Source: Cyanobacteria bacterium GSL.Bin1
GTDB taxonomy: Bacteria > Cyanobacteriota > Cyanobacteriia > Cyanobacteriales > Rubidibacteraceae
Direction: 5' to 3'
Length of the DNA stretch: 64,000 bases
Assembly: GCA_009909085.1 (NCBI GenBank)
Contig: JAAANX010000194.1
Span: 1-64,000 of the forward strand
Shown here: positions 1 to 64,000 of the stretch, piece after piece
Layout of the letters: each line of letters starts with the position of its first letter
Numbering within the stretch: position 1 is the first letter of the stretch
The notes under the pieces: generated by a model
What the model was told of the DNA's origin: nothing
Seen by the model: the letters and a program-made list of their open reading frames with translations, nothing else
The model's database searches: none
Made by a program: the position numbers and the translations under genes

Positions 1-374
1 ATAATTACATTATAGACAATATTATAAAAGTGTCAACGTGATTTCTATAACGTGGCTGAATCAGTGAGAATTGGCTACGCTGTTGTTGTTGTTGTTATTT
101 ATAATTTAATAAGATATAAAATGCTGCTCAAGTGATGCTTGAGTGGGCGCGGGGTGCGGAACGTGCCTCTTTAGACGCAGAGTTGCCAACCTCTGTCGAT
201 TGCGGAAGCATGAGAAAAGTTGGAGCGAAGAAGCGTCAGAAACCGCAAGCTCAGACGTAAGTCGGCTTGCGAGTAGTTCATGATTCACCGAATAAACCAA
301 CCTACGCTTCACAACGCAGATGAAAGATAGAAACACTCATTAGTCGTAAAGTCTAGCCAATCCATACATAAAGA
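1..374. other. Intergenic region with hairpins, possible old transposon remnant
   Basis: No gene is convincing here. On the minus strand 106-336 is open for 76 codons, but the translation is Arg/Ser/Leu-rich and matches no family I recognise. The DNA holds a GTT triplet run (about 80-98), a hairpin with arms CTCAAG/CTTGAG (about 126-145) and a larger one with arms CGCAAGC/GCTTGCG (about 243-272). Hairpin-rich, weakly open sequence of this kind is typical of decayed 3' ends of tnpB genes in cyanobacteria, so a degraded IS200/IS605 right end read on the minus strand is my best guess, with low confidence. Confidence 0.25.
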
Positions 375-830
375 TTACTTCGGTAAAAATTCTGGGTCTA
401 GGATATCTTGAATGGCTAAAGGGCAATCTTCAGGAAAGGTCTCAATGGGAAGTTGAGTTTCTGTGGCTGCATCAACTCGGGCTTCTGCATAACACTCAGC
501 AAATATACGTTCAAAATAGGGCTTTAAGCTGGGACTAGTTTTGAAGGCACGAAGGATGCGTCGTCGATGTTCCACAATGGTTCTGCGCCAAGATGCCGTG
601 CGTTTACTGGGTTGATAGATATATTTCAGCAAGTGCATCAATAGAATGGTTGTGTTACTGGCAAGAGCATTTTTTTCTGCCTTTCCCATGTCTTCGAGTT
701 CTTCAATTAAGTGCGTTAAGTCAATTTGATGAAAAGCACGGTTTTCTAACTGACTAATAATTTGCTCTAGCCATTGCTGATAATCGTGTTCGTAGAGATT
801 AGAATTAGCGGAAGTAAATTGAGACGTCAT
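375..830 (-). CDS. DUF29 family protein
   Basis: A 151-residue protein that looks like the cyanobacterial DUF29 family: the N-terminal YEHDYQQWLEQ segment, the central DLTHLIEELEDMGK motif (about residues 38-51), and the LLMHLLKYIYQP and SWRRTIVEHRRRI segments (about 64-92) are the usual family blocks, and the length is typical. DUF29 proteins are small, soluble, mostly helical and of unknown function, and are often multicopy near mobile or rearranged DNA. Here the gene sits 10 bp from a stray copy of the sdhB 3' end (841-882), so it may originally have followed an sdhB gene on the same strand. ATG start; no operon partner is visible. Confidence 0.85.
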   Translation of the reverse strand: MTSQFTSANSNLYEHDYQQWLEQIISQLENRAFHQIDLTHLIEELEDMGKAEKNALASNTTILLMHLLKYIYQPSKRTASWRRTIVEHRRRILRAFKTSPSLKPYFERIFAECYAEARVDAATETQLPIETFPEDCPLAIQDILDPEFLPK

Positions 831-840
831 AACTTTGATG

Positions 841-882
841 TTGACTAACGTTTGCCAGAAAAGAAACGACGGACTGGCGCGA
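841..882 (-). pseudogene. Remnant of an sdhB 3' end
   Basis: These 42 bases align without gaps to 2958-2999, the last codons of the sdhB gene in this window, at 36 of 42 positions. Read on the minus strand in the sdhB frame they give APVRRFFSGKR and a TAG stop (845-847), against [11 protein letters not shown] and TAG in the intact gene. Upstream of this tail the similarity ends abruptly. It is therefore a duplicated or recombined fragment rather than a gene, and it forms a direct repeat with the real sdhB tail that brackets the pentapeptide cassette. Confidence 0.75.
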
Positions 883-1527
883 GCAGCACTCTGTGTCTAG
901 GAAGCATCGCGTAATCAGTTAACCCTTAAGATCTTAACGAAGTATCCGCTTTTTCTGTTTTTGGACTAAACTTAGTAAACTGAGGTAAGAGATCATCCTG
1001 AGAGCTTTGACTCTCTAACCGCTGCTGTGCAGAAAATCGGTTTTTCAGGAAGTTTATGCTTCATTTGACTGTCGCGTTGGGTTTCTTTTTGAAGGAACTG
1101 ACTTCCGTGACTCCAGGCTAGCCGGCTCTTCAACACGGACAGCCCTTTGAACAAGAATTTATTTAGATCGCCTTAAAAGTTAAATTTAAATTTGCTAATT
1201 ATTGTGATTCAAATTTACAATCCGGTTAGAATGCCCACCAGCTTACTGTGGTTAATACGGAATCACCATTAGTTGAATCGTTTTTGTAAATTTAGTTTTT
1301 TGATTGAAATCAACGATAAAAATGATATGATAACAGAAGTTATGTAATTTTACTGAGGGTGAATCTATGGAGATCAATCCAAAAATCTATCCTTTGGTGG
1401 AAATAGCCGCGGCTGAGCGGTCAGCGTAGGCAAGGGGTCGTCGCCGGAACTTGGTTCCGGAGTTTAAGTCCGGTGTACCGCTGACCTCAGCTTGGAAAAG
1501 TAGAACGCCTCTGGCAGGAGTTGAAGT
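883..1527. other. 645-bp region with repeats and a disrupted small ORF
   Basis: No intact gene of useful length. The start (about 880-905) resembles the hairpin repeat at 4500-4525 (GCGAGCAG followed by CACTCTGTGTC versus CGCTTTGTGCC). An ATG with an upstream GAGGG opens a 20-codon ORF at 1367-1429 (MEINPKIYPLVEIA, then repeat-derived residues) which is ended by a palindromic element (about 1407-1491). After the element another frame reads LGKVERLWQELKYERG into the start of the pentapeptide gene. This looks like a small gene broken by a repeat. The ribosome site for the pentapeptide gene (GGAG, about 1516) is at the end of this region. Confidence 0.5.
1407..1491. repeat. Palindromic intergenic repeat
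   Basis: The outer arms GCTGAGCGGTCAGCG (1412-1426) and CGCTGACCTCAGC (1479-1491) are inverted copies apart from a two-base bulge. They enclose a second hairpin, CCGGAAC TTG GTTCCGG. The left part CCGCGGCTGAGCGGTCA is almost the same as 45527-45542 (CCGCGGCTGGGCGGTCA), so it belongs to a dispersed family of palindromic repeats in this genome. Confidence 0.6.
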
Positions 1528-2775
1528 ATGAACGAGGAAATGTCGCCTCAAGAGTTACAAAGTGTAATCCGAAAAGTGGCAGAGGCAAAAACAAAGAACT
1601 TTGCTGAGTTAGTACAACTAGCAGGATTGGATCGCAAACAAGATTTTGCGCGATCAGATCTCAGTAGAGTCAATTTAAAAGGGATTGAACTTAGCGATGC
1701 TGATCTTAGAGATGCTTTCCTCAGTGGAGCCAACCTGAAAGATGCTTTTCTCAGGGGGGCCTTCCTAAATGGGGCTGACCTGAGCGATGCTAATCTCAGC
1801 GGTGCTTTCCTCAGAAGCGCTGATCTCAGTAGTGCTTTCCTCAGAGGGGCTGACTTGAGCCGTAGTATTCTTAGTGGTGCTGACCTCAGCGGTGCCAACC
1901 TCAGCCGTAGTATTCTCAGTGGTGCTTTTCTCAGCGGTGCCAATCTCAGTCGTAGCATCCTCAGCAATGCTAATCTCAGTCGTGCCGACCTCAACGGCTC
2001 CAACCTCAGGGATGCTAATCTCAGCCATGCCGACCTCAATTGTGTTGATCTTAGCCGTGCGTTCTTGAATCGTGCTTTTTTGAGTGGGGTTGATTTGAGC
2101 CGTGCTGACCTCAGTGGTAGCGACCTCAGCGGTACTATCCTGAGTGGAGCCAACCTCAGCGGTGCGTTTCTAAGCCGTGCTATCCTCCGGGGGGCCTTCT
2201 TAAGTAATACGAACTTCAGGGGGGCTTTCTTCACTTGTGCCGACCTCAGCCATGCCAATGCCAGTGACGCTGACCTCAGTGGCGCCTTCCTGAGGGATGC
2301 TAATCTCAAGTATACCAACCTAAGGAGTGCTGATCTCAGCCATGCCAACCTCGATGGTGCTGATCTCAGCCGTGCTAACCTGAGTAAGATTTTTCTAAGC
2401 GGTGCTAGTCTGAGGCGTGCAAATCTAGAGGGTGTTAACCTAAGGGAGGCGAATTTAGAGGGTGCTAATCTGAGGAAGGCTCATCTAGACCGTGCTAACC
2501 TCAGAGATGTCAACTTGAGGGAAGCGAACTTCAGCGGTGCGACTCTAAGCCGAATTAACCTGAGGGGCGCTGATTTAAGCGGTGCGATCCTCAGCCGTAC
2601 CAACTTGAAGGGCGCTGACTTGAGCGGTGCGATCCTCAAAGGTGCTAATGTAAAAAATACTTACTTTGCAGATAATTGCGGGATATCTCAACCCATGAGA
2701 AGAGATCTCGAATTGCGCGGTGCAATTTTTGAAGACGCTCTCAATCAACCAATATCCCTGATAAAAGGTAGTTGA
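1528..2775 (+). CDS. Pentapeptide-repeat protein
   Basis: A 415-residue protein. Residues 1-40 form a short leader (KTKNFAELVQLAGL) and residues about 45-375 are an almost unbroken run of pentapeptides of the A[D/N/F/I]L[S/R/K]x type, which fold as a right-handed quadrilateral beta helix. The number of AFLS and SILS units, with Phe or Ile at the centre instead of Asp or Asn, is unusually high. The C-terminal NTYFADN and LELRGAIFEDA segments are the usual cap of cyanobacterial family members. Start supported by GGAG 9 bp upstream. No signal peptide is visible, so cytoplasmic. The TGA stop (2773-2775) lies inside a transposon right end, so the last codons may have changed. Molecular function is unknown; the repeat arrays of this family are often binding scaffolds. 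Confidence 0.9.
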   Translation: MNEEMSPQELQSVIRKVAEAKTKNFAELVQLAGLDRKQDFARSDLSRVNLKGIELSDADLRDAFLSGANLKDAFLRGAFLNGADLSDANLSGAFLRSADLSSAFLRGADLSRSILSGADLSGANLSRSILSGAFLSGANLSRSILSNANLSRADLNGSNLRDANLSHADLNCVDLSRAFLNRAFLSGVDLSRADLSGSDLSGTILSGANLSGAFLSRAILRGAFLSNTNFRGAFFTCADLSHANASDADLSGAFLRDANLKYTNLRSADLSHANLDGADLSRANLSKIFLSGASLRRANLEGVNLREANLEGANLRKAHLDRANLRDVNLREANFSGATLSRINLRGADLSGAILSRTNLKGADLSGAILKGANVKNTYFADNCGISQPMRRDLELRGAIFEDALNQPISLIKGS

Positions 2776-2955
2776 CACTCCAACACCTGAAGGAGTTAGA
2801 TGCTTGGGCTGAGTCTAGCCTCCACCGATGAATCGATATTGGTCTTACAGTCTCATGTCCTACCTGACTACACCTTTTACTTTGGTCAAAGCAGGTGCTT
2901 CCGTGCTGCTTTCCTCTCGGGTTGCACCTCATTCCGTAGTTGAGGAAGGCGTAAT
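2772..2955 (-). mobile_element. Solo right end of a tnpB-type IS element
   Basis: Read on the minus strand this segment is clearly homologous to the right end of the element at 51548-51992: GTAAAAGGTGTAGTC, then GACATGAGACTGTAAGACC, a GGAGGC block, CTCAGCCCAAG, a short stem and the terminal GAGTGTCAA. The codons match too (both contain KRCS..., HETVRP). The terminal GTCAA ends at 2772. No left end with the AGTCGCCGTAAAACC signature is present nearby, so this is a truncated copy. The outer boundary near 2955 is approximate and merges with a dispersed repeat, AGGAAGGCGTAATCTTT (2943-2959). Confidence 0.7.
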
Positions 2956-2961
2956 CTTTAA

Positions 2962-3723
2962 CTAACTTTTGCCCGAAAAGAAGCGATGGACTTGCGCGAT
3001 CGCGTAATCTCGATTTAACTTAGAAATCACATCCAGCGTAATTCCTTTTGGACAAACAGCTTGGCATTCTCCAAAGTTGCTACAGTTGCCAAAGCCTAAC
3101 CGATCCATGGTTTCTATCATATTCAGCACCCGCTGATCTTTCTCCGGTTCTCCTTGGGGAAGGCGATTCAGGTGAGCGTTTTTCGCCCCCACAAACAGCA
3201 TTGCTGAGGCATTTTTACAAGTTGCTACACACGCTCCACAGGCAATACAAGCTGCTGCATCCATGGCTTCATCTGCCACTACTTTTGGAATTGGTGTTTC
3301 GTTGGCTTCGGGGGCACTTCCGGTACGGGCGGTAATAAAGCCACCGGCTTGAATCAACTCATCAAAGGCAGAGCGATCAACAACAAGGTCTTTAATGACA
3401 GGGAATGGTTTAGCTCGCCAAGGTTCAATGGTAATCGTATCACCATCATTAAAGTGGCGCATATAGAGTTGACAAGCTGTCGTTTCTTTCTCAGCACCTT
3501 GTGGAATCCCATTAATTGTCATTGCGCAACTGCCACAGATCCCTTCTCGACAGTCATGATCAAACGCTACCGGATCTTCTCCTTGCTCGAGAAGTTTCTC
3601 ATTGAGGATGTCCAGCATCTCTAAAAAGGAGCTATCTGGAGACACATTATCAAGTTCATAGGTAAGTATTTTTCCATCAACATTAGGATTGGGTTGTCGC
3701 CAAATTTTTAATTTTAGGTGCAT
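2962..3723 (-). CDS. sdhB: Succinate dehydrogenase/fumarate reductase iron-sulfur subunit
   Basis: The iron-sulfur subunit passes electrons from the flavoprotein subunit to the quinone site at the membrane. From the chosen start (MHLKLKIW) it has 253 residues: an N-terminal [2Fe-2S] ferredoxin fold with Cys 58, 63, 66 and 84 ([10 protein letters not shown]), a [4Fe-4S] motif [11 protein letters not shown] (159-169), and the third cluster ligands Cys 214, 220 and 224 ([12 protein letters not shown]). An upstream in-frame ATG at 3762 would add 13 non-conserved residues. No other sdh gene is adjacent, as is common in cyanobacteria, where the subunits are scattered. A second copy of the gene's tail lies at 841-882. 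Confidence 0.92.
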
Positions 3724-3762
3724 CGTTCCATAATTCCAGTAAGTATCACCCATAAGACACAA

Positions 3763-4080
3763 AACACTAATTACTTAAGATTAGTTTGTTCATTAACCAA
3801 TTTCATCAAATCTAACACTTGAGAGTGATGATTAATCTAGGGTGGCTTGTAGATCATAGGTCGTAGGTCGTAGACCGCGCCGCTAGGCAGGCATCGCGTT
3901 AGACAGGATTGCTCCTTCTAATGCAAGACAATAACTTGATCAATCAAGAGTCAGGCATCATGCTACTAAGTTAAAATGAGATTAATATCATACACGTAGT
4001 CAATTCAATTTGGTATCATTTTGCTATTACTTATAAAATAAGGTAAAACATTTCTCAACTCGAAAATTAAGGAGAAACTT
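3763..4080. other. 318-bp intergenic region
   Basis: It contains the sdhB upstream region and the leader of the lipoprotein gene. Visible features are a short tandem GGTCGTA repeat (about 3859-3876), a repeat fragment CTAGGCAGGCATCGCGTTAGACAG (about 3882-3905) related to 892-917, and an AAGGAG ribosome site about 4070. No coding sequence is seen. Confidence 0.4.
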
Positions 4081-4263
4081 ATGAAATCTCAACTCATTAC
4101 TTTACTACTAATTGGATCACTGTTTTCTTTGACAGCTTGTCAGACTCCAACGACAGATACAGAAGAATCACCGACAACCGAACAAGAAGAAACGACCATA
4201 GAAGAGCCTGAAGAACCTGGTATGTCTGAGGAAGAATCCACGGAAGATTCCGCTGATGAATAA
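4081..4263 (+). CDS. Small acidic lipoprotein
   Basis: A 60-residue protein with a clear type II signal peptide: basic MKSQ, a hydrophobic core LITLLLIGSLFSL, and lipobox LTAC with the lipidated Cys at residue 20. The mature part, about 40 residues, is almost only Thr, Glu, Ser, Pro and Asp with no predicted fold. It has a good AAGGAG ribosome site 7 bp upstream. Function is unknown. The strongly acidic tail resembles that of the lipoprotein at 24492-26165, but there is no clear homology. It is monocistronic, with about 290 bp of non-coding DNA behind it. Confidence 0.75.
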   Translation: MKSQLITLLLIGSLFSLTACQTPTTDTEESPTTEQEETTIEEPEEPGMSEEESTEDSADE

Positions 4264-4499
4264 GTAGTTTTGAATCGAAATAAAACCATCAGTTAGAACT
4301 GATTTACAGTCTTTCTAGTGCTTCAATACCACGAAGATTTTAATAATTTAAGGTACTTCCGAAAGTTCTGATATAGTCTAAGCTGATGTTAATTTAATTA
4401 CTACCTTCTTTACTGAGTAACTAATCCCCTATTTGGTTAATCTTTTTATCAATTTTAAGATTGAGACATTAAGTGATATTCTGCCAACTTGATTAATAA

Positions 4500-4525
4500 G
4501 CGAGCAGCGCTTTGTGCCTGCTCGC
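4500..4525. repeat. Perfect hairpin, dispersed repeat copy
   Basis: Arms GCGAGCAG (4500-4507) and CTGCTCGC (4518-4525) pair perfectly over 8 bp around CGCTTTGTGC. The left half recurs at about 880-898. It lies 30 bp beyond the 3' end of the minus-strand gene 4554-4868. It has no T-run on either side, so it is more likely a repeat than an intrinsic terminator. Confidence 0.5.
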
Positions 4526-4553
4526 CAGACCACAGTAAGCGTTATGTTGCTCT

Positions 4554-4868
4554 TTACCTAAATTTTAATCGATATTGACTACAGACCTGTTTTTGTTGTG
4601 GAGTCATGTCTTCATAGCGATGAATAAAGTCAGCTTCAGCACGTTCGATCATTTCTCCCACGGTATTAGAAGAAGTATAAATCATCGCTTCTAAAACACT
4701 TTTCGTTAAGACATTAATATCATCTGTTGGTTTGGCATTTTCAGTAACATTAGCCATAATTTCTTCCAGCGAGAAAAGATAAGCATGAGGATAATTCTTT
4801 CGCGTTGCCTCTACATATTGAGTATGTAAGGCTTGAAGTGTTGTTGTTCTTTCTGTAGTTAATACCAT
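4554..4868 (-). CDS. Hypothetical protein, 104 residues
   Basis: A small soluble protein, probably all-helical, that I do not recognise. It has no signal peptide or membrane segment. Segments such as ALHTQYVEATRKNYPHAYLFSLEEIM and the AMIYTSSNTVGEMIERAEADFIHRYEDMTPQQ stretch look like amphipathic helices, and a single Cys lies near the C-terminus. Codon use and frame quality fit a real gene: there is a single long open frame, and the start has a plausible leader. It stands alone between repeats and the PHP gene. A small regulatory or stress protein restricted to cyanobacteria is possible but not supported by any motif. Confidence 0.6.
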   Translation of the reverse strand: MVLTTERTTTLQALHTQYVEATRKNYPHAYLFSLEEIMANVTENAKPTDDINVLTKSVLEAMIYTSSNTVGEMIERAEADFIHRYEDMTPQQKQVCSQYRLKFR

Positions 4869-5148
4869 ATACTCTTTACCTTAGTTACTAGCATCTTTAG
4901 GTTACTGATTGTTAAGTTAAGTTACTGTTTACTGTGAACTTTGTATTTTAACTAGATTTAAATTTCGTTATGTGATATATGAAAGTTTCTCTCGATTCAT
5001 GGCTTGGGAAAACCTTAGTCCTTTTCCCATTCTCGATGCGGGAGCGTTATGTCAGTGCTGTTATGAGAAGAAACTCCAAATCTAAACTAGTTACATGGTG
5101 AGCTTTAACTGTAAGGCAGGGAGTGAGTTCCCTGGCTCTTACAAGTGA

Positions 5149-5847
5149 CTAGCATCGTTGCAATATGCTCAAACCATGGCTGTCTGTACCACAAGTATTG
5201 AAGAGATTATATTGTTGAGTGAGTGCTTTGACCTCTACTGTTTGGTCAGGGGTAGGTCGCCAAGGAATCGCATTTTTATATGAGTAGTAAGTTTCTACCC
5301 CATCAATCCCCAGGTCAACCCCTGCCAGAATTAATTCTTTTGCAGAACGACGATAGCGTTTCGGGTGGGCTAAAACAACTAATCCTTCGGCATTATGAAT
5401 TGCCTTGATGACATTTTCAGCCCTAGCTGCGTTCCCCCTCGGGCTATTTCCTTGTAAATAAGGTACGATTGCCGGATGTTCGGGATTAAAAGCGTATCCC
5501 AAGATATGCACTTCGGTATCTATCAATATTGAAGTAATTTCTACGCCTGTCCAAAGTTGAGGAATAAATGTGCCACCACGATAGCTTTGTAGATAGTGAC
5601 GAGCGATTTGATAGCCTCTAACGGTGTGATGATCGGTAATGGCAAACCCTTGCACCTTTAAGGCTAAAGCCTGGTCAATTAAAGCGTGGGGTTGGAGCTG
5701 TCCATCAGAGTAAATGGTGTGCAGATGGAAGTTATAGTAATGGGGACAACTATCTGCGTTAATCGTTTGCCAAATTGCTTGGAGAGTTTGCGTATCTTGC
5801 CCTTGTAAGGATGAGTGTGATTGACGAGGGAAATAAGTAGTCGGCAT
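5149..5847 (-). CDS. PHP-domain phosphoesterase
   Basis: A 232-residue polymerase-and-histidinol-phosphatase (PHP) domain protein. The metal-binding signature is visible: FHLHTIYSDG (first motif, HxH), ITDHH (second motif, DHH), VEITS, HILGY and VVLAHPKRY (third motif), and a late CGTDSHG (fourth motif). These give the usual trinuclear metal site, and the family hydrolyses phosphomonoesters or 3',5'-nucleotide bonds (RNase AM/YciV type). The ATG at 5847 is preferred because GAGG lies five bases upstream; a TTG 27 bp further out has no such site. The protein ends directly after DSHG, at the short end of the family, so the C-terminus may be slightly truncated. Confidence 0.8.
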   Translation of the reverse strand: MPTTYFPRQSHSSLQGQDTQTLQAIWQTINADSCPHYYNFHLHTIYSDGQLQPHALIDQALALKVQGFAITDHHTVRGYQIARHYLQSYRGGTFIPQLWTGVEITSILIDTEVHILGYAFNPEHPAIVPYLQGNSPRGNAARAENVIKAIHNAEGLVVLAHPKRYRRSAKELILAGVDLGIDGVETYYSYKNAIPWRPTPDQTVEVKALTQQYNLFNTCGTDSHGLSILQRC

Positions 5848-5991
5848 GATAACCTCAGTAGTTGGTACGTTCAATCCAGATGTTGCTTTGATTCAGTGGG
5901 AAAGTAAACCGATAATTGTTGAGTAATATTACAAATTTCTTCCTTTTAACCTTAGCAAATCTTTTTCTAGTTGTTTTTACGAGGGGAAGCT

Positions 5992-7074
5992 GTGACAAAA
6001 CAGGTGTTGATTATTGGTGGGACGGGACATATTGGTCGTTGTGTTGCACAGGACATTCAGAAGCACAGCCAAGCTAATGTAACGGTAACCGGACGTAAAT
6101 CTTCTTATAACCAAGATTTTCCTTTTTTACCGTTCGATTTGAACAATCAAGATCAAATTAAAAACCTGATTTCTAATTTTGATTTAGTGGTTCATTGCGC
6201 CGGACCGTTTCACCATCGGGATGGTCGGGTTTTAAAGCATTGTATTGAGGAAAGCATCAACTATATTGATGTTAGTGATCACCGCTCGTTTCATTTGCAG
6301 GTTGCCAATTACCATCAAGCTGCACTCCAAGCGGGAGTCACGGCGATTTTACATACCGGCGTCTTTCCCGGAATTTCTAACTTAATGGCGCGAAAAGGGG
6401 TAGAAGCCCTCGATCAAGTCGAGTCGATTCGTTTAAATTACTTGGTTGCCGGATCAGGTGGCGCCGGTTTGACAGTAATGCGAACGACCTTTTTAGGCAT
6501 TCAATCTCCTTTTTTTGCTTGGATCAAGGGGCAATGGCAAAAGGTTATCCCCTACAGTGAACCGGAAACCGTGACATTTCCCCAATATGGCGAAGCGGAT
6601 GTGTATTGGTTTGATGTTGCTGAAACCTATACTCTCACTCAGTCTTTTGCTGTGGATACCGTTGTTACTAAGTTTGCCTCTATTCCTAATTTTTACAATG
6701 ATTTAACGGCGCTGGTTGCCCATCGTGTCCCCCATTCCGTATTAAAGAATCCATTGGTTATGGAAGGGTTATCTCGGATGAGTTTAGGGATGGCAAGAGT
6801 GACGGATTTAGCAAGTGGTGTCGGAATTGCCGTTGTTGTTGATGTAACCGGTTGGCAAGGTAACGAGAAAAAACACTATAAGCTTAAATTTTATCATAAT
6901 CATACCGCGATCGCGGCTGGGATGGGTGCCGGCAGTGTTGCCCAATTATTACTCAATCAAGATGTTATTCAGCCGGGAGTGTGGTCAGTAGAACAAGCGG
7001 TGACAACTCCCCTGTTTGAGGGGATGATGCAGCAACGGGGTCTTAAGATTGATACGACTGTTACTGGAAATTAA
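5992..7074 (+). CDS. Saccharopine dehydrogenase-like NAD(P)-binding protein
   Basis: The N-terminus KQVLIIGGTGHIGRCVAQDI is a Rossmann dinucleotide fold with GGTGHIG, followed by VTGRKS at the end of strand 2 (typical of NADP) and LVVHCAGPF, the hallmark of the saccharopine dehydrogenase/SCCPDH superfamily. The rest (about residues 120-360) is the alpha/beta catalytic-like domain. The actual substrate is unknown; cyanobacterial members are uncharacterised oxidoreductases and this is unlikely to be a lysine-pathway enzyme. The GTG at 5992 is chosen because AGGGGA lies six bases upstream; the longer TTG form (5971) overlaps that site. The HAD phosphatase gene follows after 15 bp, so the two are probably cotranscribed. 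Confidence 0.8.
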   Translation: MTKQVLIIGGTGHIGRCVAQDIQKHSQANVTVTGRKSSYNQDFPFLPFDLNNQDQIKNLISNFDLVVHCAGPFHHRDGRVLKHCIEESINYIDVSDHRSFHLQVANYHQAALQAGVTAILHTGVFPGISNLMARKGVEALDQVESIRLNYLVAGSGGAGLTVMRTTFLGIQSPFFAWIKGQWQKVIPYSEPETVTFPQYGEADVYWFDVAETYTLTQSFAVDTVVTKFASIPNFYNDLTALVAHRVPHSVLKNPLVMEGLSRMSLGMARVTDLASGVGIAVVVDVTGWQGNEKKHYKLKFYHNHTAIAAGMGAGSVAQLLLNQDVIQPGVWSVEQAVTTPLFEGMMQQRGLKIDTTVTGN

Positions 7075-7089
7075 ACCACTTTAAAAACC

Positions 7090-7752
7090 ATGCTCGAAGC
7101 AATTATTTTTGATATGGATGGGTTATTGATTGATTCAGAACCCTTTTGGCAACAAGCAGAAATTGAAATGTTTGCGGATGTTGGATTAAAGTTAACCCCG
7201 CAACTGTGTCTGCAAACAATGGGATTAAGAATTGATGAAGTGGTGAATTATTGGTATCGGCAATTTCCTTGGGATCATCCATCTCAGGAAAAAATTGCCC
7301 AACGAATTGTCCAACGGGTGATTGAACTCATTGAAACCCAAGGGGCGGCGAGAAAAGGGGTTGATCCTTTATTTGATTTTTTAGAGAGCATTCCCTTGCC
7401 TTTAGCATTAGCCTCCTCTTCTGATTACGCTCTCATTGAAGCTGTCATCAAGCGTTTGCATTTAAGTGATAAGTTCCAAATTATTCACTCTGCAACTGAG
7501 GAATGCTATGGAAAACCTCACCCAGCCGTTTATTTAACCACTGCTGAAGAATTGGGAGTAACCCCAACTCACTGCTTAGCCCTAGAAGATTCCTTCAATG
7601 GGGTTCTATCTGCCAAAGCAGCGAGAATGATGTGTTACGCCATTCCCGAAGGATACCCCGACCCAGATCCAAGATTGATCATTGCTGACGAGATCTTTCC
7701 TTCGCTTCTCCAAGCAAAAACGGCGCTTGCTTCTCTCCTCAGCAAAGAGTAA
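7090..7752 (+). CDS. HAD-superfamily sugar phosphatase (HxpB/YniC-like)
   Basis: A 220-residue HAD subfamily IA hydrolase. Motif I is IIFDMDGLLIDSEP (nucleophile Asp 8, acid/base Asp 10), motif II is LALASSSD (Ser about 104), motif III is the Lys in YGKPHP and motif IV is LALEDSFNG. The small helical cap lies between residues 15 and 85. The DSEPFWQQAE cap start and the SxS motif resemble the hexitol-phosphatase/2-deoxyglucose-6-phosphatase group (HxpB) rather than beta-phosphoglucomutase. The likely activity is dephosphorylation of small sugar phosphates in the cytoplasm. It lies 15 bp behind the saccharopine-dehydrogenase-like gene and converges on hemH. Confidence 0.85.
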   Translation: MLEAIIFDMDGLLIDSEPFWQQAEIEMFADVGLKLTPQLCLQTMGLRIDEVVNYWYRQFPWDHPSQEKIAQRIVQRVIELIETQGAARKGVDPLFDFLESIPLPLALASSSDYALIEAVIKRLHLSDKFQIIHSATEECYGKPHPAVYLTTAEELGVTPTHCLALEDSFNGVLSAKAARMMCYAIPEGYPDPDPRLIIADEIFPSLLQAKTALASLLSKE

Positions 7753-7784
7753 TCTCCTTAAGCAAGGGGTCAGTCCTAGGTCCT

Positions 7785-8948
7785 CTAAAGCAGTCCGACA
7801 AAGTGTAAGGGACCCGCACCACTGATTAATTCAATCATGAGAGCGAGAAAGCCTAACATCGCTAAACGACCATTCCACACTTCTGCAGTTGTTGTCATTC
7901 CCCACTCCCACCGTTCCTGTGGATACATTTTGAGGTTTTTCTTTAAGGGAGTCACTTCTGCAAAGCCCCGATCTGGGGAATTTAGGGCATGATCGACACA
8001 GTTAGTCAGGGCTTGGATAAAGGTGGAATCAGTATTTAAGGCAGGAACTCGTTGGAAGTTTTCTACTCCCGCTTCTTCAGCGAGTTCGCGATACTCAATA
8101 TCAATTTCTTGTAGGGTTTCAATGTGTTCGGAGACAAAACTAATGGGAACCACCAGTAAATCTTTAACCCCTTTTTTTCCTAGTTCTACAATCGCTTCTT
8201 CCGTGTAGGGCTTCAGCCATTCCACCGGACCGACCCGACTTTGATAAGCTAAGGTGTGCTCATTGGGACGGTTTAAGGTTTTCATGATTAAACGGGTACA
8301 TTCTTCGATCTCATACTGATAGGGATCGCCCGCTTCTTCTACATAACTGAGGGGAACACCGTGAGCGCTGAAGAAAATATGGACTTGGTCTGGGTTAGAA
8401 AATTTATCCAGTTCTTGACCAATCAAGTTTGCCATGGCTTGTAAATAGGCCGGTTCATCGTACCAAGAGGGAATGACGGTATAGGGAACTTTTTGGAGAG
8501 CGGGGTCTTCTTGCCAAATGCGTTCTAAAATCCGGAAACTTGACCCACTGGTACTGATAGAAAATTGGGGATAGAGGGGAAGAATCACCAGTTGATCGAT
8601 TTGATCGCGTTTAATCCGAACTACTGCTTCTTCCGTAAAGGGATGCCAATACCGCATTCCCACATAGACGCGGGCATCTTTCCCTTCTGCTTGCAGTTGC
8701 TGTTGGAGGGCTTGTGCTTGTTCTTCTGTAATCCGACGCAGCGGCGATCCGCCCCCGATTTCTTTGTAGTTTTCTTGGGATTTGCGCGATCGCGCTGTAG
8801 AAATAAACCAAGCCAATGGTTTTTGCAACCAAGATACGGGTAAACGGATAATTTCTGGGTCAGAAAATAGATTGTATAAAAAGGGACGAACATCTTCTAA
8901 TTCGTCCGGTCCACCTAAGTTTAGAAGTAAAACCCCGACTCGACCCAT
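7785..8948 (-). CDS. hemH: Ferrochelatase with C-terminal HLIP-type membrane segment
   Basis: Inserts Fe2+ into protoporphyrin IX, the last step of heme synthesis. The catalytic domain (about residues 1-320) opens with [14 protein letters not shown] and carries the active-site segment [19 protein letters not shown] and the [17 protein letters not shown] motif. The cyanobacterial extension (about 346-387) contains a chlorophyll a/b-binding-type helix, [21 protein letters not shown], with the [11 protein letters not shown] chlorophyll ligand motif. In Synechocystis this tail is known to affect dimerisation and the coordination of heme with chlorophyll supply. The length of 387 residues is normal. 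It is monocistronic and convergent with the HAD gene. Confidence 0.96.
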
Positions 8949-9111
8949 AATAAGTATTGTTTATTAAATTTAAGTTTTCAGTTTCTTTATTAAGTTTAAC
9001 AATTTCTTCTTAATTGAGTTAAGCTCGCAAGAATTCTTAGAATTTCCCCAGACTGCCTTGATAGGATGGAAAGGTATCTGGTATTACTTTAGCCACAGGA
9101 GGTTTTCAGTT

Positions 9112-9303
9112 ATGATTGAGCTTAACGTTCCCAGCATTAAATGCGAAGGCTGTGCTGAAGCCATTACCAATGAAATTAAAACCCAAGACCCCAACGCCAA
9201 GGTTGAAGTGGATGTCGAGCAGAAAATTGTTAAGGTGGAAACCACCGCTCAAGCAAGTGCAGTGAAAGAAATGATTAACACGGCAGGACATACCGTTAAC
9301 TAA
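9112..9303 (+). CDS. Copper metallochaperone, Atx1/CopZ-like HMA protein
   Basis: A 63-residue heavy-metal-associated domain of ferredoxin-like fold that would carry Cu(I) to thylakoid and plasma-membrane P-type ATPases for plastocyanin and cytochrome oxidase. The metal site is IKCEGCAEAI, Cys-x-x-Cys at residues 10 and 13. The C-terminal loop reads TAGHTVN; the His there matches the loop histidine known in cyanobacterial Atx1. The start at 9112 has an excellent AGGAGG site 8 bp upstream; an upstream frame beginning at 9058 adds only leader sequence. It is followed by a GGCT-like gene after 56 bp. Confidence 0.9.
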   Translation: MIELNVPSIKCEGCAEAITNEIKTQDPNAKVEVDVEQKIVKVETTAQASAVKEMINTAGHTVN

Positions 9304-9359
9304 AGCAAAGAAATATTAAACTCATTTTGACAAAGTTCAACTCGGGAAACAAGTGATTT

Positions 9360-9881
9360 ATGGAGCAGTTGTCATCTCAGCCAGAATCCTTCTACTATTT
9401 CGCCTATGGGTCTTGTATGTGTCCGGTTGATCTCAAACGGACGCTGCAAGAAAATACCTATCCTTATGTGGTTGGTCCCGCTACTCTCCCTCATTATCGT
9501 CTTGGCTTCTATCATCGCTCTCCCCGTCGTCAATGTGGGGTCCTCGATGTCGTTCGTGATACCAGCGCGTCAGTGATGGGAGTTCTCTACCAACTGCCGT
9601 GGCGCTTTAGTGAAGCCCTCGATATTCGCGAAGAAGTGCCAACCCAAGGCTATCGGCGAGAAGAAGTCAGTGTTCAGGCGCACGGAAAATGGTATCACCG
9701 AGTTCGGACGTATACAGTTGTTAATAAATTACCGCGAGAAATTCCACCAAACGAGTGGTATTTTCATGTGGTTTTGCGTGGGGCAACCACGTGTGGACTC
9801 CCGGAAGACTATCGTTGGCAACTCTTTCACCAAATGCACAATCTCCAGCAAGCTTACCGCTCACTCGATAAAATAAGCTAG
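9360..9881 (+). CDS. Gamma-glutamylcyclotransferase-like protein
   Basis: A 173-residue GGCT-fold (AIG2-like) protein. The N-terminal FYYFAYGSCM is the substrate-loop motif (usually YGSNL; here Cys and Met replace Asn and Leu), followed by RLGFYHRS and GVLDVV and the acidic strand ALDIREEVPTQGYRREEV, where the Glu residues around 84-85 are candidates for the catalytic acid. The family cyclises gamma-glutamyl amines to 5-oxoproline, but many bacterial members have no proven substrate. The gene lies 27 bp upstream of the thioesterase gene on the same strand, suggesting a shared transcript. Confidence 0.75.
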   Translation: MEQLSSQPESFYYFAYGSCMCPVDLKRTLQENTYPYVVGPATLPHYRLGFYHRSPRRQCGVLDVVRDTSASVMGVLYQLPWRFSEALDIREEVPTQGYRREEVSVQAHGKWYHRVRTYTVVNKLPREIPPNEWYFHVVLRGATTCGLPEDYRWQLFHQMHNLQQAYRSLDKIS

Positions 9882-9908
9882 AAGCAACCGTCGATTAGGA
9901 GCATCGTC

Positions 9909-10400
9909 GTGTCAGCAACGAATAATCCTTCTCAAATTCCACCCTCTGATGCCATTGAACCCGATCAATCGCTTCATGCTGACTCAGAGCATTGGTTTGA
10001 GTATCCGATCCGAGTTTATCCCCACCACACCGATTACGCGGGAGTGGTTTGGCATGGAACTTATATTCAATGGCTCGAAGAAGCCAGAATTGAATATTTG
10101 CGATCACTGGGCTTAGACTACAGCGAACTGGTCGCTCTGGGTTGTGAATTGCCAGTGGTTGATTTATCCCTGCGCTATCATTATTTCCTCCGACTTGGGG
10201 ATGAAGCAGTACTCCGCACCCGTATGAATGAAATGTCAGGGGTCCGGATGCACTGGGATTACCAAATTCAATCCCTTGATCGAGAAACGAAGTATCTTAC
10301 CGCAACAGTGACACTGGTTGCCGTTGATCGAGAAAAAGGAAAAGTGATGCGGAGTTTACCCTCAACTGTGAAAGATATCTTAGTAAAACGACATACTTAG
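9909..10400 (+). CDS. Hotdog-fold acyl-CoA thioesterase, probable DHNA-CoA thioesterase
   Basis: A 163-residue 4HBT-family hotdog thioesterase with the active-site segment YPHHTDYAGVVWHGTYIQWLEEAR, where the Asp of TDYAG is the expected catalytic residue and VWHGTY begins the central hotdog helix. Cyanobacterial members close to Synechocystis Slr0204 hydrolyse 1,4-dihydroxy-2-naphthoyl-CoA in phylloquinone synthesis, and this protein has that overall length and motif set. GTG start at 9909 with TAGGAG 8 bp upstream. The first 25 residues are poorly conserved. Other short-chain acyl-CoA substrates cannot be excluded from sequence. Confidence 0.78.
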   Translation: MSATNNPSQIPPSDAIEPDQSLHADSEHWFEYPIRVYPHHTDYAGVVWHGTYIQWLEEARIEYLRSLGLDYSELVALGCELPVVDLSLRYHYFLRLGDEAVLRTRMNEMSGVRMHWDYQIQSLDRETKYLTATVTLVAVDREKGKVMRSLPSTVKDILVKRHT

Positions 10401-10482
10401 CCAAAACTGCACTGAAGATAGACCAATCTTTGCCAAGGATTTGGTAAGATTTTCCCTATAGAATTTGGAGATAATTAAAATT

Positions 10483-10704
10483 ATGAATATTTTAATGCAA
10501 GCAGAGGCAGCTGCAGAAGCAGGTAATAGCTTTCCGATTTCCTTTACTGCCGTTTATATCATCGGTTTTATTGCTGCTGTCACCATTGGTTCCATTGCTT
10601 GGTATAACTCAAAACGCCCAGCTGGTTGGGAAGGACAAGAGCGCCCGGACTGGGTTCCTGAAGTTGATACCAAAAAAGAAGAGGAATCGGAAAACAAGCA
10701 GTAA
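10483..10704 (+). CDS. Small single-helix membrane protein, possibly Psb35-like
   Basis: A 73-residue protein with one transmembrane helix (AVYIIGFIAAVTIGSIAWY, about residues 22-40), a short N-terminus and a soluble acidic C-terminal tail containing SKRPAGWEGQERPDWVPEV. The pattern of one helix followed by SKRPxGWE resembles Synechocystis Ssl2148 (Psb35), a photosystem II assembly factor that stabilises the CP47 module with high-light-inducible proteins; I make that link from memory of the family, not a search. Start ATG at 10483 with GGAG 12 bp upstream, rather than the TTG at 10465. A tnpB element is inserted 52 bp beyond the stop. Confidence 0.6.
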   Translation: MNILMQAEAAAEAGNSFPISFTAVYIIGFIAAVTIGSIAWYNSKRPAGWEGQERPDWVPEVDTKKEEESENKQ

Positions 10705-10772
10705 ATTCAACCCTTAAGTTGAGTTGATTTCTAACCTGGGCTAGATATCGCATTATAGAAGTCGCCGTAAAA

Positions 10773-10793
10773 CCAAGCGTCTTTAGACCTTGG
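10773..10793 (+). other. Left-end hairpin of the tnpB element
   Basis: CCAAG plus GTCT pair with AGAC plus CTTGG around a TT loop with one bulged C. The equivalent hairpin at 51564-51584 has CCAACG/CGTTGG. The fifth pair has switched from G-C to C-G on both strands, so the structure and not the sequence is conserved. Such subterminal hairpins are recognised by TnpA in IS200/IS605 transposition. Confidence 0.7.
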
Positions 10794-10891
10794 ATATAAG
10801 GCGAGTTAGGCGAAAAGTTCAATGCTTTGAGCTTAACAAACTCAACTCATTTGTGCTAAATTAATTTAAGCTATTTTAGACAGCTTAAATT

Positions 10892-12160
10892 ATGATTGTC
10901 ATTGAGTACAAAGTCAAAGCCAAGACAACTCAATATACTGCCATTGATGAAGCAATTCGGACAACTCAGTTCATCCGAAACAAAGCGCTTCGTTACTGGG
11001 AAGACAATCATGGTGCGACCAAGTATGACCTGAATAAGCAGTGCAAACTTCTTGCTCAAGAGTTTGAATGGGCAAAAAAGCTCAACTCTCAAGCCAGACA
11101 GTCTGCTGCGGAGAGGGCTTGGTCAGCAATTAGTCGATTTTTTGACAATTGCAAAAAGAAAGTAGCTGGTAAAAAGGGATATCCTAAATACCAAAAAAAC
11201 AACCGTTCAGTTGAATATAAACTGACCGGTTGGAAACTTGACCCCAACACGAAAAAGCACATCACGTTTACTGATGGAAACGGTATTGGTCGAGTGAAAC
11301 TGATTGGGAGTCGGGATATCTATTTCTATTCCAAAGAACAGATTAGACGAGTGCGGTTAGTTAGACGAGCAGATGGGTATTACTGCCAGTTTTGCCTCAA
11401 CGTCGATATTAAAGAGGAGGTTGAACCGACTCAACAAGCCATTGGCTTAGATGTTGGCTTAACCGATTTCTATACAGACAGTAAAGGACACAAGCAGCCA
11501 AATCCTCGTTTCTTCCGCAAAGGAGAAGAGGAGTTAAAACGCTCCCAACGTCGTCTATCACGCAAACACAAAGGTTCATCTAACCGTAGAAAGGCAAGGC
11601 AAAGATTAGCCAAGAAACACCTGAGAATAAGTAGGCAGCGTCAAGAACACGCTCGGAGAGTAGCGCGTTGCGTAATCCTATCTAGCGATGTGGTCGCCTA
11701 TGAAGAGTTGCAAGTTAAAAACTTGGTCAAGAATCATAACCTTGCTCAATCTATTTCAGATGTTGGTTGGTATCAGTTCCGTGTCTGGTTGGAGTATTTT
11801 GCTCAGAAGTTTGGGAAGGTGACGGTGGCTGTTCCACCTCACTACACAAGCCAAGAATGTTCTAATTGTGGACGGATTGTCACGAAATCTCTATCTACAC
11901 GCACTCATACCTGTAAGTGTGGTTGCCAACTAGATAGAGACGAAAACGCTGCCATCAACATCTTAAGAAAAGGACTCCGTACTGTAGGGCATACAGGAAC
12001 GGTGGGGCTCGACTCCAAAAACGCTTGGGAAGATGACGCCTCTACTTTGGTAGGACACGTCCTGTCGAAGCAAGCATCGTCGCAGAACCAAGAATCCCAC
12101 GGCAAAGCGCGTAGCCTAGCCGTGGGAGTGTCAATTAGCCCAATCGCAGCAGCTGGCTAA
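10892..12160 (+). CDS. tnpB: TnpB RNA-guided nuclease (IS200/IS605 OrfB)
   Basis: A 422-residue TnpB, the Cas12-like RNA-guided endonuclease that helps retain IS200/IS605 elements. The RuvC-type site appears complete: Asp 187 in AIGLDVGL, Glu 271/272 in VVAYEELQVKNL and Asp 350 in LDRDENAAINI. The zinc ribbon is CSNCG (323-326) and CKCG (341-343). The N-terminal helix-turn-helix-like region and basic central part are of normal length. The last nine codons (after the right end at 12134) come from flanking chromosomal DNA because the frame has no stop before the element end. The omega-RNA would be read from the 3' end of this gene. It appears functional by sequence. Confidence 0.92.
   Translation: MIVIEYKVKAKTTQYTAIDEAIRTTQFIRNKALRYWEDNHGATKYDLNKQCKLLAQEFEWAKKLNSQARQSAAERAWSAISRFFDNCKKKVAGKKGYPKYQKNNRSVEYKLTGWKLDPNTKKHITFTDGNGIGRVKLIGSRDIYFYSKEQIRRVRLVRRADGYYCQFCLNVDIKEEVEPTQQAIGLDVGLTDFYTDSKGHKQPNPRFFRKGEEELKRSQRRLSRKHKGSSNRRKARQRLAKKHLRISRQRQEHARRVARCVILSSDVVAYEELQVKNLVKNHNLAQSISDVGWYQFRVWLEYFAQKFGKVTVAVPPHYTSQECSNCGRIVTKSLSTRTHTCKCGCQLDRDENAAINILRKGLRTVGHTGTVGLDSKNAWEDDASTLVGHVLSKQASSQNQESHGKARSLAVGVSISPIAAAG
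12030..12134 (+). ncRNA. Candidate omega-RNA of the 10.9-kb tnpB element
   Basis: The 3' end of tnpB together with the right end carries the features of an omega-RNA scaffold: CCAAGAAT, then an 8-bp perfect stem CCCACGGC (12096-12103) / GCCGTGGG (12119-12126) and the conserved end GAGTGTCAA. The bases after 12134 (TTAGCCCAATCGCAG) would act as the guide. The 5' boundary is a guess. The scaffold shares GGTAGGACA, CCAAG and GTCAA elements with the right ends at 2772 and 51992. Confidence 0.55.
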
Positions 12161-12216
12161 GGCAAACTGGCACAATAGAAAAAAGACACAGTGCTCAAAG
12201 TCAATTCTAGTCAGTA

Positions 12217-12687
12217 ATGGATCAAAACATCAGCCAGTTATTAGAAAAACTACGAGACGAAGATGAAACGGTACGCCAATCTGCCACGGCTCAACTCTGG
12301 CAAATTTGGTTTCAGCAAAAAGGGATTTGGGGATTAGAACAGTTACGACGCGCCCAAAAGCTGATTGATCAAGGGAATTTACAACAAGCGGAAGCACTCC
12401 TCACTGAGGTCATTGCAGATAATCCTACCTTTGCCGAAGCTCGGAATCGGCGAGCGGTCTTATATTACCTACGGGGAGAGTATGAAAAATCACGAGCTGA
12501 CTGTTTGCAAGTGGTGCAGTTGAATCAGTTTCATTTCGGGGCTTGGCATGGTCTCGGGTTGTGTCACGCGGCGTTAGGAGACTACCGTGACGCGATCGCT
12601 GCTTTTCGTAAAGCATTGAAAATTCAACCTTATGCCCTCATTAATCAGAAACTCATTTTAGAATGTACAGCAAAACTGAGTGACTAA
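12217..12687 (+). CDS. TPR-repeat protein
   Basis: A 156-residue soluble protein: a short N-terminal helical segment (about 1-45) and then three tetratricopeptide-like units (about 46-80 QAEALLTEVIADNP, 81-113 LYYLRGEYEKSRADC, 114-147 LGLCHAALGDYRDAIAAFRKALKIQP). TPR superhelices bind partner peptides; the partner is unknown. No signal peptide. ATG start without a strong ribosome site, which is common in cyanobacteria. Its upstream region was probably altered by the tnpB element inserted 80 bp before it. It converges on the PIN/TRAM gene. Confidence 0.8.
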   Translation: MDQNISQLLEKLRDEDETVRQSATAQLWQIWFQQKGIWGLEQLRRAQKLIDQGNLQQAEALLTEVIADNPTFAEARNRRAVLYYLRGEYEKSRADCLQVVQLNQFHFGAWHGLGLCHAALGDYRDAIAAFRKALKIQPYALINQKLILECTAKLSD

Positions 12688-12700
12688 CGAGGCAATCTAA

Positions 12701-13780
12701 CTAGGCAGGCACTGAAGTTTGCGGTTTAGCAAAAATCATCCGCCCCGCAGACGTTTGCAAAGCAGAAGTGACCACGACGGGTAGTTCTCCCCCGACATAC
12801 TCTTGTCCCTCTTCTACAACGACCATTGTGCCATCTTCTAGATAGCCGACACCCTGTTCGGGTTCTTTGCCCTGTTTGAGAATTTTTAACTCCAGTGTAT
12901 CCCCGGGAAGATAGATGGGACGAACCGCTTGGGCTAAATCATTAACATTGAGCACCGATACTTTCTGTAAGTCAGCGACTTTATTCAAGTTGTAATCATT
13001 GGTGAGTAAAACCCCATTAATTTCTTGAGTAAAGCGCACCAATTTAGCATCAACGGTATAAACATCGTCATAATCCGAACTGTTAATCACAATTCGTTCG
13101 GGATACTCTTGTTGCATCCGTTTGAGGATATCTAAGCCGCGACGACCCCGCACTCGTTTTTGGTCATTGGCTGTATCGGCAAGATACTGCAACTCTTGTA
13201 AAACAAATTGCGGAATAATCAATTGCCCCTCAATGAAGCCTGTATTAAGGAGTTCTTCAATACGTCCATCAATAATACAACTGGTATCGAGGACCTTTGT
13301 GGTTGCCGATTTGAGGGTACCTTCCGCCACTAAAAGATATTCCATACTATTGGGATTAATCAGTCGTAAAAAGGTTCGCCCGTGCGTGTCAGCGAGGGTG
13401 ACCCCAAGGAAGCCAAAAATGACACTCCCTAAAATGGCAATTAAAGGTTTAACAAAGTTCAATTGTTCGGGAATGGGAAATAGAAAAATGGGGGCTAACA
13501 TTAAATTAGCAATCAACAACCCAATAGCAAGTCCGACCGAGCGAGTCAGGATCACTTCAATGGGCGTTTGGCGAATTTGCTTTTCTAAACGACGATAGAA
13601 CGTTTGCGCGGTTAGTCCGACGGCTAAACCAATAATGGCGGTAAAACTGCCAATAATCCAACGCAGGGCTTCAATGTTGGTGACAGACTCTAAAGCCGCG
13701 TCCGGCAGTAAGTCGATACTACCAAACCCTAAACTGGCAGCAGTAAGAACGAATAAGATAACGATGATGACATCAATCAT
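12701..13780 (-). CDS. Membrane-anchored PIN/TRAM-domain protein (YacL-like)
   Basis: 359 residues. The N-terminal 130 residues contain about four membrane helices (IDVIIVILFVLTAASLGFG, IIGSFTAIIGLAVGLTAQ, SVGLAIGLLIANLMLAPIF, PLIAILGSVIFGFLGVTLA). A PIN-like RNase domain (about 160-280) follows, with acidic residues in LDTSCIIDGRI and LLTNDYNLNKVA, and a C-terminal TRAM RNA-binding domain (about 290-345). This is the cyanobacterial and Firmicute YacL arrangement. The likely role is RNA cleavage at the membrane, but the substrate is not known. Full length, ATG start. Confidence 0.88.
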   Translation of the reverse strand: MIDVIIVILFVLTAASLGFGSIDLLPDAALESVTNIEALRWIIGSFTAIIGLAVGLTAQTFYRRLEKQIRQTPIEVILTRSVGLAIGLLIANLMLAPIFLFPIPEQLNFVKPLIAILGSVIFGFLGVTLADTHGRTFLRLINPNSMEYLLVAEGTLKSATTKVLDTSCIIDGRIEELLNTGFIEGQLIIPQFVLQELQYLADTANDQKRVRGRRGLDILKRMQQEYPERIVINSSDYDDVYTVDAKLVRFTQEINGVLLTNDYNLNKVADLQKVSVLNVNDLAQAVRPIYLPGDTLELKILKQGKEPEQGVGYLEDGTMVVVEEGQEYVGGELPVVVTSALQTSAGRMIFAKPQTSVPA

Positions 13781-14009
13781 GAGTATTGTCCAATGGAAAA
13801 ATTATGATCACGATTAGGATCGGAATTAAACTCCTATTATATCTTTGCTTGACCAAGGCTTAGACTCAGTCTTTCCGGTTTGAGACAGCATAATATTTAA
13901 CGTTTGCTTTGTCCTTTTTCCTATCTCCTATTGTGAACGCTTCTGTAATAATCATGTCTTCCTTAAGATGGGAATCGTCAATCCAGGTTAATTCGTTAAT
14001 AATTGATTA

Positions 14010-15227
14010 ATGATTTTGCCAACAAGTTCCGCTTATATTCACATTCCGTTTTGCCGTCGTCGCTGCTATTACTGCGATTTCCCAATTAGTGTGATTGGGG
14101 ATGGCGGAGGAACGCTGAACCGGGCTCAGGCAATGGCACGATATGTCACCCGATTATGTCAAGAAATTCGTTTGACGGCTCATTGGTTTCCGACTGCAAG
14201 TTTGAACACGGTTTTTTTTGGTGGGGGAACCCCTTCTTTGTTACCCGTATCGGAACTGGAGAAAATTTTGGCGACTTTAGATCACTCTTTTTCCATCGCT
14301 AAAGATGCAGAAATTTCCATCGAAATTGATCCGCAAACCTTTGATCTTGAGCAACTAAAGGCTTATCAGCAGCTGGGGATTAACCGCTACAGTTTAGGCG
14401 TACAAGCGTTTCAAGATGAATTATTAGCCCAAATGGGACGAACGCATCGGGTTGATGATATTCATCGCGCGATCGCGCAATTTGAACAATTAGGGATTGC
14501 GAACTTTAGCCTCGATTTAATCTCCGGTTTACCCCAACAAACCCTTGAGCAATGGGACGCTACCCTTGACCAAGCCATTACGTTATCTCCCCCTCATCTT
14601 TCTTGTTATGACTTGATTATTGAACCGGGAACTGCCTTTGAACGGCAAGCGGAAGCCGGGAAATTACCTTTACCCCCCGATGAAACCGCTGCCGAAATGT
14701 ATCGTCTAACTCAGCAAAAATTAACCACTGCTGGCTACACCCACTACGAAATTAGTAATTATGCTTACCCAGACTCCCAATGTCGCCATAATCGAGTGTA
14801 CTGGGAGAATCAGGCTTATTATGGGTTCGGTATGGGGGCAGCCAGTTTTTTAGGCGGACAACGTTTGACTCGACCGCGCACGCGCCGTGAGTATGCGAGT
14901 TGGGTTGAAACCTTGAGCGATCCTAATCATGAGTTGCATCAAACGACCCATCTTGATCCTGATGATCAACTATTGGAAATTTTGATGCTGGGTTTAAGAT
15001 TAACTGAAGGGATTGACTTAAGCGCGATCGCGCACCAGTTTGGTTCAGAAAAAGTCCAATATCTGATTCAGATTTTGGAACCTTACATAGAGCGCAACTG
15101 GGTAATTTTAGGTCACGCCAATCATCATCATTGGGGACACTTACAACTGGCTGATCCCGAAGGGCTCTTATTTTCAAATACCATTTTGGCGCACTTATTT
15201 AGCGCGTTTTCTGATGAAACGGCTTAA
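14010..15227 (+). CDS. hemW: Radical SAM heme chaperone HemW (HemN-like)
   Basis: A 405-residue radical SAM protein. The cluster motif is CRRRCYYCDF (Cys 15, 19, 22) with Phe where true HemN coproporphyrinogen dehydrogenase has a further Cys, which places it with HemW, a heme-binding chaperone. Other signs are FFGGGTPSLL (SAM binding), EIDPQ, RYSLGVQAFQD and DLISGLPQQT. The C-terminal HemN domain is complete (about 310-395). A true anaerobic HemN role is less likely from the motif. There is an insertion of about nine residues after the cluster motif (ISVIGDGGG). Convergent with the following gene, with four bases between stops. Confidence 0.88.
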   Translation: MILPTSSAYIHIPFCRRRCYYCDFPISVIGDGGGTLNRAQAMARYVTRLCQEIRLTAHWFPTASLNTVFFGGGTPSLLPVSELEKILATLDHSFSIAKDAEISIEIDPQTFDLEQLKAYQQLGINRYSLGVQAFQDELLAQMGRTHRVDDIHRAIAQFEQLGIANFSLDLISGLPQQTLEQWDATLDQAITLSPPHLSCYDLIIEPGTAFERQAEAGKLPLPPDETAAEMYRLTQQKLTTAGYTHYEISNYAYPDSQCRHNRVYWENQAYYGFGMGAASFLGGQRLTRPRTRREYASWVETLSDPNHELHQTTHLDPDDQLLEILMLGLRLTEGIDLSAIAHQFGSEKVQYLIQILEPYIERNWVILGHANHHHWGHLQLADPEGLLFSNTILAHLFSAFSDETA

Positions 15228-15231
15228 ACAA

Positions 15232-15816
15232 TTACTCTTCTTTGTCGGACTCTTCTAAGCCCACATTGATATTATTCAATGAGCGACGCTTTAATTCTTT
15301 TGATTTAGAACGAGGCAATAAGTCAAACACCTCACGAAAAGCATCATCAATCCGCTCAAAACTGACTTGTCCCACTTCATTAAAAGCAACCTCTCCTTGT
15401 TGGTCAATAATCACTGTTTGCGGAACCAGTCCACGATAATAGTAACCCGCTTCTGTGGGCTGGAATTCGTCTTGATCCCTTAACATATCGACATTAATCG
15501 GAATAAAACTGGCGGCTCGCCCATAATAGCGTTGTAACTCAGAAACCGTTACGGAAAAGGCTTTGCAGTCTTTGCTATCTTCCAAATAAAACACCAGCAA
15601 ACTCGGTTTTCCCCCTTTCATCGACTCAGCCAGAGAAACGCGGGGGGGAACTAACGAACCATTACCAGCATACAACGCAAAGATATTGCCATCATAACGA
15701 TCATCATCTAATCCCGCGATCGCGCTCGGCATTAACCAAAGCCAGCAAGCAAGAGCGACCATACAAACTAGCGCAAATGCAGAAAAGCGTTGACGAGGAA
15801 CAATTGTTTTAAACAT
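15232..15816 (-). CDS. Thioredoxin-fold thylakoid protein, PSI accumulation factor family
   Basis: From the ATG at 15816 the protein has 194 residues. A signal/anchor segment (FSAFALVCMVALACWLWLMPSAIAG, about 11-35) ends in an AxA-like site. The rest is a thioredoxin-like fold: PSLLVFYLEDSKDCKAFSVTVSELQ, IPINVD and the VPQTVIIDQQGEVAF strand. Only one Cys occurs in the active-site position (SKDCK), so it is unlikely to be a disulfide reductase. The FALYAGNGSLVPPRV start of the mature part is typical of a conserved cyanobacterial/plastid family annotated as a thylakoid photosystem I accumulation factor. An upstream in-frame start (15870) would only lengthen the leader. Confidence 0.75.
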   Translation of the reverse strand: MFKTIVPRQRFSAFALVCMVALACWLWLMPSAIAGLDDDRYDGNIFALYAGNGSLVPPRVSLAESMKGGKPSLLVFYLEDSKDCKAFSVTVSELQRYYGRAASFIPINVDMLRDQDEFQPTEAGYYYRGLVPQTVIIDQQGEVAFNEVGQVSFERIDDAFREVFDLLPRSKSKELKRRSLNNINVGLEESDKEE

Positions 15817-15870
15817 AAATGAACTCAAATTAAACTGAATAATAATTATCTTGGCAATAAAGAAAAACAA

Positions 15871-16441
15871 TCAATTGTTTATTATCAATGATTGATGGCG
15901 TCTCAGCAAGCTTTAGCCAGAGGTAATTAACTTTTATGACGCTTGTGCCGGAAGGTTGCGCATTCACCTAGGTATGGATATAATATTGGTTTACTATAGT
16001 AATCTTTTTTTAAGGCAACCTCTCCTGAGGCATTTAACCTTCTTGATGTCCTCCTTGGTGCTGATCCCAAGCGCTATCCAGGATCAATCAAGAGATAGAG
16101 TCGGTCAAACCTTGATTTAATCTAAACTCTGTAATTAGCCTTTGCAACCCATAAAAAATTCGTAAAGCACTTTTTACGTTTTATCCGTTTTGCAGCTTGT
16201 AATGACGGTTTCACGGGTTATTACAACTCTCAAATCAGTGATTACAAAGTTAAGAAAAGATTAAGTTATAACCAAGACACAATTCCTGAAGAGCTACTCT
16301 AGTTAGCTCTTCGATTCAGAAAAAATAACCTTCTGTAAAAGAGAGGGAAATTTATCTTCTCCTCTAGCTTAACTCAGGGTTCACTCAGTTTTCATATTTA
16401 ATGTTTAACTTACTCCTAAGATTATCAATGAGGTCAAACCC
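15871..16441. other. 570-bp intergenic region with promoter and inverted repeat
   Basis: No long ORF. It has a strong promoter-like pair (15956-15984), a hairpin with 9-bp perfect arms GAAGAGCTA (16288-16296) and TAGCTCTTC (16304-16312), and AT-rich sequence before the DUF2949 gene. The distance between the promoter and the next gene (over 450 bp) leaves room for a small RNA or a long 5' leader. I recognise no known RNA family. Confidence 0.45.
15956..15984 (+). promoter_or_regulatory. Sigma-70-type promoter candidate
   Basis: TTGCGC (15956-15961), a 17-bp spacer and a perfect TATAAT (15979-15984) on the plus strand. Nothing codes directly behind it; the next plus-strand gene (DUF2949) begins at 16442. 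Confidence 0.5.
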
Positions 16442-16633
16442 ATGATGCCAACAACCTACGCTAAATTCTTGCGCTTTTTGCAAGAAGAATTAGCGATTTC
16501 CAATGACTCAATCGCGATCGCGCAACGCCATTGCCAAAGCAATACGGATCCATTACCAATGCTGCTCTGGCAATATGGTTTAATTACCTTAGAGCAGCTA
16601 GAACGCATTTATGATTGGCTCGAAACCGTATAA
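16442..16633 (+). CDS. DUF2949 family protein
   Basis: A 63-residue cyanobacterial protein of the DUF2949 family: a FLQEELAISNDSIAIAQRH helix, then PMLLWQYGLITLEQLERIYDWLE. The pattern (short helix, LLWQYGLIxLxQLxxxxDW) is the family signature. It is soluble and all-helical, and its function is unknown. A GAGG site lies about 10 bp before the ATG pair; either ATG may start. The long 5' region may carry regulation. Confidence 0.8.
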   Translation: MMPTTYAKFLRFLQEELAISNDSIAIAQRHCQSNTDPLPMLLWQYGLITLEQLERIYDWLETV

Positions 16634-16726
16634 GCCGTATCAATGCTGAGTAATGGTTGACTTATGCTGACAATATTCAGAAGCTTCGGGAAAGCAACCC
16701 CCAAACTGAAAACGCGTAACGTTAAT

Positions 16727-17308
16727 TTAGGGCGTTTGTGGAGCTTCTTGTTCTGATTGAGAGTATGACGGGTCATCAATGAATGTCATCCGACCGAGGG
16801 GCCAAAACCGGACAGCAGCGCGACCGATAATATTTTCACGAGGCAAAAATCCCCAATAATGAGAATCATAGCTATTATTCCGATTATCGCCTAAAACCAA
16901 GTAGTGACCCTCGGGAACTGTCACCGGACCAAAATCATAATCCGGTTCATCGGCAAGATAATTTTCCAGCAGAGGCTGGCCATCGACTGTTACGACGCCT
17001 CCCCTGACTTGAATCGTTTCTCCCGGTAGACCAATCACCCGCTTAATAAAAGCATCATCATAGCCTTGTTCCTTTAGCGCCTCTGTTGGCGAGAAAACAA
17101 CAATATCTCCTCTTTCGGGAGAGGTAAAGCGATAGCCAATCTTTTCAATCAGGAGACGGTCATTAATTTTTAAGGTCGGTAACATGGATGTGGAAGGAAT
17201 GTACCGTGCTTCGGCAACAAAGGTACGAACGCCAAAAGCTAACACCGCACTTAAAGCTAAGGTTTTCAGTCCTTCTACCCAGGGATTTTCTACATTATTT
17301 TCAGCCAT
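16727..17308 (-). CDS. lepB: Signal peptidase I
   Basis: Cleaves signal peptides of exported and lumenal proteins on the trans side of the plasma or thylakoid membrane. 193 residues: one N-terminal membrane anchor (about 14-32), catalytic Ser 41 in IPSTSMLPTL, general base Lys 89 in DAFIKRVIGLPGE, and the conserved boxes VLGDNRNNSYDSHYWGFLPRENIIGRA. The length and single anchor fit cyanobacterial LepB1/LepB2. The C-terminal tail after RMTFIDD is variable and rich in Gln and Glu. A tnpB element begins about 60 bp upstream of its start, in the opposite orientation, so it may have separated the gene from its native promoter. Confidence 0.95.
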   Translation of the reverse strand: MAENNVENPWVEGLKTLALSAVLAFGVRTFVAEARYIPSTSMLPTLKINDRLLIEKIGYRFTSPERGDIVVFSPTEALKEQGYDDAFIKRVIGLPGETIQVRGGVVTVDGQPLLENYLADEPDYDFGPVTVPEGHYLVLGDNRNNSYDSHYWGFLPRENIIGRAAVRFWPLGRMTFIDDPSYSQSEQEAPQTP

Positions 17309-17442
17309 TGAGTCACAAATCGGATCTAGATTATAAGCTGTTCTTGTTGAATACTTTTCTATCCTAACGTCCTGAGAGGACTCCCGTTATAGCGACGTGA
17401 AGAGCTTAACGGGCAGATGAATCAGGACATCTACAATTTGCT

Positions 17443-17471
17443 TTTGCATTTTGTAGGATTGATGCTATAAT
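17443..17471 (+). promoter_or_regulatory. Promoter candidate for the second tnpB
   Basis: TTTGCA, 17-bp spacer and perfect TATAAT (17466-17471), 26 bp before the tnpB ATG and inside the element, so the element can bring its own promoter. Confidence 0.5.
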
Positions 17472-17497
17472 GATTTTAATCACATAAATTTGGTTGA

Positions 17498-18682
17498 ATG
17501 CTGAATTTAACTTACAACTACAAAATCATTCCAACTAAAGAGCAAATAGACAAAATTGAACACAACTTAGCTGTTTGCAAATCAGTTTGGAATTATGCCT
17601 TAGCGGAAAGAAAGCTCTGGTCTAACAGCCGTAGTTGCCCAGTTAATGCGTGTTCGATCAAGTCTGAATCTATTGTTCCACCGTTTGAATATCCTACCTA
17701 CCATACTCAATCAGCTAACCTAACTCAGGCTAAAAAGACCAATGATTTTCTTAAATCTGGAAATGCAATAGCGATGCAGCAGACATTAAGAAAACTTGAC
17801 CGCGCTTTTAATGACATGAAAGCAAAAGGGTGTGGTTTCCCTCGCTTTAAGAAGCGAATGAAGTCTTTTAACTTGTTGGCTAAAAAATTTGAGGTTAACG
17901 GAAATAAGATTAAACTACCTTTGCTTAAAGAAGTCAGGTTTGTCAAATCACGGGAGATTCCAGAAGGATTCAAAATTAAGCAAGTTCAAATAGTCAAGAA
18001 AGCGTCTGGCTACTACGCTAACTTAGCTCTTGAACTTGAGGTTGATGTCCCAATACCTCAACCTCATGGTCATGCTATAGGTGTTGATGTTGGGATTCAA
18101 AGTATGCTAGCCACTTCTGATGGCTTAACGGTAAAGCGACCAGTGTTTCTTGATAACGTTCTGCGCAAGATTCAATTACTGCAAAGAAAATTACGTAACA
18201 AGAAACGTGGTTCTAATAAATACCTTAAGCTACAAAAAAGGATTGCTTTGCTGCATGAAAAAGTAGCTAACAAGCGTAAAGATTACCACTTCAAACTGGC
18301 TCATCAACTTTGTGTTGATGCAGGCCTGATATTTGTCGAGGACATCAACTTCACAGCTTGGAGTCGAGGAAGGTTCTGTAAGCAGTCCTTAGATATGGGT
18401 CTCGGTCAGTTCTTCACCATTCTGGAGTATGTCTGCTCTCAAAGCGATACGTACTTTGCCAAAGTGAATAAAGATTACACTTCTCAAGTGTGTCCCCACT
18501 GTGGAGTCAATACAGGGAAAAAGGATTTGAGCCAACGCCTTCATGTCTGTCCAGAGTGTGGATCTGAGCAAGATAGAGACGTAGCCGCTGCTGAAGTGGT
18601 AATGAAACGTGGATTAACTGCGGTCGGTGCGCCCGTGGTGAAACAGCCCAGTGATGACGGTCTGCCGGGGACTACGGTCTAG
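17498..18682 (+). CDS. tnpB: TnpB RNA-guided nuclease, second subfamily
   Basis: A 394-residue TnpB, only distantly similar to the one at 10892. The RuvC-type residues are intact: Asp 197 (AIGVDVGI), Glu 281 (FVEDINF) and Asp 361 (QDRDVAAAEV). The zinc ribbon is CPHCG (332-335) and CPECG (351-354). The N-terminal domain begins NLTYNYKIIPTKEQ, typical of TnpB. There is no frameshift or internal stop, so it could be active. The stop TAG lies before the predicted right-end hairpin, so the protein does not run into flanking DNA. Movement would still need a Y1 transposase in trans. Confidence 0.92.
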   Translation: MLNLTYNYKIIPTKEQIDKIEHNLAVCKSVWNYALAERKLWSNSRSCPVNACSIKSESIVPPFEYPTYHTQSANLTQAKKTNDFLKSGNAIAMQQTLRKLDRAFNDMKAKGCGFPRFKKRMKSFNLLAKKFEVNGNKIKLPLLKEVRFVKSREIPEGFKIKQVQIVKKASGYYANLALELEVDVPIPQPHGHAIGVDVGIQSMLATSDGLTVKRPVFLDNVLRKIQLLQRKLRNKKRGSNKYLKLQKRIALLHEKVANKRKDYHFKLAHQLCVDAGLIFVEDINFTAWSRGRFCKQSLDMGLGQFFTILEYVCSQSDTYFAKVNKDYTSQVCPHCGVNTGKKDLSQRLHVCPECGSEQDRDVAAAEVVMKRGLTAVGAPVVKQPSDDGLPGTTV

Positions 18683-18741
18683 GTAAGAGTCTAAATGGGA
18701 ATCTCCCGTCATAATCCTTGATTTGACGGGATGAGGTTCAA
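18660..18741 (+). ncRNA. Candidate omega-RNA of the second tnpB element
   Basis: Directly behind the tnpB stop are GGGAATC, the stem TCCCGTC/GACGGGA and the terminal GAGGTTCAA, the same order (GAATC, stem, GxGxTCAA) as in the 10.9-kb element although the sequences differ. The guide would be the flanking bases after 18741. The 5' limit is unknown. Confidence 0.5.
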
Positions 18742-19132
18742 TGTAGAACTTACGGAAAAATGTCTGAGTCAACTCATCTCATTCTGCGTGGTACTGAAAT
18801 TTTATATTCTGGAAGAAAAAGCTAAGGCGATGCCAATTCTCCCTTCGGGAGACCGGGGGTGGAAACCTCTTTGGCGTTAAGGTTGACTCAAGCCAAAGCG
18901 GGACGCTGCAGTGTGGCATAGGAGAATCAATGAGTGTCAGCCGGACTCGCGAAAACCGATAAAATTCCTAATCAAGGCAGCGATCGCGCCTTGATATGAT
19001 GCTGATTTAGTGTGATTGAATCTCAATACGTATCGCCCGGTTCTCCGAAAAAATCTTGTAAGTAAATGTGGTTGGAGTCCCTCAAAGTTCTGGTTTGGAG
19101 TGGAGAAACTCATTTTGATCGCAAGCAGTTTT
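18742..19132. other. 390-bp region with a structured segment of unknown nature
   Basis: Between the IS end and the rhomboid stop. About 18830-18940 has several hairpins, including CTCCC-TTCG-GGGAG at about 18839-18851, and longer-range complementarity between GCCAATTCTCC and GGCATAGGAGAAT. It contains GGTGGAAACCTC and GGTTGACTCAAGCCAAAGCGGGACGC blocks. The look is of a transcribed structured RNA or a decayed right end of another IS. I could not match it to a cobalamin riboswitch, SRP RNA, 6S RNA, RNase P RNA or tmRNA. No protein gene seen. Confidence 0.4.
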
Positions 19133-20701
19133 CTATGCTTTTTGATCAGTAAAAAATAAGAGGATGCGAGTCATTACAATGCCAAAAATCAAACCAAAGA
19201 AATGACCTAAGAAACTGACATTTGCGACACTCAGATCAAAAACAACTTGTAAACCAATAATGAGCATCACTAACCGTAATCGGTCTTGAGCAATTTTTGA
19301 TTTGTCTTGTTGCCATCCTCGCCATAAAATGATAAAAGTTGCCCCCATTAACCCCATAATTGCCGCAGAAGCCCCCACTAATAATTCATCGCCTTGCCCC
19401 ATTTTTAATGCAACTGCTGTAAATACAGAAATGGCACTGATACCACTCATAAAATAGATGATTAAATAGCGAATCCATCCCACATAAAATTCCACATAAG
19501 GACCAAGAATCCATAATCCCAAAAGATTACTGGCTAAGTGAATCCAACCATAATGAAGAAAATTAGCGGTCAAAATTCGCCACGGTTCTCCCGAAATGAT
19601 GGCGTTGGGAACTGCTGCGCCTAATTGGTAAAGGGTTTCTAAATTTTGACTCCCGCCTTGATTAATTTCCCAAATAAAGACCAGGATATTGATCAAAATT
19701 AAACTATAGGTGGTGTTGGCTTTGGTGGGAGTTAAACTAATTGCACCCCCATAATTGAGTTCGTGTTGTAGATCTTTTTTAATCGCTGCAATCATCTGCA
19801 AGGAATCAGCCCTTAAAATGGAGTTGGCTTCCGGACAAGGTTCAGTCAAACGAAATGCAATTGCTGCCTCTAAAGCCAGATCTTTTTTTTGAATATTGAA
19901 TAATATCGTTTGTCCAACTTCCTGATTTCCCGCTGCCATTTCTGCGGTTGCTAGCCAAAACTCCTGTACATTTTTAGGGTAAATTTTTAAAGTTGAAGCA
20001 AAGAGTTGCCGGACTGCTTTAACCTCTCCAGCAAAAGCAAAAACATATAAACGCGCTAAATTCACAGCCATCGACCCCCCCAATTGTTGGAGTTGGTCCT
20101 GATGAAACGTAAAGGCCCAAATTAAACCATTTAAATCACCCACTTCTCCTAAGGTTCTGCAATAAATGGTGGCTAACGTTGAGTTTTGCCATAGCCGAAA
20201 CTCCGAAACTTCCGTTTGCAACCACTCTAAACACTCTTGCCAACGGGCTTCAAGCCGAAACTGGATCGCTTGCGCAGTATGCTGAAAATCATGATTTGAG
20301 TTTTGCAAATATCGATCTAAAAGGGCTTGTGCTCTTTTTAATTCTCCTTTTTTCGTTAATTCTAATGCTCGTAAAAATTGCGGTTGTTGTTGCCAGCCAT
20401 CTCCCGGATGTAGCAAAGATAAAAAAGACGCTAACTGTCTGGCGCTTTGAAACTTTTCTTGGTAAATCAAATAATTAACTTGTCTTAACCCCAGAATCGG
20501 CATTAAAACCAAAATTAACCAGAAAATGCCGCCGATAATACCTGATCGTTCAGGGGCAAAAAATGAAGAAGCAATAATGACAGCAAGAATACCAGTTGCG
20601 ACTCCTAACCATCCCCAATTCCTACGGGAACTTATGACTCGGACAATTAAAGAACAACAGGAAATAATCACTAAGAGGCGCAAAATTGTATTTAAGTCCA
20701 T
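19133..20701 (-). CDS. Rhomboid-family intramembrane serine protease
   Basis: 522 residues. Two N-terminal membrane helices (about 5-20 and 30-72) precede a long TPR-like helical region (about 85-300) and then the rhomboid core (about 320-518). The core has a WRILTANFLHYGWIHLASNLLGLWILG segment, the catalytic Ser 445 in GASAAIMG and the catalytic His 500 in FLGHFFG. The protease would cut membrane proteins within the bilayer. The large N-terminal TPR-like domain is found in some cyanobacterial members and could recruit substrates. It is monocistronic and on the opposite strand from the preceding tnpB element. Confidence 0.85.
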   Translation of the reverse strand: MDLNTILRLLVIISCCSLIVRVISSRRNWGWLGVATGILAVIIASSFFAPERSGIIGGIFWLILVLMPILGLRQVNYLIYQEKFQSARQLASFLSLLHPGDGWQQQPQFLRALELTKKGELKRAQALLDRYLQNSNHDFQHTAQAIQFRLEARWQECLEWLQTEVSEFRLWQNSTLATIYCRTLGEVGDLNGLIWAFTFHQDQLQQLGGSMAVNLARLYVFAFAGEVKAVRQLFASTLKIYPKNVQEFWLATAEMAAGNQEVGQTILFNIQKKDLALEAAIAFRLTEPCPEANSILRADSLQMIAAIKKDLQHELNYGGAISLTPTKANTTYSLILINILVFIWEINQGGSQNLETLYQLGAAVPNAIISGEPWRILTANFLHYGWIHLASNLLGLWILGPYVEFYVGWIRYLIIYFMSGISAISVFTAVALKMGQGDELLVGASAAIMGLMGATFIILWRGWQQDKSKIAQDRLRLVMLIIGLQVVFDLSVANVSFLGHFFGLIFGIVMTRILLFFTDQKA

Positions 20702-20963
20702 CCAATATTTGATTTTTAGGCATGAAAATCAGTAACTACAATCATTATCATAACGATCAGTTTTAGAGGGTTAGATCGCTTACAAAAGAAATAAGAGCTT
20801 CTCTGGAAATTGGATCAACCCTCAATTGTCCCAATACTGATAAGAAATCGATTTATTCGAGTGACGAATTTGACTGTGATATGCAGTTACAGGAAGGACT
20901 AGCCATTGGTCACGGAATTGGAGAGACCATCAGAATTATATGACTCAAGCCTTAAATTAAATC

Positions 20964-21009
20964 AAATGACCTGCGGTTAAGTCTATTTTGTCCTAAGAGC
21001 AGGTCATTT
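20964..21009 (-). terminator. Inverted repeat behind rpmB, probable terminator
   Basis: Perfect 11-bp arms AAATGACCTGC (20964-20974) and GCAGGTCATTT (20999-21009) with a 24-base loop, 15 bp beyond the rpmB stop. On the minus strand the stem is followed by an AT-rich but imperfect T tract (GATTTAATTTAA). It may also be a regulatory site. Confidence 0.45.
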
Positions 21010-21024
21010 TGGGGTGGTAGTTGC

Positions 21025-21261
21025 TTAAAACTTATTAAGGTTAATTCCCATTTCATTTGCCATTTTTTGCAAGCCCTTCTTTTGCAAGGTTTTAATGGCT
21101 TTTGTGGAAAGAGTGAGTTTGACCCAACGGTTTCCTTCTGGCCACCAAACCCGCTTGGTTTGCAAGTTAGCATTTTGTAGCTTTTTCGTTCGGCGGTGAG
21201 AGTGTGAAATCGCAAAGGCGTTGTTTGCTCTTTTTCCTGTCAATTGACATCGACGACTCAT
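21025..21261 (-). CDS. rpmB: 50S ribosomal protein L28
   Basis: 78 residues; begins [33 protein letters not shown], the L28 signature, and ends in a basic and hydrophobic tail. It binds 23S rRNA on the large subunit. The ATG at 21261 has GGAG 9 bp upstream; an in-frame ATG 15 bp earlier is not needed. Length is typical. An inverted repeat follows it as probable terminator. Confidence 0.97.
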
Positions 21262-21409
21262 AAACAATTTCTCCAAAAAAGAATCCGTTCTCCATCATAC
21301 CAAGCAAAAAGATAGAGACAGGTTAATGCAATTCAGATTATCATTGTGGACATAACGATGATCTATTTCACCAACTCTTGTCCTTTATATATGAATTTGA
21401 TGCAGAATC

Positions 21410-21952
21410 ATGTCTTTTCCTACCGCTTCTCCCGTTCTATTAGTCGATGGCTATAACATCATCGGGGCTTGGTCCGAACTCAAGTCCCTGCGCGATCGCG
21501 ATTTAGAAGCAGCCCGCGATCGGCTTGTGGATACTTTAATTAACTATACTGCAAGCAAAGGCTATCACACGCAAGTCGTTTTTGATGCTCATTTCCAGAG
21601 TACCCCCAAGTTTCGTGAAACGCTGACAGCGTATCTGTCAGTTTACTATACCGCTTATAAAGAAACTGCCGATACCTATATTGAAAAATTTTGTGCCACC
21701 AATTCCCGTCAAGGCAGAGTGGCGCAGCAGCGGTTGATTGTTGCGACTTCAGATCGCGCCCAACAGCTGACGGTTTCCGGATATGGTGCAGAATGGCTCT
21801 CTGCCCAACAACTGGCGAATGATGTCACCTGGGCGAGACGTAAGACGAAAACTAAGCAGCGATCGCGCCAAAAACCGCAAGGGCGTTTTTTAGTCAATGC
21901 CCTGGATCCGAAAGCACAGAAGCAGTTGTCAAAGCTGCGTCATGGTTCCTAG
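21410..21952 (+). CDS. NYN-domain RNase-like protein (YacP family)
   Basis: 180 residues of PIN-like NYN fold. VLLVDGYNIIGAW carries the first acidic residue, VVFDAH the second, and KETADTYIEKF and LIVATSDRAQQ the others, in the usual YacP order. YacP/Rae1 in Bacillus cleaves mRNA in the ribosomal A site, and a related RNA-decay role is possible. The C-terminal 40 residues are basic (RRKTKTKQRSRQK). The tRNA-Glu gene follows on the same strand with its own promoter. Confidence 0.85.
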   Translation: MSFPTASPVLLVDGYNIIGAWSELKSLRDRDLEAARDRLVDTLINYTASKGYHTQVVFDAHFQSTPKFRETLTAYLSVYYTAYKETADTYIEKFCATNSRQGRVAQQRLIVATSDRAQQLTVSGYGAEWLSAQQLANDVTWARRKTKTKQRSRQKPQGRFLVNALDPKAQKQLSKLRHGS

Positions 21953-21998
21953 CACGCCTGCTTTCCTGAGACAATTTGAAATTTTTGGCGGAGAAATG

Positions 21999-22027
21999 TT
22001 GACAGTCCCCAAAAGCTACGTTAGATT
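21999..22027 (+). promoter_or_regulatory. tRNA-Glu promoter
   Basis: Perfect TTGACA (21999-22004), 17-bp spacer and TAGATT (22022-22027), about 20 bp before the tRNA 5' end. Good sigma-70-type spacing. Confidence 0.7.
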
Positions 22028-22047
22028 ATTAAAGGACTGAACAACGA

Positions 22048-22120
22048 GCCCCCATCGTCTAGAGGCCTAGGACACCTCCCTTTCACGGAGGCGACAGGGA
22101 TTCGAATTCCCTTGGGGGTA
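22048..22120 (+). tRNA. tRNA-Glu (anticodon TTC)
   Basis: 73 nt cloverleaf: acceptor GCCCCCA pairs with TGGGGGT (G-U first pair, as usual in cyanobacterial tRNA-Glu), the anticodon arm CCTCC-CTTTCAC-GGAGG presents TTC, and the T arm CAGGG-ATTCGAAT-TCCCTTG carries TTCGAAT. CCA is not encoded. In cyanobacteria charged tRNA-Glu also feeds 5-aminolevulinate synthesis for chlorophyll and heme. Its own promoter and terminator flank it. Confidence 0.97.
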
Positions 22121-22129
22121 CTGTAGAAA

Positions 22130-22161
22130 AGAGCGCTAGCATCGACTAGTGCTCTTTTTTT
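22130..22161 (+). terminator. Intrinsic terminator of tRNA-Glu
   Basis: Stem AGAGCGCTAG/CTAGTGCTCT (one G-T pair) with loop CATCGA followed by a run of seven T. Confidence 0.9.
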
Positions 22162-22162
22162 G

Positions 22163-22509
22163 TGATTGCTTAACTCATCCTACTCCTAAGTCTCACGTCG
22201 AAGCCTATAACTTGGTTCAGCAGACCCTAATTAATTCTTATTATTAAGAAATTATTATTTAAGTATTTAGGGAAAGACACGACTTTAAAGGGATCAAATA
22301 AAGAAAAAACAGACTTGTGACAATCAAACAAGTGGACTAGGTATTCAAAAGGCAAAATGGATGAAACCCTCACATTATAAGACATTGAGCAATATTACTT
22401 CTCCTTAATGACAAGTCACTTAATATTGATCTTCTCTAGCAATTTGCTCTAAAATCAGAAATGTTAGAGGATCTAAATCCATATGGTCTAAAAATTTTGG
22501 TGTGAGGTT
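22163..22509. other. Upstream region of the porin gene
   Basis: 347 bp, AT-rich, no ORF. Has a small palindrome TAATTCTTA/TAAGAAATTA (about 22231-22254). The likely porin promoter lies in the last 150 bp, but no box pair is convincing. A TGAGGTT ribosome site precedes the ATG at 22510. Confidence 0.4.
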
Positions 22510-24168
22510 ATGATGTCAAATATTAAGCTAACTCATTTATTCAAAGCTGCTCCCATCTTATTAGGTGCATCTTTTATTGCTGCCCAAGCGGGGCCCGTAT
22601 TTGCTCAAAGTGCAGGCAATTCTGAACAAGAACTGTTACAGCAAATTGATGAATACAACAATCAAGGAAGCAATGATTCCTTGAACCAAGTTAATAGCGT
22701 TTTCCAGCTTCGTGATGTTTCCCCTGGAGATTGGGCATTTGAAGCACTCCGTAACTTGGTAGAACGCTACGGTTGTATCGCCGGTTATCCCGATGGGACT
22801 TATCGCGGCGATCGCGCACTCACTCGTTATGAATTTGCGGCTGGTTTAAACGCCTGTTTACAACAAATTGAGCGTCTCATCGCAGCGAACCAAGGCCAAG
22901 TCAGCGCCGAAGATTTAGCTGCCCTAGAACGCTTAATGCAAGAATTTGAAGCGGAACTGGCTACTCTGGGGACTCGCGTTGATAACCTAGAAGGTCGCGT
23001 CGGCTTCTTAGAAGATAATCAATTCTCCACAACCACCAAATTAAATGGTTCGGTGGTCTTTATGAACACGGTTGCCTTTGGCGATGACTTAAATCTTACT
23101 GTGGGTACAGGTGGAGTAGATTTAGAGAGTGAGGATGAGGTTGACAGCAACGTCAGCTTTCTCTACGATGCGGTTCTCGACTTTAATGCCAGCTTCACCG
23201 GTCGCGATGAATTAAAAGTGAGCTTCCAAGCTGCTGATTTTGGTTCCAACGGTGACTTTGTGGTTCAATCTACAGGTACTAATGATGCTGCTTTAGACAA
23301 TTCAGAAAATACCGGTGGCAGTTTTGAACTCGAAGACTTAATCTATACCTTCCCCCTTGGTGACAAGGTTCAGATTGCCATTGGCGCCAACGATATGGAT
23401 CCCGATGAAACCTTTGAGTATAACTTCGGTAGCGGCGGTGAAATTAATGACTTTACTCAAGATGATATCGCAACGCTTGATGGTACGATTGGCTTCGTAG
23501 ATGAAGACGGGGCAGGTATTAGTACAAACATTGCCTTAACTGACCGACTCTCTTTTGGCGTTGGTTACACCGTTGACCCCGATGACTCGGCAACTGACTT
23601 TGAGGTCGGTCTGTTCCAAGACTATGTGGCAGCCGCTAACCTTAACTATGCTGGGGATAATTTTGACATTGGTGTGGGTTATACCCGCGGTCAAGATGGT
23701 ACTAATATCGGTGACCTTGATGGTGATGGTGATATCGATAGTGCCGATATTACTCAAAACGCAGTTGGTGCTCGCGGTGCCATTCGTTTAGGATCTCGCA
23801 CCGAAATTGGCGGGTGGGCAACTTACGTTGACTTAGACGCTGAAGCTAATGATATCGATGCTGACGTTGAAGCTGATGGTTGGAATTTTGGCGCTAATGT
23901 TGCCTTCTTTGATTTAGGAAAAGAAGGAAGTAAGCTCGGTCTGGCTTTTGCAAGTCCTACTTTCTTTAGTGACGTTGAGGGGGGTATCGGCGACATTCTT
24001 GCAGATGATGAAGAAGACCGCACTTACATTGGTGAAATTTCCTACGACTTCCCCCTAAGCGACAACATCTCCATTACCCCTGGTTTCTTCGCTGTCTTCA
24101 ACCCTAACCGTGATGAAGATAACGATACCGTTTATGTCGGCGTTCTCCGCACTAGCTTCTCCTTCTAA
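22510..24168 (+). CDS. SLH-domain OprB-type outer-membrane porin
   Basis: 552 residues. Signal peptide (about 1-33, ending VFAQSAG); a single SLH domain (about 66-120: LRDVSPGDWAFEALRNLVERYGCIAGYPDGTY... LTRYEFAAGLNACLQQIE) that binds peptidoglycan-linked polysaccharide; a coiled-coil linker (LERLMQEFEAELATLGTRVDNLEGRV, about 135-170); and an OprB-like beta barrel ending in Phe (VLRTSFSF). This is the major cyanobacterial porin family (Slr1841/Slr1908-like), implicated in uptake of inorganic ions including iron. One loop has a DLDGDGDIDSADI Ca2+-binding repeat. The gene has its own region and a strong terminator; such porins are highly expressed. Confidence 0.93.
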   Translation: MMSNIKLTHLFKAAPILLGASFIAAQAGPVFAQSAGNSEQELLQQIDEYNNQGSNDSLNQVNSVFQLRDVSPGDWAFEALRNLVERYGCIAGYPDGTYRGDRALTRYEFAAGLNACLQQIERLIAANQGQVSAEDLAALERLMQEFEAELATLGTRVDNLEGRVGFLEDNQFSTTTKLNGSVVFMNTVAFGDDLNLTVGTGGVDLESEDEVDSNVSFLYDAVLDFNASFTGRDELKVSFQAADFGSNGDFVVQSTGTNDAALDNSENTGGSFELEDLIYTFPLGDKVQIAIGANDMDPDETFEYNFGSGGEINDFTQDDIATLDGTIGFVDEDGAGISTNIALTDRLSFGVGYTVDPDDSATDFEVGLFQDYVAAANLNYAGDNFDIGVGYTRGQDGTNIGDLDGDGDIDSADITQNAVGARGAIRLGSRTEIGGWATYVDLDAEANDIDADVEADGWNFGANVAFFDLGKEGSKLGLAFASPTFFSDVEGGIGDILADDEEDRTYIGEISYDFPLSDNISITPGFFAVFNPNRDEDNDTVYVGVLRTSFSF

Positions 24169-24203
24169 ACGCTAAACGAAGCTATTTCTAACAATACAAA
24201 AAG

Positions 24204-24233
24204 CCTCTCTCCAAACGGGGAGGGGTTTTTTTT
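24204..24233 (+). terminator. Intrinsic terminator of the porin gene
   Basis: Stem CCTCTCTCC/GGGGAGGGG (with G-T pairs), AAAC loop and eight T. Confidence 0.85.
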
Positions 24234-24324
24234 ACTCATCCTACTTCAAAAGGTCGTGGGATTTTATGCTGTCACTGGTTATGACTCTAGTACTCTGTCA
24301 ACTTTGAAATGATGGATTGAGGTG

Positions 24325-24379
24325 GGACAAGGGGGACAAGATCAGCACACTCATCCCTCAAGACAAAATTGATCGCCCA
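24325..24379 (+). repeat. Dispersed repeat, copy A
   Basis: GACAAGGGG units followed by GACAAGATCAGCACACTCAT and CAAGACAAAATTGATCGCCCA. The same sequence is at 62263-62358 on the opposite strand with one mismatch and one single-base gap over about 45 bp. Lies upstream of the acidic lipoprotein gene. Confidence 0.8.
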
Positions 24380-24491
24380 CTAGTCGAAGTTAGTCATTCG
24401 TACCAAAGACGAAGGACTAATGACCAAGGACAAAGGGACTAATTCTGATACAGTGAAGCACAGAAAAGACATACTAAGGAAATATAAAATC

Positions 24492-26165
24492 GTGTTTAGT
24501 CAAACTAAAATCCGTCAATGGGCAAAACTGGCTTGCTGTAGTTTTCTAATTTGCTTATTAAGTATCGGACTGATTAGTTGCGGCGGGAAAGAAACCGCTC
24601 AAACCGAAGAAGCGGAAGAGGTTCCCCCCCCAAAAGCAGTTCTCAGTGAAGTTGCCCCACCCGCCATTTTTGAAGAATTAAGACAAACCATTGATAACTA
24701 TCAACCGCAAGTGTCGATTCTTAGCCCAACCAATGGGGAAGTGATTGAAGATACTCGCGTGAGTATCCAAGTTGATGTTAAAGATTATCCACTCTTTAAA
24801 AATGAAGAATTGGGCATGGGACCCCATCTTCATGTCATTTTAGATAACCAACCCTATCGTGCCGTCTATACGGCTGAAGAACCGATTGTCTTTGAAGATC
24901 TTACTCCCGGAACCCATACCATTCGGATGTTTGCCTCTCGCCCATGGCATGAAAGTTTTAAAAATGAAGGGGCATACGCGCAAGTAACCTTTCACTTATT
25001 TACAGAAACTGGAGACAATGCACCTGATCCAGAGGAACCTTTATTAACCTATAGTCGCCCAAAAGGTACTTATGGTGCAGAACCGATTTTATTGGATTAT
25101 TATCTCACTAATGCTCCGATCCGGCTCGGTGAAGAAGATGGTGCTGCCATTAACCCGGCTGCACAAAGAGACTGGCGAGTCCGCGCTACGATCAACGGCG
25201 AAAGCTTTATTATGGATAACTGGCTGCCGATTTACTTGGAAGGGTTTCAAGTCGGACAAAACTGGATTAAGCTCGAACTCCTTGATGGGGATGGCAATCG
25301 GATTGATAACGCTTTTAATACGGCGGCGAGACTGTTTACTTATCAACCCCAGGGAGAAGATACCCTTTCTAAATTAGTCCGGGGAGAATTAACCGCAGCA
25401 GAAGCCCGCGTGATTGTTGATGCTGAGTATCAAGTTCCTGAACCAGAGGTTGAGGAAGAAGAAGTTACACCAGAAGAAACCACTCCCGAAGAGGAAGCCC
25501 CAGCTGAAGCCGAAGAAGAAACGCCCAGTGAAGCGGTAACGGAAGAACAAGCACCGGAAACGCCTGTCGAAGGAACCACTCCTGAAACTGAAGCGGAAGA
25601 AGAAATGACAGGAGAGGAAACTCCCATTGAACCGGAAGTGGAAGAGGAAGCCCCCAGTGAACCCGAAGCAGTAACCGAAGAACAAGCACCGGAAACCCCG
25701 GCTGAAGAAACGGCTAGCGAAGCGGAAGAGGAAGCCCCTAGTGAACCCGAAGCAGTAACCGAAGAACAAGTACCGGAAACGCCTGCTGAAGAAACTACTC
25801 CTGAACCCCAAACTGAAGAGGAAATGACAGGAGAGGAAATTCCGACTGAACCGGAAGCCGAAGAGGAAGCCCCTAGTGAACCCGAAGCAGTAACCGAAGA
25901 ACAAGCACCGGAAACCCCGGCTGAAGAAACTACTCCTGAAGCTGTCACGGAAGAGGAAACTCCGAGTGAACCGGAAACAGTAATGGAAGAGAACCAAACA
26001 GAATCAGAAACCTCTTCTCAGCCCTCCTCTGTTGAAGAACCGGAAACAGTCACTGAATCTGAAGAAGAAATGAAAGACGATCGCGCTGTCACTGAAGAAA
26101 CCGAAGCAGCAGAAACCCCGTCTGACGAAACAGTTGTTGAACACAAGAAAACCATCGGACAGTAA
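24492..26165 (+). CDS. Lipoprotein with long acidic Pro/Glu repeat tail
   Basis: From a GTG at 24492 (AAGGAA upstream) it has 557 residues; the ATG at 24420 would give 581. A lipobox signal peptide (KLACCSFLICLLSIGLISCGG) is followed by a conserved globular part: an Ig-like region (QVSILSPTNGEVIEDTRVSIQVDVKDYP... GPHLHVILDNQPYRAVY... GTHTIRMFASRPWHES), then a second domain ending near the LVRGELTAAEARVIVD segment. The last 230 residues are Glu/Pro/Thr-rich tandem repeats (SEPEAVTEEQAPETPAEE), with at least three near-identical DNA copies beginning about 25641, 25725 and 25859. Probably anchored in a membrane facing the periplasm; the tail may span or interact with the cell wall. Function unknown. 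Confidence 0.75.
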   Translation: MFSQTKIRQWAKLACCSFLICLLSIGLISCGGKETAQTEEAEEVPPPKAVLSEVAPPAIFEELRQTIDNYQPQVSILSPTNGEVIEDTRVSIQVDVKDYPLFKNEELGMGPHLHVILDNQPYRAVYTAEEPIVFEDLTPGTHTIRMFASRPWHESFKNEGAYAQVTFHLFTETGDNAPDPEEPLLTYSRPKGTYGAEPILLDYYLTNAPIRLGEEDGAAINPAAQRDWRVRATINGESFIMDNWLPIYLEGFQVGQNWIKLELLDGDGNRIDNAFNTAARLFTYQPQGEDTLSKLVRGELTAAEARVIVDAEYQVPEPEVEEEEVTPEETTPEEEAPAEAEEETPSEAVTEEQAPETPVEGTTPETEAEEEMTGEETPIEPEVEEEAPSEPEAVTEEQAPETPAEETASEAEEEAPSEPEAVTEEQVPETPAEETTPEPQTEEEMTGEEIPTEPEAEEEAPSEPEAVTEEQAPETPAEETTPEAVTEEETPSEPETVMEENQTESETSSQPSSVEEPETVTESEEEMKDDRAVTEETEAAETPSDETVVEHKKTIGQ

Positions 26166-26346
26166 TCATCCTCACAGGGTGACAATCAGCTGGAAAATCA
26201 GACCGGGATTGGGTGCTAGGGAACCTTGGCGTTACTGAATCCCTAACCCCGATTCCCTATCCCCGAAAACTTTCTTGAACCCCTCTCCTCCTCTCCACCA
26301 TCAATCTGTAGTCACGATTTCCCCCTTTCGCTTTAGGAACTTCATT

Positions 26347-27960
26347 GTGTCAGGAAAACCTACCTCTCATCGTTCACTAGCCAATATTGCTGGTATTGTC
26401 GCGATCGCGACACTGATTAGTAAAATTTTTGGTTTAGTGCGAGAACAAGTCATTGCTGCTGCATTTGGCGTTGGTCCAGTGGTCAATGCCTATGCCTATG
26501 CTTATATTATTCCGGGGTTTTTATTAATTCTGTTAGGAGGCATTAATGGGCCCTTTCACAGTGCCTTGGTCAGTGTTTTATCCCGGCGCGATAAATCAGA
26601 AGCCGCCCCTTTAGTAGAAACCGTCACCACTTTAGTCAGTGGGATTTTACTGTTCGTCGCTATTGTGTTGGTGGTATTTGCTCCCTTTTTAATTGATTTA
26701 GTTGCCCCAGGGCTAACGGGAACTCCGAATGGAGACGCTGTCCGTTCCATTGCGATTCAGCAACTGCAAATTATGGCACCGATGGCCGTTTTAGCGGGAC
26801 TCATTGGCATTGGTTTTGGCACCCTCAATGCGTCCGATCAATACTGGCTACCGGGGATTAGCCCGCTTTTTTCCAGCTTAGCTGTCATTGCCGGTTTAGG
26901 AGGGTTAGCGCTGTTTTTAGGCAATGATTTACTCAACCCTGAGTACGCGCGATTAGGGGGCATGGTTTTAGCCGGAGGAACCTTACTTGGGGCTGTTTTA
27001 CAGTGGTTAATTCAACTCTATGCCCAAGCGCGATCGGGCTTAGGAAAATTTAGGCTGCGTTTTCAGTTTTCCCATCCGGGCGTCAGAGAGGTGTTAAGCG
27101 TGATGGCACCGGCAACGCTTTCTTCGGGGATGCTCCATATTAATGTTTATACCGACTTATTTTTTGCGTCTTATATTAATAATGCAGCTGCCGCAATGAA
27201 ATATGCGAATCTCATTGCTTTAACCCCATTAGGCATTATTTCTAACATGATTTTAGTGCCAATGTTACCAGTTTTTTCACGGTTAGCTGCTCCAGAAAAT
27301 TGGGGGGAATTAAAAACAAGAATCCGTCAAGGATTATTACTATCTGCTTTAACCATGCTTCCCCTCACGGCTATTTTAATGACCCTTGCTTTTCCGGTTG
27401 TACGCTTTATTTATCAACGCTATGCTTTCGATAACACGGCATTAGAAGTGGTTGCTCCCGTTTTAGTTGCCTATGGCTTAGGAATGTTTTTTTATTTAGG
27501 AAGAGATGTTTTGGTGCGGGTTTTTTATGCCCTGGGTGATGGACAAACCCCATTCCGAATTAGTATTTTTAATATTTTGCTGAATGTCATCTTGGACTAT
27601 TTATTCGTTAATCTCTTCCAAACTCCCGGCTTAATTCTTGCCACAATTGGTGTCAATATTACTTCGATGGGAATTATGTTATGGGCGCTCAACCAGAGAT
27701 TAAATGGACTCCCTTTATTGCAGTGGGGAAAAATTCTTTCCATTTTGATTGGGGCAACTCTCTTAGCAGGAATGGGAAGTTGGGGAAGCAGTCAGATTTG
27801 GCAACAATGGCTGGGACATGGCAATCTTTTGTTAGAAATGGGACAAATCATCCTTCCTTCAACCATTGCCTTAATCATCTTTTTTAGCATCGCCAGTTTG
27901 TTACGCTTACCCGAACTAACCCTTCTCACCACTCGTCTTAAAAACAAGCTTAGGAAATAA
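26347..27960 (+). CDS. murJ: Lipid II flippase MurJ
   Basis: Moves lipid II across the cytoplasmic membrane for peptidoglycan synthesis. About 537 residues with 14 predicted helices, beginning SLANIAGIVAIATLISKIFGLVREQVIAAAFG, the conserved MurJ start, with NGPFHSALVSVLSR in the first loop and the GLGMFFYLGRDVLVRVFYALGDGQTPF block in the second half. Start: the GTG at 26347 has AGGAA eight bases upstream; a TTG at 26275 would add 24 non-conserved residues. Complete. The upstream lipoprotein gene is 181 bp away, so it is probably independently transcribed. Confidence 0.93.
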   Translation: MSGKPTSHRSLANIAGIVAIATLISKIFGLVREQVIAAAFGVGPVVNAYAYAYIIPGFLLILLGGINGPFHSALVSVLSRRDKSEAAPLVETVTTLVSGILLFVAIVLVVFAPFLIDLVAPGLTGTPNGDAVRSIAIQQLQIMAPMAVLAGLIGIGFGTLNASDQYWLPGISPLFSSLAVIAGLGGLALFLGNDLLNPEYARLGGMVLAGGTLLGAVLQWLIQLYAQARSGLGKFRLRFQFSHPGVREVLSVMAPATLSSGMLHINVYTDLFFASYINNAAAAMKYANLIALTPLGIISNMILVPMLPVFSRLAAPENWGELKTRIRQGLLLSALTMLPLTAILMTLAFPVVRFIYQRYAFDNTALEVVAPVLVAYGLGMFFYLGRDVLVRVFYALGDGQTPFRISIFNILLNVILDYLFVNLFQTPGLILATIGVNITSMGIMLWALNQRLNGLPLLQWGKILSILIGATLLAGMGSWGSSQIWQQWLGHGNLLLEMGQIILPSTIALIIFFSIASLLRLPELTLLTTRLKNKLRK

Positions 27961-28176
27961 TCAAAATCGAGCTGGAGCAAGCCAATCGAGTGCGATGGCA
28001 GGTAGGATAAGATAGAAAGGCAAGGCTTTGATCGGACTGGGGATCGTTAATTTCTAAGGAGAAAGAAAGCGTTTGTCCTAATTATTTTCAACTCAGGCGC
28101 ATTGATCATATCAATTGCCCTTTTATTGGCGGCGTAGCTAAGTAACAACTCAAGGAATGATTAGACAGGTTTATCA

Positions 28177-28614
28177 ATGTTCTTAGCGCAAGAAAAAAGT
28201 CAGAAGTTAGCAGTGATGTTGGCAATGGTGAGTGCAATTACGCCACTCTCTGGGCTGCATAAATTTTATTTGGGACAACCCTGGTGGGGATTAACTTATT
28301 TATTGCTGTCGGTGATCTTGACCCCGCCAATGACAGAAATGGGGATTTTGTCTTTTTTTGGACTCGCGCAAGTTGCCAGTTTGCTAGAAGGAATTTGGTA
28401 TTTTATGCAGTCAGAAGATCGTTTTCAGCAACGTTTCAATCAGCATGTGGCTTCCTCATTCAGAAGCGATGGTCAGCAAAATTTCTCTCCCAACCTAGTC
28501 GAGGAAACGGCTAATGCCATTCAACGATTAGATCAGTTACGAGAAGAAGGGCTACTCTCAGAGTATGAATTTGAAAAGCAGCGTCGTCAACTCGTGAATC
28601 GGATTAATAAGTAA
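28177..28614 (+). CDS. TM2-domain protein
   Basis: 145 residues. The N-terminal TM2-like unit has two helices (AVMLAMVSAITPLSGLHKFYLGQPWWGLTYLLLSVIL and MGILSFFGLAQVASLLEGIWYFM) with the GxHKFYLGxxxxG motif typical of TM2/NINE proteins. The C-terminal part is a short helical SHOCT-like motif (IQRLDQLREEGLLSEYEFEKQRRQLVNRI), which in other proteins mediates oligomerisation. Function unknown. The next gene starts three bases after its stop, so the pair is translated from one transcript. Confidence 0.8.
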   Translation: MFLAQEKSQKLAVMLAMVSAITPLSGLHKFYLGQPWWGLTYLLLSVILTPPMTEMGILSFFGLAQVASLLEGIWYFMQSEDRFQQRFNQHVASSFRSDGQQNFSPNLVEETANAIQRLDQLREEGLLSEYEFEKQRRQLVNRINK

Positions 28615-28617
28615 GCT

Positions 28618-29139
28618 ATGATATCGCTCAATCCGCGTTTTTTGTGGTTACGAAGCAAAATTAAAAACGATCCGTATTATCGGTTTCAGTCTTTGGAAGA
28701 AATCGCGATCGCGGCACAACTCAACATTAAAATTGAAGTCAATTCAGCAATGGTGGATGATTGGTTACGTCTTCCTGGGTTTTCCATTCGTCAAGCGCAA
28801 ACCCTCACTGCATTAACCGCCAGTGGCGTGCAATTCTACGCCATTGAAGATCTTGCAGCTGCTTTAAATCTTCCTGTGCAACGGCTGCAACCTTTTGCAC
28901 CCATCCTCAGTTTTACCTTTGCTGATCCCGAAAGTCTCCTCACCCCCACACGGGTTAATATTAATATGGCAACTGCTGAGGAGCTAGCAACGCTCCCTTT
29001 CTTTGATCAAGCCTTAGCCGAAAAAGTGGTTGTTAATCGCCTCAATCATGGTAGTTATCGTAATGTAGCGGATTTTCATCAGCGCCTAGGTTTAGAAGCA
29101 CAGTTAACCTCGCAGCTAATGCATTATCTGCGGTTCTGA
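28618..29139 (+). CDS. Helix-hairpin-helix (ComEA-like) protein
   Basis: 173 residues, with two degenerate HhH units: about 44-95 (LRLPGFSIRQAQTLTALTASGVQFYAIEDLAAAL) and about 110-165 (RVNINMATAEELATLPFFDQALAEKVVVNRLNHGSYRNVADF). The second is the ComEA-type motif VNINxATxEELxxLP. It lacks the N-terminal membrane anchor of ComEA, so it is cytoplasmic and may bind DNA or act in protein contacts rather than in DNA uptake. Cotranscribed with the TM2-domain gene just upstream (stop and start separated by three bases). Confidence 0.8.
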   Translation: MISLNPRFLWLRSKIKNDPYYRFQSLEEIAIAAQLNIKIEVNSAMVDDWLRLPGFSIRQAQTLTALTASGVQFYAIEDLAAALNLPVQRLQPFAPILSFTFADPESLLTPTRVNINMATAEELATLPFFDQALAEKVVVNRLNHGSYRNVADFHQRLGLEAQLTSQLMHYLRF

Positions 29140-29143
29140 ATGC

Positions 29144-30283
29144 TTACATCATTTGCATCGATTTAGCCCGCACCGCTTGCTGATACAAGGATTCTAACTC
29201 CGTAATGTTGCAGTTGAGCGTATATCGATCAAGCACTCTCGCTCGCGCTTTCTCCCCTAATACTTTTGTTAACTCGGGGTGATCTTGTAGCAACGGCAAC
29301 AACGTTTTCAGTTGCGGGGTCACCCGATTCGTACTTAAAACCACACCAGCCCCTTCTTCTAAAACCTCGCCATCAGCCCCCGCATCAGTGGCAACACAAG
29401 CAATGCCGCACGCCATCCCTTCCAATAACGATAACGATAATCCTTCAACTAGAGAGGGCAGAATAAATACATCCGCCGCTCTCAAAATTTCAATGCGTTT
29501 TTCTTCATCAGCAACAAAGCCGAGCCAAATAACGCCGTGACGTTTATTATAAAACGGTTTCAGAGAACTCACTAGCGGTCCGTCACCCACAATTACCAAT
29601 TTCGATTCATTGCCCAAACGACAGTATTTCCAAGCCCGGAGCAAAGATTCAACATTTTTTTCGGCAGAGACGCGCCCCTGATAGATAAATAAACGTTCTG
29701 CCCCAAAATGAGCCTTAAAATCTGATTCTCCCGGGGAATACTTGTTTTCATCAACCCCATTGGGAATCACAGCTAATTTTTCTTCGGGAACCCCTAAGCG
29801 CATTAATAAATCCCGTTGAATGCGAGAAAAAATAATTACCCCATCATAATGAGCTAAAAAAGGGGCGTAGAGTTGATAAGTAAGGAATTGCGTGCTGGAT
29901 TTGAGATTGCGCAGTTTGCTATCAAAAGGGGGGTGAAACGTCGCGACAAGAGGAAGATTCAGCTCTTTGCAAATTTCTGGGAGGCGGAAGTCGAGGGGAG
30001 AAAGCGTAAGAGAAGCATGGACGAGATCGGGTTTCAAATCTTGCAGCGATCGCCGCAGCATATTCGTTGAGCCTAAAGTGGGAATGGTGTACACCTGAGA
30101 TTTATAAATAAAGGGTAAAAGAACCTCCTGACAGTGGGGCCAATTATCGGATGTCTTTTCCTCTTGGGCAAAATGGAAAAAACTAACCTCGTACCCCCGT
30201 TCTAGCAAGGCATGAGTAATATTGCGACTGTAGGTGACATTCCCACAAAATGGTGATTTTTTTCCCAACCAGGCGATGTGCAT
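29144..30283 (-). CDS. GT4-family glycosyltransferase
   Basis: A 379-residue GT-B glycosyltransferase. The N-terminal acceptor domain starts MHIAWLGKKSPFCGNVTYSRNI. The C-terminal donor domain has VIPNGVDENKY, YQGRVSAEKNVESLLRAW, KLVIVGDGP, the ADVFILPSLVEGLSLSLLEGMACG (EX7E) motif with the family's two Glu, and VATDAGADGEVL. The family (GT4, alpha-mannosyl/glucosyl-type retaining enzymes) transfers sugars to lipids or polysaccharides. The acceptor cannot be told from sequence. Monocistronic; start ATG at 30283, with a full-length N-terminus. Confidence 0.88.
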   Translation of the reverse strand: MHIAWLGKKSPFCGNVTYSRNITHALLERGYEVSFFHFAQEEKTSDNWPHCQEVLLPFIYKSQVYTIPTLGSTNMLRRSLQDLKPDLVHASLTLSPLDFRLPEICKELNLPLVATFHPPFDSKLRNLKSSTQFLTYQLYAPFLAHYDGVIIFSRIQRDLLMRLGVPEEKLAVIPNGVDENKYSPGESDFKAHFGAERLFIYQGRVSAEKNVESLLRAWKYCRLGNESKLVIVGDGPLVSSLKPFYNKRHGVIWLGFVADEEKRIEILRAADVFILPSLVEGLSLSLLEGMACGIACVATDAGADGEVLEEGAGVVLSTNRVTPQLKTLLPLLQDHPELTKVLGEKARARVLDRYTLNCNITELESLYQQAVRAKSMQMM

Positions 30284-30427
30284 GCAACTAAAAACTCAAC
30301 AATGAATAACGGGCAGTGGACAGTGATCAAAAAGTGGGCTGCAAGATTATCCAGCCAATGTTGATCAGTGACCACTCGCCAAGAGGAAGAAAACGTTTGA
30401 GAAAACGCCTCGACCAATAACCACTTG

Positions 30428-31795
30428 TTAATGGTTACTGGTCTTCTCCTGAGAAATATACCAAGTTAAGAGTCCTCCTGCGATCGCGATTCCGGCTAAA
30501 CTCAATAAAACCGTTTCTAAACCAAAGATGGTTTCGGCAACACTCGCTAGCGCTAAGGGTAAACTCAAAGCAATATTAACAGCATTATTCTGCAAGCCAA
30601 AAACTTTTCCCCGTTTGTTTTCAGGAGTTTCTTCTTGAATGGTCGTTTGCATGGGAATCCCAACTAAAGAAGCGAAAAAGCCCAAGAGTGCGGTCATAAT
30701 AAACGCCGCAGTGACATCGCCGGTAAAAAAGGCTAAGCCAGCTAAAGCGCTTGCCATACCAAATGAGCCCCATAAGCCCAATTGCGCCCTAGAGAGGGCT
30801 TGTCCCCAATTACCAAGGAATGCAGCGCCAATTGCCATGCCCACCCCGGCTGCTGCTAAAATAAAGCCGAATTGATCTGATTCTAAGTTAGGTAGGGTTT
30901 CGGCTAAGCGCACTGCTAATACGGCTAACGCGGCAAACACACAGAACAAAATAATTAATTGCACCATGGCATTGCGAACGCGATGATTTTGGCGTAAGTA
31001 TTGCACGCCATCCCAGATATCTTGAAAAACATGGGGTCGTTCGTCGTTCGTGTGAATGGTTTCTTTCGGATTCAGGGGAATGAGAAGCAGTCCCGCGATC
31101 GCGTAACCGGCACCGACAACAATCTCTTTACTAAAATCCCAAGTCAGTCCTAGCCAGTGGGCAAAGGTTTCCGTCAACTGTAATAAGGGTTCTCCCACCG
31201 CAAAACCAATAATCACGGAAGCCATCATCGTGGTCGTATAAAGGGAGTTAGCTGGCAGGAGATTTTTACGCTGAACTAATAAGGGAATTGCCGTTTGTTC
31301 TGCTGGGGCAAAAAACTGGGTCAGGGTCGAAACTAAGAAAGTAACGATTAACAGTCCCCAGAAACCGACGGGTAAATTAAACCAGGGGGACAGATCTTCA
31401 GTTAAATACAGTAGCGCTGGTACCGACCAGACCAGAAGCCCTCGCACGAGGTTTGTTCCCACTAAAACCCCTTTTTTCGACCAGCGATCAACATAGACGC
31501 CAGCTAGGGAACCAAACAGAACGGCTGGAATGGTAAAGGCAATCATAATCGCCGATACCCAACCGCTAATCGTCTGGTCAGCCCGTTGGAAGTGACTGGC
31601 AATAAGACTAATCATCAACACCAGATAAACCTTATCCGCCAGTTGGGAAAAGATTTGCCCACTCCAGAGGGTTAAAAAGCGGTAATTTTTGAGGACGGGA
31701 AGAAAGCCCTGTGTATTTTCTTCAGCAGGGGTTTGAGCATTAATATCGGTGGTTTGTGTTGTCGAATTCGTTTGTTCTTGTTCGGATAGTTTCAT
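30428..31795 (-). CDS. Major facilitator superfamily transporter
   Basis: 455 residues and about 12 helices, with a short Gln/Thr-rich cytoplasmic N-terminus (about 1-35) before FLTLWSGQIFSQLADKVYLVLMISLIA. The loop YVDRWSKKGVLVGTNLVRGLLVW carries the MFS motif A-like segment between helices 2 and 3. The overall pattern is like MFS_3/enterobactin-exporter-type proteins. Probably an efflux carrier driven by protons; the substrate is unknown. No regulator gene is adjacent. Confidence 0.85.
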   Translation of the reverse strand: MKLSEQEQTNSTTQTTDINAQTPAEENTQGFLPVLKNYRFLTLWSGQIFSQLADKVYLVLMISLIASHFQRADQTISGWVSAIMIAFTIPAVLFGSLAGVYVDRWSKKGVLVGTNLVRGLLVWSVPALLYLTEDLSPWFNLPVGFWGLLIVTFLVSTLTQFFAPAEQTAIPLLVQRKNLLPANSLYTTTMMASVIIGFAVGEPLLQLTETFAHWLGLTWDFSKEIVVGAGYAIAGLLLIPLNPKETIHTNDERPHVFQDIWDGVQYLRQNHRVRNAMVQLIILFCVFAALAVLAVRLAETLPNLESDQFGFILAAAGVGMAIGAAFLGNWGQALSRAQLGLWGSFGMASALAGLAFFTGDVTAAFIMTALLGFFASLVGIPMQTTIQEETPENKRGKVFGLQNNAVNIALSLPLALASVAETIFGLETVLLSLAGIAIAGGLLTWYISQEKTSNH

Positions 31796-31929
31796 TAAAC
31801 TTGTTCTGGGTTATTTCGTTATTCGTTCATTGTTGTTATGTGGAATTGGATTAGGTTTCCCCCTGAGGTCAGGAAGCTAAGAGAATGACAAATAAGAAAC
31901 TGCTTTGTTGGCAACGTCAAAAGGTTTCA

Positions 31930-32733
31930 TTAGTAATTGTTCATTGTGAATTGTTCATTGTTAAGGGTGTCCACCAAACTGGCAGATCGGATGGAACGGT
32001 GAAAATGATATTCTGTATAGTTTCGTAACAATTTTTCAATCGTTTTTAAATGAGCGATTTCTGCGGAGAAACCCGAGGGAAGGGTGGATTGTGATAAGTG
32101 TTGTAATACTTTTAATTCTCCACTACCAAGGAGATCATTAACCGGTTCTTCCCGCTGCAAGACAATGCCCCCAGCTTGGTAGCTAAAGCCAACTTGCCAA
32201 TGAGGGTTGTTCTCTTCTATATTGAGTGGACGTTGACTCAGACAACAGTGATGAACTTGAGGGGCAATACCAGCTAAAGATAAAAGATGAAAAATTCCTT
32301 GGTTCAGTAGGGGGAAGAGGGTTTCGGGAAACGCATCTGCCGAAACCGCACACTGTTCAATGCGATGTAAATGTTCTTGTAAAAGGGTAAATAGTTCATT
32401 TTGCGGTTGATCGCTCAGAGCAAAACAAAGAACAATTTCAGCAAGATACTGACTAATGGCAAGTTTACCCAAATGCTGACTCAGCTTCGGGTAAGTACAC
32501 ACCGTTTCCGCTTGGGTGAGGCGATAGAGGGAAGAACGTCCTTTCACCAGGAATAATTGGTTGACGACAAATAATTCGCTCCGTCCCCGCAACCGAGACT
32601 GATACTTACGCGCTCCTCCCGCAACGGCTCGAATCAGACCGTATTCTGCGGTCAAAATCGTCAGCAGTCGATCGCGCTCGCCAAAGGGCATTCCTTTTAG
32701 GTTGATGCCTGTTGCTTGATAAGTTTTACTCAT
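31930..32733 (-). CDS. recO: DNA repair protein RecO
   Basis: Recombination mediator of the RecFOR pathway: an OB fold (about 1-80, YQATGINLKGMPFGERDRLLTILTAEYGLIRAVAGGARK) and a helical domain (about 81-245) with degenerate Cys zinc residues (HHCCLSQRPL). The start is ATG at 32733; the longer TTG form has no support. The final residues (DTLNNEQFTMNNY) are encoded by a short tandem repeat tract (AATGAACAATT type, also seen in other intergenic regions), so the 3' end has been extended by a repeat. Third gene of the CBS-CP12/deoC/recO set. Confidence 0.92.
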   Translation of the reverse strand: MSKTYQATGINLKGMPFGERDRLLTILTAEYGLIRAVAGGARKYQSRLRGRSELFVVNQLFLVKGRSSLYRLTQAETVCTYPKLSQHLGKLAISQYLAEIVLCFALSDQPQNELFTLLQEHLHRIEQCAVSADAFPETLFPLLNQGIFHLLSLAGIAPQVHHCCLSQRPLNIEENNPHWQVGFSYQAGGIVLQREEPVNDLLGSGELKVLQHLSQSTLPSGFSAEIAHLKTIEKLLRNYTEYHFHRSIRSASLVDTLNNEQFTMNNY

Positions 32734-32776
32734 GCTTGGCTTGTAAGACACCAACTCTCACCATAGCAGGGAATGC

Positions 32777-33460
32777 CTAAGTGTCCGCATCCTCTCTATA
32801 ACTGATTTTCTCTTGTTGCTGGATCAGTTGTAAACCGCGAGAGGTGCCTAAACGATTCGCACCCGCATCAATGAGCGCGATCGCGTTTTCTAGCGTCCGA
32901 ATCCCCCCTGAAGCTTTAATTCCCACTTGCCCGCGCGTAATCTCCCGAATCAATTCGACATCGGCCACTGTTGCGCCCCCAAACCAACCGGTATTGGTTT
33001 TGATAAAGGTTACCCCAGCATCTAAACAGACTTCGACGGCTAATTGCTTTTCTTGCTGGGTTAACAACCCGGTTTCAATAATTGCTTTGATGACGACACC
33101 GGTTTCTTCACAGATTTCGGCAATTTCTCGATTCACCCGCTCGGGCGATCCCCCTTTCAACCATCCCAAATTAATCACCACATCCAGTTCCGTTGCGCCA
33201 TTTTCTACGGCTTCTGCGGCTTCGTAGCATTTAGTCGCAGTTGTGGTTGCGCCGGTGGGAAAGCCAATCACGGTACACACTTGTGGGGCTTTGCCATGTA
33301 GGAATTCTGTTGCGTCTCGTACCGCACTGGGATAAACACAAACCGTTGGAAAATTATGCTGCCACGCTTCGTTACAACACCGCTTCACCTCCTCGGTTGT
33401 TGCCGCCGGGTTTAGCAGTGCATGATCAATCATGCGGGCAATATCAAGATCGTGATCCAT
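32777..33460 (-). CDS. deoC: Deoxyribose-phosphate aldolase
   Basis: Splits 2-deoxyribose 5-phosphate to acetaldehyde and glyceraldehyde 3-phosphate via a Schiff-base lysine. 227 residues of TIM-barrel fold: [51 protein letters not shown] (Schiff-base Lys in FIKT) and the late [10 protein letters not shown] with the second Lys. ATG 9 bp downstream of the CBS-CP12 stop and 23 bp upstream of the recO ATG region, so probably cotranscribed. Confidence 0.95.
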
Positions 33461-33469
33461 AACAATTTT

Positions 33470-34036
33470 TTAGCCTCGAGAGATCTTCTCCATTTTTTCG
33501 GCTTTTTGGTGAGCGGCTTCCGCTTGCAGCTCTTCCACTACATCCCAAGCGACCGCACATTCTGGTGAAGTTCTCCCTTTAATTTCACAAGTTTGACGGG
33601 CTTTCGCGATCGCGTTTTCAATTTCTTCTGCTAATATTTTCTCCTTCGGCTTTTCCACAAAGTCGCTTTTTCTCAGAATATCGGATGTTGAAATCAAGCC
33701 TAACAATTCTTCTTGAATGACTGGCGCATGATGGATGTTAACTTGGCTAAATAATCGGGCAACATATTCCACTCCTAAGTCGGGATTCACCACAACACAA
33801 GGTTTAGTCATAATTTCATAGACTCTCACCTCCTGGGGATCTTTCCCGTAAGCTGTCACCTGCTTCACGATATCCGTCTCCGTAATGATGCCATAGGCAT
33901 CCCCCTCCCGACGGCGATCCACAATCAAGCAGCGAATCTTCTTCTCTTTCATTAGGGCTACGGCTGCGGCAATGGTTGCTGACCCTTTAATTTTGACCAC
34001 CTCTTCGGTCATAATGTCTTTTGCTTTCATCATCAT
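33470..34036 (-). CDS. CBS-pair protein fused to a CP12-like domain
   Basis: From the ATG at 34036 (GAGGAG upstream) it has 188 residues. Two CBS motifs (about 5-70 AKDIMTEEVVKIKGSATIAAAVALM... and 73-130 YEIMTKPCVVVNPDLGVEYVARLF... GLISTSDIL) bind adenosyl ligands. They are followed by a CP12 N-terminal half: TCEIKGRTSPECAVAWDVVEEL, with the redox Cys pair (Cys 150, 160) and AWDxVEEL. The second CP12 Cys pair and the GAPDH-binding tail are missing. CP12 domains regulate the Calvin cycle; CBS-CP12 fusions are known in cyanobacteria and may link energy state (adenylates) to redox. First gene of a run with deoC and recO. Confidence 0.88.
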   Translation of the reverse strand: MMMKAKDIMTEEVVKIKGSATIAAAVALMKEKKIRCLIVDRRREGDAYGIITETDIVKQVTAYGKDPQEVRVYEIMTKPCVVVNPDLGVEYVARLFSQVNIHHAPVIQEELLGLISTSDILRKSDFVEKPKEKILAEEIENAIAKARQTCEIKGRTSPECAVAWDVVEELQAEAAHQKAEKMEKISRG

Positions 34037-34129
34037 GAGATGCACTCTCCTCAGTAATTCTGGCAAGTAATATCGTGCTCACTTTACCATTTTTTAGTTC
34101 CTTTTTTTAGTTTTTGGAACTAGGAATAA

Positions 34130-34552
34130 TCAACAGCGATTTTTGGTTAATTTTAATGCCGTTCCTTCTGGGTTCCACTCTACTTGGTCAAAGATATGAT
34201 ACAAAAGACACAAGCCGCGACCATTTTCTGAGTTTTCATCCGGCAGGAAACTATAGGGATCTTCTTGACAACCACATTGAGGAACAAAGCCAGCCCCATT
34301 ATCACTAATCAACCAAGTACAAGAGGTTGTCATAATGGCATACTGGACAATGACCGTTTTGCCTGGATCGAGTTGATTCCCGTGTTTCGCTGCATTGACT
34401 AACGCTTCTTGCAATCCTAACCGAATTTCTGCTTGCCAATCTTGGGGAACTTTTGCCACCAGGAGGTCTAAAATAGGACAGAGATAGAGAGTTGAGGCAA
34501 AACTGACAGTCCCCCAGTTGCATTTTGTTGGACGGGGTGATAATGCAATCAC
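34130..34552 (-). CDS. Anti-sigma-factor-type serine kinase (HATPase)
   Basis: 140 residues of the GHKL (RsbW/SpoIIAB-like) fold: N box EALVNAAKHGN, G1 box LISDNGAGF and G2 box ENGRGLCLL. The usual partners are an anti-sigma antagonist and a sigma factor, or response-regulator phosphatases; none is next to it. The start ATG follows an AT-rich leader and there is no operon. Four Cys occur, which is many for this family, so redox control is conceivable but not shown. Confidence 0.8.
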   Translation of the reverse strand: MIALSPRPTKCNWGTVSFASTLYLCPILDLLVAKVPQDWQAEIRLGLQEALVNAAKHGNQLDPGKTVIVQYAIMTTSCTWLISDNGAGFVPQCGCQEDPYSFLPDENSENGRGLCLLYHIFDQVEWNPEGTALKLTKNRC

Positions 34553-34705
34553 ACGCTATTACCTCACTTTTTTTAAACCATTAATGAAGGGATTAATTAG
34601 GAAGAATTAAGTAAAAAATTCTGCTTCAGCTGATAAAAGCTGATAGATTTTTTATTGGAATTTTCTCTTTTATTATATCAGAATTTTGACAAGGGTAAAA
34701 CCCCT

Positions 34706-36088
34706 CTATTGCTTTGGGGGATTTCCCCGTTGTAAAAAAACGGCACATTCGACATGAGCAGTTTGAGGAAAGAAGTCTGCCGGTTGGACAAGGGTGAGGG
34801 TGTAGCCAGCGCTAGTTAGTTCCTTTAAGTCGCGGGCGAGGGTTGCCGGACGACAACTGAGATACACCAGTCGTGGCGGTTGAATGGTACTGAGTGTTTC
34901 TAAAACCGCGCGATCGCAGCCTTTTCGGGGCGGATCCAGGAAAACTAAATCGGGAGTAATTTCTAATTGGGGGAGAATTGTCTCCACTTTTCCGACATGA
35001 AACGTTACATTCTCAATTTGATTGCGCTGGGCATTGCGTTCTCCTTGCGCGATCGCGCTGGCTTGGGCTTCAATGCCAATCACGGCTTTGGCTTGACGGG
35101 CAAAAGGCAGGGTAAAGGTACCGACGCCACAATAAGCATCAACAATCGTTTCGGTACCAGTGAGAGCGAATTTATCTAAAATGAGAGAACAGAGGGCTTC
35201 AGCAGTTTCTGTATTGACTTGAAAAAAGGTATTAGGACTCAAAAAGAAGGTTAATCCAGCAAATTCCTCTTCAATTTCTCCTTTGCCAGCAAGGCAGCGG
35301 GTTTCTTTGCCAAAAATAATGTTATTCCGTTGCGAATTTTGATTGAGACAAACGCCCACTAACTCCGGATACTGATGCAACCAAGTTTGGGCTTGTTTTT
35401 CAATCCCTTCTAAATTCCAGTCGGTCGTAATGAGGGTTAATAAGACTTGTCCGGTTCTGCGACCGATTCTCAGGGCTAAATGGCGCAGTTTCCCGGTTCC
35501 TCTCTCTTCGTTATAAATGCCCCACCCTTGTTCTTGAATATCTTGCTTAATTTGGGCTAAAAAAGGGTCTAAGCGGGAATCTTGCACCGGACATTGGTTG
35601 AGATTAACCAGTTTATGGGATCCTTTGCGGTAATATCCAGCTTGGACGTTTCCTTGTGCTGAACGTTGTAGGGGATAGGTAACTTTGTTCCGATAATTGA
35701 GACGACTGGAACTGCTTAAAATGGGAGCGATGGGTGGATCTGGAAAGCCTCCAATCCGTTGGAGGGCGTCTAAAATAACCTGTTGTTTGGCTTGCTGCTG
35801 ATAAGCTAAATCAATATGTTGCCACTGACAGCCGCCACACTTATCCGCCACAATGCAGTGCGGGCGAATGCGATGGGGAGAGGGCGTGAGTAATTTTTGC
35901 ACTTGACCGTAGGCGTATTGAGGTTTCACCCGAACGAGACGAACTAAGACGCGGTCTCCAGTCACCGTATCAGGAACAAAGACAACCCGCCCTTGCCAAC
36001 GTCCAACCCCATCAGCGCGATCGCTGAGATCGGTAATTTCAACTTCAAGTAAACTGCCCTGTTGCCATTGTTTTGGATTGGTCATCAT
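34706..36088 (-). CDS. rlmD: 23S rRNA (uracil-C5)-methyltransferase RlmD
   Basis: About 460 residues. TRAM domain (about 10-65), then a [4Fe-4S] site CGGCQWQHI (Cys 83, 86 region) with a further Cys upstream (CIVADKCGGC), a SAM-dependent methyltransferase fold (DAYCGVGTFTLPFA) and the catalytic pair FLDPPRKGCD and LVYLSCRPATLARDL (nucleophile Cys in SCRP). It methylates a uracil (U1939 in E. coli) in 23S rRNA. The ATG at 36088 overlaps the panD stop (TAATG), so translation is coupled; a TTG 9 bases earlier is less likely. Confidence 0.9.
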   Translation of the reverse strand: MMTNPKQWQQGSLLEVEITDLSDRADGVGRWQGRVVFVPDTVTGDRVLVRLVRVKPQYAYGQVQKLLTPSPHRIRPHCIVADKCGGCQWQHIDLAYQQQAKQQVILDALQRIGGFPDPPIAPILSSSSRLNYRNKVTYPLQRSAQGNVQAGYYRKGSHKLVNLNQCPVQDSRLDPFLAQIKQDIQEQGWGIYNEERGTGKLRHLALRIGRRTGQVLLTLITTDWNLEGIEKQAQTWLHQYPELVGVCLNQNSQRNNIIFGKETRCLAGKGEIEEEFAGLTFFLSPNTFFQVNTETAEALCSLILDKFALTGTETIVDAYCGVGTFTLPFARQAKAVIGIEAQASAIAQGERNAQRNQIENVTFHVGKVETILPQLEITPDLVFLDPPRKGCDRAVLETLSTIQPPRLVYLSCRPATLARDLKELTSAGYTLTLVQPADFFPQTAHVECAVFLQRGNPPKQ

Positions 36089-36468
36089 TAAACCCAAACG
36101 CTAGATTGCGCCAATAGGGGATCAAGGGGGTGGTTGTGTTCATCCACAAAGACAATTTGCGGGTGATGATGTTGAATTTCTTCGGGAGTGAGTAAACCGT
36201 AGGTGAGGATAATCAAACGATCACCAATTTCTGCATAACGGGCAGCGGCCCCATTCAGTTCAATTCTACCGGAATTGGCTTCCAGCGCGATCGCGTAGGT
36301 TGTTAATCGCGCACCGGTGGTAATATTGAGCACCTGAACTTGTTCGTGAGGTTCAATTCCCGCTGCATCTAATAACCCTTGATCAATGCCGATACTCCCC
36401 ATATAGTTCAAGTTACTATCGGTGACTCGACAATTATGAATTTTTCCCAGAAGAAACGTCCGCTGCAT
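36088..36468 (-). CDS. panD: Aspartate 1-decarboxylase
   Basis: Makes beta-alanine for pantothenate and coenzyme A. 126 residues, a pyruvoyl enzyme: self-cleavage at Gly 24-Ser 25 (NYMGSIGID) forms the pyruvoyl group on the new alpha chain, and the [13 protein letters not shown] region and the substrate-binding segment [21 protein letters not shown] are visible. First gene of a two-gene set with rlmD, overlapping by one base in the TAATG junction. Confidence 0.96.
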
Positions 36469-36630
36469 AGGGAAAGCTCTTACCTCAATTACGCTCAGTC
36501 TTTTATTTTATATTGATCCTAACTTGTTTTGCTATTGGGTCATGACAGTGGTTTGCTTACGACTCTCCTGCAAGGAATCAAAAAACGCTATAACAAATGA
36601 CGAATGACCAATGACGAACGACGAAGCAAT

Positions 36631-37455
36631 ATGACTCAACAATGGAAGAATTTACTCACTCATCTTGGGACTTGGGAGGGATCATTTACCCGTCTGTCTC
36701 CCCAAGGTGAAATCATCGAAGATACGCCTAGTCTCGTTGCTTTAGAAGGGTTAAACGAACAGCAAACGGTGCGGCAAACCATTGAAAAATTCTCAGCATT
36801 GGGGGGAGAACCCACCTCTCAGCAGACAATGGAGTATCAAAGTCTCAACCGCAACACCCTGGTTTTTGAAAATGGGGCGTTTTCTGTGGGATCTAGCCAG
36901 TTTTCCCCCTTTAGCGAATTTGGGGCAGAATTAGGCTTTTTAGACCAAGACCGTCGTTTGCGACTGGTTCCCCTCTATGACAAACAAAGCCAACTCAGCA
37001 CGATCACTTTAATTCGAGAACATCGTCAAGGCGTAACCATCGAACCTTCTCCACATTTAAAGGTTGAGCAACTTCTCGGAGAGTGGCACGGGGAAGCCAT
37101 CACCTTATATCCTGATTTAAGACCGAGAGAAACTTACAGAACGCAACTTCGCATTACCCAACAAGGCAATCGCTTACAGCAAACCCTAAAAACAGAACAG
37201 TGGGAATTCACTTCCTCGGCAACGATAACTGATCACGGTTTACTATTTACCGAAGGAGCGCAAACCAGACAAGTATTATTCTTACCTGGCGGGGCATCCT
37301 GTACAACCCCTCTGAAGCTGGAAAATCGCCAGCCTTTTTTCTTGGAAGCGGGATGGTTAGTCGATGCCAACCACCGTCAACGTTTGCTGCGTCGCTACGA
37401 TGAACGAGGCACTTGGGTGAGTTTAACCTTGATTGTGGAAACAAAAAGCAATTAG
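36631..37455 (+). CDS. DUF3598-family protein
   Basis: 274 residues from the ATG at 36631 (MTQQWKNLLTHLGTWEGSFTRLSPQGEII). This is the cyanobacterial DUF3598 family, predicted to have a lipocalin/calycin-type beta barrel distantly related to the bilin lyases CpcS/CpcT. Two barrel-like halves are visible (about 1-130 and 145-270, the second starting EQLLGEWHGEAITLYPD). No signal peptide is seen. Function unknown. Its upstream region is made of short AATGACC/CGAATGA-type repeats that also supply an alternative in-frame start at 36604. Confidence 0.75.
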   Translation: MTQQWKNLLTHLGTWEGSFTRLSPQGEIIEDTPSLVALEGLNEQQTVRQTIEKFSALGGEPTSQQTMEYQSLNRNTLVFENGAFSVGSSQFSPFSEFGAELGFLDQDRRLRLVPLYDKQSQLSTITLIREHRQGVTIEPSPHLKVEQLLGEWHGEAITLYPDLRPRETYRTQLRITQQGNRLQQTLKTEQWEFTSSATITDHGLLFTEGAQTRQVLFLPGGASCTTPLKLENRQPFFLEAGWLVDANHRQRLLRRYDERGTWVSLTLIVETKSN

Positions 37456-37552
37456 CGGTTGAGATCGGGGAAAAGGGCAAACCGGTATTAATTATCGATC
37501 TTGCTGCCATCGCTAAGATGATGGAAGAAAAGCTAACAAAACTTGAAGTGAT

Positions 37553-38551
37553 ATGTCTGAATCCACCTCTTCTGAAACACCAGAACAAGAACAACAAGAA
37601 AACCGATCTGGAAAAACCCGCCAAATGTTAGGGATGAAAGGGGCGGCTACCGGAGAAACCTCCGTTTGGAAAATTCGCCTGCAACTGATGAAACCCATTA
37701 CCTGGATTCCCCTGATTTGGGGTGTGGTTTGTGGGGCGGCTTCCTCTGGGAATTTCCATTGGCAAGTGGAAGACTTGGTCAAGGTTGTTACTTGTATGTT
37801 GCTTTCTGGTCCTTTGATGACCGGTTATACCCAAACCCTGAACGATTTTTATGATCGTGAGATTGATGCGATTAATGAACCCTATCGTCCGATTCCCTCG
37901 GGGGCAATTTCGGTTCCGCAGGTTGTCACGCAAATTCTGGTCCTTTTAGGGGCAGGGATCGCGATCGCGTTTGCCTTAGATCAATGGGGTGGAAATGCTT
38001 ATCCCAAAATTACCATCATTACCCTCATTGGGACCTTTCTCGCCTTCATTTACTCGGCACCGCCCTTAAAACTGAAGCAAAATGGTTGGTTAGGCAACTA
38101 TGCCCTTGGCGCCAGTTATATCGCGTTACCCTGGTGGGCGGGACATTCGCTTTTTGGCGATTTAAACTGGACGATTATTATTCTCACCCTCATCTACAGT
38201 ATGGCGGGTCTTGGCATTGCCGTGGTGAATGATTTCAAGAGTGTTGAAGGCGATCGCGCTTTGGGGTTAAAGTCGCTTCCTGTCATGTTTGGTGTAGGAG
38301 GTGCAGCGTGGATTAGTGTTTTGATGATTGATCTGTTCCAAGTCGGAATTGCCGGTTACCTGATGAGCATTCACGAAAATCTCTATGCCACCATTTTAAT
38401 CTTGCTGGTCATTCCCCAAATTACCTTCCAAGATATGTATTTTCTACGCTCCCCCTTAGAAAATGATGTCAAATATCAAGCAAGTGCCCAACCCTTTCTA
38501 GTTCTTGGTATGTTAGTCACTGGCTTAGCACTGGGACACTCGGGAATTTAG
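37553..38551 (+). CDS. chlG: Chlorophyll synthase
   Basis: Esterifies chlorophyllide a with geranylgeranyl or phytyl diphosphate. A UbiA-family membrane prenyltransferase of 332 residues with about nine helices. The two Asp-rich motifs are visible: NDFYDREIDAINEPYRPIPSG (about 103-123) and NDFKSVEGDRALGLKSLP (about 223-240). The N-terminal 30 residues are disordered, Glu/Gln-rich. Full length. In cyanobacteria ChlG is in a complex with HliD, Ycf39 and YidC, which fits the HLIP-carrying hemH elsewhere in the window. Confidence 0.95.
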   Translation: MSESTSSETPEQEQQENRSGKTRQMLGMKGAATGETSVWKIRLQLMKPITWIPLIWGVVCGAASSGNFHWQVEDLVKVVTCMLLSGPLMTGYTQTLNDFYDREIDAINEPYRPIPSGAISVPQVVTQILVLLGAGIAIAFALDQWGGNAYPKITIITLIGTFLAFIYSAPPLKLKQNGWLGNYALGASYIALPWWAGHSLFGDLNWTIIILTLIYSMAGLGIAVVNDFKSVEGDRALGLKSLPVMFGVGGAAWISVLMIDLFQVGIAGYLMSIHENLYATILILLVIPQITFQDMYFLRSPLENDVKYQASAQPFLVLGMLVTGLALGHSGI

Positions 38552-38586
38552 TTTTTTTTATGGCAAGGGGTTTATCCCCCCTTGTC

Positions 38587-39591
38587 TTATAACCGGACGT
38601 GTTTGATATCTTTTCGAGGATCTTCTTTCCGGTTGGCGCGAATTTTCTCGTACAACTCCCGTTCAGTCTGACTAATATTTTTAGGAATGGTAATATTCAC
38701 TCGGACCAATAAATCGCCCCGTTCTCCTTTCGGTTTGGTCCAGCCTTTTCCCCGTAGTCTAAGCGATTGTCCCGAACGAATTCCAGCCGGCACTTTCATC
38801 GAAACTTTTCCATCAGGGGTTGGCACTTCAATCTCTCCCCCGAGAACCGCTTCATCTGGGGTAATCGGTACTTCACAAATCAGGTGGTCATCTTCAAAGC
38901 GGAAAAAGGAATGGGGTTGGAGTTCAACATTGAGGTACAAATCCCCTCTGGGTTGACCGTAGGGACTGGCTTTTCCTTTCCCAGGAACGCGAATGCGACT
39001 TCCTGGTTTTGCGCCACCGGGAATACGAACATTAATCACTTCATTGCCGACACTCAAGCGTTTTTGCACACCGCGGAATGCTTCACTAAAAGTGAGGCGA
39101 ATCGTTGCTTCGGTATCGGCGCCGACGCTGGTGCTGCCCCCAAAACCACTGCCAAAGTCAGTGAAGCCAGTACCACCGGGTGAAGTTTGATATTTGTAGC
39201 GTGTCCGTCCACCGCCGGAGGTGTTAAAGCGTCCGAGAAGTTCATCAATAAATTCTTCAAAACTACCATACTGGCTAAAGTCAAAGCCACCCATATCTGT
39301 CCCAAAGCCAGTGGTACGAGTGCGAGTGCCACCACCCCGTTGTTGGAATTGATCCGCCTGTTGCCAATACTGACCAAATTGATCGTATTTTTTGCGATTT
39401 TCCGGATCAGATAGCACTTCGTAGGCTTCGTTCACTTCTTTGAAACGATTTTCCGCTTCTTTATCATCTGGATTCCGATCCGGGTGATATTTCAGGGCGA
39501 GTTTACGATAGGCTTTTTTAATGTCGCTATCGCTAGCGTTTTTGCTGACGCCTAAGATGGAATAATAGTCCTTGAAATCAGTTTTTGCCAT
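38587..39591 (-). CDS. DnaJ/CbpA-type co-chaperone
   Basis: A 334-residue type II J protein. J domain 1-70 with HPD ([16 protein letters not shown]), a Gly/Phe-rich linker (about 75-150, including [23 protein letters not shown]), no zinc-finger Cys, and two C-terminal substrate-binding domains (about 160-325) ending in the [19 protein letters not shown] segment. It stimulates the ATPase of DnaK and delivers substrates. It is of the DnaJ/CbpA class rather than classic DnaJ because the Cys-rich domain is absent. Monocistronic. Confidence 0.9.
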
Positions 39592-39961
39592 AAGCTCCTC
39601 TCTCCTCAGCGTGACGACTGGCCGTTAAATTCTAAGATAGTGATTAAAGATAAAGCACGTATTGTCTCACGTATAGCGTAGCAAAGTCGCAACGGGAGGG
39701 AAGTTCGGTTTTTGCTATCGGGTCAATTGGCAATTCCCGCCTCAGATTACACTCCCAATCCTGGTAGTCCTGTAATGGTTCACCCCAGAGGAAACAGAAA
39801 CCTTATTTACCGAAGCCAAACCAGTGGCAGACTATCCTCCACAACGGAAACGAGATACGCTGACTCGGAGTCATTGTATCGATTAGAGACGTTAACGCCT
39901 AGTTTAGAATAGTTTGCGCGCGATCGCGCGGCAGCGATTGCAGAGTCTCCTACTCTCCCCC
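39592..39961. other. 370-bp intergenic region
   Basis: Contains the upstream region of the DnaJ gene and the tail side of gun4. A 66-codon plus-strand frame from a TTG at 39712 (VMVHPRGNRNLIYRSQTSGRLSSTTETRY) is open but has no ribosome site or family resemblance. A HIP1-rich palindrome GCGCGCGATCGCGCGG lies at about 39918-39933. Nothing else is recognised. Confidence 0.3.
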
Positions 39962-40708
39962 TCATGATTCATTCCCTTGCCAAGCCGGATGATTCATTAA
40001 GGAGGCAAACTCACGGACTCCTCGCAACTGGTTAGAGAGGGGAAGATGTCCTAAGGGTGCGCTGAGATCCCAGATAAACTCATTGGGGTAGCGTGTCCAA
40101 AGATTTCCTTTTTTCCAACCAATTTTTGTCCAGAGTTTCGGGAAGTCTTGTCCAAGAGAAAGCCAAATTTTACGCTGTACAGAAAAGCCAAATTTCCCTT
40201 GGGAGTGAACATACCACAACTGATCCATGGTTTTTAAGTCAGTACTGGGAAAGTTCTCCACTTCAGTAAAATAAATCCATTTCCGTTGCATCGCTTGTTC
40301 ACCAGCTAACTCGCAGCGTTTGGTTAACGTTAGTCGATCGGCTTCCTGAAAATCTCGTTGGGCTAATGCGACTTGTAAGGGTGAGTAGTCAATATTACGC
40401 TCACTATTGAGGGGAACCACCCCTTTCGGGAACTTCTCTTGTAAAAATGCTTCTGTTTTGGGTAACTGAGCCCCATACAACTCAAGATATGCTTCTCCCA
40501 CAGCAGGGGTAAGATTGGTCCCTTCTTTTTCTAAAAAGGTCATTAAAACCTCTAAACCAACTTCTCCTGCATTTGCCAGTTCTGAGATAATAGGAAGTTG
40601 TTTTTTCCCCGGTTGGGAAAATAGCTTTTCTTGCAACTCAGGAATTTGATTGGTAGAGGGGGAATTCAGGTTATCCATTTGAGCTTTACGAAGACGACTA
40701 GCCATCAT
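39962..40708 (-). CDS. gun4: Tetrapyrrole-binding regulator GUN4
   Basis: 248 residues. Activates magnesium chelatase by binding protoporphyrin IX and Mg-protoporphyrin. It has the N-terminal helical bundle (about 15-95, IPELQEKLFSQPGKKQLPIISELANAGEVGLEVLMTFLE) and the GUN4 core (about 105-245) with RDFQEADRLT, WIYFTEVENFPSTDLKTMDQLW, GKFGFSVQRKIW and WKKGNLWTRYPNEFIWDLSAPLGHLPLSNQLRG. The ATG start overlaps the prmC stop (ATGA), so the two are translationally coupled; a start 30 bases downstream (MDNLNS) is also possible. Confidence 0.9.
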   Translation of the reverse strand: MMASRLRKAQMDNLNSPSTNQIPELQEKLFSQPGKKQLPIISELANAGEVGLEVLMTFLEKEGTNLTPAVGEAYLELYGAQLPKTEAFLQEKFPKGVVPLNSERNIDYSPLQVALAQRDFQEADRLTLTKRCELAGEQAMQRKWIYFTEVENFPSTDLKTMDQLWYVHSQGKFGFSVQRKIWLSLGQDFPKLWTKIGWKKGNLWTRYPNEFIWDLSAPLGHLPLSNQLRGVREFASLMNHPAWQGNES

Positions 40709-41610
40709 CCATCATAATCGTCTGAAGGCAATTTCCTCACATCGGCTCGTGCAAATCGTTCAATTCCCGCTAAGTCTTTGTGGATCGTAATGGGGTGATA
40801 ATAACCGTTCTTCTCCAGTAATTCCTTGACGGTATCGGCTTGTCTTGCTTCCATTTCAATGAGCCAGAGACCCCCGTCAAGGAGAAATTGCGGGGCAGTT
40901 TGAATTAAGTGACGAATTGCTACTAACCCATCTTCTCCTCCATTGAGAGCGGCCATTGGTTCGTGCTGTCTCACTTCCGGTTGCAGTTCCCCTAAGGTGG
41001 CAGTCGGAATGTAGGGAGGATTGGATACCATGACACTGATTTCACCTTGTAGGTGTTGGAGGGGAGAAAACCAAGATCCTTGATAGAATTCAATTTGATT
41101 TGTCAGCCCTAAAAGGTAAGCATTTTCTTTGGCAATGGCTAAGGCTTCTGGGCTGCTATCAACGGCGTGAATTTTCGCCTCCGGTAGGGCTTTGGCTAAA
41201 GCAAGCGCGATCGCGCCACTGCCCGTTCCTAAATCCACCCAATGTCCAGTATAAAACTGATCGCGTCCATACTCGAGTGCCAGTTCGACTATCATTTCCG
41301 TTTCCGGTCGCGGAATCAGCACTGCCGGCGAGACTTTCAAGGTTAAATCTCGCCAAGGCGTTTCCCCGACGAGATATTGAACCGGAACTCGGTCTTGAAG
41401 CCGTTTTTCCCAGAGTTGTTTTAATTGTGAAAATGGAACCCGCAGGGCAATTTCGAGATCAGTTTTATAGCTTTCTAAGCGTAAACTGAGGGGGCTTAAC
41501 CCTGCGATGCTCTGTAATAACCAATCCACTTCTTGGGGAGGAATCCCTCGCGCGATCGCGGCTTGGCAACTTTCTTCTCGCCAAAAAGCTAACTCTTGAC
41601 CAGAAACCAT
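40705..41610 (-). CDS. prmC: Release factor glutamine methyltransferase PrmC
   Basis: Methylates the Gln of the GGQ motif in release factors RF1 and RF2. 301 residues: an N-terminal helical domain (about 1-85), then a SAM-binding fold with WVDLGTGSGAIALALA and the catalytic NPPY motif (VSNPPYIPT, about 190), and the PEVRQHEPMAALNGGEDG segment typical of PrmC. First residues LAFWREESCQAAIARGI are also typical. Overlaps gun4 by four bases downstream and is 15 bp behind tic22, so the three genes probably form an operon. Confidence 0.93.
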   Translation of the reverse strand: MVSGQELAFWREESCQAAIARGIPPQEVDWLLQSIAGLSPLSLRLESYKTDLEIALRVPFSQLKQLWEKRLQDRVPVQYLVGETPWRDLTLKVSPAVLIPRPETEMIVELALEYGRDQFYTGHWVDLGTGSGAIALALAKALPEAKIHAVDSSPEALAIAKENAYLLGLTNQIEFYQGSWFSPLQHLQGEISVMVSNPPYIPTATLGELQPEVRQHEPMAALNGGEDGLVAIRHLIQTAPQFLLDGGLWLIEMEARQADTVKELLEKNGYYHPITIHKDLAGIERFARADVRKLPSDDYDG

Positions 41611-41625
41611 AGGCTGTTGCTAGAT

Positions 41626-42405
41626 TTATTCTGCCGGTTGGGGACTTTGCTCAGGTGCTGCTTGTTGGGGCGCTTGCTCTGAGACAGTCTGCAAAAACTC
41701 TAAAGACTCTTGAGACGGGACTAAAACGACTTGTTTGAGTTGTTCATCATTTTTCTCTTCTAAAGTCTGGAGCATACTCTGCAAGGTCACCACATCAATT
41801 TGCACAGATTGGGCTTGCTCAGGTTGGCTTTGCTTAAATTGCTCAACCATTTCCTGAAGTTGGCTCTTTTCAAAGAACATCGGAATAATTTGCTGACCTT
41901 CTCGTTCGACCATTAAATACCCTTCATTTTCACCCCCACGGGCAATAAATAGTGGTACGCCTGAGAACTCTTGTACTTCTTGACCCTGTTCTTGCAGTAA
42001 AGAAAGAGCAGACTCTACTTCCTTTTCCATGGGAACATAAGCAAAATCAATACCATCTTCTTTACTTTCATTTTCCTGATCCAGTTGGTAGACTCTGCCT
42101 AAAGAAAGCGCAACCACTTGCACTTGTTGTCCTAATTCCGGATTCTCTTTCTTCAAACGACCCACAAATTCTTGGGCATCCTGCTGACTAATAAAAACTC
42201 CAGCGACACGGCTATCATTTTCACCCGAAGCCACAAGAGGTGACCCATTTTCATTGGCGACCGTAAATACAGGAACTTGCTGAAGTTTTTGAATAATTTG
42301 AGCTTGCGGTAGCGCCAGAGTGCCAGGTGTCAGGCCCAAAAATACGCTAAGCATGGCACCGCTACATAAGCCGAGACGAATTCCCCAATTTTTTAAAAAT
42401 TTCAT
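41626..42405 (-). CDS. Tic22-like protein
   Basis: 259 residues with a Sec-type signal peptide (about 1-31, LRLG-type core, cleavage near TLALPQA). The mature part contains two related halves with a thioredoxin-like beta-sheet pattern: residues about 40-140 (LQQVPVFTVANENGSPLVAS... GVFISQQDAQEFVGRLKKENPEL) and 145-235 (SGVPLFIARG... MFFEKSQLQEMVEQFKQSQPEQ). Cyanobacterial Tic22 (Slr0924) is in the periplasm and thylakoid lumen and assists outer-membrane protein delivery; it is the likely ancestor of the chloroplast import factor. The C-terminal 20 residues are Pro/Gln/Ala-rich. Upstream member of a probable operon with prmC and gun4. Confidence 0.85.
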   Translation of the reverse strand: MKFLKNWGIRLGLCSGAMLSVFLGLTPGTLALPQAQIIQKLQQVPVFTVANENGSPLVASGENDSRVAGVFISQQDAQEFVGRLKKENPELGQQVQVVALSLGRVYQLDQENESKEDGIDFAYVPMEKEVESALSLLQEQGQEVQEFSGVPLFIARGGENEGYLMVEREGQQIIPMFFEKSQLQEMVEQFKQSQPEQAQSVQIDVVTLQSMLQTLEEKNDEQLKQVVLVPSQESLEFLQTVSEQAPQQAAPEQSPQPAE

Positions 42406-42577
42406 TACAGTTCCAACCTATTTGATTACAAGTGCTATCTTACATTCTGACGAAGTCATTTTACTTTGTGTATGGTATTTCGTGATACTTTTTTAATTGT
42501 CACTTAAAACTGTCTTATTCCCCATTTTTTATTGATCTCATCTCTTTCTATTCCTACTAATTATTTCTGCGATTGAG

Positions 42578-43921
42578 TTAAGCTTGGCAAATCATTTTCA
42601 CTCCTCCGGAAGGAACAATTGTAATTCCCCTGCGCACTGGTTTAACCGGAGCTTGAGGGGCGAGCTTTAAAGATAGATTAGCAAAAATAGTACCGAAAAT
42701 TAATTTCATTTCGTACAAAGAAAATGCAGCGCCAATACAAGCACGATTTCCTCCACCAAAAGGGCAATATTGATAGGGACTAAATTGATGATTTAAAAAT
42801 CGCTCTGGTTGGAAGGAGTGGGACTGGGGAAAAGTGACTTCATGATGATGAGCTAAGTAGATACAAGGGACTAAAATCGTTTCCGGTGAAAATGACTGAT
42901 GATGAAGTTGAATTGTTTCCTGAACGATTCTCGGCTGAGCAATTAAAGCAATGGGATAGAGTCTTAATGTTTCTTTACAAACTGCATCTAAATAGGGCAA
43001 TTCTAGTAAAGTTTGCGGAGAAGGAGAAGAGCCTAAAGATTGCATTTCTGTATTTAATTGGTTCCATATTTCTGGTAAGGAATATACCCAATAAAACATC
43101 CAAGCCAGAGCAGAGGCTGTTGTTTCATGACCTAAAAAAAGCAGTGTAATCAACTGATCGCGCAACTCTGAATCACTCATTCCATTACCCCCTTCATCCT
43201 TAGCGGATAATAATAAACTTAAAATATCAGTTTTTTGTGAATAGTCTTGTTGGCGACGTTCTTTAATTTCTTCATAAATTAAAGTATCGATTGCACGTTG
43301 TTTACGAACAAAGTGACCCCAAGGACTATATTTCCCTAAGTCAATTTGTAAGGGAGGAAAGAAAAATAAACTGGAATAGAGAGGATTAGTAATGGCTTCT
43401 AGCAGTTCCGTAATTAATTGCTCAAGTTGGCGCGATCGCGCATCCGATTTAATGCCAAAAACCACACGCAAAATAACTTTTAATGTAATTTTAGCCGTTA
43501 AATTCCGGCTGGAAAAAGGCTGATTTTTCGGAAGTGTGGATAACAATTCTTCGGTTAATTCACAAATCACATCCTGATAGAAGTGCATCCGCTTACCATG
43601 TAGGGGCGGCATTAATAACTTACGCTGTCGCAAATGCTCTTCTCCATCCAACATAATGAGGGATTGATTGCCAGTAAAAGGGCGAAAAACATGAGTGATT
43701 TTTCCCAACTGAAATTGTTCTGGAGGGGCTGTGAAAATTGTTTCGATGGCTTGCGGGTCACCGACAAAAAATATATTAGGGGACTGATTCCCTAAAATTC
43801 TTGCGGAAAAGATATCTCCATAGCGATGTTGATATTTCTGAAAAAAGCGAATTGGGTTAGCAATCAGTTCTAAGGTTTGCAATAGCGGAGGGGTTTCTAA
43901 ACCAGGAATTGTCTGCTTCAT
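42578..43921 (-). CDS. Cytochrome P450 (CYP110-like)
   Basis: 447 residues starting MKQTIPGLETPP. The oxygen-activating helix has GHETTASALAW, the K helix ETLRLYP (ExxR), and the heme-binding loop FGGGNRACIGAAFS with the proximal Cys. The overall pattern (N-terminal LELIANPIRFFQKYQHRYGDIFSARI) matches the cyanobacterial CYP110 group. CYP110 enzymes are fatty-acid or terpene oxidases in some Nostoc strains; the substrate here is unknown. The gene diverges from a repeat-protein gene with 98 bp between starts. Confidence 0.88.
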   Translation of the reverse strand: MKQTIPGLETPPLLQTLELIANPIRFFQKYQHRYGDIFSARILGNQSPNIFFVGDPQAIETIFTAPPEQFQLGKITHVFRPFTGNQSLIMLDGEEHLRQRKLLMPPLHGKRMHFYQDVICELTEELLSTLPKNQPFSSRNLTAKITLKVILRVVFGIKSDARSRQLEQLITELLEAITNPLYSSLFFFPPLQIDLGKYSPWGHFVRKQRAIDTLIYEEIKERRQQDYSQKTDILSLLLSAKDEGGNGMSDSELRDQLITLLFLGHETTASALAWMFYWVYSLPEIWNQLNTEMQSLGSSPSPQTLLELPYLDAVCKETLRLYPIALIAQPRIVQETIQLHHQSFSPETILVPCIYLAHHHEVTFPQSHSFQPERFLNHQFSPYQYCPFGGGNRACIGAAFSLYEMKLIFGTIFANLSLKLAPQAPVKPVRRGITIVPSGGVKMICQA

Positions 43922-44019
43922 AAATGTTGAATAATGGAAATTCGACAAGATGTCTTTTGACAAATCTAAGAAAAATCACTTATGTTCTTATAGCACTGAT
44001 CGTCGAGAAAAAAAAAGAA

Positions 44020-44337
44020 ATGCGACTCTCCCTCAAAAAACAAAAATTATTTAATATTGGCGTGGCTCCCCATGATGGTATCTTCTGTATTGGGATCTCT
44101 CCTCATGGGTTAATCTCCATTGGGGCAGTTCCTCACGGTTTAATCTCCATTGGTTTAATCCCCATGGGTCTATTTTCGGTTGGATTAGTGTCCATGGGAA
44201 TTCTATCCATTGGTCAAATCACCATGGGTTTAGTCAGCGTGGGACAAAAAAATATGACGATTATTGAGCTGAATGTGGGTGAAGTTTCTTCACAAAAGCA
44301 ATTAGAGCCTGAGGGAATGGAAGGTCACAATCATTAA
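44020..44337 (+). CDS. Small decapeptide-repeat protein
   Basis: A 105-residue protein starting MRLSLKKQKLFNIG. Residues about 12-80 are seven units of ten residues with consensus [I/V]-G-x-x-[P/S/T]-[M/H]-G-[L/I]-x-S (for example PHGLISIGAV, PMGLFSVGLV, SMGILSIGQI). The period is 30 bp in DNA. The regular hydrophobic/Gly pattern suggests a beta-solenoid or a membrane-associated sheet and not a helix. No signal peptide. The tail (about 85-105) is acidic with GHNH. I do not recognise the family. Start at 44020, because the upstream extension in frame (43924) is low in conserved sequence. Confidence 0.65.
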   Translation: MRLSLKKQKLFNIGVAPHDGIFCIGISPHGLISIGAVPHGLISIGLIPMGLFSVGLVSMGILSIGQITMGLVSVGQKNMTIIELNVGEVSSQKQLEPEGMEGHNH

Positions 44338-44435
44338 TGAGGGTCTAAAACCATTTTGATCACACCGGTGGTTGCAACAGTAACCCCTCGTCGAACCAGT
44401 TTGACAGCAATCTTACTCGGTGAACCGAACCCCAT
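44334..44435 (-). CDS. Candidate small ORF downstream of rnz
   Basis: A 33-residue frame, MGFGSPSKIAVKLVRRG then VTVATTGVIKMVLDPH, starts 24 bp beyond the rnz stop and ends by overlapping the stop of the repeat-protein gene on the other strand by three to four bases. Amino-acid composition is protein-like. There is no strong ribosome site. It may be a real small protein cotranscribed with rnz, a decayed C-terminus of an older gene, or chance. Confidence 0.35.
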   Translation of the reverse strand: MGFGSPSKIAVKLVRRGVTVATTGVIKMVLDPH

Positions 44436-44458
44436 TCTTAAACGTTGTAATTTGTTTT

Positions 44459-45412
44459 TTAGGAACGAATGGTTTCTAACTGGCGCTGACGAGGAATTGG
44501 ATACTCCATAAAATCATACGCCAAGCAAGTATTGGGAAAAATCGCTTGTGCTTCTTCGAGTAAGTGATTGAGTTGCAATGGATTCCCTGGGGCATAGCGC
44601 GGACTAAAATGGGTCATAATCAGTTGTTGGACTTGCGCTTCCAAGGCAACTTGTGCTGCCATGGTTGAGGTAGAGTGCAGTCGTTCAAATGCCAGGTCTG
44701 AATCTTGATGAGCAAAAGTTGCCTCGTGAATCAAAACATCGGCATTTTGAGCCAGTTCCACCGCATTTTCAGTAAAGACAGTATCTGTGCAATAGACAAA
44801 TTTGCGACCGGGTTCATCCGGATCACAGAGATCTTTTCCCGAAACCCGACGACCATTGGGTAGAGTAATAGTTTCTCCCTGTTTGAGACGACCGTAAATC
44901 GGACCGGGTGGAATGCCAAGGGCTTTCGCTTTTTCAACATTAAACCGCCCCGGACGATCTTTTTCCGTCACCGCATAACCAAAGGCGGGAATACGATGTT
45001 TGAGAGGATTGCAAGTGACAGTGAATTGTTCATTTTCTAGCACAACACCCGGTTGCACGCCATGAACTTGCACCCGACTGGCGAAATGGGTATGGGAATA
45101 GTGAGTACAGGCTTTGAGATAGTCTTTGAGTTCAGGAGGACCATAAATATCAATTTGGCCTTTGCTTCCGGCTAACCCCGTGCTAGCGAGGAATCCCGGC
45201 AAACCGAAAGTATGATCGCCGTGCATGTGGGTAATAAAAATCCGGCGAATTTGAGAAGATTTGAGATCGCTGCGCATGAGTTGGTGTTGCGTCCCTTCCC
45301 CACAATCAAAGAGCCAGATTTCTGATTTTTGCGGAAGACGAAGGGCAACGCTAGAGACATTGCGCGATCGCGTTGGGACACCGGAACTGGTTCCTAAAAA
45401 AGTAATTTCCAC
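44459..45412 (-). CDS. rnz: Ribonuclease Z
   Basis: tRNA 3'-processing endonuclease of the metallo-beta-lactamase fold. 317 residues, starting [26 protein letters not shown]. Metal ligands are visible in [15 protein letters not shown] (HxHxDH), in CTDTVF (Asp) and in MTHFSPRY (His), and the flexible-arm region [20 protein letters not shown] is present. The last third holds [17 protein letters not shown]. Length is typical for the bacterial short form. Single gene on its transcript unless the small ORF behind it is real. Confidence 0.96.
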
Positions 45413-45526
45413 TGCTTTCGTTATTCGTTACTTGTTCTTCATGTTTTAGACAACAGACAATAGCGATTTCTTCCTTTTGCCTGATTAGCCTCGACCTCAG
45501 ATCAATCTAGCTAAATTAAAGATTGA

Positions 45527-45602
45527 CCGCGGCTGGGCGGTCACCGGAGCTTTAGTGAGGACAGGCGCCTTCGGTTTAGGAAGGCGTAATCTTTGACCCC
45601 AC
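45527..45602. repeat. Dispersed palindromic repeat cluster
   Basis: CCGCGGCTGGGCGGTCA (45527-45543, cf. 1407-1423), then CCGGAGCTTTAGTGAGGA (45544-45561), which is present in inverse orientation in the 51.5-kb element (51704-51721), and AGGAAGGCGTAATCTTT (about 45579-45595), also at 2943-2959. It is a mosaic of three modules found elsewhere in this window. Confidence 0.6.
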
Positions 45603-45608
45603 TGACCG

Positions 45609-47123
45609 TTACATTCCAATCCCCAGTTTACCGGCTAAGCCTGGACTGAGAGGAATCAAGGTAGCTAACATCAAAAATAATGCTAACAATCCTAATGCGG
45701 CTCTAGCATCATCCGGTTCGGTTAACTCATTCAGACTGGGACGTTCGAGACTACGTTGTAAAAATAAAATTAAAATGCCCCAATAGAGAGGAATCGGGTT
45801 ACTAGGATTGGTAATTGCAACAATGCCCAAAACAATTAAAGTGGCAACCGTTGTCCGGCGAGCTGTTTTCCGTCCATAAATCGCTTGCACAATTCTTCCG
45901 CCATCCAGTTGACCGGCTGGCATTAAATTGAGAGCTGTAATGACCAGTCCTAACCAACCAATAACGGTTAGCGGGTGGACATCCACCACTGATTCTTGTA
46001 ATTGCGACCCTAAAACAACTTTTGCCAAAGAACCGACTAAAATTGACCCTTGAAAAAATTGAGTGGGAACTTGAAATAAACTGCCTGGTTGCGACAAAAT
46101 CAAACCGGCCATTAGCATTAATAACGAGACCAGTCCCCCCACTGCTGGACCGGCTAAGGCAAACTCAAATAAAACGCTGCGGGAGGGGAGTAAAGACTCA
46201 ATGCGAGTAATTGCCCCAAAGGAGCCAATTTGTAAACTGGGAATAAAAAAGGGTAAGCTCAAACAAATGCCATACCGCTGAGCGATAATCCGATGACCGA
46301 CTTCGTGAGCCCCCAAAATAATCGCCAGTCCGAGCGCAAAGGGGACTGCTTCTTGAAAGCGCTCCCAATTATTAAATAAATCAAATCCCAATAATAAACT
46401 AAAGGCTTCCACACTGGTCACTGCAGTCGCCACCATTAAGACAACGGCTAAGATCTGCTGGCTGACGGTACTCGGTTGCGGATCGTTTGTACTGGGTAAA
46501 ACAATGACTACCGGTTTATTTTCCGGACCTTCCACCAAAAAGAGACGATACTTTTCCCCTAAGGCTGTGTGCAGCTTCTGGGACAGTTCTTGATAGACTT
46601 GTTCGGGGTCGGCTCGTAAGTTGCCTTTAAAGATTGCACCATCTTGATAGGGAATGGTTTCTGTACTGAAAAACGTATCAATACCAAATAAACTTTGAAT
46701 GGTTTTTAAGTCTTCCTCGGGAATGGGGGGTTTCTTTGCCCCTGATGTAGCTTCCTCTTCTGAATTCTCTTGCGGTTCTTGGTCTGGATTGTCTTGGGCT
46801 GAGGATTGTTGTTCCCGTAAGCGTTCATTGGCTTGTTGACGCAGCATCACATCTTGACCTGCAGAGCGCAAACGACTCCCCAAATAAATATAAATTCCGG
46901 TAGAAGTTAATAACAACAACAACACTCCCACCAAGTTGAGATAAATTCCTGCTGCAAATAATCCGAAAAATAGCAACCACGGTGCCATGAGGACAACGGA
47001 CTGTAACCAAGATAGGATACCAATTTTGCCATAAGGTCGAGCCCGGTTGAATCCCCAAACTAGGATTGCAACGGCAATGAGGATAATTGCACTAGTGGCG
47101 AGAGTTTCTGAGTTATTAAACAT
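45609..47123 (-). CDS. Site-2-type zinc metalloprotease (EGY-like)
   Basis: 504 residues. Two N-terminal helices (about 8-22, 42-78), a charged soluble region (about 90-220, with a Glu/Gln-rich disordered part and a folded domain TIQSLFGIDTFF... FKGNLR), then the S2P core: HEVGH (273-277, metal His and catalytic Glu), helices, and NLMPAGQLDGGR (the third ligand Asp in LDGG, about 406-409). It resembles plant EGY1/EGY2 and Synechocystis Slr0643/Sll0862-type proteases. It cleaves membrane proteins within the bilayer; targets unknown. No partner gene nearby. Confidence 0.88.
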   Translation of the reverse strand: MFNNSETLATSAIILIAVAILVWGFNRARPYGKIGILSWLQSVVLMAPWLLFFGLFAAGIYLNLVGVLLLLLTSTGIYIYLGSRLRSAGQDVMLRQQANERLREQQSSAQDNPDQEPQENSEEEATSGAKKPPIPEEDLKTIQSLFGIDTFFSTETIPYQDGAIFKGNLRADPEQVYQELSQKLHTALGEKYRLFLVEGPENKPVVIVLPSTNDPQPSTVSQQILAVVLMVATAVTSVEAFSLLLGFDLFNNWERFQEAVPFALGLAIILGAHEVGHRIIAQRYGICLSLPFFIPSLQIGSFGAITRIESLLPSRSVLFEFALAGPAVGGLVSLLMLMAGLILSQPGSLFQVPTQFFQGSILVGSLAKVVLGSQLQESVVDVHPLTVIGWLGLVITALNLMPAGQLDGGRIVQAIYGRKTARRTTVATLIVLGIVAITNPSNPIPLYWGILILFLQRSLERPSLNELTEPDDARAALGLLALFLMLATLIPLSPGLAGKLGIGM

Positions 47124-47283
47124 TATTCGTTACTGGCGATTTGTTACTTGTGAGTCGTTATTGTGTTGCCCCATCCACAGTATGGAGTTACAAGTAACCA
47201 ATTATCAATTATTCATTATTAATTATCAAATAGCCCCCTCCTAGATTCATTTAGGAGAGGGAAAAGTGGCAACTACTCAGCAC

Positions 47284-47532
47284 TTAATTTATGACTTGTT
47301 CCACTTCTGCAATTTCTGGAATAAATTCCCGGAGACGACGCTCAATGCCCATTTTTAGGGTCATCGCCGAACTGGGGCAAGAGCCACAAGCACCTTGCAG
47401 TCTGAGTTTCACAATTGGACCTTCAATTTCAACTAAATCGACATTGCCGCCATCTGCCATGAGATAGGGACGGAGGTCATCTAAGACTTTTTCTACGTTT
47501 TCTGGAGTGAGGGCAAGTTTAGTATCAGCCAT
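47284..47532 (-). CDS. NifU-like iron-sulfur scaffold (Nfu)
   Basis: 82 residues, equal to the C-terminal domain of NifU alone: [26 protein letters not shown], with the cluster-binding Cys-x-x-Cys at 49 and 52 ([22 protein letters not shown]). As a dimer it holds a [4Fe-4S] or [2Fe-2S] cluster and passes it to photosystem I and other targets. Same type as Synechocystis Ssl2667 and plant CnfU. Single gene with a short 5' region. Confidence 0.93.
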
Positions 47533-47889
47533 AATCTACCTTTTTTGATTGATCAGTCTAGTTTCCTTATATCTTATTGTGATTGTTTCTGACATCGGAA
47601 ACAACCGCTCTTAGTTAGAGGAGTTGCAGATCGCTAAATTGAAACTCAGTGGTAATGGTTTCACCGACTTTCCCAATCGCGTGAATGGTCTGTCGCAGGG
47701 GGAGATAGGATCCGCCCAGTTGAGAATTAATAACCAGTGAGTGGCGGTTTACCCATCAAGATGCCACAGTGAAATTAGAAAGATTGTATTACTGACCTCA
47801 AGCAATCATAATTTCTTTAGTAAACTGCTACTCGCGTTCTCACAAGATAGACCCTAAAAACATTGACCCTATTTTTGAGGAGGTTATCG
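47533..47889. other. 357-bp region holding a gene remnant
   Basis: Apart from the minus-strand gene remnant at 47615-47755 there is the promoter side of the CMD-family gene, with a GAGGAGG ribosome site at about 47878-47884. Nothing else is recognised. Confidence 0.5.
47615..47755 (-). pseudogene. C-terminal remnant of an unidentified gene
   Basis: On the minus strand an in-frame stretch reads NRHSLVINSQLGGSYLPLRQ then TIHAIGKVGETITTEFQFSDLQLL and a TAA (47615-47617). Upstream in frame it ends at a TGA (47756-47758) after two further codons, and there is no start. It has strong protein character (balanced, with a Gly/Thr-rich sheet-like pattern) and is shorter than any domain. It is therefore probably the end of a gene whose body has been deleted. 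I do not recognise the family. Confidence 0.5.
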
Positions 47890-48255
47890 ATGAGCAACAC
47901 TCAATCTTCACCAGAGAAAAAACCATATCAAGCGCAGTTGAAGCAGATCAAACAATATATGGGTAAGTTTTCAGCTGCTCAACCGGATGTTGCAAAAGCG
48001 TTTTCAGCTTTACATCAAGGGGCTGCCACGGCTGGTCAACTTGATCCAAAAACAAAAGAACTCATTGCCTTAGCCATTGCTGTCGTCACTCGTTGCGATG
48101 GGTGTATTGCCTTTCATACCCATGATGCCCTGCAAGCAGGAGCTTCAAAAGACGAAATTATGGAAGCGCTGAGTGTGGCTGTTCTCATGGGAGGCGGTCC
48201 CGCAATGATGTATGCGGTTCATGTGATAGAAGCGATGGAAGAGTTTGAAGCTTAG
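47890..48255 (+). CDS. Carboxymuconolactone decarboxylase/AhpD-like protein
   Basis: 121 residues from ATG 47890 (GAGGAGG six bases upstream; a TTG-type longer frame is not used). Helical CMD fold with the redox motif CDGCIAFHTHDALQAGASKDEIMEAL: the Cys-x-x-Cys and His give an AhpD-type alkylhydroperoxidase site rather than a lactone decarboxylase. Probably protects against peroxides as a trimer or hexamer. Single gene, converging on uvrB. Confidence 0.87.
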   Translation: MSNTQSSPEKKPYQAQLKQIKQYMGKFSAAQPDVAKAFSALHQGAATAGQLDPKTKELIALAIAVVTRCDGCIAFHTHDALQAGASKDEIMEALSVAVLMGGGPAMMYAVHVIEAMEEFEA

Positions 48256-48288
48256 CCCTGTGATATCGATGATCGTTACGAGAAAGAT

Positions 48289-50286
48289 TTAATGTCTGAG
48301 CAATTTTTCTCTTAATTTTTTCACGCGATCGCGCAAGCTAGCGGCTTTTTCAAACTCTAAATTCTCTGCGGCTTCTTTCATTTCTGCTTCCAATTGTTCC
48401 ACCAGTTGCGGAATTTTATCTAAGGGTAAGTCATCGGCTTGTTCATAGACCATTTCTAACTGTTGGGCATTTAAACGCCGGGAAATATCGAGAAAGGCAA
48501 GAATGGAATTATTCTGTTTCTTCACAATCGGCTGCGGAGTAATGCCATGTTTCTCGTTATGTTCCATTTGTAATGTTCGTCGTCGTTCCGTTTCTTGAAT
48601 CGCGTAGTCCATGCTATCAGTTAGATTGTCAGCGTATAAAATGGCTTGTCCGTCCACATGACGCGCTGCCCGTCCAATGGTTTGCACCAGGGATCGTCCT
48701 GAGCGTAAAAAGCCTTCTTTATCCGCATCTAAAATGGCAACTAAAGACACTTCTGGTAAGTCTAATCCTTCCCGAAGTAAGTTCACACCAATTAAAACAT
48801 CAAACTTCCCTTGTCGTAAATCTTGCAAGATTTCAATTCGTTCAATCGAGTGAATTTCTGAGTGTAAATAACGGACGCGAATGTCTCGTTCTTCACAATA
48901 TTCGGTTAAATCTTCCGCCATCCGTTTCGTTAAAGTGGTGACTAAAACCCGCTCATTTTTATCAGCGCGCTCTTTAATTTCGCCTAACAAATCATCAATT
49001 TGTCCTTCTGTCGGACGAACAAAGATTTGTGGATCAAGGACACCCGTGGGACGAATAATTTGCTCAATTACATTGCCGTCCGATTGTTCAATTTCCCAAT
49101 CTCCGGGAGTTGCCGAAACAAAAATACATTGATTGACCTTTTCCCAAAATTCTTCCGCTTTCAACGGACGATTATCCGCTGCGCTGGGAAGCCGAAAGCC
49201 GTGTTCCACTAAGACTTTCTTCCGCGATTGATCGCCGTTGTACATTCCTCTCAGTTGCGGCACTGTCACGTGGGATTCATCTACAACTAACAGCCAATCC
49301 TCAGGAAAATAATCCACCAAACATTCCGGTGGATCTCCGGCATTTCTGCCAGCTAAATGACGGGAGTAATTTTCAACGCCATTACAATATCCCACTTCTC
49401 TTAAGAGTTCTAAATCATACTTAGTCCGTTGTTCTAACCGTTGCGCTTCTAATAGTTTCCCTGCCGATTCTAATTCTTCTAAGCGTTGTTTTAATTCTAA
49501 TTCTATATTTTCACAGGCGGCTTCTAATTGTTCATCCGGGGTCACAAAGTGACGCGCCGGATATAAATTAATCCCTTTTAAACTGTTTAAAACTTCCCCC
49601 GTTGTCGGGTCAACATAACGTAGCGCATCAATTTCATCCCCAAAAAATTCTACCCGAACAATCCGGTCTTCATACGCCGGAACAATCTCTAAAACATCCC
49701 CTTTTAAGCGAAATCTTCCCCGTTGTAATTCTGTATCATTGCGGGCATATTGAACTGAGACTAAGTCTCTTAACAGTTGACGCTGATTCACTTCTTCCCC
49801 TAAGCGTAATGGAATCGCTGCTTTAAGATATTCGCTGGGCATTCCTAAACCATAAATGCAACTAATGGAGGCGACAACAATAACATCCTGTCGTTCAAAT
49901 AAAGAGCGCGTTGCTGAATGGCGCAACATATCAATTTCATCATTAATTGAAGCGGATTTTTCGATATAAGTGTCAGAAACGGGAATATAAGCTTCCGGTT
50001 GATAATAGTCGTAATAACTAATAAAGTACTCGACCGCATTATTAGGAAAAAATTCTCGCAACTCATTGCATAATTGTGCCGCTAACGTTTTATTATGCGC
50101 TAAAACTAAAGTGGGTTTACCGACTTTTTCAATGACATGAGCAACACTATAAGTTTTTCCAGTTCCCGTTGCCCCCAGAAGGGTTTGAAACCGATTTTTA
50201 CTTTGCAAAGATTGGGTTAATTGCGCGATCGCGCGCGGTTGATCGCCTGTCGGTTGATAAGATGATTGTAGTTGAAAATCTGACAT
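48289..50286 (-). CDS. uvrB: Excinuclease ABC subunit UvrB
   Basis: 665 residues. Nucleotide-excision repair helicase-like subunit that verifies damage with UvrA and recruits UvrC. Walker A ([17 protein letters not shown], about 35-51), beta-hairpin region ([12 protein letters not shown]), the [17 protein letters not shown] motif (Walker B-like), [16 protein letters not shown] (motif VI), and a UVR domain at the C-terminus (about 625-660). Complete. Start ATG at 50286. Confidence 0.97.
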
Positions 50287-50409
50287 ATTGCGTTATTTAA
50301 TCTGTTAAAGTATAAGGTGAATTAGGGGACGTTATTTGTTATTAGTTATTTTTTCTTTTTACAAGAAATGAAATACAATTAATCATGAGTAACGAATGAC
50401 CAGTGACCA

Positions 50410-50901
50410 ATGACGAATCTAAAACTCCTTAACCAAACGCTAATTGATACCGTAGCCAATGAAGCAGCAAATAGTCAGCGCCTACGGAAAAATCACAATT
50501 TTCATCAACTTTCTGAGCAAGTGCAACGCTTCATCAATATTATGCAACCCGGAACTTATGTCCGTCCCCATCGCCATACTCGTCCAGAAGATAAAAATGG
50601 CTTTGAGTTTTTTCTCGCGCTACAAGGAAAAGCGGGAGTCTTACTATTCGAGGAGTCAGGAACCGTGATTCATACTGAGAAACTTAGTCCACAAGATCAC
50701 AAATATGGCATTGAAATTCCCGAAGGAACCTTTCACACCTTAGTTGCCTTGGCGCCCAATACAGTTCTATTTGAGCTTAAAGAAGGTCCCTATGTTCCGG
50801 CAAGGGATAAAGACTTTCTCACAACATTTCCTCCGGAAGGAACACCGGAGGCGCAAGCACAAGTCCGATCCTGGGAAGCGCGATTGACTGACCTTCCCTA
50901 A
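50410..50901 (+). CDS. WbuC-family cupin protein
   Basis: 163 residues, cupin beta barrel, with metal-binding-type residues in YVRPHRHTRPEDKNGFEFFLALQGKAGVLLFEESG (His-x-His) and HTLVALAPNTVLFELKEGPYVP. It belongs to the WbuC cupin-metalloprotein group often found in O-antigen loci, but here no polysaccharide genes are nearby. The function is unknown. The start lies in a degenerate 7-base repeat tract (CCAATGA/CGAATGA), so the precise start is uncertain. Confidence 0.78.
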   Translation: MTNLKLLNQTLIDTVANEAANSQRLRKNHNFHQLSEQVQRFINIMQPGTYVRPHRHTRPEDKNGFEFFLALQGKAGVLLFEESGTVIHTEKLSPQDHKYGIEIPEGTFHTLVALAPNTVLFELKEGPYVPARDKDFLTTFPPEGTPEAQAQVRSWEARLTDLP

Positions 50902-50961
50902 CCAACTATAATTTTTTTTTATTAGTCCGATCAGCTTTTCTTGCCCAAATTGCCAAGGGTT

Positions 50962-50991
50962 TTGTACGAAATCTCCATAACTTCCTATAAT
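50962..50991 (+). promoter_or_regulatory. Promoter candidate for the repeat-protein gene
   Basis: TTGTAC (50962-50967), 18-bp spacer and perfect TATAAT (50986-50991), about 106 bp before the ATG at 51098, giving a leader of about 100 nt. Confidence 0.5.
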
Positions 50992-51097
50992 AGAAATAAA
51001 TCAAAAGAAAACCTAAAAGTTTAAAATCAGTAACGGAAAAGATAAACTGTCTTCAGAAACAGCTTAAGTTGGGAAGGCGAATTAAAAGGAAATTATC

Positions 51098-51541
51098 ATG
51101 AGTGAAGAACAAGTGCAGGAATATGCGACCTTAGAAGCTGAGAAACAGAAAACCACTTCTAAAACCACTTCTAAAACCAAAGCCAAATCGGAAGAGAAAG
51201 CAACTCAGGACAGTCAAAACGCCCTGGCTTTGAAATCAGTTGGGGATCGTCCGGTGAGTGGAGGGAAGCTGGAACTGGCAGGAACTTTCCGTAGTATGGG
51301 CAGAGATCGTCCCATCCTTGCCAGTAAATTGAAAATTGCGGAAACTTTCCATACCATGGGCGGAGATCGTCCCGTTTTTGCCAGTCAAGTGCCAACTGTG
51401 GGTAACTTTTATTCTTCTGGAAATCGTCCGATTGGAGCAAGCAAGCTCAAAATTGATGAAACTTATTCTAACTTTGGCAATCGTCCCGTTGCCTCTAATC
51501 AAATTGATGATCCGAGCTTATTGATGGGTTATATTGATTAA
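51098..51541 (+). CDS. Tandem NRPIxAS-repeat protein
   Basis: 147 residues. A charged, Lys/Thr/Glu-rich first part (about 1-45) and then five units of about 20 residues with consensus G-[D/N]-R-P-[I/V]-x-A-S-K-L-K-I-x-x-T-F-x-x-M-G (for example RDRPILASKLKIAETFHTMG). Each unit could form a beta-hairpin, giving a short repeat structure. No signal peptide or membrane segment. Function unknown; it is a small cyanobacterial protein type. Its own promoter lies upstream. The terminator that probably served it is now 490 bp away because of a transposon insertion. Confidence 0.65.
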   Translation: MSEEQVQEYATLEAEKQKTTSKTTSKTKAKSEEKATQDSQNALALKSVGDRPVSGGKLELAGTFRSMGRDRPILASKLKIAETFHTMGGDRPVFASQVPTVGNFYSSGNRPIGASKLKIDETYSNFGNRPVASNQIDDPSLLMGYID

Positions 51542-51547
51542 ATTTAT

Positions 51548-51992
51548 AAAAGTCGCCGTAAAACCAACGTGCTTCAGCCGTTGGTGATAAGGCGGGTCAA
51601 CGGAGAGATTCGATATCTCGAAGTTGGCGAATCGAAAAAGTTTCTGGTACATTGAACGTAAGCTAAAGGAGACATCTTGGATTAGCCGTGATACGCGAAC
51701 CTATCCTCACTAAAGCTCCGGCTGTATAAAAGCTAGTATCACCAAGTTGGTATCGGAAACCGCTTGCCCCATTGCTCCACTGCTCAAGAAGGATCAAGGG
51801 CGGGAGAGAAAAATAAATTTACGATACCGTCGGGCGGACGGAAATCTAAACGCTTGGGGAGTTGTCCTGAAGAGTGCTTGCTGTAAAAGGTGTAGTCGGA
51901 CAAGACATGAGACTGTAAGACCACAGTCAACTGAGTTGACGGAGGCAAGATTCAGCCCAAGAATCCAACTTCTTCAAATTTTGGAGCGTCAA
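51548..51992 (+). mobile_element. tnpB-less IS200/IS605-type element (MITE) with omega-RNA-like right end
   Basis: A 445-bp element bounded by the same ends as the 10.8-kb tnpB element. After TTAT (51544-51547) the left end has AGTCGCCGTAAAACCAA and hairpin CCAACG/CGTTGG (51564-51584). The right end (about 51880-51992) carries the codons HETVRP and a scaffold with CCCAAGAATCCAAC, short stem and GAGCGTCAA. Internally a tnpB-like tail (ADGNLNAWG) is visible but there is no open tnpB. It is therefore a deleted derivative that could move in trans. Inserted six bases after the stop of the previous gene and 37 bases before that gene's terminator. Confidence 0.75.
51880..51992 (+). ncRNA. Candidate trans-acting omega-RNA of the tnpB-less element
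   Basis: The right-end scaffold is kept although tnpB is gone. Bases after the terminal GTCAA (AGCTTAGAACAAATATTCC) would be the guide. If transcribed and bound by the TnpB at 10892, it would recognise the empty site TTAT followed by that sequence. Transcription could come from the upstream gene's promoter. There is no direct evidence of transcription. Confidence 0.4.
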
Positions 51993-52029
51993 AGCTTAGA
52001 ACAAATATTCCTTATTGGATGATTCAATG

Positions 52030-52056
52030 CTCCCTTGCTGTGACAAGGGAGTTTTT
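52030..52056 (+). terminator. Intrinsic terminator
   Basis: Perfect stem CTCCCTTG (52030-52037)/CAAGGGAG (52044-52051), loop CTGTGA, then five T. Originally only about 40 bp behind the repeat-protein gene, now separated by the transposon. Confidence 0.85.
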
Positions 52057-52187
52057 AATTGTTATTTCTTGCTTGCGAGGGAAGGAGCGCGATCGCGCTT
52101 TTGTTACCTTAATAAAAAATCGATAACAATTTTTGATAAAACTATTTCCTTTCAAGCTAAAATTTTGCATTCAAAAGGAGTCTTTAA

Positions 52188-52610
52188 ATGTCATCTCAAT
52201 CCGAAAAAATAAAACCCAAAACTCAAAAGCAAGCAGAACAAAACTCTTTCCCGCATCAACCCAATCACCAGCCGATGAGCAAATCAGCACCTTTAATTCG
52301 ACGGGAACTTCAGCAAATTATTCCTAATCTGAATCGAGAACAACGTCAAGGGATTGCCGATCAGCTCATCAAGCAACTTCGCGAGCAAGGAATTGAGGAA
52401 CAAACCTTAGCCGAGACGGTGAGCATCCAAACGACTGATCCCAGACGAATGAATGCCAAAGACATTAGTCATGTGGCGACTTATACGTATGAGCATTATC
52501 CGGAGATTTTTGAAGCCGTTCTCACCCAACCCAATGTGGTGCAATTTTTGAGTCCCCCCGTTTTGTCCGCAATCGTTGGTATTATGGCAGCTAAATGGCT
52601 CAATCCATAA
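52188..52610 (+). CDS. Hypothetical cyanobacterial protein, 140 residues
   Basis: I do not recognise a family. A flexible N-terminus of about 35 residues (Ser, Gln, Lys rich) is followed by a helical core (PLIRRELQQIIPNLNREQRQGIADQLIKQLREQG), a middle segment with Asp-Pro-Arg-Arg (TTDPRRMNAKDISHVATYTYEHYPEIFEAVL), and a hydrophobic C-terminal helix SPPVLSAIVGIMAAKWLNP that might contact a membrane. AAAGGAG eight bases before ATG. It precedes tamB by 60 bp on the same strand and may be cotranscribed with it. Confidence 0.65.
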   Translation: MSSQSEKIKPKTQKQAEQNSFPHQPNHQPMSKSAPLIRRELQQIIPNLNREQRQGIADQLIKQLREQGIEEQTLAETVSIQTTDPRRMNAKDISHVATYTYEHYPEIFEAVLTQPNVVQFLSPPVLSAIVGIMAAKWLNP

Positions 52611-52669
52611 AACCGGAGTCTGGTGAGAAGTCCTTTCAACTTAAATCTCCTAATCTTTAAATTGCGATC

Positions 52670-55600
52670 ATGAGTGCTCAGCCTAATTCCCCATCGGATT
52701 CAACCTCAGAGACATCTCTTCCTGAGCCATCTCCCTCATCGCCCTCTCAGCCCCGTTGGCTGCGATCGCTGCTGATTTTGATTCTTCTGGGATTAGGGGG
52801 AGGAGTGACTTACGGTTGGTATTTTGTGAATTATCGGCTCTCGCCAACTGTCGCTAAAAGTATGAGTGCTCTTCTCTCCCGTCCCGTTGAAGTAGGGAAT
52901 CTCGAAGCCTTTTCCTTGACTTCTCTGACCTTTGGCGCAAGTGTGATTCCACCCACAGAAGACAACTCAGAAGCAACAACAATTGCTGCTGTTGAAATTG
53001 ATTTTACTCCCTTCAAGCTCATTACTGAACAGACTCTGGAATTAGAGGTTACCTTCGTCAAACCCAAGATTACGATTAAGCAAACGCCCAATCGGAAATG
53101 GTTCACCACAAAACTCACACCGCAACCCCCTGGCGCGATCGCGTTTAAAGTCAAAACCCTTGCCATTGAAGAGGGGAATCTTGCCCTTCACCCTCGCAAC
53201 CCAGCAGGAGAACTAGAAGCGCCTGTTAATTTAACTTTACCGCAAGTCAAGAGCCAGTTTCTGGATAATAATCAACGCATTCCCTTTCAAGCCAAAAACT
53301 TATCGGTTACCAATACCCAAGGTAGTCTCGACTTAGAAGGAGAAGCGCAACTCGAAAATGGCGAAGTGGAGATTGCGCTCAGTAGTAATCAATTAGCCGT
53401 GGCTGAGTTAGCCCGCTTAGTTGCCTCACCCCTCGATATTTCAGCAGGAACACTGAACGCTCAAACCAACATTTCTCTTGCCTTAGATGGCAGTTTGCCC
53501 AGTTTTCAAGGAACTGCCGAATTGAACAATTTTGAGGGAAAACTGAACCAATTTACCACTGCGATTGAAAACACCAACGCCAAGCTCGAGCTTGCTGGAC
53601 AAAAGATTATTGTTGAAAATCTCAATACTCAATTGGGTGACATTAACGCGACTGCCCAAGGAAACATTAACCTTGCTCAGGGCTATGATTTAACAGCCAA
53701 TGTGGAACCGACTCCAGTGGCTCAGCTTTTATCCGCCATTGATATTGATCCCAGTAAAATTCCAATCAGTGGAACCATTGAAGCTAATCTTGCCATTACC
53801 GGTGCCTTAGATAACCCCCAAATTAACATCACTGCCAAGAGCACTGAAACCACAACCGTTGATCAAGTCAAAATAAGTCGTTTGCAAACGGAACTCTCGG
53901 TACAAGGAACACAACTCAAGGTTGAGAACTTTCAAGCGACTCCCAAAACAGGCGGAACAGTAACTGCTCAAGGAACGCTTAACTTGACTGACGACCAAAA
54001 AATTGCCTTAGATTTTCAGGTGAACGATGTTTCTGGAGAGATCATTCGCCCTTATCAAGAGAATCTTCCTGAGGATCTTGGCACCTTAAATGCCTCTGGT
54101 GAAATTAGAGGATCCTTAAGGGACTGGAAACGTCTTCAGGGAGAAGGAACAGCCAATTTAGCCATTGCTGAGGGGACAGTAACTCTACCGGAATTGCAAC
54201 TGGCTCAAGGTCGCCTAAAAGCTCAAATTAACGTCAATGCCTTGCAACCCGAACAACTGAGTGAGCAAGTGCCTCCTCAACTTCAAAAGCCTATTTCCGG
54301 ACAGTTTCGCCTTGATGCTAATATTGCTGACTTTTCTCCTGAAAAACTGCGGGTTACTGGATCAGGTTCGTTAAGGGTTCCGCAAGGAGAATTGGCTGCT
54401 ACCAACCTGACCTTGAATGAAGGTCAGTTGAATGCTGATTTCCAACTCAGGGATATTCCCATCGCCTTACTGGCACCGCAAACCCCACCTGAGTTCAATG
54501 AATTGCTCTCTGCACAGTTTCAGGTCAATGCCGATATCAAAGAATTTGCCCTCAACCAAATTCAAGGTAAAGGGTCTGGGTCAATTACCATTAATGGCAA
54601 TGATCAAAACCAACAAATTGCGCTCAGTAACGTTCGCCTAAATCAAGGGAACTGGCAAGGGCAAATACAGGCTGACCGTCTCAAGCTTTCTCCCTTTGTT
54701 CCTAACCTGCCGCCACTCCTACAAAATGCCGTCATTGATACTCAACTCACTGCTCAAGGAACCTTAGATCAGTTAACCCCAGCCGGCATTACGGTGCAAG
54801 GAACTGCCGCAGTTAATCAAGTTTCAGGGGGCAGTGTAACCGCCAATGTCATTCGCTTAGATGAAGGAGCCTTTCAAGTCGTCGCAACTCCAAAAAATAT
54901 CCAACTCTCTCAATTTTCAGACCAATTACAAGGGAATCTCGCTGGCGAAGTGACCGTGAAGGGGACCCTTAATAACCTCACGCCCGCAGGAATTACCGCG
55001 CAAGCCAACTTAAACTTCAGTGAAGGACTTGCCCTGATTACGAGTCCTCTGACCACGCGCCTCAGTTGGGATGGTCAACAAGTTATTCTTGAAGAAGCCC
55101 AAGCAACAAACTTTTTTGCCGAAGGTGTGGTCGATCTGGACTTTGAGCAGCAGGGACAAGCCATTGTTGAACAAATCAACTTAACGGTTGATGCACAACA
55201 ACTCAATTTAGCTCAACTGCCACTCCCGCGTCCGCAAGCCATGGAGTCAACTGATGTACAGGGCTTCGCCAATTTTTCCGGGACCCTTACTGGTAATTTG
55301 ATCCAACCTCAAGCCGAAGGTAGGATTCGTCTGCAAAACTTCGCTGTTGAAGGGTTGACCTTTGACCCCGAAATGACCGGTGGGATCCAAATCAACGCTG
55401 AACAAGGGCTTCAGCTGGGCTTAATCGGAAATACGGAAACCCCTGATCAAATTCAGTTGGCGTTATCCTCACCGCGACCGAATCGTTTATTCCCTCTCGA
55501 ACCCGCTTCCTTTTTTGTTAAACGAGACAATGCCATTGCCGAAGGAACCCGCCAAAACAACACCTTACAAGTAACGTTAGATGAAATTCCCCTTGACCTC

Positions 55601-58120
55601 GTTAAAGACTTCACCCCTCTCCCCGCCTCATTAGCAACTCAACCGGTCTCTGGAAGCTTAGAAGGAGAACTCGCCCTCAATCTCAACAATTATGACCTTT
55701 CTGGGGAACTTGCTCTCTTAGATCCTGCTTTAGGACGCTTTAACAGCGATCGCGTCACCGCAAACTTTACCTATTTTGACAACACGGTTACTGTCCAAGA
55801 AGCAACTCTGATTGAACAAGAAAGCAAATATCGTGCCAGCGGTCGTTTCAACCTGAGTGAACCGAACCCAGATTTTCAAGCCAACTTAAACATTGAACAA
55901 GGACGGATTCAAGACATTCTCAGTGCGCTGCAACTTTTTGAGTTCTCTGATCTCAACCCCAATTTTGCTACTCCTAATTATGGGAATGCTGATGATCTAG
56001 ATATTGCAGCGGTTGGGATCAAAAACCAACCGATTCAAACCCAACTGCAACGATTCTCCGAAATTAAAGCCCTTCTGGCGCAAATGCAAGCAGAAGAAGA
56101 CACTGTCACTGCTATTCCGCCCCTTAATTCGGCTCAAGGCAACTTTACGGGTCAGGTTAGTCTCCAAGGAACCTCGTTTAATCTTGCAGATATCCAAGGA
56201 AACTTTAATCTCCAGGGCAACACTTGGCAATGGGGACCCTACCAAGCACAAACTGTCACAACCAAGGGTAGCCTGAATAATGGGGTGATTACCCTCCTCC
56301 CGGTTCGCTTCGCCTCTGGAGAGAGTTTTATCAACCTTTCCGGTACCATTGGCGGGCAAAACCAATCCGCCCAATTACAAGTGAACCAAATTCCTATTGC
56401 TGACTTAAAAGATATTGTTGAACTGCCAGAGTTTATCGGTGTTAGCGGGTTTGTTAACGGCACAGCAACTGTCGCCGGAAAACAAGATAACCCCACTGCC
56501 AGAGGGGAACTCAGTGTTGAACAAGCAACGCTCAATCAAACTCCTGTTGAGACGATTCAGGGCAGTTTTAGCTATAACAACTCCCAACTGAATTTCTTTG
56601 CCGAAGGGTTACTGTCTGAAGATAGCGACCCTCTCACGCTCAGCGGTGATATTCCCTATCAACTTCCCTTTGCGGTTGTTCCTCCCGCCTCAGACGATTT
56701 AAATATCGATATTAACCTCCAAGATGATGGCTTGGCTTTACTCGATGTAATTACGAATGGTCAATTAACCTGGCAGGGAGGAGAAGGGGCTGTTAATCTT
56801 GCGATTAATGGTCCTTTTAATCAGGAGAATTTTCAATTCAACCAATTCAATACCAGCGGTGTCGTAACGCTTTCCCAAGCTAAGATTGGCACCGAAGTGC
56901 TTCCCAAACCGTTAACCAATATTAATAGCCGAGTCACATTTAATTTTAATCAGCTCTCCCTAGAAGAATTTAATGCTGATCTGGGTGGGGGGAAAGTCAT
57001 TGCAACGGGAGGATTGCCCTTATTTAACCCCACTGCTAGTTCCGAAAGCCTCGATATTACCCTAGACGACCTGAGTGTTAACCTTCCTAATCTCTATGAA
57101 GGAGCGGTTGCTGGAAAGATTAATATTGGTCAAAGCGTAATTGAGCCGGAAATTGGCGGGGAAATGACCGTGTCAGAGGGAAAAATTATTTTAGCGGGAC
57201 AAGATTCAGCCCCAACCAATAATGAGACGTCTCCAGATAATACCTCCAATCTCGCCTTCAGGGACTTAAAAATTACGCTCGGGGAAAACCTTAAGGTGAC
57301 CCGTCCACCGATCATGAATTTCTTAGCGGAGGGAGATCTGACTCTCAATGGCACCCTGGCGACTCTTCGTCCTCAGGGAACGATCACCTTAGAAGGCGGT
57401 CAAGTGAATTTGGGGCCCACTCAGTTTCGTTTAGCTAACGGCTATGAACAAACTGCTACATTTATTCCGAGCCAAGGGCTAGACCCCACTCTCAATCTAC
57501 GTTTAGTCACCTCGGTTACTGAAACGAGCGGGAGTATTAGTAATGCTAGTGCAGCCAACGAAGTGAGTACTGGCATTAATCCGGGTGTGGGAACGTTACG
57601 ATCAGTGGAAGTAGAAGCTTTAGTAGAAGGACGGGCCAGTGAACTCCAACCGGGACAATTAAGGGCTAATAATGATGTGCTGACTTTAAGTAGTGATCCC
57701 AATCGGAGTGAAACGGAAATTGTTGCCCTTCTCGGTGGCGGGTTAACCAGTGGTTTTGGACAAGGGAATACTGCTTTAGGATTAGCTAACTTAGCTGGTT
57801 CTACCTTTTTAGGCACTTTTCAGAACACCATTGGCGATGCTTTAGGCTTAAGTGAGTTTCGGATTTTTCCGACGCTAATTCCTACAGAAACGGAAGAAGG
57901 AGAAGGAGAAGAAAATTCCGATTCCGCATTAGGGTTTGCTGCAGAGGCGGGTATTGATATTAGTAATGATTTTTCCTTTTCGGTACTCACCCTCTTTAAT
58001 ACGGAACAGCCATTGCAATACAGTATTCGTTATCGCTTAAGCGATGACATTTTGTTACGAGGCTCAACCGATTTATCTGATGATCAAAGCTTAACAGTTG
58101 AGTATGAAACCCGTTTTTAA
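52670..58120 (+). CDS. TamB-family translocation/assembly protein (DUF490)
   Basis: 1816 residues. An N-terminal membrane anchor (about 29-51, LRSLLILILLGLGGGVTYGWYFV) with a Pro/Ser-rich cytoplasmic tail, then a very long periplasmic part made of repeating beta strands in pairs (AQGTLNLTDDQKIALDFQV-like), which fold as a hydrophobic beta-taco groove, and the conserved DUF490 C-terminal domain (about 1450-1816: EFNADLGGGKVIATGGLP, ITLEGGQVNLGPTQFRLANG, SDPNRSETEIVALLGGG, and the end YSIRYRLSDDILLRGSTDLSDDQSLTVEYETRF). TamB-like proteins bridge the inner and outer membranes and carry lipids or help outer-membrane protein assembly. Cyanobacterial members work with an Omp85 protein; none is adjacent here. 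Glycine-, Asn- and Gln-rich, which is normal. Intact over 5.4 kb. Confidence 0.92.
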   Translation: MSAQPNSPSDSTSETSLPEPSPSSPSQPRWLRSLLILILLGLGGGVTYGWYFVNYRLSPTVAKSMSALLSRPVEVGNLEAFSLTSLTFGASVIPPTEDNSEATTIAAVEIDFTPFKLITEQTLELEVTFVKPKITIKQTPNRKWFTTKLTPQPPGAIAFKVKTLAIEEGNLALHPRNPAGELEAPVNLTLPQVKSQFLDNNQRIPFQAKNLSVTNTQGSLDLEGEAQLENGEVEIALSSNQLAVAELARLVASPLDISAGTLNAQTNISLALDGSLPSFQGTAELNNFEGKLNQFTTAIENTNAKLELAGQKIIVENLNTQLGDINATAQGNINLAQGYDLTANVEPTPVAQLLSAIDIDPSKIPISGTIEANLAITGALDNPQINITAKSTETTTVDQVKISRLQTELSVQGTQLKVENFQATPKTGGTVTAQGTLNLTDDQKIALDFQVNDVSGEIIRPYQENLPEDLGTLNASGEIRGSLRDWKRLQGEGTANLAIAEGTVTLPELQLAQGRLKAQINVNALQPEQLSEQVPPQLQKPISGQFRLDANIADFSPEKLRVTGSGSLRVPQGELAATNLTLNEGQLNADFQLRDIPIALLAPQTPPEFNELLSAQFQVNADIKEFALNQIQGKGSGSITINGNDQNQQIALSNVRLNQGNWQGQIQADRLKLSPFVPNLPPLLQNAVIDTQLTAQGTLDQLTPAGITVQGTAAVNQVSGGSVTANVIRLDEGAFQVVATPKNIQLSQFSDQLQGNLAGEVTVKGTLNNLTPAGITAQANLNFSEGLALITSPLTTRLSWDGQQVILEEAQATNFFAEGVVDLDFEQQGQAIVEQINLTVDAQQLNLAQLPLPRPQAMESTDVQGFANFSGTLTGNLIQPQAEGRIRLQNFAVEGLTFDPEMTGGIQINAEQGLQLGLIGNTETPDQIQLALSSPRPNRLFPLEPASFFVKRDNAIAEGTRQNNTLQVTLDEIPLDLVKDFTPLPASLATQPVSGSLEGELALNLNNYDLSGELALLDPALGRFNSDRVTANFTYFDNTVTVQEATLIEQESKYRASGRFNLSEPNPDFQANLNIEQGRIQDILSALQLFEFSDLNPNFATPNYGNADDLDIAAVGIKNQPIQTQLQRFSEIKALLAQMQAEEDTVTAIPPLNSAQGNFTGQVSLQGTSFNLADIQGNFNLQGNTWQWGPYQAQTVTTKGSLNNGVITLLPVRFASGESFINLSGTIGGQNQSAQLQVNQIPIADLKDIVELPEFIGVSGFVNGTATVAGKQDNPTARGELSVEQATLNQTPVETIQGSFSYNNSQLNFFAEGLLSEDSDPLTLSGDIPYQLPFAVVPPASDDLNIDINLQDDGLALLDVITNGQLTWQGGEGAVNLAINGPFNQENFQFNQFNTSGVVTLSQAKIGTEVLPKPLTNINSRVTFNFNQLSLEEFNADLGGGKVIATGGLPLFNPTASSESLDITLDDLSVNLPNLYEGAVAGKINIGQSVIEPEIGGEMTVSEGKIILAGQDSAPTNNETSPDNTSNLAFRDLKITLGENLKVTRPPIMNFLAEGDLTLNGTLATLRPQGTITLEGGQVNLGPTQFRLANGYEQTATFIPSQGLDPTLNLRLVTSVTETSGSISNASAANEVSTGINPGVGTLRSVEVEALVEGRASELQPGQLRANNDVLTLSSDPNRSETEIVALLGGGLTSGFGQGNTALGLANLAGSTFLGTFQNTIGDALGLSEFRIFPTLIPTETEEGEGEENSDSALGFAAEAGIDISNDFSFSVLTLFNTEQPLQYSIRYRLSDDILLRGSTDLSDDQSLTVEYETRF

Positions 58121-58164
58121 AGCGCCTTATTCACTAAATTACTAAACAATTAGGGAAAAGGCAA

Positions 58165-58193
58165 ACAAAAAACACCCTCATCAGCTGAGGGTG
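58165..58193 (-). terminator. Terminator of the Bax-inhibitor-1 gene
   Basis: Stem CACCCTCA/TGAGGGTG around TCAGC, followed on the minus strand by TTTTTTG. It is 30 bp beyond the stop of the minus-strand gene at 58222. The plus side has no T-run. Confidence 0.85.
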
Positions 58194-58221
58194 CAGAAAA
58201 CTAACTTAATTTGAATGAGAA

Positions 58222-58950
58222 TTACTCACGACCGCCACTCAGGGCAATGACAAGACGTAAGATGAAGATGAACAAGTTGATGTAAGTTAGATACATCGAG
58301 AGTGCGGCGGGGAGGTATTTTTCATCCTCATAGGTGCGGGGAAGGATGTAGAAGTCAACCACAGCAACGCCAGCAAAGAGCAGGGTGCCAAAGCCAGAAA
58401 TTCCGATTTCTAGCCAAGTGGGGGTAAAAACACCAAACAAGCTAAAGAGCAGTTGACCCACTAATACCACTAACAGGGCAATGACGCCCAACTGTACTGT
58501 TTTGGTCAGCGCCATGCCATCTTCATCAGAAAGGTTAGAACCCACTGATCGCGCAACGATAAAGGTGGCACCACAACCGAGGGCGGCAATGCCAACGCCA
58601 CCCACGCCAGCGCTACTATTGAGGGCAACAAAAATTAAGCCGCTGAGGGTATAACCGGACAAAAGGCTATAAAGTGCCAGTAATGGGAGTGCAGTGCTGT
58701 TATTGCCGTTTTCAGCAACGCCTCGGGCAATAAAAAAGAGCACTAACTCAGCAATGATGGCAGCAATGAAGGTGGGCATGAACAGTTGAGGCGCACTGCT
58801 AATCACGCCTAAGCCACCATAGGTTCCCACGGCGGTGAGAACTAAGCCTCCTCCTAGATAAGGAAGCGCGTTGGAAATGACATTCGGTCCAATAATCGCG
58901 CTGCCACGCGTTTCCTGCATGGCTTTGCGGAAGTTGTAACTATTACTCAT
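58222..58950 (-). CDS. Bax inhibitor-1/YccA-family membrane protein
   Basis: 242 residues and seven predicted membrane helices, with few charges. The N-terminus (YNFRKAMQETRGSAIIGPNVISNAL) is soluble and the last helix is LTYINLFIFILRLVIALSGG, as in the BI-1 family (calcium/proton leak-type channel in structural studies of bacterial members). In cyanobacteria the role is not known. Monocistronic with its own terminator. Confidence 0.87.
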   Translation of the reverse strand: MSNSYNFRKAMQETRGSAIIGPNVISNALPYLGGGLVLTAVGTYGGLGVISSAPQLFMPTFIAAIIAELVLFFIARGVAENGNNSTALPLLALYSLLSGYTLSGLIFVALNSSAGVGGVGIAALGCGATFIVARSVGSNLSDEDGMALTKTVQLGVIALLVVLVGQLLFSLFGVFTPTWLEIGISGFGTLLFAGVAVVDFYILPRTYEDEKYLPAALSMYLTYINLFIFILRLVIALSGGRE

Positions 58951-59044
58951 AACGGTTTGTTTTCAGTCGAATTGAACTGATACTTTATTTATCATTGTGG
59001 CTGATCACGCCCGTAATGGGTAGTCGAGAAAACCGATAATTTCG

Positions 59045-59773
59045 TTAAGTCTCTTGTTGATAAGCAGCGCCGAGATAGAGTTCTCCCACTTGGGGATTAT
59101 CCAGTAATTCTTTGCCAGACCCCATAACGCGATCGCGCCCATTTTCTAAAACATAACCGCGATGAGCCATTTCTAGAGCTTTCCGGGCATTTTGTTCCAC
59201 TAAGATAATCGCTTTGCCGGTACGATTAATTGCTTGAATCTGTTCAAATACGGTTGCTACCAGGAGGGGGGATAAAGCCGCCGAAGGTTCATCTAAAATT
59301 AACAAGTCGGGGTCTAACATCAACGCGCGTCCCATCCCCAACATTTGTCGTTCTCCTCCTGAGAGGGTTCCCGCTTTTTGCCGACGACGTTGGGCTAACA
59401 CCGGAAACATGGTGTAAATTTTATCCTTCAAATGCTTGATCGACCCTTTGCAGATAAATGCCCCCATTTCCAAGTTTTCTTCTACCGATAGCGCCGCAAA
59501 AACATTAGAAATCTGAGGGACATAGCACATTCCCCGCTGCACAATTTGATTGGGTTTTAATCCCCCAATGTTTTCCCCGTTAAAGCGAATTTCACCGTGA
59601 CTGGGAGTCAACAAGCCAAAAATTGCTTTTGCCAGCGTTGATTTTCCTGCCCCATTGGGACCAATTACGGCGACTAACTCTCCCATTTGAATCGAAAAGT
59701 TAATCCCTTGCAGGATATATAAATCTTTGACATACCCCGCGTAAACGTCTGTAACTGTCAGTAGATCACTCAT
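59045..59773 (-). CDS. natE: ABC transporter ATPase, branched-chain/neutral amino-acid (NatE/LivF-type)
   Basis: 242 residues. Walker A GPNGAGKST, signature LSGGERQMLGMGRAL, Walker B LLILDEPSAALSP and switch VEQNA. The family (LivF/NatE) has the ATPase paired with NatA in N-I neutral amino acid transport, and the sequence VDVYAGYVKDLYILQGINF-like start and GGLKPNQIVQRGMCYVPQISNVFAALSVEENLEMGAF resemble NatE closely. The other transporter genes are not here, which is usual in cyanobacteria where nat genes are scattered. A UrtE-type role is less likely. Confidence 0.85.
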   Translation of the reverse strand: MSDLLTVTDVYAGYVKDLYILQGINFSIQMGELVAVIGPNGAGKSTLAKAIFGLLTPSHGEIRFNGENIGGLKPNQIVQRGMCYVPQISNVFAALSVEENLEMGAFICKGSIKHLKDKIYTMFPVLAQRRRQKAGTLSGGERQMLGMGRALMLDPDLLILDEPSAALSPLLVATVFEQIQAINRTGKAIILVEQNARKALEMAHRGYVLENGRDRVMGSGKELLDNPQVGELYLGAAYQQET

Positions 59774-59807
59774 GGAACAGGAAATGCGGTTCGCTTATAT
59801 TTTTTTT

Positions 59808-60035
59808 CTATTGTGGCGTATTCTGTAAATCGGGACGTTCTTCAGGAACAATTGCCCCTTCTACTGGACAAACCTGTAAACAAATGCCACAGTCGATACA
59901 GGTATCAAAATCAATCCAATACCAATCGGTTCCTTTCTCATTTTTGCCAGGTCCTTCGTGGATGCAGGCAACCGGACAAGCCTCTACACAATCAGCCACG
60001 CCTTCACAAGTATTTGTAACAATCGTGTACGGCAC
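59808..60035 (-). CDS. Ferredoxin of 2[4Fe-4S] or 7Fe type
   Basis: 75 residues. Eight Cys in two motifs: Cys 10, 16, 20 and 24 (CEGVADCVEACPVAC) and Cys 46, 49, 52 and 56 (CIDCGICLQVCP). The second is a standard [4Fe-4S] motif. The first has irregular spacing (C-x5-C-x3-C-x3-C), as in some 7Fe ferredoxins where the ligand of one cluster has shifted, so the first cluster may be [3Fe-4S]. Small electron carrier. It is 34 bp behind natE on the upstream side but there is no functional link. Confidence 0.88.
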   Translation of the reverse strand: MPYTIVTNTCEGVADCVEACPVACIHEGPGKNEKGTDWYWIDFDTCIDCGICLQVCPVEGAIVPEERPDLQNTPQ

Positions 60036-60091
60036 GGTATCTCCTTCTTATTCAATCATCTTCACCTCCCACAGAATAACACAGCCCGTTT

Positions 60092-60204
60092 AAGTGACCG
60101 CGGAATTCATTTCCGTCCTCACGCTTTGCTCCAGCTTGAAAGCCCCGCTCCGGAATGCTTTCGGCGCGGGCTATCGCCCTACGATTCCGGAGAATGGCTC
60201 ACTT
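60092..60204. repeat. Nested palindromic element at a gene 3' end
   Basis: Outer arms AAGTGA (60092-60097)/TCACTT (60199-60204), inner arms CCGGAAT/ATTCCGG (60152 region and 60183 region) and GCCCCGC/GCGCGGGC. It covers the last codons of the neighbouring MMADHC-like gene (end residues HSPES), so the repeat supplies its stop. No T-run terminator. Confidence 0.55.
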
Positions 60205-60742
60205 GCCAGTGAAACCGATCCGCTGCTGTTTCTAGTACCGCTTTAATTGTTTTGGGATCGGCAGAGGATAACATGACGCTCGGATAAACTGCATCACCCC
60301 ACTGGGGATGAATGATGCAAGTGCAATCGCCAGGATCGGTGTGAAAACCGAGTAAGGTGGACACTACTTTCACATCATCATGATTGAGAACACCGGGATG
60401 AGAGAGTAAGGGTTGTCCACTTCGCGGATCAATCAGATCAGCAAGAGTGCCCTGTTCTTTTAAGTCGAAGGCAACTTCTACCCCAAAGCGCATGAATCGT
60501 TCTCGCAATCGTTGTTTTTCTTGCTCTACAATATTTGAGCGAGCGCATAAGGAAAACTGTGCCTTCTGCAAAATAATGATCACCCAAGCGGTGGGAAGTG
60601 TCCAATCCGGCAACATTTTTTCTAAGTTATCTTGCACGAAAGGAGTCGGTTGACAAATATAGACTTCCAAGGCGGCTTCCGGTGCAGCAAACAAGGTGAG
60701 GACGGGAGAAATTTTTGGCAGTTGAATTGAGGGATTAACCAT
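60179..60742 (-). CDS. MMADHC (CblD)-like protein
   Basis: 187 residues from ATG at 60742. The family is annotated in cyanobacteria as methylmalonic aciduria and homocystinuria type D protein, related to the human cobalamin trafficking factor MMADHC, in a nitroreductase-like alpha/beta fold: VYICQPTPFVQDNLEKMLPDWTLPTAWVIIILQKAQFSLCARS (about 30-70), and FMRFGVEVAFDLKEQGTLADLIDPRSGQPLLSHPGV. The late segment LLGFHTDPGDCTCIIHPQWGDAVYPSVMLS has two Cys. The role in cyanobacteria is unknown, possibly cobalamin delivery. No ribosome site is obvious. The C-terminus runs into a palindromic repeat. Confidence 0.7.
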   Translation of the reverse strand: MVNPSIQLPKISPVLTLFAAPEAALEVYICQPTPFVQDNLEKMLPDWTLPTAWVIIILQKAQFSLCARSNIVEQEKQRLRERFMRFGVEVAFDLKEQGTLADLIDPRSGQPLLSHPGVLNHDDVKVVSTLLGFHTDPGDCTCIIHPQWGDAVYPSVMLSSADPKTIKAVLETAADRFHWQVSHSPES

Positions 60743-60832
60743 ATTCGTAACTGCAATGAATAGAGGATTATTTATAGTTTGACATTCTATCGGAAAAATA
60801 GCTAGCAAAATTGAACACAATATGGGTTAGGG

Positions 60833-61651
60833 ATGACATCAGGAAAGATGAAAAATGCAAAGATAAAACTAACGATTTGGGCAATTATTCTGGTAGCAGG
60901 ACTGATTTTTTTTCTCCAGAATCGTTCCCCTCTGATTGCAATTATAATTTTTGGCAGTAAAACGGTTGCGCTTCCCGTTGGAATTTGGCTAATTCTGAGC
61001 GCGATCGCGGGACTCATCGCCAGTATTTTTTTACAATTTTTACTCGGTGTTTTTGTCCCCAAAGCGAGACGACCTCGGGAATGGGATGATGATGAAGATA
61101 GTGATTTTGAGTTTCCGAAAGTAGAAGAAGAACAACCGGAGAACTTTACCGCTAAAAATACTTCTAATCAGCAAAAAACTGCTCAATCTGAGCAAACAGA
61201 GCGGATTAATTACACCGTTGGCAGTGCTTTTGATCAGGAAGAAGAAGAAGAAGATTGGGAGTCTCCTCCCCAAAGAGAAGATTGGAATGATATCGATGAT
61301 GACTGGAATATTGAAGAACCACCGCGTCAAAAGAAGAATCCGGTGACAAATAATAACGATTATGATTTTGATGATAGGGATGATCTAGAAAAAGAACGGG
61401 AACAACGAGTGCAACAAAGTTCAGTTTCTTCCTATCGCTATCGTGGAGATCCCAATCCGGAAAGATCCTCACAACAGGAGTCTTTTGCTGAAGAAGATGT
61501 TAGTTCTGACCGATATAATCAGCAGGAGGATGGGGAGGAAAAACCTAATTCACCCACAATCTACGAGGCGAACTATCGCGTCATTCGTCCTCCCTTATGG
61601 AATCTGCCGCAAGATGAAAACGAAGAGGATGATGAAGAAAACAAACGCTAA
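60833..61651 (+). CDS. LapA-like membrane protein with long acidic tail
   Basis: 272 residues. Two membrane helices at the N-terminus (IKLTIWAIILVAGLIFFLQN and VALPVGIWLILSAIAGLIASIFLQFLLGVF), arranged as in LapA/DUF1049 proteins, followed by a long soluble region (about 75-272) that is Asp/Glu/Gln-rich and probably disordered, with a short DDEDSDFEF patch and a C-terminal YRVIRPPLWNLPQDENEEDDEEN. Function unknown. The start is ambiguous between 60833 and 60848. The aroK start overlaps its end, so the two are cotranscribed. Confidence 0.7.
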   Translation: MTSGKMKNAKIKLTIWAIILVAGLIFFLQNRSPLIAIIIFGSKTVALPVGIWLILSAIAGLIASIFLQFLLGVFVPKARRPREWDDDEDSDFEFPKVEEEQPENFTAKNTSNQQKTAQSEQTERINYTVGSAFDQEEEEEDWESPPQREDWNDIDDDWNIEEPPRQKKNPVTNNNDYDFDDRDDLEKEREQRVQQSSVSSYRYRGDPNPERSSQQESFAEEDVSSDRYNQQEDGEEKPNSPTIYEANYRVIRPPLWNLPQDENEEDDEENKR

Positions 61652-62186
61652 TTTATTACAAGGCTTAAATCTTTATCTGATTGGAATGATGGGGGTGGGA
61701 AAAACTGCTGTTGGTCAAGCGATTGCTCAACAATTGACCTATCGTTTTTTCGATACTGATCAGTTGATTACCCAAGTTCAAGGGGAAGCCATCACTGAAA
61801 TTTTTGCGAAAGAGGGGGAAGCTTATTTTCGGGAGTTAGAAACAAAGATTTTACAAGAATTATCAACCTATACTCGTAGCGTCATTGCTACCGGTGGGGG
61901 AATTATTCTGAAGCAAAATAATTGGAGTTTTTTACAACAAGGTTTAGTAGTGTGGTTAGATGCAGACGTTGATTTGATTATGGAACGTCTCGCAGAAGAT
62001 AAGAGTCGTCCTCTCTTACAAACGGCAAATCCCAGACAAACCTTAGAAAATTTATTGGGAAACCGTCGCGATCGCTATGCCCAAGCTGATTTACAAATTA
62101 AAATCGAAGCCGAACAGTCGCCGAGTGCCGTTGCCTCGGAAATTTTGACACAAATTCCATCTGTCATCAAAGACAAATCTGATTAA
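61632..62186 (+). CDS. aroK: Shikimate kinase
   Basis: 184 residues. Phosphorylates shikimate at the 3-hydroxyl, the fifth step of the chorismate pathway. Walker A GMMGVGKT at about 20-27; DTD (shikimate-binding Asp, FFDTDQLI); FRELETKIL, with the conserved Arg and Glu; TGGG (IATGGGI); a lid region about 115-135 with RPLL; and NRRDRYAQADLQI. The ATG pair at 61629/61632 overlaps the end of the preceding gene by about 20 bases. Length is typical of cyanobacterial AroK. Confidence 0.92.
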   Translation: MKKTNANLLQGLNLYLIGMMGVGKTAVGQAIAQQLTYRFFDTDQLITQVQGEAITEIFAKEGEAYFRELETKILQELSTYTRSVIATGGGIILKQNNWSFLQQGLVVWLDADVDLIMERLAEDKSRPLLQTANPRQTLENLLGNRRDRYAQADLQIKIEAEQSPSAVASEILTQIPSVIKDKSD

Positions 62187-62262
62187 TACGCTGCTTTTTC
62201 TCAAAAGCAAGATCTCCTGACCGAGTCCGCTAAGGGGGATTTTTTTGCCAAAGCCTTCTCCT

Positions 62263-62358
62263 GGGCGATCAATTCTGTCTTGAGGATGAGTGTGCTGATC
62301 TTGTCTCCCTTGTCTCCCTTGTCTCCCTTGTCTCCCTTGTCTTCCTTGTCTTCCTTGT
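62263..62358 (-). repeat. Dispersed repeat copy B with 9-bp minisatellite
   Basis: On the minus strand: GACAAGGGA-type units (on plus, TTGTCTCCC x4, TTGTCTTCC x2, TTGTCCCC), then GACAAGATCAGCACACTCAT and a tail to GATCGCCCA. Copy A is at 24325-24379. The longer array here points to expansion of the 9-bp unit. Confidence 0.8.
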
Positions 62359-62470
62359 CCCCTGAGGAAGATGCCTGCTGCAACCGTTGGTCAAGAAACA
62401 GAGACTCATGATAAGTTCGGTAAAAAAGCGGTAACATTTAGTTAGAACTGTTAAATAAACTTAATTGGGC

Positions 62471-62869
62471 GTGGACAGTACAAACAAAATAGTGACAAAT
62501 CAAGTAGCGAAACCAGTCACAGAACTGGTGAAGCGGTTGACAATTATAATAATTTGTGCTTTGCTCCTCGTCGGTCTTAGCGTACTTGGAGTTTATCTGT
62601 ATCAGGTATCTGATCCTTACATACAGGAAGTTCTCGCTGCCCCTAGTGATCCCGAACGAGGAGAGGCAATTTTTCAAATTAATTGTGCCGGTTGTCATGG
62701 TGCGAAAGCAGATGGCAATGTTGGCCCCAGCCTACATAATATTTCAGAACGTAAATCGAAGTTATATATAATTCAACAAGTGATCAGTGGCGATACGCCA
62801 CCCATGCCCAAATTCCAACCCAAACCTCAAGATATGTCTGATTTATTGGGGTATTTGGAAACACTGTAA
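62471..62869 (+). CDS. CytM-like membrane-anchored cytochrome c
   Basis: 132 residues from a GTG at 62471 (a TTG at 62465 is possible). One N-terminal helix (ELVKRLTIIIICALLLVGLSVLGVYLY) anchors a class I cytochrome c with heme site NCAGCHGAKADGNVGPSLHN (CxxCH) and axial Met in PPMPKFQP. The order DPERGEAIFQINCAGCHG... ISGDTPPMPKFQPKPQDMSDLLGYLE resembles Synechocystis CytM, which has a low redox potential and limits photosynthetic or respiratory electron flow in mixotrophic growth. No nearby partner. Confidence 0.85.
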   Translation: MDSTNKIVTNQVAKPVTELVKRLTIIIICALLLVGLSVLGVYLYQVSDPYIQEVLAAPSDPERGEAIFQINCAGCHGAKADGNVGPSLHNISERKSKLYIIQQVISGDTPPMPKFQPKPQDMSDLLGYLETL

Positions 62870-62913
62870 GATCCCAGTCATTGGTCATTAGAGACTTCGA
62901 CAAAGGACTAACC

Positions 62914-64000
62914 TTACTGAAACTGTTGAGCGTAAAATTGAGCATAGCGGGCTTTCTGGGCAAGGAGTTGTTCATGGGTTCCCACTTCAATAATTTGACC
63001 TTGTTCTAAGACAAAAATCCGATCGGCCCCACGAACGGTGGCTAAACGGTGGGCAATAATGAAAACGGTACGCTCTTTGAGGAGTCGATCGAGCGCTTCT
63101 TGAACTAAGGCTTCTGATTCGGAATCGAGGGCGGAGGTGGCTTCATCTAGAATAAGAATTTTCGGATCGAGTAATACTGCTCGCGCGATCGCGATCCGTT
63201 GACGTTGTCCCCCGGAAAGATTCATTCCTCGTTCCCCGACATAGGTGTAATAGCCCTGGGCTAATTGCGAAATAAACTGATGAGCATTGGCAACTTTGGC
63301 AGCTTCTTTTACCGCCTCTATGCTAGTTTCTGGTTGGCCAAAGGCAATATTTTCAGCGATGGTCCCTGAGAATAAAATCGTCTCTTGGGGGACAATACCA
63401 ATTTGACGTCGTAAACTATTGAGGGTGACGTGGCGAATGTTGGTGCCATCAATTAAGATTTCCCCTTGCTGAGGATCGTAGAAGCGAGGAAGTAAATTGA
63501 CTAAACTGCTTTTTCCCGCCCCGGAAGCGCCGACTAGGGCTAACATTTCTCCCGGTTGTACAGTAAAGTTGAGGTCTTTTAATACCCAATCGTGACTTTC
63601 GGGATAAGCAAAAGCAACCTGACGATATGCAATTTCTCCTTGGACCGGGGGCAGCGCGATCGCGCCTTTTTCTTCTCTCACACGAGGTTGAATCGCCATC
63701 AACTCAAAAACTCGGGCGACAGAGGCTTCCCCTTGCTTAAACTCATTATAATTTGTGGTGGTAATGGAAATGGGATCAATTAACATCAAAACGCCTGCCC
63801 CATAGCTGATAAACTCACTGGTGGTGAGATTCCCTTGCGCAATTTGCCATCCTCCCAACAGGAAAAGAAGTAACACGGCGAGGGCTTCTAAAAACCCCAC
63901 AATTGGGAATTGTATCGCTTTTAGGCGTTCTGCGGCATAGCGAGCATTGCGATTATGTGCTGCTTCGGTGCAAAATTTATCTAAGGTATAATCTTCTGCT
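62914..64000 (-). CDS. ABC exporter, permease-ATPase fusion (partial)
   Basis: The gene continues past the end of the window; the visible 362 or so residues cover the end of the membrane domain (a segment with NRNARYAAERLKAIQFPIV and helices FLEALAVLLLFLLGGWQIA and YGAGVLMLI) and the full ATPase: Walker A GASGAGKSSL, LRRQIGIVPQETILFSGTIAENIAFG (Q loop), LSGGQRQRIAIARA, Walker B ILILDEATSAL and an IAHRLATV switch. This is the MsbA/lipid or multidrug exporter type with homodimer or heterodimer action. Substrate unknown. The first in-frame ATG or GTG at 63900 is internal and not the start. Confidence 0.9.
   Translation of the reverse strand, partial: AEDYTLDKFCTEAAHNRNARYAAERLKAIQFPIVGFLEALAVLLLFLLGGWQIAQGNLTTSEFISYGAGVLMLIDPISITTTNYNEFKQGEASVARVFELMAIQPRVREEKGAIALPPVQGEIAYRQVAFAYPESHDWVLKDLNFTVQPGEMLALVGASGAGKSSLVNLLPRFYDPQQGEILIDGTNIRHVTLNSLRRQIGIVPQETILFSGTIAENIAFGQPETSIEAVKEAAKVANAHQFISQLAQGYYTYVGERGMNLSGGQRQRIAIARAVLLDPKILILDEATSALDSESEALVQEALDRLLKERTVFIIAHRLATVRGADRIFVLEQGQIIEVGTHEQLLAQKARYAQFYAQQFQ

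Follow-up and report, generated by a model that had tools for sequence, protein, structure and literature searches.

A tnpB-less IS200/IS605 element in a cyanobacterium carries a conserved omega-RNA-like scaffold and is a candidate guide-RNA-only transposon

In the transposon IS608, the left cleavage site C_L (TTAC) goes with a left guide sequence G_L (AAAG), and the right cleavage site C_R (TCAA) with a right guide sequence G_R (GAAT) (PMC5934647). The TnpB nuclease takes a guide of ~16 nt from the DNA flanking the right end of its transposon and recognizes a target-adjacent motif identical to the insertion motif; it has been proposed to cut the donor joint, with repair then restoring the element, and it functions with reRNA expressed from a separate plasmid (PMC8612924). 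Short transposon-derived elements called PATEs are described as including degenerate versions that consist only of fused terminal sequences, and many of them are heterogeneous (PMC3119063).

We analyzed a 64,000-nt stretch of contig JAAANX010000194.1 from Cyanobacteria bacterium GSL.Bin1, hereafter the window. It contains a tnpB-less IS200/IS605 element of 445 bp (51548-51992), located directly 3' of a TTAT, with no protein gene inside, neither tnpA nor tnpB (Table 1). The left end reads TTAT followed by AGTCGCCGTAAAACCAACG...CGTTGG, and the right end consists of CCAAGAATCC, a hairpin and GGAGCGTCAA. Both ends are present as claimed in an earlier note on this DNA, and they match a tnpB-bearing element in the same window in the left end and in the type of right end. 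The compensating change that the note had seen in the left-end stem is also there, CCAACG/CGTTGG in the 445-bp element versus CCAAG/CTTGG in the tnpB-bearing one. Subterminal hairpins accompany C_L/G_L and C_R/G_R pairs, as expected of a non-autonomous IS200/IS605 element of the IS608 type, and all four cis signals are found, TTAT/AAAA on the left and GAAT/TCAA on the right. TTAT occupies the equivalent place in 35 family members, and TTAT or TTAC does so in 11 elements of the same genome. Across family members and own-genome elements, C_L and G_L change together (TTAT-AAAA in 42, TTAC-AAAG in 4, mixed pairs in 0); an element on contig C163 has tnpA and a similar left end, yet carries TTAC/AAAG, not TTAT/AAAA. 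The terminal TCAA is kept in 83 of the 90 family loci. Since the TTAT/AAAA and GAAT/TCAA signals are kept, the cis machinery through which a Y1 transposase could act in trans is intact.

Table 1. Features of the tnpB-less element and of related sequences in the window
Feature	Position	Strand	Remarks
Decayed second scaffold copy	2772..2923	-	R1, 77.3 bits; G_R GAAT changed to GCAT; unrelated sequence in place of the 5' part
tnpB-bearing element for comparison, left end and target as in the 445-bp element	10757..12134	+	TnpB ORF 10892-12160; PF01385 and PF07282
Second tnpB-type protein	18404-18592	+	PF07282, 65.8 bits; 394-aa open frame
TTAT target and left cleavage site (C_L); once the element is excised, the predicted target-adjacent motif for TnpB	51544..51547	+	
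Left guide sequence G_L, AAAA	51560..51563	+	Pairs with TTAT by the IS608 rule
Left-end hairpin CCAACG...CGTTGG	51564..51584	+	
Second left-end hairpin GAGATTCGATATCTC	51603..51619	+	Common to the tnpA-bearing C163 element and the copies of congener G003
Extended -10 promoter-like box TGGTACATT	51645..51653	+	Weak match here; many relatives nearer TGnTATAAT
Structured 5' leader (type II) of the predicted RNA	51660..51823	+	Alignment A4 and RNAalifold
169-nt omega-RNA-like scaffold with 32 base pairs in the model	51824..51992	+	180.1 bits with covariance model R1 in its own genome
Right guide sequence G_R, GAAT	51961..51964	+	CCAAGAAT in 79/90 family loci
Right-end hairpin, foot of the scaffold	51965..51986	+	Helix 6: 5/5 pairs with compensatory changes (alignment A1)
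Right end GTCAA (C_R, TCAA), final base of element and scaffold	51988..51992	+	
Predicted 16-nt guide from flanking DNA, AGCTTAGAACAAATAT	51993..52008	+	Predicted from TnpB biology (PMC8612924)

Comparison of the element with its own genome by BLASTN gave 22 places, and the best non-self match (E = 1.3e-91) indicates that the shared ends are not due to chance. Among the matches are three near-identical relatives that also lack tnpB (L002-L004) and lie in different surroundings on contigs C176, C46 and C34; over an internal 307 nt they share 84% identity with the window element. Many further left-end matches are found in the genome. In another genome (G042), seven near-identical copies likewise have differing flanks. 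The occupation of different sites by identical copies within one genome indicates that the elements move. Three congeners (G001, G003 and G004) lack the element at the orthologous locus, where the flanking genes run across the site, indicating that the window element is an insertion. TTAT stands on the left side only, with no target duplication, and is not recognizable at the empty sites of the congeners. The element is probably mobilized in trans by the Y1 TnpA of another element. The same genome also holds a tnpB-less element of a different type (L008, 1430-1900, contig C31), which combines a similar left end, into which an extra hairpin is inserted, with a -10-like TGCTACAAT, a short scaffold of the tnpB type (30 bits) and GGAGCGTCAA.

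We aligned the scaffolds of eleven tnpB-less copies to a 32-pair structure (alignment A1). In A1, 92.8% of the cells pair and double changes occur in 21 of the 32 pairs; the score for covariation is 0.487, compared with 0.206 +/- 0.022 after shuffling. When the set is enlarged to 44 distinct sequences, 98.5% of the cells pair, 21/32 pairs show double compensatory changes, and the covariation score is 0.377 (0.161 when shuffled). The internal helices 1, 3 and 5 are among those that covary. The scaffold thereby has the conserved secondary structure expected of a TnpB omega-RNA; covariation exceeds the shuffled level by a wide margin and the right end does not diverge freely, the outcome on which the earlier note had made its RNA reading depend. 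Folded as a single sequence, the DNA does no better than its shuffles (z = -0.61 for the scaffold, +0.18 with the leader). A CTTGC/GCAAG pseudoknot in the scaffold was considered and dropped, as L078, L084 and L071 break the pairing.

We trained a covariance model (R1) on tnpB-less copies only and searched 120 related genomes with it, finding a match in 91. Matches of at least 75 bits are mostly a long scaffold with GTAAGACC...TCAGCCCAAGAATCC, and those of 45-70 bits mostly a shorter scaffold that often overlaps the 3' end of a tnpB gene. That a model trained on tnpB-less copies alone recovers tnpB 3' ends shows that the scaffold and TnpB omega-RNA are homologous. An Rfam search of the element returned nothing at the gathering threshold and one unrelated sub-threshold match (E = 1.4); a HEARO or IscB omega-RNA and a group I intron (IStron) were rejected as identities, with no Rfam match.

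The putative promoter is conserved: among 37 distinct copies with a leader, 29 have an extended -10 box (TGnTAnnnT) immediately 5' of it, versus 46 of 1453 background windows (3%). The -10 hexamer of the window copy, TACATT, is weak. Some short members, such as L106 and L141 (the latter ~215 nt overall), have TATAAT directly at the 5' edge of the scaffold. The leader comes in two types, and RNAalifold finds compensated pairs in both, 9 of 18 in type II, to which the window element belongs, and 11 of 20 in type I. We rejected a coding remnant in the leader: L002 has a short open stretch, but related copies do not keep its frame, and the covariation in the leader is that of an RNA. A palindromic repeat, GTTCGCGTAGCGTCCCGCAGGGA, lies inside the leader of some copies (L134, L185), and its insertion there indicates that part of the leader tolerates insertions. 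The earlier note had described an element that lost its tnpB body; the interior is not a tnpB remnant and consists of the promoter, the structured leader and the RNA scaffold.

Over all sources, we collected 90 distinct high-scoring loci from many cyanobacterial genera. An adjoining tnpB is found at none of the 79 family loci with at least 1 kb of upstream sequence, a count to be read with the caveat that training R1 on tnpB-less copies biases which loci score high. The sole nearby tnpB, at L211, ends 640 nt upstream, with its own short scaffold in between. An exact-pattern scan of 84,980 species yielded 56 loci, all cyanobacterial, from genera including Microcystis, Anabaena, Nostoc, Microcoleus, Tychonema, Tolypothrix, Crocosphaera, Calothrix, Arthrospira and others. 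In a quick and noisy tree, the long scaffolds fall mostly apart from the tnpB-linked ones; tnpB-less copies with a short, tnpB-type scaffold exist as well (L008, L118, L147 and L153). By its long-scaffold signature and its added 5' leader, the window element is assigned to a separate tnpB-free RNA lineage, and its origin by simple deletion of tnpB from the neighboring element, as the earlier note had it, is not upheld. The predicted RNA neither derives from nor overlaps a cognate tnpB, and, as no tnpB adjoins the 79 loci, we class it as a trans-type relative of omega-RNA and not as a canonical cis omega-RNA. Three family members (L219, L220 and L221) come from viral contigs in IMG/VR, of which two are long, at 67 and 97 kb; this suggests spread through phages or prophages. 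A search of known phages gave no match, and one of cyanobacterial plasmids gave left- or right-end fragments only.

We also compared orthologous copies. In the pair L179/L191, the scaffold has 0 changes in 169 positions, the leader 11 in 179 and the flanks 62 in 791, and Microcystis pairs show 0-1 scaffold changes, with 2-4% change in the right flank in most pairs. The pair L101 (genome G116) and L103 (G084) has 13 changes in 165 scaffold positions versus 9 in 440 of the left flank, as if constraint on the scaffold had been relaxed; no PF07282 protein was found in G084, which carries the orthologous copy. In the endosymbionts of Epithemia diatoms (L197:1440-1608 and L208:7307-7474), the scaffold differs at 11 of 168 positions (93.5% kept), the leader at 40 of 172 and the thiC side at 34 of 350, and the left end and left flank diverge too. 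The Epithemia turgida endosymbiont (G121) still has the copy and no PF07282 protein, and the other endosymbiont gave a single weak PF07282 match, with no long open frame found. The TnpB model gives no explanation for scaffold conservation in this pair, where TnpB is absent or broken. Here, the element lies directly before a TPP-riboswitch-like sequence, recognized by eye, and thiC, and the copy may have been taken into the thiC leader.

Candidate TnpB partners are encoded elsewhere in the genome, which has 34 PF07282 matches; several TnpBs look intact, with the RuvC D-E-D residues, for example those on contig C208 and in the window. The frame of the window TnpB has no stop inside its element and crosses the RNA scaffold and 26 nt of flanking DNA. 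The earlier note had named this protein as the partner, but its own scaffold scores only 22.5 bits with R1, compared with 49-53 bits for the TnpB elements on C208, C128 and C188, and by this scaffold similarity the latter three are better candidates. Genomes with the family have a median of 31 TnpBs versus 12 in those without it (p = 0.006), a difference confounded by IS load.

We consider it likely that the window element is a non-autonomous IS200/IS605 transposon whose sole product is a guide RNA, with TnpA and TnpB both supplied in trans. That it is a guide-RNA-bearing non-autonomous element selected as an RNA, the part of the earlier note that stood, is well supported at the sequence level by the covariation, the conserved promoter and the always-tnpB-less family. 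The internal promoter would transcribe the leader (~165 nt), then the 169-nt scaffold, and continue into the flanking DNA, which would serve as the guide. Y1 TnpA from another element would excise and insert the element through TTAT/AAAA and GAAT/TCAA, and a host-encoded TnpB from another element would bind the RNA. This TnpB would cut the excised donor joint, in which TTAT is followed by the guide sequence, and repair from the sister chromosome would restore the element; the target at the element's own empty site would be TTAT-AGCTTAGAACAAATAT. We infer that the RNA is made, is taken up in trans by a TnpB and directs it to cut the empty site. For the family as a whole, we favor on balance the view that these are old, widespread cyanobacterial guide-only transposons, made of promoter, leader and scaffold, that live as hyperparasites on the TnpA of others for movement and on their TnpB for retention.

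The element might instead be a plain MITE or PATE, an IS605 deletion derivative kept by recognition of its ends by TnpA in trans, with a non-functional RNA. IS605-derived PATEs with near-terminal palindromes are known in Haloquadratum (PMC3119063), and the window element has every TnpA cis signal. TnpA, however, needs only the terminal hairpins and guide sequences, yet helices 1, 3 and 5 and both leader types covary, the promoter is conserved, and the scaffold of L179/L191 is unchanged while its flanks are not; we regard this reading as unlikely. A very unlikely and disfavored account is that elements like the tnpB-bearing one in the window lost their tnpB recently and that the covariation was inherited from tnpB-bearing ancestors. 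It would fit the left end common to the two elements and the tnpB-less copies with a short, tnpB-type scaffold, but the long subtype stands beside tnpB at none of the informative loci in many genera, has its own signature and leader, and is mostly separate from tnpB-linked scaffolds in the noisy tree.

Alternatively, the RNA could be a decoy or regulator that binds TnpB and dampens or titrates its activity, protecting element or host, with no guided cleavage for retention. Conservation of the scaffold next to an arbitrary guide would agree with this, and the extra 5' leader, which to our knowledge is not part of known omega-RNAs, could alter activity. The boundary between scaffold and guide and the TCAA end are kept in most loci, as expected if the guide is used; this is not decisive, because transposition needs the same letters. 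We judge a decoy or regulator quite unlikely.

If the guide-only reading is true, TnpB guide RNAs can be free-standing mobile genes, and a guide was separated from its nuclease in nature, as later in CRISPR arrays. It would also provide a natural test of whether TnpB acts on trans-supplied RNAs, account for the persistence of gene-less IS605 elements in the face of peel-and-paste excision, and add a conserved RNA family absent from Rfam. A search of openly accessible literature found no described tnpB-less element that carries an omega-RNA. Altae-Tran in 2021 reportedly described stand-alone IscB omega-RNA loci in Ktedonobacter, a precedent for OMEGA guide RNAs far from the nuclease gene, although with IscB and not TnpB. 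The window element shares with IS608 of Helicobacter pylori the logic of C_L/G_L and C_R/G_R pairs, with TTAC-AAAG there, TTAT-AAAA here and TCAA-GAAT in both (PMC5934647); unlike IS608, it has neither tnpA nor tnpB. Like the Haloquadratum PATEs, it is short, transposase-free, bounded by IS605-type ends and presumably moved in trans; the portion of the PATE description used here mentions neither an RNA scaffold nor a promoter, and by that description the present family is set apart (PMC3119063). The closest likeness in RNA is to the TnpB omega-RNA (reRNA) of IS200/IS605 elements such as ISDra2, with a right-end scaffold, a 3' end at the transposon end, a flanking guide and a target-adjacent motif identical with the site of insertion (PMC8612924), and with homology by covariance model. 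In contrast to that RNA, the one predicted here does not overlap tnpB, and the family has its own promoter and mostly an extra structured leader of ~120-165 nt.
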